This document shows positions 1 through 20,521 of a DNA stretch of 20,521 nucleotides, in pieces. Within the stretch, counting starts at the first letter, position 1, and each line of letters starts with the position of its first letter. The DNA is taken from assembly GCA_018400515.1 (NCBI GenBank), contig JAGYMR010000024.1:1-20521 (forward strand), in the 5' to 3' direction. A program made the translations under genes and the position numbers. This DNA is from Tangfeifania sp. Lineage in GTDB: Bacteria > Bacteroidota > Bacteroidia > Bacteroidales > Prolixibacteraceae. The notes under the pieces were generated by a model. The model was not told where the DNA came from. It saw only the letters and a program-made list of their open reading frames with translations, and made no database searches.

Positions 1-67
1 AATTTAATAACTGGATAAAATAGGCGGTTGCGGATCGTTTTTTTCAAAAAATAAAGAAAAAACAAGG

Positions 68-1030
68 ATGGAATTTAAAAACGATGTTGAAGCGCTCGAT
101 GCGTTGCATGAAAAATTTGAAGAGCTCAAAAAAGAGATCACCCGTGTCATTTACGGGCAGGATGAGATCATCACCCAGGTGATGATCTCCCTGTTCAGCC
201 AGGGGCATGTCCTGCTTATCGGCGTTCCGGGACTGGCAAAAACACTCATGGTAACCACCATTGCCAAAATTCTCGGATTGAAATACAACCGCATTCAGTT
301 TACACCCGATTTGATGCCCTCCGATATCATTGGAACAGAGATCCTGGATAAAGAGCGGCAGTTTAAATTTATCCAGGGCCCCCTGTTCGCCAATATCATT
401 CTGGCCGACGAAATCAACCGGACCCCGCCCAAAACACAGTCGGCCCTCCTGGAAGCCATGCAGGAACATGCCGTTACCGCTGCCGGCCAGCGTTTTGAGC
501 TGGAAAACCCGTTTTTTGTTCTGGCCACCCAAAACCCCATCGAACAGGAAGGCACCTATCCCCTGCCGGAAGCACAACTCGACCGCTTCATGTTTTCGGT
601 CTGGCTCGATTATCCCAAATTCGACGATGAGATCACCATTGTGAAAAATACCACCTCAACCCTTCAGTTCGAGCTTTCGCCGGTCATCTCAAGAAAAGAG
701 ATCCTTTTTTTCCAGGACCTGATCCGGAAAATCCCTATCAATGACAATGTGCTGAAATACGCCGTTACGCTTGCGGCAAAAACCCGCCCCGGAAACGGCC
801 TGGCTGCAGATGTATCCAATCAGTACCTGAAATGGGGAGCCGGACCAAGGGCTTCCCAGTACATGGTCATCGGGGCAAAAACCCATGCTGCCCTGCACGG
901 AAAATATTCCCCCGACATAGAGGATGTGCAGGCTGTGGCCCCGTCCATTCTCCGCCACCGGATCATTAAAAACTACAAAGCCGAAGCGGAAAACATCTCC
1001 GTTGAAAAAATCATTGATAAGATCATTTAA
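68..1030 (+). CDS. MoxR-family AAA+ ATPase
   Basis: A 320-residue AAA+ ATPase of the MoxR type. These proteins act as chaperone-like ATPases, often with VWA-domain partners, in assembling or activating protein complexes; the client here is unknown. Visible motifs are Walker A GVPGLAKT (residues 52-59), Walker B ILADE (111-115), the MoxR signature EINRTPPKTQSALLEAMQE right after it, and the sensor-1 stretch LATQNP (152-157). The length is normal for the family (about 310-340). The start is the ATG preceded by AACAAGG. The usual MoxR partners (DUF58 or VWA genes) are not next to it; instead its stop codon overlaps by one base the start of an OstA/LptA-like gene, which suggests co-translation. 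The family call is secure; the role is not. Confidence 0.93.
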   Translation: MEFKNDVEALDALHEKFEELKKEITRVIYGQDEIITQVMISLFSQGHVLLIGVPGLAKTLMVTTIAKILGLKYNRIQFTPDLMPSDIIGTEILDKERQFKFIQGPLFANIILADEINRTPPKTQSALLEAMQEHAVTAAGQRFELENPFFVLATQNPIEQEGTYPLPEAQLDRFMFSVWLDYPKFDDEITIVKNTTSTLQFELSPVISRKEILFFQDLIRKIPINDNVLKYAVTLAAKTRPGNGLAADVSNQYLKWGAGPRASQYMVIGAKTHAALHGKYSPDIEDVQAVAPSILRHRIIKNYKAEAENISVEKIIDKII

Positions 1031-2604
1031 TGGCCGACCGGTTTTCCCATAGGTTCCTTTCCACCCCCCCCGGGGCAAAAGTACTGCCCCTGCTGCTGCT
1101 TTTGACGCTGGCAGCCTTTTCACAGGAAAAAAAAAAGGTGGACATCATCCGGGCCGATTACCTCGAAGCAGATGAAAACATCGCCCCTAACGCCCAGCGG
1201 TTGGTGGGCAATGTGGAGATCCGCCACAAAGATATTCTTGTCTGGTGCGACAGCGCCTATACCTATACCGGCACCAACCGGGTGGATGCTTTCGGCAATG
1301 TCCACATCAATCAGGCAGATACCCTCGACCTGTATGCCGATAAAATTTTTTACAACGGAGACCAAAATTTTGCCCGGGCATCTGACAACGTAAAACTCAT
1401 CAACAAATCCACCATCCTCTATTCCGATACCCTCGATTACGACCTCGAACAAAACATCGGCTATTACGACGATTCGGGGAAAATCATCGACAGCACCAAC
1501 GTGCTTACCAGTATTATCGGAAGGTATCTGATCGATCAGGACATGATCCATTTCTACAGGGAGGTGGAAGCCTGGAACGACAACTATACCCTCTCTGGAG
1601 ATACCATGCTGTACAACACCAAAAACAGCCGGATCTATATCGAGGGCCCCACCACCATCCGCGATTCCGCCAATTCCCTCTATGCCGAAGATGGCTGGTA
1701 CGATTCCCAGACTGGCGAGGCAGAACTTAGTAAAAATCCCCGGGTGTTTAATGACACCCAGTTCCTGTCAGCCAGGTACATTAAATACAATGAAAAAGAC
1801 GGCAACGGAAGTGCCCTTGGGGCCGTAACAATGGAAGACTTCGAAAATAAGATCATTGTCAAAGGCAATAACGCCAAATACAATGAAAAACTGGAAACGG
1901 CCGTTGTGACCGATTCGGCCTTGTTAATGATGTATACCAAAAAAGATACCCTCTTCCTGCATGCCGATACCCTGTTTACCGTTCCCGACACCATTGAAAA
2001 CGAAAAAATTGTAAAGGCCTATTATGGAACCCGGTTTTTTCGCTCCGACATCCAGGGAATTTGTGATTCGCTGGTCTATTTTTCCCGGGATTCGGTGGTT
2101 GAACTACACCACAACCCGGTCATTTGGTCCGAAGCACATCAGCTGAGTGCCGACTTGATCCGGATGAAACAAAATAAAAATGCCCAGGATGAAATACACC
2201 TCATAAACAACAGTTTTATCATCTCAAAACTGGACTCGGGGCGCTTCGACCAGATCAAAGGGAAGGAAATGACCGGCTATGTGGTGGACAACGAACTCTC
2301 CAGGATCAACGTGGACGGAAACGGGCAAAGCCTCTATTACGCCCGCGAAGACAGTTCGATCATCGGACTGAACCGCGCAGAGAGCAGCAATATCTCCATC
2401 CGCTTTAAAGACGGGGAAGTCTTCCGGATCGCTTTCCTGAAAGCACCCGAGGGCCAGTTAAAACCCCTTTTTGAACTGAACGCGGAGGAAAAAACGCTCA
2501 GCGGTTTCGAATGGAAAATCAAAATGCGCCCTCTTTCAAGATACGATGTCTTTGAAAGGAAAGAAACAGACCCGAAAGACGGGGCTGCCATGCTGCCGCC
2601 CTAA
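1030..2604 (+). CDS. OstA/LptA-like exported protein
   Basis: A 524-residue protein resembling the OstA/LptA family, whose members form a beta-jellyroll bridge moving lipopolysaccharide across the periplasm. After a positively charged start, residues 16-30 form a Leu-rich hydrophobic stretch ending AAFSQ, a plausible signal peptide. The mature part starts with the OstA_N-like pattern of repeated short beta-strands (LEADENIAPNAQRLVGNVEI, then DSAYTYTGTNRVDAFGNVHI), and comparable units recur through about residue 430. It is longer than classical LptA (about 180 residues), as is common for Bacteroidetes OstA-like proteins. Translation probably starts at the ATG overlapping the upstream stop codon (TAATG). 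A role in LPS transport is inferred from the family; no LptD-like C-terminal barrel is seen. Confidence 0.82.
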   Translation: MADRFSHRFLSTPPGAKVLPLLLLLTLAAFSQEKKKVDIIRADYLEADENIAPNAQRLVGNVEIRHKDILVWCDSAYTYTGTNRVDAFGNVHINQADTLDLYADKIFYNGDQNFARASDNVKLINKSTILYSDTLDYDLEQNIGYYDDSGKIIDSTNVLTSIIGRYLIDQDMIHFYREVEAWNDNYTLSGDTMLYNTKNSRIYIEGPTTIRDSANSLYAEDGWYDSQTGEAELSKNPRVFNDTQFLSARYIKYNEKDGNGSALGAVTMEDFENKIIVKGNNAKYNEKLETAVVTDSALLMMYTKKDTLFLHADTLFTVPDTIENEKIVKAYYGTRFFRSDIQGICDSLVYFSRDSVVELHHNPVIWSEAHQLSADLIRMKQNKNAQDEIHLINNSFIISKLDSGRFDQIKGKEMTGYVVDNELSRINVDGNGQSLYYAREDSSIIGLNRAESSNISIRFKDGEVFRIAFLKAPEGQLKPLFELNAEEKTLSGFEWKIKMRPLSRYDVFERKETDPKDGAAMLPP

Positions 2605-2714
2605 TGGCTGCCACCCGTGAATGTGCGACCACCGGGGGATGCCATCATCCCGCCAAACAGTGCCAACGTAAAGCCAATGTAAAAAAAAACAATTTTATTA
2701 ATAAAAACCGCTCA

Positions 2715-2749
2715 TTTGTTTTAGTTTTAAAAAAATATTTTAATATTTG
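2715..2749 (+). promoter_or_regulatory. Candidate promoter of the leu/ile operon
   Basis: TTTG at 2715-2718 and AATATTTG at 2742-2749 resemble the Bacteroidetes -33 (TTTG) and -7 (TAnnTTTG) elements. The -7 element has one mismatch and the spacer is 23 bases, slightly long. The region is very A/T-rich. Transcription would begin near 2755, about 18 bases before the leader peptide start. Confidence 0.5.
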
Positions 2750-2773
2750 CAGCAAATTGAAAGAAAAGACACA

Positions 2774-2842
2774 GTGAATATACTTAACAACATAGCTATT
2801 CTCAGCCTGATTATTGGCATTCTTCTACTAAGAAAGAAGTGA
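2774..2842 (+). CDS. Ile/Leu leader peptide of the leu operon attenuator
   Basis: A 22-codon reading frame starting at GTG and ending in TGA. It contains six Ile codons (2780, 2792, 2798, 2810, 2813, 2819) and six Leu codons (2783, 2801, 2807, 2822, 2825, 2828), so 12 of 22 residues are Ile or Leu; it ends Leu-Leu-Leu-Arg-Lys-Lys. This is the composition expected of a leader peptide that senses charged Ile and Leu tRNAs. Its stop codon overlaps the first bases of the antiterminator segment at 2841-2848, and the frame lies between a candidate promoter and an intrinsic terminator in front of leuA. The peptide itself probably has no function beyond being translated. The GTG start is chosen because no ATG is available in this frame. 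Confidence 0.85.
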   Translation: MNILNNIAILSLIIGILLLRKK

Positions 2843-2916
2843 GAATGGTGTATTGTTAAGGATCAGAAAGGATAGTTTAAGCCATTCTCAAAAAAAGAGG
2901 ATGGCTTTTTTATTTT
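2796..2916 (+). promoter_or_regulatory. Four-segment transcription attenuator
   Basis: Four mutually pairing segments are visible. Segment 1 is CTATTCTC (2796-2803), inside the leader peptide. Segment 2 is GAGAATGG (2841-2848), overlapping the leader stop codon. Segment 3 is CCATTCTC (2882-2889). Segment 4 is GAGGATGG (2897-2904). Pairing 1:2 gives 8 bp with one G-U, 2:3 is a perfect 8 bp (antiterminator), and 3:4 forms the terminator stem. A ribosome stalled on Ile or Leu codons would leave segment 2 free to pair with 3, so transcription continues. A ribosome reaching the stop codon would cover segment 2, so the terminator forms. The architecture is read directly from sequence; the mechanism follows enterobacterial amino acid operon attenuators. 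Confidence 0.88.
2880..2916 (+). terminator. Intrinsic terminator of the attenuator
   Basis: AGCCATTCTC (2880-2889) pairs with GAGGATGGCT (2897-2906) in a 10-bp stem with one G-U pair and a loop of seven A. It is followed by a T tract (six T, A, four T). It sits about 120 bases before leuA and would stop transcription when Ile and Leu are plentiful. Confidence 0.88.
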
Positions 2917-2924
2917 AAAAAAAC

Positions 2925-2999
2925 ATGAAACGAGACCAGCAGAAACGGGTTCAGAATCTCCGAAAGGTTTATGAGCAGCCGCTGCTGGAAATAACATAA
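2925..2999 (+). CDS. Possible 24-residue peptide upstream of leuA
   Basis: An ATG-initiated frame of 24 codons between the attenuator terminator and leuA, rich in Arg, Lys and Gln and ending YEQPLLEIT before TAA. I do not recognise it as a named protein. It would be transcribed only when the attenuator reads through. There is no clear ribosome binding site; the upstream sequence is A/T-rich, as for real genes here. It may be chance. Confidence 0.25.
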   Translation: MKRDQQKRVQNLRKVYEQPLLEIT

Positions 3000-3029
3000 A
3001 AGAATTTAGTAAAATAAAAGGATAAAAAA

Positions 3030-4535
3030 ATGAGTGAAAAACTGTACATTTTTGACACCACCCTGCGGGACGGCGAACAGGTCCCGGGATGTCAGCTGAA
3101 CACCGTGGAAAAACTCGAAGTTGCCAAAGCTTTGCAGGAACTGGGCGTCGATATTATCGAAGCCGGTTTTCCTGTTTCGAGTCCCGGCGATTTTGAATCG
3201 GTGGTTGAAATCTCAAAAGTAGCCACATGGCCCACCATCTGCGCGCTGACCCGCGCCGTAAAAAAAGACATTGACGTGGCAGCCGAATCGCTGAAGTACG
3301 CCAAAAAGAAACGAATCCATACGGGCATCGGAACCTCCTATTACCACATCCATCATAAGCTGAACTCCACACCCGAAGAGATTCTGGAACGCGCGGTAGA
3401 GGCAGTGAAATATGCCAAGAGGTATGTGGAAGATGTGGAATTTTATGCCGAAGATGCCGGGCGAACCGAAAATGAGTTCCTGGCAAAAGTGGTAGAAGCA
3501 GTTGTAAAAGCCGGAGCCACCGTGGTCAATATACCGGACACCACCGGCTATACCCTTCCCAGCGAGTTTGGTGAAAAGATCCGTTTCCTGAAAGAAAATG
3601 TAAAAGGCATTGATAAGGCGATTATCTCCACCCATTGCCACAATGACCTGGGAATGGCTACCGCCAACACGGTTTCAGGAATTATGAACGGTGCCCGTCA
3701 GGCAGAGGTTACCATCAACGGCATTGGAGAGCGGGCAGGAAACACCTCGCTTGAAGAGGTGGTTATGATCATGAAAAGCCGGTACAAAGTGCTGGGCATC
3801 GAGACCGGCATCAATACAAAAAATATTTACCAGACCAGCCGGTTAGTTTCCACATTGATGAACATGCCTGTGCAGCCCAACAAAGCGGTGGTCGGACGGA
3901 ACGCTTTTGCCCACTCCTCAGGGATCCATCAGGACGGGGTGCTGAAAAACCGCGAAAATTACGAAATCATGGATCCCTCCGACGTGGGCATCAACGAATC
4001 GGCTATATTGCTGACGGCACGCAGTGGCCGTGCGGCATTAAAACACCGGCTTGAACTGATGGGGTATGAACTTCAAAAAGAGAAACTGGATGAAGTGTAT
4101 GAAAAGTTCCTGAACCTGGCCGACAGTAAAAAAGATCTCCGCGACGACGATATTGCCTTGCTTGTCGGCGACGCCACCCGCCAGGAACGCCGCATTAAAC
4201 TTGATTTTCTGCAGGTACTTACCGGGAAAAACCTTGAACCTGTTGCTATCGTGCGGCTCGACATCGCCGGCGAAAAATTCGATGCTACCTCTTCAGGAAA
4301 CGGACCGGTGGATGCATCCATAAAAGCAGTGAAACAGATCATTCACCGCCAGGTTACTATTGAGGAGTTCCTTGTCCAGGCCATCACCCGGGGAAGCGAC
4401 GATGTCGGAAAAGTCCATATGCAAATTGAATACAAAAATTCGATTTTTCACGGATTCGGAGCCCACACCGATATCGTTACAGCATCGGTCGAAGCATTCC
4501 TGGATGCCATCAATAAATTACCCGTTCAGGTTTAA
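3030..4535 (+). CDS. leuA: 2-isopropylmalate synthase
   Basis: Condenses acetyl-CoA with 2-oxoisovalerate to 2-isopropylmalate, the first committed step of leucine synthesis, in the cytoplasm. The 501-residue length is typical of bacterial LeuA. The TIM-barrel starts with [10 protein letters not shown] (Arg13, Asp14). Metal ligands are Asp14, His202 and His204 (STHCHNDLG), with Asn238 in [10 protein letters not shown]. The region YYHIHHKL (residues 104-111) and FYAEDAGR (138-145) match LeuA rather than citramalate synthase. Residues from about 365 to the end form the LeuA dimer/regulatory domain that usually binds leucine, including [14 protein letters not shown]. The start has AAAAGGATAAAAAA before the ATG. 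It is the first enzyme gene after the attenuator, and leuC follows 24 bases later. Confidence 0.97.
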
Positions 4536-4559
4536 CCGCTCGCATGACAAAAATACAAT

Positions 4560-5963
4560 ATGGAAGCAAAAACAATTTTTGATAAAATCTGGGATGCTCA
4601 CGTGGTAAAAAAGGTCAAAGGGGGCCCCAATGTTTTATACATCGACCGCCATTTCATTCATGAAGTGACCAGCCCGGTGGCCTTCCTGGGACTGAAAAAA
4701 CGGGGACTGAAAGTATTCCGCCCGGACCGGACCACCGCCACCCCCGACCACAACGTCCCCACCGAAAACCAGCACCTCTCCATCATTGACGAACTTTCAC
4801 GCCACCAGGTGGAGATGCTGAAAAAAAACTGTAAGGAACACGGGATCAAATACCATGACCTGCAGACCGAAGGGCATGGCATTGTACACATCATCGGTCC
4901 TGAAAAGGGACTGACCCAACCCGGTATGACCATTGTCTGCGGTGACAGTCATACCTCCACCCACGGGGCTTTTGGAGCAATTGCCTTTGGCATCGGAACC
5001 AGCGAGGTGGAAATGGTGCTGGCCAGCCAGAGCATCATGCAACCCAAACCCAAAAAAATGCGCATTACCATCAACGGATCCCTCGGGAAAGGGGTTACCG
5101 CCAAGGATGTGGCGCTGTATATCATCTCAAAGATCTCTACCAGCGGTGGAACGGGCCATTTTATCGAATACGCGGGAACGGCCATCAAAGGGCTAAGCAT
5201 GGAGGGACGGATGACCCTGTGCAACCTGAGCATTGAAAGCGGAGCCCGCGGGGGAATGATCGCTCCCGATGAAACAACCTTCAACTATCTGAAAGGCCGT
5301 GAGTTTGTCCCCAAAGGAGAAGCATGGGAACAAGCAGTTGAAAACTGGAAGCAGCTGAAAAGCGATGAAAATGCGGTATTCGATGCGGAACATACCTTCG
5401 ATGCGGCTGACATCGAACCCATGATTACTTACGGCACCAATCCGGGAATGGGCATCGGGATCACCCGGAAAATCCCCGTTCCGGACGGACTGGATAACAG
5501 TGAGAAAAAAACCCTTGAAAAAGCACTGAACTATATGGGATACCACCCCGGGGAACAAATGCTGGGCAAACCGGTGGATTATGTATTCCTGGGAAGCTGT
5601 ACCAACGGAAGAATTGAAGACTTCCGGGCATTTGCCGCTTTTGTAAAAGGAAGGAAAAAGGCCTCCAACGTGACGGCCTGGCTGGTCCCCGGATCCCAGC
5701 AGGTGGAAAAACAGATCCGCGCCGAAGGATTGCTCGAAATCCTTGAAGCAGCCGGTTTTGAATTGCGCCAGCCCGGATGCTCCGCCTGTCTGGCCATGAA
5801 CGAAGACAAGATCCCTGAAGGAAAATACGCGGTCTCAACAACCAACCGGAACTTTGAAGGCCGCCAGGGACCGGGTTCAAGAACCCTCCTGGCAAGCCCC
5901 ATTACAGCAGCAGCTGCTGCTATAACGGGAGTGGTGACCGATCCGAGGGAATTTCTGGAATAA
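4560..5963 (+). CDS. leuC: 3-isopropylmalate dehydratase large subunit
   Basis: With LeuD this aconitase-type enzyme isomerises 2-isopropylmalate to 3-isopropylmalate; in this operon it should also isomerise citramalate to 3-methylmalate. The 467 residues match the usual LeuC length. The three cysteines binding the 4Fe-4S cluster are Cys347 ([13 protein letters not shown]), Cys407 and Cys410 ([11 protein letters not shown]). Other aconitase-family signatures are TPDHNVPTE (61-69) and [15 protein letters not shown] (126-140). It starts with [16 protein letters not shown], a standard LeuC N-terminus. The gene lies 24 bases after leuA and 23 bases before leuD. The active site appears intact. Confidence 0.97.
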
Positions 5964-5986
5964 TCATTAATGAAGAATAAAATACA

Positions 5987-6577
5987 ATGGCATACGAAAA
6001 ATTTTTAATAATGACTTCACCGGCAGTTCCACTGCCCGTTGAAAATGTAGATACCGATCAGATCATTCCGGCCCGCTTTCTAAAAGCGGTTGAACGAAAA
6101 GGATTCGGAGAAAATCTGTTCCGCGACTGGCGGTACAATTCAGATGGCAGCCCCAAAAAGGATTTCCCGCTGAACGACCCCCGGTATAATGGAAAAATCC
6201 TTGTGGCAGGAAAAAATTTCGGAAGTGGCTCCAGCCGGGAACATGCCGCCTGGGCCATCTACGATTACGGGTTCCGCGTGGTGGTCTCCAGCTTCTTTGC
6301 CGATATTTTTAAAAACAACGCATTAAACAATGGCCTGCTGCCCGTTGTTGTAACCCCGGAATTCCTTCAAAAAATATTTGAAACCATTGAAAAAAATCCG
6401 GAAGCACCGTTTGATGTGGATCTGGAAACCCAGTCCTTCACCAACCGGACCACCGGTGAATCGGAAAATTTCGAGATCAGTGCCTACAAAAAACACTGCC
6501 TGAAAAACGGACTCGACGATATTGACTACCTGGTTGCCATGAAAGATGAAATCGCTTCTTTTGAAGCAGCCCGTTAA
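5987..6577 (+). CDS. leuD: 3-isopropylmalate dehydratase small subunit
   Basis: The swivel-domain partner of LeuC, completing the isopropylmalate isomerase. The 196-residue length is typical of the bacterial long LeuD type. [14 protein letters not shown] (near residue 20) and the substrate-binding loop [17 protein letters not shown] (about residues 76-92) are both present. The start ATG is preceded by an A-rich stretch (AAGAATAAAATACA). It lies between leuC and the citramalate synthase gene, which begins only 10 bases after the leuD stop, so the genes are probably cotranscribed. Confidence 0.97.
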
Positions 6578-6587
6578 TTGAAAAAAA

Positions 6588-8180
6588 ATGACAGGAAAAA
6601 CAGTTAAATTTGAGGGGAAACACCTCAGCATCATGGATACGACGCTGCGGGACGGAGAGCAGACCACCGGCGTTTCTTTCAGCGACAGTGAAAAACTGAG
6701 CATCGCCAAGGTTTTGCTGGAGGATGTGAAGGTTGACCGGATCGAAATCGCCTCGGCAAGGGTTTCGGAAGGCGAATTTCTGGGTGCCAAAAAAGTATTG
6801 AACTGGGCCGCGGAAAAGGGACACCTCGACAAAATCGAGATCCTCGGGTTTGTGGACGATGACATCTCCCTGAAATGGATCGCCGATGCCGGCGGGAAAA
6901 AGATCAACCTCCTTTGCAAAGGTTCACTGAACCATGTTCAGGGACAATTGCGGAAAACCCCGGAACAACACCTCGCCGACATAAAAAAAGTGATCGGCAA
7001 TGCTACAAAAAGAGGTATCAGTGTCAATGTTTACCTCGAAGACTGGTCCAACGGAATGCGCAACTCCAAAGAGTACGTGCACTACATGATCTCCAACCTG
7101 AAAGAAGAAAAGGTGGACCGGATCATGCTGCCCGATACCCTGGGAATACTTGATCCGGATGAAACTTATGACTACTGCCGGGAAATCATCAGTGCCTATC
7201 CCGGGGTTGATTTCGATTACCATGCACACAACGATTATGATCTGGCCATCGCCAATGTTTTTCATGCCCTAAAAGCCGGGATTAGTTGCGTGCATACAAC
7301 GGTAAACGGACTGGGTGAACGTGCAGGGAATGCGCCGCTCTCCAGTGTCATTGCAACCGTGAAGGATCACCTGAAGATGAAAACCCGCGTGAATGAAAGC
7401 CAGTTAAACAAAGTATCCAAACTGGTCGAGACATTCTCGGGAATACGGATTCCCACCAACAAACCCCTCATCGGTGAATTTGTTTTTACCCAGTGCAGCG
7501 GGGTTCATGCCGACGGTGACAGCAAAAACAACCTCTATTTTAATGATCTGCTCCCCGAACGATTCGGGCGAAGCCGGAAGTATGCCCTCGGCAAAACATC
7601 GGGAAAAGCCAACATTAAAAAGAACCTTGAAAACCTCGGCATTGAACTCGATGCCGACTCCCTGAAGCGAGTCACCCGGCGGATCATTGAACTGGGCGAT
7701 CAAAAAGAGACCGTCACTTCCGACGAACTTCCCTACATCGTTGCCGATGCCCTTCAAAACGACCTGATCGAACAAAAAATACGCATGGTGAACTACTCCG
7801 TAACCCATACCATGGGATTGCGGCCCGTGGCCAATGTGCGCATTGAGATCGGAAATAAAGAATACGAGGAGTTCAGCGACGGAGACGGTCAATACGACGC
7901 TTTTGTAAAAGCACTGCGGAAAATATACAAGCGCCTCGGAAAATCATTCCCGCAACTGGTCGATTACGTGGTAACCATCCCGCCGGGAGGAAAAACCGAC
8001 GCCCTGGTGGAAACGGTCATTACCTGGAAAAACGATCACGAATTTAAAACCAAAGGGCTTGATCCCGACCAGAATGCCGCAGCCATCAAAGCAACTATCC
8101 GTATGCTGAATATTACGGAAAATGAGATCAAACCGGGTTTGCTCAACAAAGCGATCAACGGATTATTTAACAACGATTGA
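6588..8180 (+). CDS. cimA: (R)-citramalate synthase, Leptospira type
   Basis: A second LeuA-family condensing enzyme (530 residues). It most likely joins pyruvate and acetyl-CoA to (R)-citramalate, the entry to threonine-independent isoleucine synthesis. From memory, the sequence follows the characterised Leptospira interrogans CimA closely: [51 protein letters not shown] and SGVHADGDSK. With a constant offset of five, residues reported there for catalysis or pyruvate binding are present: Arg21, Asp22, Leu86, Leu109, Tyr149, Glu151, Thr184, His212, His214 and Asp309. LeuA instead has YYHIHH and FYAEDAGR at these places. A C-terminal regulatory domain spans about residues 390-515. It sits between leuD and leuB, whose products act on citramalate too. 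Annotation pipelines may call it a second LeuA; homocitrate synthase is less likely. Confidence 0.87.
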   Translation: MTGKTVKFEGKHLSIMDTTLRDGEQTTGVSFSDSEKLSIAKVLLEDVKVDRIEIASARVSEGEFLGAKKVLNWAAEKGHLDKIEILGFVDDDISLKWIADAGGKKINLLCKGSLNHVQGQLRKTPEQHLADIKKVIGNATKRGISVNVYLEDWSNGMRNSKEYVHYMISNLKEEKVDRIMLPDTLGILDPDETYDYCREIISAYPGVDFDYHAHNDYDLAIANVFHALKAGISCVHTTVNGLGERAGNAPLSSVIATVKDHLKMKTRVNESQLNKVSKLVETFSGIRIPTNKPLIGEFVFTQCSGVHADGDSKNNLYFNDLLPERFGRSRKYALGKTSGKANIKKNLENLGIELDADSLKRVTRRIIELGDQKETVTSDELPYIVADALQNDLIEQKIRMVNYSVTHTMGLRPVANVRIEIGNKEYEEFSDGDGQYDAFVKALRKIYKRLGKSFPQLVDYVVTIPPGGKTDALVETVITWKNDHEFKTKGLDPDQNAAAIKATIRMLNITENEIKPGLLNKAINGLFNND

Positions 8181-8347
8181 ACGGAACGGAACGAACCACC
8201 GGTTCCCTTTAATCGCCGGACCGGATCTGCAACCGGTTTTCTGCCAAACCGGATTCACCGCGACCGCTGATATGGATTCAGCTTAACTGCTGAACCGAAA
8301 CCACAAAAATTTGATTAGTAACCACAAAAAATCAAAAATAATAACAG
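8181..8347 (+). other. Hairpin-rich intercistronic region before leuB
   Basis: The 167 bases between cimA and leuB contain no credible gene. They contain several small inverted repeats: GAACC-ACC-GGTTC (8193-8205), CCGGTTT (8233-8239) with AAACCGG (8246-8252), and TTCAGC (8277-8282) with GCTGAA (8289-8294). The last competes with GCTGA (8266-8270). None is followed by a T tract, so they are not evident terminators. The spacing is far larger than elsewhere in this operon, so RNA processing or separate control of leuB is possible but unproven. Confidence 0.4.
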
Positions 8348-9412
8348 ATGAAACTTAAAATTGCCATTCTTCCCGGCGACGGGATCGGACCGGAAATCAC
8401 AGAACAAGCGATGAAAACAGTACAAGCCATTGCTGAGAAATTCAATCATACCCTGGAATACCATTTTGGTTTGACAGGTGCTGTGGCCATTGACCAAACC
8501 GGCGATCCTTATCCGGATGCCACCCATGAACTGTGCATGAATTCAGATGCCGTGCTTTTTGGCGCCATTGGTGATCCACGCTTCGACAATAATCCCAAAG
8601 CCAAAGTCCGCCCCGAACAGGGATTGCTGGCCATGCGAAAAAAACTGGGGCTTTATGCCAACATCCGGCCGGTGGAAACCTTTGATTCCCTGTTGCATAA
8701 ATCACCCCTTCGCCGTGAATTGGTGGAAGATGCCAATTTTGTGTGCATCCGCGAGTTAACCGGCGGTATCTATTTTGGTGAAAAAGGGCGGAAGGACAAC
8801 GGGAATACCGCCTATGACACCAATACCTACACCCGGGCCGAGATCGAACGCATTCTGAAACTGGGATATGAATTTGCCGGCCGGCGCCGGAAAAAACTGA
8901 CCGTGGTAGATAAAGCCAATGTTCTTGAAAGCTCCCGCCTCTGGCGTGAAGTAGCCCAGGAAATGGCCGCCGGTTACCCGGACATCGAAACCGAGTACAT
9001 GTTTGTGGATAATGCGGCCATGCAAATCATCCAGTGGCCCAAAAATTTTGATGTGATGGTAACAGAGAATATGTTCGGGGATATTCTGACAGACGAGGCC
9101 AGTGTCATTACCGGTTCCCTGGGGTTGCTGCCGTCAGCATCCATCGGCATCCACACCTCGGTTTTTGAACCGATCCATGGATCCTACCCACAAGCTGCCG
9201 GCAAGGACATTGCGAATCCCATTGCCACCATCCTTTCGGCTGCCATGATGTTTGAAACCGCTTTCCAGCTGCCCCGTGAAGGCAAAGCCATCCGCGATGC
9301 CGTGGCCGCCTCGATGGTTGAAGGTTACGTAACGAAGGACATTGCCCAGGGAAAGGCATATAAAACCTCGGAAGTGGGCGACTGGATCGCCGCTTATATT
9401 GAAAAAATGTAG
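8348..9412 (+). CDS. leuB: 3-isopropylmalate dehydrogenase
   Basis: NAD-dependent oxidative decarboxylation of 3-isopropylmalate to 2-oxoisocaproate; here it should also convert 3-methylmalate to 2-oxobutyrate for isoleucine. The 354-residue length is normal. Family residues are visible: [10 protein letters not shown] (8-17), Arg97 and Arg107 ([13 protein letters not shown]), Arg135, Tyr142 (IYFGEKG), Lys189 ([15 protein letters not shown]), and the metal-binding aspartates Asp221, Asp245 and Asp249 within [19 protein letters not shown]. The NAD-binding end carries [19 protein letters not shown]. It is the last gene of the operon. The opposite-strand acyltransferase ends 10 bases after it, and no terminator is seen between the two convergent 3' ends. 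Confidence 0.96.
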
Positions 9413-9422
9413 ATCGCTCCCC

Positions 9423-9980
9423 CTAAAATTCGGTCGTAAAATTCTCCGGGTGTTTTCCCTGCACTCCCTTTTCCCGGAAAAACATTTTCATGCGTCGAAT
9501 GTCCGCCTGCGGGTCGTCGGTAAGTTCAAAAGTTCCCCATATGGTAACCTCTTTACGGCCCCAGTCAAAACTGGAAAGATAGACGGGAACACCGGCCTTG
9601 CGGGCGATGGTATGAAATCCCGCTTTCCAGTTTTTCGTGCGCCTACGGGTCCCTTCGGGAGTGATCGCCAGGTGCATATGGTCCCGCTCATGAAACTGCT
9701 GAATGGTCTGAAGGATCACGTTGGCACCCCTGGAACGATCAATGGGGATGCCCCCCATCTTCCGGAGGAAAAATCCCAGGGGCCAGAAGAAAAACTCCTG
9801 CTTGATCAGCACATTCGCCTTCCCGCCAAGGGAGGTATAAAAAATCCAGGATATCACAAAATCCCATGCGCTGGTGTGCGGAACCCCCACAATAACACAC
9901 CTGGGATCTGCTGCGGCCGAGCCAATAGCCCGCCAGCCGGTAATTTTCAATATGAACGCGCAAATTTTTTTTAACATCAT
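9423..9980 (-). CDS. PlsC-like (1-acylglycerol-3-phosphate) acyltransferase family protein
   Basis: A 185-residue protein of the PlsC/LPLAT acyltransferase fold, which transfers acyl groups to glycerophospholipid precursors or related acceptors. The catalytic HxxxxD motif is His35-Asp40 (HTSAWD), GGIPIDR lies at 76-82, and the acceptor-binding motif PEGTR at 108-112. The N-terminal segment (residues 4-15) is hydrophobic, consistent with membrane association. It is shorter than typical PlsC (about 240). Similar short Bacteroidetes proteins are usually annotated only as acyltransferases, so the exact acceptor is not claimed. The start ATG overlaps the stop of the upstream B3/B4-domain gene by four bases (ATGA), indicating translational coupling. 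Confidence 0.85.
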   Translation of the reverse strand: MMLKKICAFILKITGWRAIGSAAADPRCVIVGVPHTSAWDFVISWIFYTSLGGKANVLIKQEFFFWPLGFFLRKMGGIPIDRSRGANVILQTIQQFHERDHMHLAITPEGTRRRTKNWKAGFHTIARKAGVPVYLSSFDWGRKEVTIWGTFELTDDPQADIRRMKMFFREKGVQGKHPENFTTEF

Positions 9981-10639
9981 GTTATCAGCCCGGTTTCAAA
10001 ATTTTTTGCAGCGGCATCCTTTCTCAGTAAATTCACGGCCATCTCCGCAGCCCCCTTCAGATCACCCGAATCATCAAAAGCAATGATGATCATCAGAAAA
10101 CGCTGCGTTTCCAGTCCAACAGAAGTCCTGACCGAATCGCTGGTAGGGGAACCAAAGGCCCCCCGGTCATCCCTGAATACCGGGAGGTGTTCAATGTTCA
10201 GGACCCCCCTGCCAATGCCCCTGTAAGTCTCACCGTCCCGGCCGATCCCTAATTCCACCCCTCCCTCAATTTTGCCGGCGTCGTATCCGCCAATGGAAAA
10301 TCCTGAGGAGATGGAAACCAGATTCAATAAATCAACCACATTGTTGATCTGGTAGAGCTCCCGCCGTTTAAGAATCCGCCGCAAAAGGCCCTCCGCTGAA
10401 AGCCTGTAACGGGCGGGATCTTTCCCGCAGGCCTTATATGCCTTCCGCGACGAAGCAATGGCGGGCATCCGGCTGATCTCCTCCACACCCATTCCGCTGG
10501 CGATCGCCGCTATTTCCCTGTCCATTTCAGTCCATAATCGCTCATTTTTTTTCTGAACAATTACGTCACATTCGATGCAGGAAAGGGTGGTCAGGGGCAC
10601 CGCTGACTTTAAAATCCGGGAAATGGATACAGGAACCAC
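9977..10639 (-). CDS. B3/B4 tRNA-binding-domain protein
   Basis: About 220 residues matching the B3/B4 domain found in the phenylalanyl-tRNA synthetase beta chain and in stand-alone proteins. Recognisable parts are TLSCIECDVIV, the SSRKAYKACGKDPARYRLSAEGLLRR segment, and INNVVDLLNLVSISSGFSIGGYD, which is highly typical. In free-standing members the role is uncertain; deacylation or handling of misacylated tRNA has been suggested for related domains. The frame is open further upstream to 10768, but that would run through the cold-shock gene's terminator and stop. A GTG at 10639 gives a normal N-terminus (VPVSISRILKSAVPL), so I use that; a TTG 18 bases upstream is an alternative. It is coupled to the acyltransferase gene downstream. 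Confidence 0.75.
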   Translation of the reverse strand: MVPVSISRILKSAVPLTTLSCIECDVIVQKKNERLWTEMDREIAAIASGMGVEEISRMPAIASSRKAYKACGKDPARYRLSAEGLLRRILKRRELYQINNVVDLLNLVSISSGFSIGGYDAGKIEGGVELGIGRDGETYRGIGRGVLNIEHLPVFRDDRGAFGSPTSDSVRTSVGLETQRFLMIIIAFDDSGDLKGAAEMAVNLLRKDAAAKNFETGLIT

Positions 10640-10700
10640 GGGAGAAAATTTTAACAAACCGTAAAATAAACGGGAAAAGGGAGGAAACACCCGCTTTAGC

Positions 10701-10726
10701 AAAAAAAGGGGGGCGTTTGGCCCCCC
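10701..10726 (-). terminator. Intrinsic terminator of the rrm-csp operon
   Basis: On the minus strand GGGGGGC (10726-10720) pairs with GCCCCCC (10714-10708) in a 7-bp G/C stem with a five-base loop. Seven T follow (10707-10701). It lies about 22 bases after the cold-shock gene stop and separates that operon from the B3/B4 gene. Confidence 0.9.
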
Positions 10727-10748
10727 GATTTTCTCTATACGATTAAAT

Positions 10749-10943
10749 TCAGATAATTTCCACATCAAAAGCGACGGGTCCCCGGTCGCTCTCTTTTACT
10801 TCAAACTCCACCTCCTGGTCTGCTTCAAGACCAAACTGGGCGTCTTTAATACCGGTACGATGGACGAAAATATCTTTTTCACCTTCGACCTGAATAAATC
10901 CGTATCCTTTGACGGAATCGTACCATTTTACTTTTCCTACCAT
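10749..10943 (-). CDS. Cold-shock domain protein (CspA family)
   Basis: A 64-residue single cold-shock domain protein that binds single-stranded RNA or DNA as a five-stranded beta barrel and can melt RNA structure. The start MVGKVKWYDSVKGYGFI is characteristic. RNP1 is KGYGFIQV (residues 12-19), RNP2 is DIFVHRT (24-30), and the aromatic surface residues Trp7, Tyr8, Tyr14, Phe16 and Phe26 are present. The gene lies 10 bases after the RRM protein gene on the same strand and is followed by a strong terminator, so the two RNA-binding proteins form a two-gene operon. Induction by cold is plausible from the family but is not shown by the sequence. Confidence 0.95.
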   Translation of the reverse strand: MVGKVKWYDSVKGYGFIQVEGEKDIFVHRTGIKDAQFGLEADQEVEFEVKESDRGPVAFDVEII

Positions 10944-10953
10944 AAATCCAATT

Positions 10954-11253
10954 TTAATAACGATCCCTGTTAAAACCTCCGCCTCTGCGGTTGCCTCCTC
11001 TGGAGTCGTTGGACCTCGGGCGTGATTCGTTGACTTTGATGTTACGACCGCCTACGTCCGCATTGTTCAGTTCTTCGATGGCTTTTTGTGCTTCCTGGTC
11101 ATCTTCCATTTCCACGAAACCAAAACCTTTGCTGCGACCGGTCAATTTGTCAGAAATAATCTTGACCGAAGCAACTTCGCCATACTCTTCAAAAATTTCT
11201 CTTAAATCTTCCTCAACTACACTATACGGAAGATTTCCAACATAAATGTTCAT
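10954..11253 (-). CDS. RRM-domain RNA-binding protein, Gly/Arg-rich tail
   Basis: A 99-residue protein with one RNA recognition motif followed by a short disordered Gly/Arg/Asn tail. RNP2 is IYVGNL (residues 3-8) and RNP1 is KGFGFVEM (42-49), both with the aromatic residues that stack on RNA bases. The fold spans residues 1-77. The tail (about 78-99) contains RGGNRRGGGF, similar to glycine-rich RNA-binding proteins. Bacteroidetes and cyanobacteria carry such small RRM proteins, and in Bacteroides some act as global post-transcriptional regulators. The gene is first in an operon with a cold-shock protein and is preceded by a long leader after a promoter at 11509-11537. Confidence 0.95.
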   Translation of the reverse strand: MNIYVGNLPYSVVEEDLREIFEEYGEVASVKIISDKLTGRSKGFGFVEMEDDQEAQKAIEELNNADVGGRNIKVNESRPRSNDSRGGNRRGGGFNRDRY

Positions 11254-11559
11254 TTGTAACTATTTAAAATTAATAAAACGGTCCTTGCCGTAGGTACGAT
11301 ATTTCCGGCGTTTTTTTCGCGACTTTACAAAGAATACCGAATTGCTTGCATTTCAGAAACCAAAAAAATCGTGGTAGAAAAACAGGAAAGGATAACCGTG
11401 CCTGGCAGCAGAAGACCTAAAAAAATTCAACAAAAAAAGATCAAAATGTTCATTACCAGAAGATCAAATCAATCAAAAAAAATCAGATTCATCCAATAAT
11501 TCACTTCACAAAGATAAATTAAAAATGGAATATACAAACTTCCAGCGGCTCATTCTTTT
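11254..11559 (-). other. Long 5' leader of the rrm-csp operon
   Basis: About 250 of these 306 bases would be transcribed as an untranslated leader if the promoter at 11509-11537 is used. The leader is U-rich at its start (runs of seven or eight T) and A/T-rich next to the RRM start codon. I see no protein gene beyond two chance-sized minus-strand frames of seven and eight codons near its 5' end (MNLIFFD and MNILIFFC). A second, weaker -7-like element TATTCTTTG lies at 11336-11328. Confidence 0.45.
11509..11537 (-). promoter_or_regulatory. Promoter of the rrm-csp operon
   Basis: On the minus strand TTTG (11537-11534), a 17-base spacer and TATCTTTG (11516-11509) match the Bacteroidetes consensus TTTG ... 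TAnnTTTG exactly in both boxes. Transcription would start near 11502. It lies just after the tcdA stop, so the RRM gene need not depend on the upstream operon. Confidence 0.62.
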
Positions 11560-12285
11560 TTAAATTTCCCGGAATGGTCCCACAAGTTCACTGATGACAA
11601 CGCTGGCGATGAAACAGCCAAATACCGGGGGCATATAAGAAATGGTGCCGACAACGGATTTTTTATTCCGGCCGGACTCCTGCATTATGGCTGTTTCCCT
11701 GACTTTCTCCGGCGAAAAAACCACTTTAAAACCACTTTTTATTCCCATTTTTGTCAGCCGTTTTCGGAGCATCCGCGCCAGTTTGCAATTATACGAATGC
11801 GCGATATCTGCCACCTCCACCCCGGCGGGATCCATTTTCCCTCCGGCTCCCATCGAGCTGACAATCTTCAGTCCCTGTTTCAACCCGTGATAAATTAAAA
11901 ATACTTTGGGGGAAAGGGTATCAATGGCATCAACGACGTAATCGAAAGATTGGCTTTGAAGCAGTTCCACGGCTTTTTCATCACGAATAAATTCATTCAC
12001 TGCCGTCAATTCCAGTGCAGGATTGATATCGCAAAAACGTTTTTTCAGTATGCCGGTTTTTGTCTGGCCGGTGGTACTGATAAGCGCGGCCAGCTGCCGG
12101 TTTCTATTAGATACATCCACCACATCGCTGTCGGCAATGGTCATCTTTCCTACGCCGGCACGGCAAATCATTTCAGCAGCATACGCTCCCACCCCGCCAA
12201 GTCCGACCACCAATACATTGGCCTTTTGCAGCTTTTCCAGCTTTTCTGAACCCAAAAGCAGTTCGGTCCGTTTTAACCAGTCCAA
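11560..12285 (-). CDS. tcdA: tRNA threonylcarbamoyladenosine dehydratase (ThiF/E1 family)
   Basis: ATP-dependent dehydratase that cyclises t6A37 of tRNA to ct6A. The 241 residues match TcdA/CsdL length and pattern. The N-terminus WLKRTELLLGSEKLEKLQKA leads into the nucleotide-binding loop GLGGVG (28-33), followed by SNRNRQ (59-64), DYVVDAIDTLSPK and SSMGAGGKMDP, then RMLRKRL and TISYMPPVFGC near the C-terminus, all typical of the YgdL/TcdA branch of E1-like enzymes. No rhodanese or ubiquitin-like partner is nearby. It is the last gene of a three-gene minus-strand cluster, starting six bases after the tatD stop. I see no terminator after it. Confidence 0.92.
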   Translation of the reverse strand: MDWLKRTELLLGSEKLEKLQKANVLVVGLGGVGAYAAEMICRAGVGKMTIADSDVVDVSNRNRQLAALISTTGQTKTGILKKRFCDINPALELTAVNEFIRDEKAVELLQSQSFDYVVDAIDTLSPKVFLIYHGLKQGLKIVSSMGAGGKMDPAGVEVADIAHSYNCKLARMLRKRLTKMGIKSGFKVVFSPEKVRETAIMQESGRNKKSVVGTISYMPPVFGCFIASVVISELVGPFREI

Positions 12286-12291
12286 GGCAGA

Positions 12292-12972
12292 TCAATAATT
12301 TTCAATGTTTTCAATACGGTTAAAATTTTCCCACACCGACTCTTTGAGTGCCACAAGGGGCAACCCTTTCAGTGCAGCCCCCCGCTGGTAAATTTCCTCC
12401 ACATGCCCCTCGTATTCGTCCGTTTCAAAAAAAATTTGCTCCAGCGGAATAAACCGGAAGGAATCAAGGGTTTTGGCATTTTTCTTAAAAAGAGTGTCGC
12501 CGAACGAAAAAAAAACATTTCGGGGAACCAGTTGCCGGGAGATCTCGATATTGGCACTGTAACCGTGAAAAATCCAGGGGACCCTGGGATGCAACCGGTT
12601 ATAAACCCGGATAATCTCGTTGTAGGCTTTTACACAATGAATCAATAAAGGCTTCTGGTACTGTTCGGCCATTAAGGCCTGCGCTTGAAAAACCCGCAAT
12701 TGTTCATCAAAATCATTTTCAACCCCTTTATCCAGGCCGCACTCACCCACTAAGATGACATGGTCCAATTCCAGTGCATCTTCCATTATCTGGAGCAACG
12801 GATTGTTTTCTTCCTCCGGCCCGGTTTTCCAGGGATGCAATCCGACAGAATAAAAATTCCGGCCGGTAAAGGCAAAAATTTCCTCACCGGGGAATAAATT
12901 CCGGACAATAACCGTCCGTTCCTCCCCCTGTGTTTTATGGGTGTGGATATCGATGTAGGGTACAGGATTCAC
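12292..12972 (-). CDS. TatD-family metal-dependent hydrolase
   Basis: About 226 residues of the TatD amidohydrolase-like TIM barrel, a family of metal-dependent DNases and related hydrolases. Metal-binding positions are visible: HTH in PYIDIHTHK, Glu in VGECGLDK, His in LLIHCVKAY, His in WIFHGYSAN, and Asp in FFETDEYEG. GLHPW is also a TatD marker. It is a little shorter than E. coli TatD (260). The frame is open to 13041, but that would overlap the elbB 3' end. A GTG at 12972, one base after the elbB stop, puts the HxH motif near the N-terminus as expected and is preferred. Substrate is unknown. It probably shares a transcript with elbB and tcdA. Confidence 0.86.
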   Translation of the reverse strand: MNPVPYIDIHTHKTQGEERTVIVRNLFPGEEIFAFTGRNFYSVGLHPWKTGPEEENNPLLQIMEDALELDHVILVGECGLDKGVENDFDEQLRVFQAQALMAEQYQKPLLIHCVKAYNEIIRVYNRLHPRVPWIFHGYSANIEISRQLVPRNVFFSFGDTLFKKNAKTLDSFRFIPLEQIFFETDEYEGHVEEIYQRGAALKGLPLVALKESVWENFNRIENIENY

Positions 12973-12973
12973 T

Positions 12974-13621
12974 TTAAACCATTTCAAGAATTTTTTCAAC
13001 CACCCGTTCGGTACCGTCTGCAATCTGATCGATACTGGCATCCAGCATGTAACAGGGAGTGGTGATCACCTTGTATTTTTCATCAACGACAATTTCACCC
13101 TGGGTGGTATTTTCATGAATCCCTCCCATTTTTTGAATGCCCCGGGCAGTGCCTTCATCCTGTCCGATGGTCACTTTCACATCCCCAAGGATTTTGGTCA
13201 CAAACACCGGGGAGATGCAGAGTGCTCCCACTGGTTTTTCAGCCACAATGGTATCTCTGACTGCTTTCTCCACGTCCGGATTCACCTGGCAATCGACACC
13301 GTCAAAAGCAAAGGTGCATAAATTTTTTGCCGCCCCGAATCCACCGGGAAAAACAATGGCATCAAATGCACCGGCCTGGTATTCCGACAAAGGTTTTATA
13401 TCGCCCCGGGCGATGCGGGCCGCTTCCACCAGTACATTCCGCTCTTCAGGCATCTCCTCTCCCGTCAGGTGGTTGATCACATGGTACTGCGCAACATCGG
13501 GAGCAAAACATTGATATTGAGCTCCTTTACGGGCAATAGCCAACAAAGTCAGGGTGGATTCATGAATTTCGGCGCCGTCATAAACGCCGTTTCCTGCTAA
13601 TACAACTGCTATTTTCTTCAT
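12974..13621 (-). CDS. elbB: ElbB-like DJ-1/PfpI superfamily glyoxalase
   Basis: About 215 residues closely resembling E. coli ElbB, a glyoxalase III-type DJ-1/PfpI protein once linked to isoprenoid synthesis. Shared stretches include VVLAGNGVYDGAEIHES, FAPD, VINHLTGE, RNVLVEAARIARG, FPGGFGAAKNL, and the nucleophile elbow GALCISP carrying the catalytic Cys. The C-terminal half has VTIGQDEGTA and VVDEKYKVITTPCYML. The frame allows a start 27 bases upstream, but MKKIAVVL matches the family N-terminus, and a -7-like promoter element at 13646-13653 would put transcription start near 13640, so the shorter form is chosen. It is the first gene of the elbB-tatD-tcdA cluster. Confidence 0.9.
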   Translation of the reverse strand: MKKIAVVLAGNGVYDGAEIHESTLTLLAIARKGAQYQCFAPDVAQYHVINHLTGEEMPEERNVLVEAARIARGDIKPLSEYQAGAFDAIVFPGGFGAAKNLCTFAFDGVDCQVNPDVEKAVRDTIVAEKPVGALCISPVFVTKILGDVKVTIGQDEGTARGIQKMGGIHENTTQGEIVVDEKYKVITTPCYMLDASIDQIADGTERVVEKILEMV

Positions 13622-13645
13622 GGTCATTTCTTTTTCAATTTTTTT

Positions 13646-13653
13646 CAAAATTA
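13646..13653 (-). promoter_or_regulatory. Candidate -7 element of the elbB operon promoter
   Basis: TAATTTTG on the minus strand matches TAnnTTTG exactly, but no clear TTTG is found 17-23 bases upstream. The predicted transcription start near 13640 lies just before the chosen elbB start. Confidence 0.35.
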
Positions 13654-13660
13654 AGCTTTA

Positions 13661-13721
13661 CCGGGGAGAAATAAAACCAGATCCCGCTCAATTATTCGGG
13701 ATATTCAACAAATCTCCCCGG
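13661..13721. repeat. Nested inverted repeat between elbB and metA
   Basis: Outer arms CCGGGGAGA (13661-13669) and TCTCCCCGG (13713-13721) are perfect complements. Inner arms ATCCCG (13681-13686) and CGGGAT (13697-13702) are also perfect and lie nearly symmetrically inside. The structure could form a long interrupted hairpin in RNA of either strand. No T tract follows on the minus strand. Confidence 0.55.
13693..13717. repeat. Direct repeat copy 1 (duplicate of metA stop region)
   Basis: This copy differs from the sequence at 13784-13809 by one substitution and one missing base. On the minus strand it reads GAG ATT TGT TGA ATA TCC CGA, encoding Glu-Ile-Cys-stop, the same as the end of MetA. 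It appears to be a short duplication of the metA 3' end. Confidence 0.6.
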
Positions 13722-13724
13722 GGT

Positions 13725-13750
13725 AAAAAGCTGTTTGCCGGTAAACAGCT
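13725..13750 (-). terminator. Intrinsic terminator of the methionine operon
   Basis: On the minus strand AGCTGTTT (13750-13743) pairs perfectly with AAACAGCT (13736-13729), with a six-base loop. Including the last stem base, five T follow before the run of C. It lies about 46 bases after the metA stop. Confidence 0.75.
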
Positions 13751-13783
13751 GAACAAACCATTTTTTTAAAAGGAAACTCCGCA

Positions 13784-13809
13784 TATTCCGGGATATTCAA
13801 CAGATCTCC
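13784..13809. repeat. Direct repeat copy 2 (metA stop region)
   Basis: This copy contains the last codons and TGA stop of metA (Glu-Ile-Cys-stop) and a few bases beyond. The partner at 13693-13717 lies about 91 bases away, across the terminator hairpin. Confidence 0.6.
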
Positions 13810-14714
13810 TCCAAATTATAGGGCGTTTGCTGGTATACGTAATAGTTGAGCCAGTTGGAAAACAGCAGGTTGGCTGTGGAACCCCACCGCATTTCCGGGG
13901 TTTTTGAAGGATCACCGCCCGGGTAATAATTCACCGGCAGCCGGATCGGGAGCCCCTTTTCGAGGTCGCGGTTATATTCACTGTCGAGCGTATGGCGGGA
14001 ATATTCCGCATGTCCTGTGACAAAAAGCTGCCGACCTTTTTTGGCTTTTACAATGGCCACGCCGGCCTGTGCCGATTGAGCAATGATCTGCAGACCCTCC
14101 GCTTTTTCAATGTCTTCGGCCCTGACCTCTGTATGGCGGGAATGCGGCATATAAAACACATCGTCGAACCCCCGCAAAATAGGCAATGCCTCATGCAAAT
14201 GGGTATGTTCAAACACACCAAACATCTTTTCCGGCAACCGGTACTTAGGAATCCCGTAATGGTGGTACAACCCCGCCTGTGCAGCCCAGCAAATAAACAA
14301 TGTTGAAAAAACATGGTGTTCTGCCCAGTCAAGGATCTCCTTCATCTCCTGCCAGTAGGTGACCTCCTCAAAAGGAAGGAGCTCCACCGGTGCCCCGGTG
14401 ATGATCATTCCATCGTATTTTTGTCCGTTTAATTCATCAAAATTCCGGTAAAACTGCTCCATGTGTTCGGGCGGAGTGTTCCGGGGGGTATGCCCCCGCA
14501 TCTTCATGAAATCAATTTCAATCTGCAACGGCGAATTGGACAGCAACCGGAGCAAATCGGTTTCGGTGGTTACCTTCAGTGGCATCAAATTCAGGATGAT
14601 GATCTTTAACGGACGAATGTCCTGATGAATCGCCCTCGTTTCGTCCATCACAAAAATATTCTCTTTCTCCAGCATTTTGATGGCCGGCAATTGATCGGGA
14701 ATGTTTAACGGCAT
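13797..14714 (-). CDS. metA: Homoserine O-acetyltransferase (MetA type)
   Basis: Acylates homoserine in the first committed step of methionine synthesis. The 305-residue protein has the MetA/HTS fold with catalytic Cys142 (FICWAAQAG), His235 and Glu237 (TGHAEYSR). In this family residue 111 decides acyl-CoA choice: Gly gives succinyl-CoA, Glu gives acetyl-CoA. Here it is Glu111, in [16 protein letters not shown], so acetyl-CoA use is predicted despite the common succinyltransferase label. This agrees with the O-acetylhomoserine sulfhydrylase gene upstream. It is the last gene of the aspartokinase-metY-metA operon; a 21-base palindrome lies 17 bases before its start and a terminator about 46 bases after its stop. 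Confidence 0.95.
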
Positions 14715-14731
14715 CTTCGTTATTTTTTAAT

Positions 14732-14752
14732 GATTCATGAACTTCATGAATC
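14732..14752. repeat. Perfect 21-base palindrome upstream of metA
   Basis: GATTCATGAA (14732-14741), a single central C, and TTCATGAATC (14743-14752) form a perfect dyad. It lies in the 119-base gap between metY and metA. It could be an operator for a dimeric regulator, or in RNA an 8-bp hairpin with a five-base loop. No T tract follows toward metA. Confidence 0.65.
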
Positions 14753-14833
14753 TTCGGTTAATACTTCATTTTTTTCCGGTTCAGACCTGCCTTCAGGAAT
14801 CAGCAAAAACCAACCCGCTGTTCATCAGTGCTT

Positions 14834-16147
<1,314 letters not shown>

Positions 16148-16158
16148 TTAGTGAATGA

Positions 16159-17547
16159 TCAATGAATGTCTGCCTTCCTGTCAACGGCCGGCATGAATTC
16201 TGGCTCCCGGCCAGCATAAGCAGGAGGACTGAAAAAGGCATCATAAACTGCCCGTACACTGCGCACTTTATCCTTTTCCCGGACCACCAGGTAACTCACC
16301 AGGTCGGAAACTCCGGATCCGCTCAGAAGCACGTTGATCCGGTTTTGGGAAACAGCGGAAAAAATGCGGGCAGAAACCCCGTAATTTTGCTGCATCCCAT
16401 GCCCGACAATGCCAATCAGGGATACATCCTCAACGACCGATAACTCCCTGACGGATGGGAAGCCGGGCTGTTGTACCATTTGAAGCGCCTTTTTTCCGTC
16501 CTTCTTCCCAAGAATCAGGTTAATGGAGATCTGGGAAGTAATGACCGATTTGATATTGATCCCGGCCTCTTTCAACAGGAAAGTAATTTTTGCCAGAATC
16601 CCGGGTTTAAGCCCCACCCCCGGACCGCTCAGACGGAGCAGGGAAATATCGTCGCTGCAGGCCACACTTTTAACTACCTGCGGTTCAACAGATGTCTCCG
16701 TATTGATAATGGTAGCCGCGGTTCCTGCGCCCGTGCGGGTATCGGCAACCACAACCGGAATGTGCTCCGCTTCGAGTGGCTCAACAGTCCGCGGATGAAG
16801 CGAATAATGGTCAAAATAGGCAAGCTCACTGGCTTCCGCATAGGTTAACTGTCCGATCCGGGGAGATCCCGGAACAATGGCACGATCTGCACGTCGAAAA
16901 TCGGAATCAAGCCCCCACAAATCCAGTTTTTCAACACCCAGGGAGTAAGCCAGGAACGCCGCCGTATAGTCAGCAGCCGTCTCTCCGGCACGGGCCGGTT
17001 TGCCGCTGCCGGTCACGCCATACGAGCCCGGAACAAGATAAAAACCATTGGGAAGCTCTTCAATCTCCTCGGCATCAACAGATAAATAGGTGGCATTTCC
17101 ATAATCGGAAGTGACCCGGAGACGGATCTCCTCAGGAAAAAGAAGCGCCCCGGAAATTCCGGCCTCCTGCAACCGAAACCGCAACAGTTCTGCTGTCAGT
17201 TTTTCACTGAAACTTTTTACCTGGTCCCTTAGTGCATTGGAATAATCCCCTGTGAGCGCAATCCCACGGAATAAATTTCCGCAGGCACCGGAAAGTTCCC
17301 GGTAGCGCCCGGTGGGTTCCTGCCCGGTTATTTCACGGAAAATATTTTCTAACTGACTAACGGCATCGGCAGGACGGGCAGAAAATACCCGGGCCAATCC
17401 CCGGCCAATGGTCTCCAGAATCCCTGGTGCAGCCGAAACAACAATGAATGCCCGGCCACCGTCCTTTCTGGAAAAGGCACATAAATTTTTGATCGATTTA
17501 ATATCGTTTAGGTGGCTTCCACCAAAACGAATGACTTTATCCGACAT
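16159..17547 (-). CDS. Divergent aspartokinase-like protein with ACT domains
   Basis: A 462-residue protein with the aspartokinase layout: an amino acid kinase domain (residues 1-285) and two ACT domains (from about 297). Aspartokinase makes aspartyl phosphate for lysine, threonine and methionine. Clear family features are VSDYG-like TSDYGNA (146-152), SEKL (114-117), VPGSYG, ADYTAAFLA, and LTYAEASELAYF with LHPRT (250-254). Several consensus elements are altered: the starting KFGGTSV is RFGGSHL (Arg7 in place of the catalytic Lys), TLGRGGSD is PARAGETAAD, and TDVDG-TADPR is GLDSDFRRADR. It could be a divergent kinase or a pseudoenzyme keeping the ligand-binding ACT part. It heads the metY-metA operon behind a long structured leader. 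No homoserine dehydrogenase domain is attached. Confidence 0.82.
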   Translation of the reverse strand: MSDKVIRFGGSHLNDIKSIKNLCAFSRKDGGRAFIVVSAAPGILETIGRGLARVFSARPADAVSQLENIFREITGQEPTGRYRELSGACGNLFRGIALTGDYSNALRDQVKSFSEKLTAELLRFRLQEAGISGALLFPEEIRLRVTSDYGNATYLSVDAEEIEELPNGFYLVPGSYGVTGSGKPARAGETAADYTAAFLAYSLGVEKLDLWGLDSDFRRADRAIVPGSPRIGQLTYAEASELAYFDHYSLHPRTVEPLEAEHIPVVVADTRTGAGTAATIINTETSVEPQVVKSVACSDDISLLRLSGPGVGLKPGILAKITFLLKEAGINIKSVITSQISINLILGKKDGKKALQMVQQPGFPSVRELSVVEDVSLIGIVGHGMQQNYGVSARIFSAVSQNRINVLLSGSGVSDLVSYLVVREKDKVRSVRAVYDAFFSPPAYAGREPEFMPAVDRKADIH

Positions 17548-17618
17548 GAATAATGATTGAATAATAAGACAAAAAATGATTTAACGCTGAAACGAAAGGG
17601 CCTCCACTCAATGGTGAT

Positions 17619-17693
17619 TCACTGAATGAAGGCTAGCGCATAAACATAAAACCCGACGGCAAAATGAATCCGGTGGCACAGGCAGAACCCCAT
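17619..17693 (-). CDS. Alternative leader peptide frame in the methionine operon leader
   Basis: A 24-codon ATG frame preceded by AAAGGAG only three bases from the ATG, starting MGFCLCHRIHF and ending at a TGA in the loop-side arm of the last hairpin. It has two Cys codons early but no Met codon after the start. It overlaps the frame at 17633-17728, and at most one is likely to matter. Confidence 0.2.
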   Translation of the reverse strand: MGFCLCHRIHFAVGFYVYALAFIQ

Positions 17694-17728
17694 GCGCTCC
17701 TTTGAGTATTTCTGAAAATGAAATCCAT
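17633..17728 (-). CDS. Possible leader peptide ending Met-Phe-Met-Arg
   Basis: A 31-codon ATG frame starting about 17 bases after the predicted transcription start, with an A-rich upstream stretch. It ends Gly-Phe-Met-Phe-Met-Arg before TAG, placing two Met codons (17647, 17641) at the 3' arm of the first stem and the stop codon at the base of the second hairpin. This would suit a methionine-sensing leader, but simple stalling logic does not clearly give derepression, so the call is tentative. Confidence 0.3.
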   Translation of the reverse strand: MDFIFRNTQRSAWGSACATGFILPSGFMFMR

Positions 17729-17751
17729 TTTATACCGGTTTTGTTTCTGCG

Positions 17752-17782
17752 CAAATATAGACGGATTTTTTTAATTTGCAAA
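17752..17782 (-). promoter_or_regulatory. Promoter of the aspartokinase-metY-metA operon
   Basis: On the minus strand TTTG (17782-17779), a 19-base spacer and TATATTTG (17759-17752) match the Bacteroidetes TTTG-N19-TAnnTTTG consensus in both boxes. Transcription would start near 17745. Confidence 0.75.
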
Positions 17783-17792
17783 CTTATCTGGA

Positions 17793-17987
17793 ATGAGTTC
17801 AGATAAAAATAACACACCGCATAAAAAAGCCCCTGCCAAAGGGAAACCACCCAGTGTGCGTCAAGGGGGTTGCTTTTTTGAATTTTTTCTGAAACAAAAA
17901 AATTGCGAACAATATTCTGACTTAAAGGTTAAATTATTGGTTGAGCGGGTGATTTTTCCCCGCAAATTCCGGATTTATTTAAACTGA
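17793..17987 (+). CDS. Doubtful small basic protein upstream of fabI
   Basis: A 64-codon ATG frame, Lys/Pro-rich at the N-terminus (HKKAPAKGKPP), that I do not recognise. It contains a long inverted repeat, AAAAAAGC with CCC (17823-17833) against GGG and GCTTTTTT (17867-17879), followed by more T. Such terminator-like structure inside the frame argues against it being a normal gene. Its stop codon abuts the fabI -7 element. Confidence 0.15.
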   Translation: MSSDKNNTPHKKAPAKGKPPSVRQGGCFFEFFLKQKNCEQYSDLKVKLLVERVIFPRKFRIYLN

Positions 17988-17989
17988 AT

Positions 17990-17997
17990 TAACTTTG
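17990..17997 (+). promoter_or_regulatory. Candidate -7 element of the fabI promoter
   Basis: TAACTTTG matches TAnnTTTG exactly and lies 28 bases before the fabI ATG, putting transcription start near 18004. No TTTG box is seen at the right distance upstream. Confidence 0.5.
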
Positions 17998-18025
17998 CAG
18001 GTCAAAACAATGTTTTTACAACACC

Positions 18026-18892
18026 ATGAGCTACCATTTACTTGAAGGAAAAAAAGGGATCATTTTTGGTGCATTAAACCCTGATTCCATTGCATGGAAA
18101 GCCGCGGAGCGTGCCAGCGAAGAGGGTGCAACCCTTACGCTTACAAATACCGCTGTGGCCATGCGGATGGGCGAAACCCAGAAGCTGGCGGAAAAGTTAA
18201 ACACCATTGCCATCCCTGCGGATGCAACCAATCTGGATGATTTGAATCAACTCTTTCTGAAATCCATGGAGGTACTGGGGGGAAAGATCGACTTTGTCCT
18301 CCACTCCATCGGCATGTCCCCCAATGTAAGGAAGGAACGGCATTACAGTGATCTGGACTACAACTACCTCGAGAAGACGCTCAATGTTTCGGCTGTTTCG
18401 TTTCACAAAGTTTTGCAAACGGCCCGGAAGCTGGATGCCATCAATGAGTGGGGTTCGGTGGTTGCTTTATCTTATGTGGCGGCACAGCGCACTTTTTTCG
18501 GGTACAATGACATGGCCGATGCTAAAGCGCTGCTTGAATCGATTGCCCGCAGTTTCGGATACATTTACGGGCGGGAACGCCGGGTGCGGATCAACACCAT
18601 TTCACAATCGCCCACCCCGACAACGGCCGGAAGTGGTGTGAAAGGATTTGACCGCCTGCTTGACTTTGCCGAGCGGATGTCGCCGCTGGGAAATGCCACG
18701 GCCGAAGAGTGTGCCGATTATTGCATCACCCTGTTCTCGGACCTGACCAAAAAAGTCACCATGCAAAACCTCTTCAACGACGGTGGGTTCTCAAACATGG
18801 GGATGAGCCTCCGTGCCTTGCAGCAATACGAAAAAGGCCTATTTTACGACGAGGAATGCGGGGACGATGCGAAAAAGCACCGTTACGACTGA
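18026..18892 (+). CDS. fabI: Enoyl-[acyl-carrier-protein] reductase (NADH)
   Basis: Reduces trans-2-enoyl-ACP to acyl-ACP in the last step of each fatty acid elongation cycle. The 288-residue SDR-family protein has the FabI cofactor region GKKGIIFGALNPDSIAWKAAE (8-28), VLHSIGMSPN (91-100), and the catalytic Tyr150, Tyr160 and Lys167 (ALSYVAAQRTFFGYNDMADAK), with the same spacing as E. coli Tyr146, Tyr156 and Lys163. The C-terminal part has MSPLGNATAEECAD, TMQNLFNDGGFSNMGMS and a charged tail. It is somewhat longer than E. coli FabI (262), with insertions typical of Bacteroidetes homologues. It stands alone, divergent from the methionine operon and convergent with the GH172 gene. No intrinsic terminator is apparent in the 176 bases after it. 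Confidence 0.96.
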   Translation: MSYHLLEGKKGIIFGALNPDSIAWKAAERASEEGATLTLTNTAVAMRMGETQKLAEKLNTIAIPADATNLDDLNQLFLKSMEVLGGKIDFVLHSIGMSPNVRKERHYSDLDYNYLEKTLNVSAVSFHKVLQTARKLDAINEWGSVVALSYVAAQRTFFGYNDMADAKALLESIARSFGYIYGRERRVRINTISQSPTPTTAGSGVKGFDRLLDFAERMSPLGNATAEECADYCITLFSDLTKKVTMQNLFNDGGFSNMGMSLRALQQYEKGLFYDEECGDDAKKHRYD

Positions 18893-19068
18893 TCTTTGGG
18901 CAGGCCTCCTCCCTGTGTGGAAGGAGAACATGACCAAAACGGAAAAAACCGGTGCTTCTCAGGCAATAACCACCGCCCCGAAAAATTTTGTTCCGGGGAG
19001 CAGACCAGGACATCCCACAGGTGTCTGAAAAAAAACCGGTCAAGCTCCGGAGAATTCCGGGACCCGGC

Positions 19069-20521
19069 TCACTGTAATTTTTGAAAGGTTAACACATCGA
19101 TTCCGGCCATATTTCCCGGTTGGGCACGATCATCCGCCCCAAGGATTTTGAGCGACAAAACATTTTCACCCGCATTCAGGCGGTGGGTACCCAGGGCAAC
19201 CTCCTGTGTAACCACCTTTCCGTCGTTGAAACCGTTGAATTCCTTTACCGGCTGTTCATTCAGAAAAAGCCGGACAATTCCATAATCGGGAGCTTTGGTA
19301 AGGATGGCCGACACGTTGTACCGGCCCGGTTCGTCCAGAATAAAGCGGGCCCTTAATGCAGCCCCTTTTTCGCCGTTTCTCCACCACAACTGGCTCTGAC
19401 CGCTCCAGCCGAAATTTCCCGCCTGTGCAGAGGCCGTGCCCGAATCGACCGACAGCACCTCCAGGTGTTCCCCCTCCATTTTACCATTTTCACTCACTTC
19501 AGGAGGATAAATATCCGAACGCTTCAGCCCGACAGGATTCTGGACTCCATCAACATCGGGTTGCACATTGGTCTCAAAGCCCGGCCGTGCATACCAAAAG
19601 GAGGAGAGGGCATAATTAATGGTTGTCTTAGCCCAGTGCCACAACTCGATGTTGGAACTTATCTCAGACTGAAAGGGAATAGCATCCAACCCGCGATAAC
19701 GCATATTGACAGACATTCCGGGCTGTAAATTTCCTGCACCGGTGGGCTGAGCAATAAACGGGTGGCTGAACTTTTCGGGCCTGCACCAGGCATAACCGTA
19801 ATAATCTTCACTCCCTGTTCCAATAAAGGAGGGAAAATCTTCCCCGTCGACAAATATTTTTTCATCACCTTCCCCCCACCAGGCTCCGGCAGTATTAAAG
19901 ATGGTAACAGCATCCCCCGCATAAACCCCCTGTCCGTCGATATCCACATAGTTCACGTCGAAGTGCCACGCATCGCCTTCAAGCTCCGGATCCTTAGCTG
20001 TATGGATCTTGTAATATTCGTGCCATGCGGCACCAAAATAGAGGCTTGCCGGTCCCCATTTGTATTGATCAAAGCCGGCCGATGCCTCCAGCTCCACCGG
20101 GGCATTGCCATGATTCACAAAGGAAATTTCAGCCTTCTCCCTGAAAGGCATCAGCCAGTATGATTCCATCAATCCCTCCTCAGAAACGGAGGTATTCCAG
20201 GTTTGTGAAGGAAAGATCCGGTAACCGGTACCAAAGAACTCTCCCGCCGGGATCCAGACCGTTTCCTCCCCGTCGAATGAAATGGCAAGCACGGTTGACC
20301 GCAATGCCTGGGGCCTGTTTTCCGCAGTGATCCTGGCAGATAACCAGGAAACCGCATACCCGGCCCTTTCAAAAGAGAGGCTGAGCGACGCCCCCGGCTC
20401 CAGGGTTTTAGTATCTTCCAGAATATATTCGGGCTCCCCGGGAAACGGTTCCAGCAATTTTTCCCCTGCAGCGGCAATGGTCGCTTCATTGCGTTCCAGC
20501 ACTTTTTTGCTGATGCTTTCT
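19069..20521 (-). CDS. GH172 (DUF2961) glycoside hydrolase, N-terminus outside window
   Basis: At least 483 residues; the frame stays open to the right edge, so the N-terminus, including any signal peptide, is missing. The core matches DUF2961, now glycoside hydrolase family 172, whose characterised members are alpha-D-fructofuranosidases and D-arabinofuranosidases. The segment AGAWWGEGDEKIFVDGEDF, then GTGSEDYYGYAW, carries two Glu residues (codons at 19872-19870 and 19809-19807) exactly 21 apart. That is the spacing of the nucleophile and acid/base Glu270 and Glu291 reported for the Bifidobacterium dentium enzyme. The C-terminal 120 residues form a separate beta-rich domain with LRARFILDEPGRYNVSAIL and GIDVLTF, carbohydrate-binding-like. 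Substrate is not predictable here. Family members often assemble as oligomers. Confidence 0.88.
   Translation of the reverse strand, partial: ESISKKVLERNEATIAAAGEKLLEPFPGEPEYILEDTKTLEPGASLSLSFERAGYAVSWLSARITAENRPQALRSTVLAISFDGEETVWIPAGEFFGTGYRIFPSQTWNTSVSEEGLMESYWLMPFREKAEISFVNHGNAPVELEASAGFDQYKWGPASLYFGAAWHEYYKIHTAKDPELEGDAWHFDVNYVDIDGQGVYAGDAVTIFNTAGAWWGEGDEKIFVDGEDFPSFIGTGSEDYYGYAWCRPEKFSHPFIAQPTGAGNLQPGMSVNMRYRGLDAIPFQSEISSNIELWHWAKTTINYALSSFWYARPGFETNVQPDVDGVQNPVGLKRSDIYPPEVSENGKMEGEHLEVLSVDSGTASAQAGNFGWSGQSQLWWRNGEKGAALRARFILDEPGRYNVSAILTKAPDYGIVRLFLNEQPVKEFNGFNDGKVVTQEVALGTHRLNAGENVLSLKILGADDRAQPGNMAGIDVLTFQKLQ

What the first reader, a model, noticed from the sequence alone, without database searches (positions are those of the whole stretch)
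2774..2916. Complete translation-coupled attenuator with a dual Ile/Leu leader
A 22-codon leader with six Ile and six Leu codons is followed by four ordered segments pairing 1:2, 2:3 (perfect 8 bp) and 3:4 (10-bp terminator with T tract). The leader stop codon sits on segment 2, as the classical model requires. The segments reuse one motif (ATTCTC/GAGAAT) almost unchanged, making a compact switch. Well-known examples are enterobacterial; a full one in a Bacteroidota genome is less often described.
Basis: partly seen in the sequence, partly recalled or inferred. Interest (0 to 1): 0.75.

Follow-up and report, generated by a model that had tools for sequence, protein, structure and literature searches.

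The report
Ile/Leu ribosome-stalling attenuator before leuA
A short leader gene packed with isoleucine and leucine codons, followed by a switchable RNA hairpin, very probably turns on the leucine/isoleucine biosynthesis genes behind it when those amino acids run out; the trick is the textbook one from E. coli, found here intact in another phylum.

Summary
At 2774-2842 a GTG-started 22-codon leader has six Ile and six Leu codons; its TGA stop overlaps segment 2, which pairs perfectly (8 bp) with segment 3; segment 3 also forms an 11-bp terminator with segment 4 and a T tract. It is not chance: a model of the unit matches directly upstream of leuA in 38 of 80 relatives, 25 of them training sequences, and both alternative helices covary. 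Of 110 model matches in 295 genomes, 108 were read and 104 precede amino-acid genes (leuA 31, ilvD 60). Leader codons match the operon: leuA leaders carry Ile and Leu but little Val, ilvD leaders add about four Val. The operon here is leuA-leuC-leuD-cimA-like-leuB; two relatives whose operon is leuA-leuC-leuD-leuB, without cimA, have leaders with Leu but no Ile codon. Best explanation: classical ribosome-mediated attenuation responding to charged tRNA-Ile and tRNA-Leu. It is a new member of a known kind; leader-peptide attenuation has been noted in Bacteroidota before, briefly in the passages I could read. No expression data were available.

The parts
2745..2749 (+). ATTTG promoter box (Bacteroidota -7 type; consensus TAnnTTTG recalled); transcript start inferred a few bases downstream
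   Evidence: ATTTG lies 21-31 bases before the leader start in 26 of 26 leuA leaders examined; no start-site data
2774..2842 (+). leader peptide gene, 22 codons, 6 Ile + 6 Leu, TGA stop at 2840-2842
   Evidence: an Ile/Leu leader was accepted in 33 of 80 leuA loci from the ORF scan and my selection
2783..2804 (+). segment 1 (outer 2783-2790, inner about 2795-2804)
   Evidence: pairs with segment 2 in the minimum-energy fold; outer stem, counted over 2786-2793 with 2850-2857, 73% of cells paired with modest covariation; inner stem no covariation
2840..2860 (+). segment 2 (core GAGAATGG 2841-2848, starting inside the TGA stop)
   Evidence: 2:3 pairing in 99.6% of cells in 26 close relatives without two-sided changes; 91.4% of cells with 40 two-sided cells against 12.8 shuffled in 108 wider matches
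2879..2889 (+). segment 3 (core CCATTCTC 2882-2889), shared by antiterminator and terminator
   Evidence: core invariant in 26 of 26 aligned sequences
2897..2907 (+). segment 4, closes the 11-bp terminator
   Evidence: 12 of 12 consensus pairs have two-sided changes across 108 matches
2906..2916 (+). T tract; predicted 3' end of the attenuated transcript
   Evidence: sequence; terminator scan
3030..4535 (+). leuA, 2-isopropylmalate synthase
   Evidence: NCBIfam NF002086 and TIGR00973 above cut-off
4560..5963 (+). leuC
   Evidence: TIGR00170 above cut-off
5987..6577 (+). leuD
   Evidence: TIGR00171 above cut-off
6588..8180 (+). cimA-like gene, probable (R)-citramalate synthase (isoleucine entry step)
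   Evidence: best NCBIfam match NF042433 CimA, 663 bits but below its curated cut-off of 950; lies 2.0-2.8 kb after leuA on the same strand in 37 of the 40 relatives given to the distance check
8348..9412 (+). leuB
   Evidence: TIGR00169 above cut-off

Best explanation
Classical ribosome-mediated transcription attenuation of the leuA-leuC-leuD-cimA-leuB operon. A ribosome follows RNA polymerase along the leader. If charged tRNA-Ile or tRNA-Leu is scarce it stalls on one of the twelve Ile/Leu codons (codons 3-19), which blocks 1:2 and leaves segment 2 free to pair with segment 3, so no terminator forms and the operon is transcribed. If both are plentiful the ribosome reaches the TGA that overlaps segment 2, covers it, 3:4 forms and transcription stops near 2911-2916. 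Without translation, 1:2 forms and the terminator again wins in this genome. Shown here: anatomy, conservation, covariation, codon-to-pathway match. Inferred: stalling, the ribosome edge, one transcript for the five genes, the response to starvation.
For: Anatomy. 3:4 covariation: 123 two-sided cells against 33.5 in shuffles, 12 of 12 pairs (alignment fitted to that helix). 2:3 covariation: 40 against 12.8, 0 of 500 shuffles (helix not in the fitted structure). Codon match: leuA leaders mean 4.7 Ile, 4.9 Leu, 0.4 Val (31) and ilvD leaders 3.7, 3.6, 4.0 (60); Mann-Whitney p = 3e-13 for Val, kinship not corrected. Natural experiment: G003 and G032 have leuA-leuC-leuD-leuB without cimA, no CimA match in the genome at 1e-50, and leaders with 11 and 6 Leu but 0 Ile, while G351 has cimA in place and four Ile; 0 of 31 cimA-positive leuA leaders of the order sample lack Ile. 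Ribosome-position model, window: P(2:3) 0.97-1.00 with the A site on codons 3-19, 0.55 at Arg20, 0.15 at Lys21, 0.00 from Lys22 to the stop, 0.00 without a ribosome.
Against: No expression or 3'-end data for this organism. In the model 12 of 25 units would form 2:3 without any ribosome, so the 1:2 default is not general, and in 7 of 25 the last Ile/Leu codon lies too close to the stop to free segment 2 (the ribosome edge is an assumption from memory). The inner 1:2 stem does not covary; the outer stem's two-sided cells (15) are exceeded by a one-column slide (18). In 2:3 the number of pairs with two-sided change (6) is reached by 9 of 500 shuffles and exceeded by one slide (7), and 26 of 102 cells fail at one pair. 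In L002 the leader stop is out of register. G103 has a single Ile codon although its genome has cimA. Three genomes with Ile-bearing leaders (L007, L018, L023) gave no CimA match; their contigs end 1.2-2.0 kb after leuA, before the usual cimA place, but absence cannot be excluded. Many leuA loci have no detectable unit.
Confidence: 0.93

Rival explanations
1. A small hydrophobic membrane protein gene that happens to lie before an ordinary terminator; the Ile/Leu richness is that of a transmembrane helix, with no attenuation.
For: The peptide is hydrophobic with basic last residues, and its I/L/G pattern is fairly constant in close relatives.
Against: A membrane helix would accept Val, yet leuA leaders have little while units before ilvD have about four; leaders before hisG are His-rich and one before an asnB-like gene is Asn-rich. 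It does not explain 2:3 covariation, the stop codon on segment 2 or the absence of Ile codons without cimA.
Confidence: 0.02
2. The same RNA switch, but sensing another signal (a protein, a metabolite or general ribosome slowing), the Ile/Leu codons being secondary.
For: The RNA helices alone would permit other sensors; gltB leaders found with the same model show no clear codon signature.
Against: Codon-to-pathway match over leu, ilv and his operons and the cimA comparison. No Rfam family reaches its threshold.
Confidence: 0.04
3. Leucine is the only real signal; the Ile codons are neutral.
For: leuA is the first gene and Leu codons are as many as Ile codons; G103 keeps cimA with a single Ile codon.
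Against: The operon holds a cimA-like gene; Ile codons are present in 31 of 31 leuA leaders of cimA-positive genomes in the order sample and absent in the two genomes whose operon was seen to lack cimA and where a leader was found.
Confidence: 0.12

Closest known systems
Enterobacterial leu and ilvGMEDA attenuators (leader peptides leuL, ilvL; recalled)
   Same: Codon-rich leader, ordered segments, stop codon on segment 2, terminator with T tract, branched-chain amino acids.
   Different: No Rfam match at threshold; the best weak one is Phe_leader, 26.5 bits against 55. Ile plus Leu without Val, fitting a leu-cimA operon; Bacteroidota-type promoter box.
Leader-peptide attenuation in Flavobacterium psychrophilum (PMC9723704; passages seen)
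   Same: Same phylum; reports strong clues for leader-peptide attenuation upstream of amino-acid operons.
   Different: The passages seen name no leu or Ile leader; its supplementary tables could not be read here.
Bacteroid-trp RNA (RF01692; PMC2864571, table row seen)
   Same: A putative cis-regulatory RNA of Bacteroidetes, by its name linked to trp.
   Different: No match to the window. That it holds a Trp leader is recalled only.
Staphylococcus aureus leucine-rich attenuator peptide (PMC5794164; search listing only)
   Same: Leucine-rich leader controlling branched-chain amino-acid synthesis outside enterobacteria, by its title.
   Different: Different phylum; acts beside CodY according to its title.

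Membership tests
Classical (ribosome-mediated) transcription attenuator | Short leader ORF rich in codons for the operon's end product | tested here: met
   6 Ile + 6 Leu of 22 codons; operon leuA-C-D-cimA-like-B; class comparison
Classical (ribosome-mediated) transcription attenuator | Intrinsic terminator before the first structural gene | tested here: met
   11-bp hairpin and T tract, covarying
Classical (ribosome-mediated) transcription attenuator | Antiterminator that excludes the terminator (2:3 against 3:4) | tested here: met
   shared segment 3; 2:3 covariation, 99.6% of cells paired in close relatives
Classical (ribosome-mediated) transcription attenuator | Protector hairpin 1:2 | tested here: inconclusive
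   present in the window; outer stem weakly covarying, inner stem not; loses to 2:3 in 12 of 25 units in the model without a ribosome
Classical (ribosome-mediated) transcription attenuator | Leader stop placed so that a terminating ribosome masks segment 2 | tested here: met
   stop overlaps segment 2 in 25 of 26; P(2:3) 0.00 with a ribosome at the stop in 25 of 25 (assumed ribosome edge)
Classical (ribosome-mediated) transcription attenuator | Readthrough rises when the cognate amino acid is limiting | not testable with these tools
   needs RNA or reporter data
Known Rfam leader families (Leu_leader, Phe_leader and others) | Covariance-model match at the curated threshold | tested here: not met
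   no match at gathering; best weak match Phe_leader 26.5 of 55 bits

The most novel reading that the evidence does not exclude
In Bacteroidota, leader-peptide attenuation is a main way of controlling amino-acid operons, and the set of sensed amino acids follows the operon's gene content: Ile codons in the leu leader are kept while cimA is in the operon and lost where it is gone, and some ilv operons (ilvD, ilvB, ilvE) carry two complete attenuators in series.
Probability: 0.6. Interest if true: 0.6.

Novelty: new member of a known kind. Interest (0 to 1): 0.42.

Why it matters
It shows the textbook switch complete and recurrent in a phylum where the papers I could search say little about it: a 2010 survey stated that, to its authors' knowledge, no leader-peptide system (ermC apart) had been shown outside Proteobacteria and Actinobacteria before the Firmicutes case it reported (PMC2965389, passage). 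The link between cimA and Ile codons gives a clean evolutionary test of what a leader senses, and the model points to controlled operons in uncultured genomes from sequence alone.

Tried and rejected
Shared cassette idea: because one model found units before leu, ilv, his, glt and asn genes, I asked whether one RNA core is reused across operons. In 30 hisG loci (the 30 returned, from 37 of 60 genomes with a match) leaders are mostly His-rich, but 0 of 30 have the CC.TT(C/T)TC core after the chosen ORF, so I reject it; the two hisG hits of the model are exceptions.

Conserved peptide or membrane protein: rejected by the Val contrast. Second small ORF 2926-3000: no counterpart noticed by eye in the 33 relatives' leader-to-leuA regions printed, so not treated as a gene; no search was run for it. 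Rfam assignment: none. Covariation of 2:3 among close relatives alone is uninformative because the core of segment 3 does not vary.

Larger cimA test: 103 leuA loci from 247 genomes of one family. A strict leader-plus-terminator scan gave 15 leaders in 54 cimA-positive genomes (I drop G581 as doubtful, leaving 14) and 1 in 49 cimA-negative ones (G032); G003 passes only the looser scans. Fisher for Ile-free leaders: 2 of 2 against 0 of 14, p = 0.008; with the 31 order leaders, 0.0009. This leaves out three genomes with Ile leaders and no CimA match whose contigs end before the cimA place (L007, L018, L023); few independent events, kinship not corrected. Most leuA loci of that family have no leader that I could find. 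The cimA hit of G546 overlaps its leuA, so I count it as negative.

Rows dropped or not given: 2 of 110 model hits could not be read; L002 was left out of the ribosome model; 100 loci chosen by me went into alignment A2, whose 108 rows include a few weak, doubtful or partial matches; 40 of 45 cimA-positive genomes went into the distance check.

Full report
What is there. The window comes from a Bacteroidota genome close to Mariniphaga, Draconibacterium and Maribellus (Prolixibacteraceae, inferred from record titles): its leuA is up to 89% identical to theirs. No whole genome is held for it. Before leuA lies a 22-codon leader, GTG 2774 to TGA 2840-2842, with six Ile and six Leu codons and no Val after the start. 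Segment 2 (core 2841-2848) starts inside the stop codon and is perfectly complementary to segment 3 (2882-2889); segment 3 also pairs with segment 4 in an 11-bp hairpin followed by TTTTATTTT. The minimum-energy fold shows 1:2 and 3:4 together, z = -5.4.

Conservation. Of the 80 leuA loci kept by the search (best 80 of at least 596), 33 have an Ile/Leu-rich short ORF upstream that I accepted after the scan. A covariance model from 26 units, window included, matches the + strand just before leuA in 38 of 80 loci at E <= 0.01, of which 25 were training sequences; I did not read the leader in every one of the other 13. In the 26-row alignment the core of segment 3 does not vary, while segments 2 and 4 vary by changes that keep pairing, with single exceptions. 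An ATTTG box stands 21-31 bases before the leader in 26 of 26, and the stop codon overlaps segment 2 in 25 of 26.

Covariation. Across 108 matches (107 distinct) from leu, ilv and other operons, all 12 pairs of the terminator change on both sides in some sequence, 123 two-sided cells against 33.5 in shuffles; that alignment was fitted to this helix. The antiterminator, not in the fitted structure, has 91.4% of cells paired and 40 two-sided cells against 12.8, reached by 0 of 500 shuffles; slid versions give at most 13. Its count of pairs with two-sided change (6) is less striking: 9 of 500 shuffles reach it and one slide gives 7, and one pair fails in 26 of 102 cells. The outer part of 1:2 has modest support (73% paired, score 0.228 against 0.162, but a one-column slide has more two-sided cells, 18 against 15), the inner part none.

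What it senses. The model was run on 295 genomes of the order: 75 have a match, 110 places. Of the 108 that I could read, 31 precede leuA, 60 ilvD, 6 gltB, 2 ilvB, 2 hisG, 2 ilvE, 1 an asnB-like gene, and 4 none of these. These gene names come from recalled sequence signatures, not from a profile search. Leaders before leuA average 4.7 Ile, 4.9 Leu and 0.4 Val; leaders before ilvD average 3.7, 3.6 and 4.0. The two hisG leaders are His-rich and the asnB-like leader has nine Asn. In 30 hisG loci sampled by gene, 24 have a short ORF with at least four His, against 2% in shuffles. The codons therefore follow the operon, gltB excepted, where no signature is clear.

Why Ile and Leu. The gene after leuD, 6588-8180, matches best the CimA model NF042433 (663 bits, under its cut-off of 950). 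Citramalate synthase starts an isoleucine route that then uses LeuC, LeuD and LeuB (recalled pathway knowledge), so an operon with leuA, leuC, leuD, cimA and leuB makes precursors of both amino acids. Of 49 relatives' genomes, 33 chosen with leader and 16 without, 45 have this gene. I gave 40 of these to a distance check: in 37 it lies 2.0-2.8 kb after leuA on the same strand, taking matching coordinates to mean one contig; L004, L026 and L033 do not fit and appear to be on other contigs. Of the four genomes without a match, three (L007, L018, L023) have Ile-bearing leaders, but their contigs end 1.2-2.0 kb after leuA, before the cimA place. The fourth, G003, has leuA-leuC-leuD-leuB with no cimA between and a leader with 11 Leu and 0 Ile. 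A family search found a second, G032: leuA-leuC-leuD-leuB with leuD and leuB almost touching, no CimA match in the genome, leader MNTTLLSLSLTSGLTLSK; beside it a relative, G351, with leuA-leuC-leuD-cimA-leuB and leader MNSIILSLSIIGLTLSK. Of 31 leuA leaders in the order sample, all from cimA-positive genomes, none lacks Ile; the lowest, G103, has one. The wider family test is given under Tried and rejected: it agrees, on few cases.

How it works. With the ribosome edge set 12 bases beyond the first A-site base (an assumption), the chance of 2:3 before segment 4 is made is 0.97-1.00 for stalls on codons 3-19 of the window, falls to 0.55 and 0.15 on the next two codons and is 0.00 at the stop and without a ribosome. 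In the window the run of regulatory codons thus ends where control is lost. In 18 of 25 units the last Ile/Leu codon still gives at least 0.5; in 7 it does not, because a final Leu, in one case Ile, lies one codon before the stop. In 12 of 25 units 2:3 would win without any ribosome.

What is known. A Flavobacterium psychrophilum study reports strong clues for leader-peptide attenuation upstream of amino-acid operons (passages); the B. thetaiotaomicron map mentions short ORFs reminiscent of leader peptides (passages); Bacteroid-trp is listed as a putative cis-regulatory Bacteroidetes motif (table row). Searches that joined Bacteroidetes or Bacteroidota with attenuation and leader-peptide terms returned 0 to 2 papers when all terms were required; looser ones listed mainly other phyla or other subjects. 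The library lacks most subscription journals, so I do not claim that leu leaders are unreported. Verdict: a well-supported, ordinary mechanism in a less usual place.

Noticed in passing
L108 1480-1920, L120 1480-1930, L139 10-360, L163 80-450, L157 1200-1600 (minus), L164 560-869 (minus), L176 1-280: Two successive attenuator-like units before ilvD, ilvB or ilvE: two terminator hairpins in six of the seven stretches by the printed scan (L176's second is plain in the sequence), two branched-chain-rich leaders readable in at least L108, L120, L157 and L163. Tandem attenuators are described for Salmonella mgtCBR as a singular example, with different signals (passages).
   Followed up: partly
L202-L231 (30 hisG loci): 24 of 30 hisG-upstream regions hold a short ORF with at least four His codons, against 2% of shuffles, most followed by a hairpin with a T run of a different core.
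   Followed up: partly
L125, L126, L147, L149, L158, L180, L092: Units before gltB found by the leuA model; the leaders read show no clear Glu/Gln codon signature, none was found in L149, and the one in L092 is Asn-rich. The signal is unexplained.
   Followed up: no
L184: Leader MRKNSLNNNSSNNALNNNYS before an asnB-like gene, suggesting Asn attenuation.
   Followed up: no
window 17548-17900, minus strand: Region upstream of the aspartate kinase, O-acetylhomoserine sulfhydrylase and metA genes folds somewhat better than shuffles (z = -2.0, 4 of 100 as good) with a strong hairpin at about 17590-17640; no Rfam match.
   Followed up: no
family of G032 (103 leuA loci): Leaders were found in 15 of 54 cimA-positive but only 1-2 of 49 cimA-negative genomes, as if the attenuator tends to be lost with cimA; detection limits not excluded.
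   Followed up: partly
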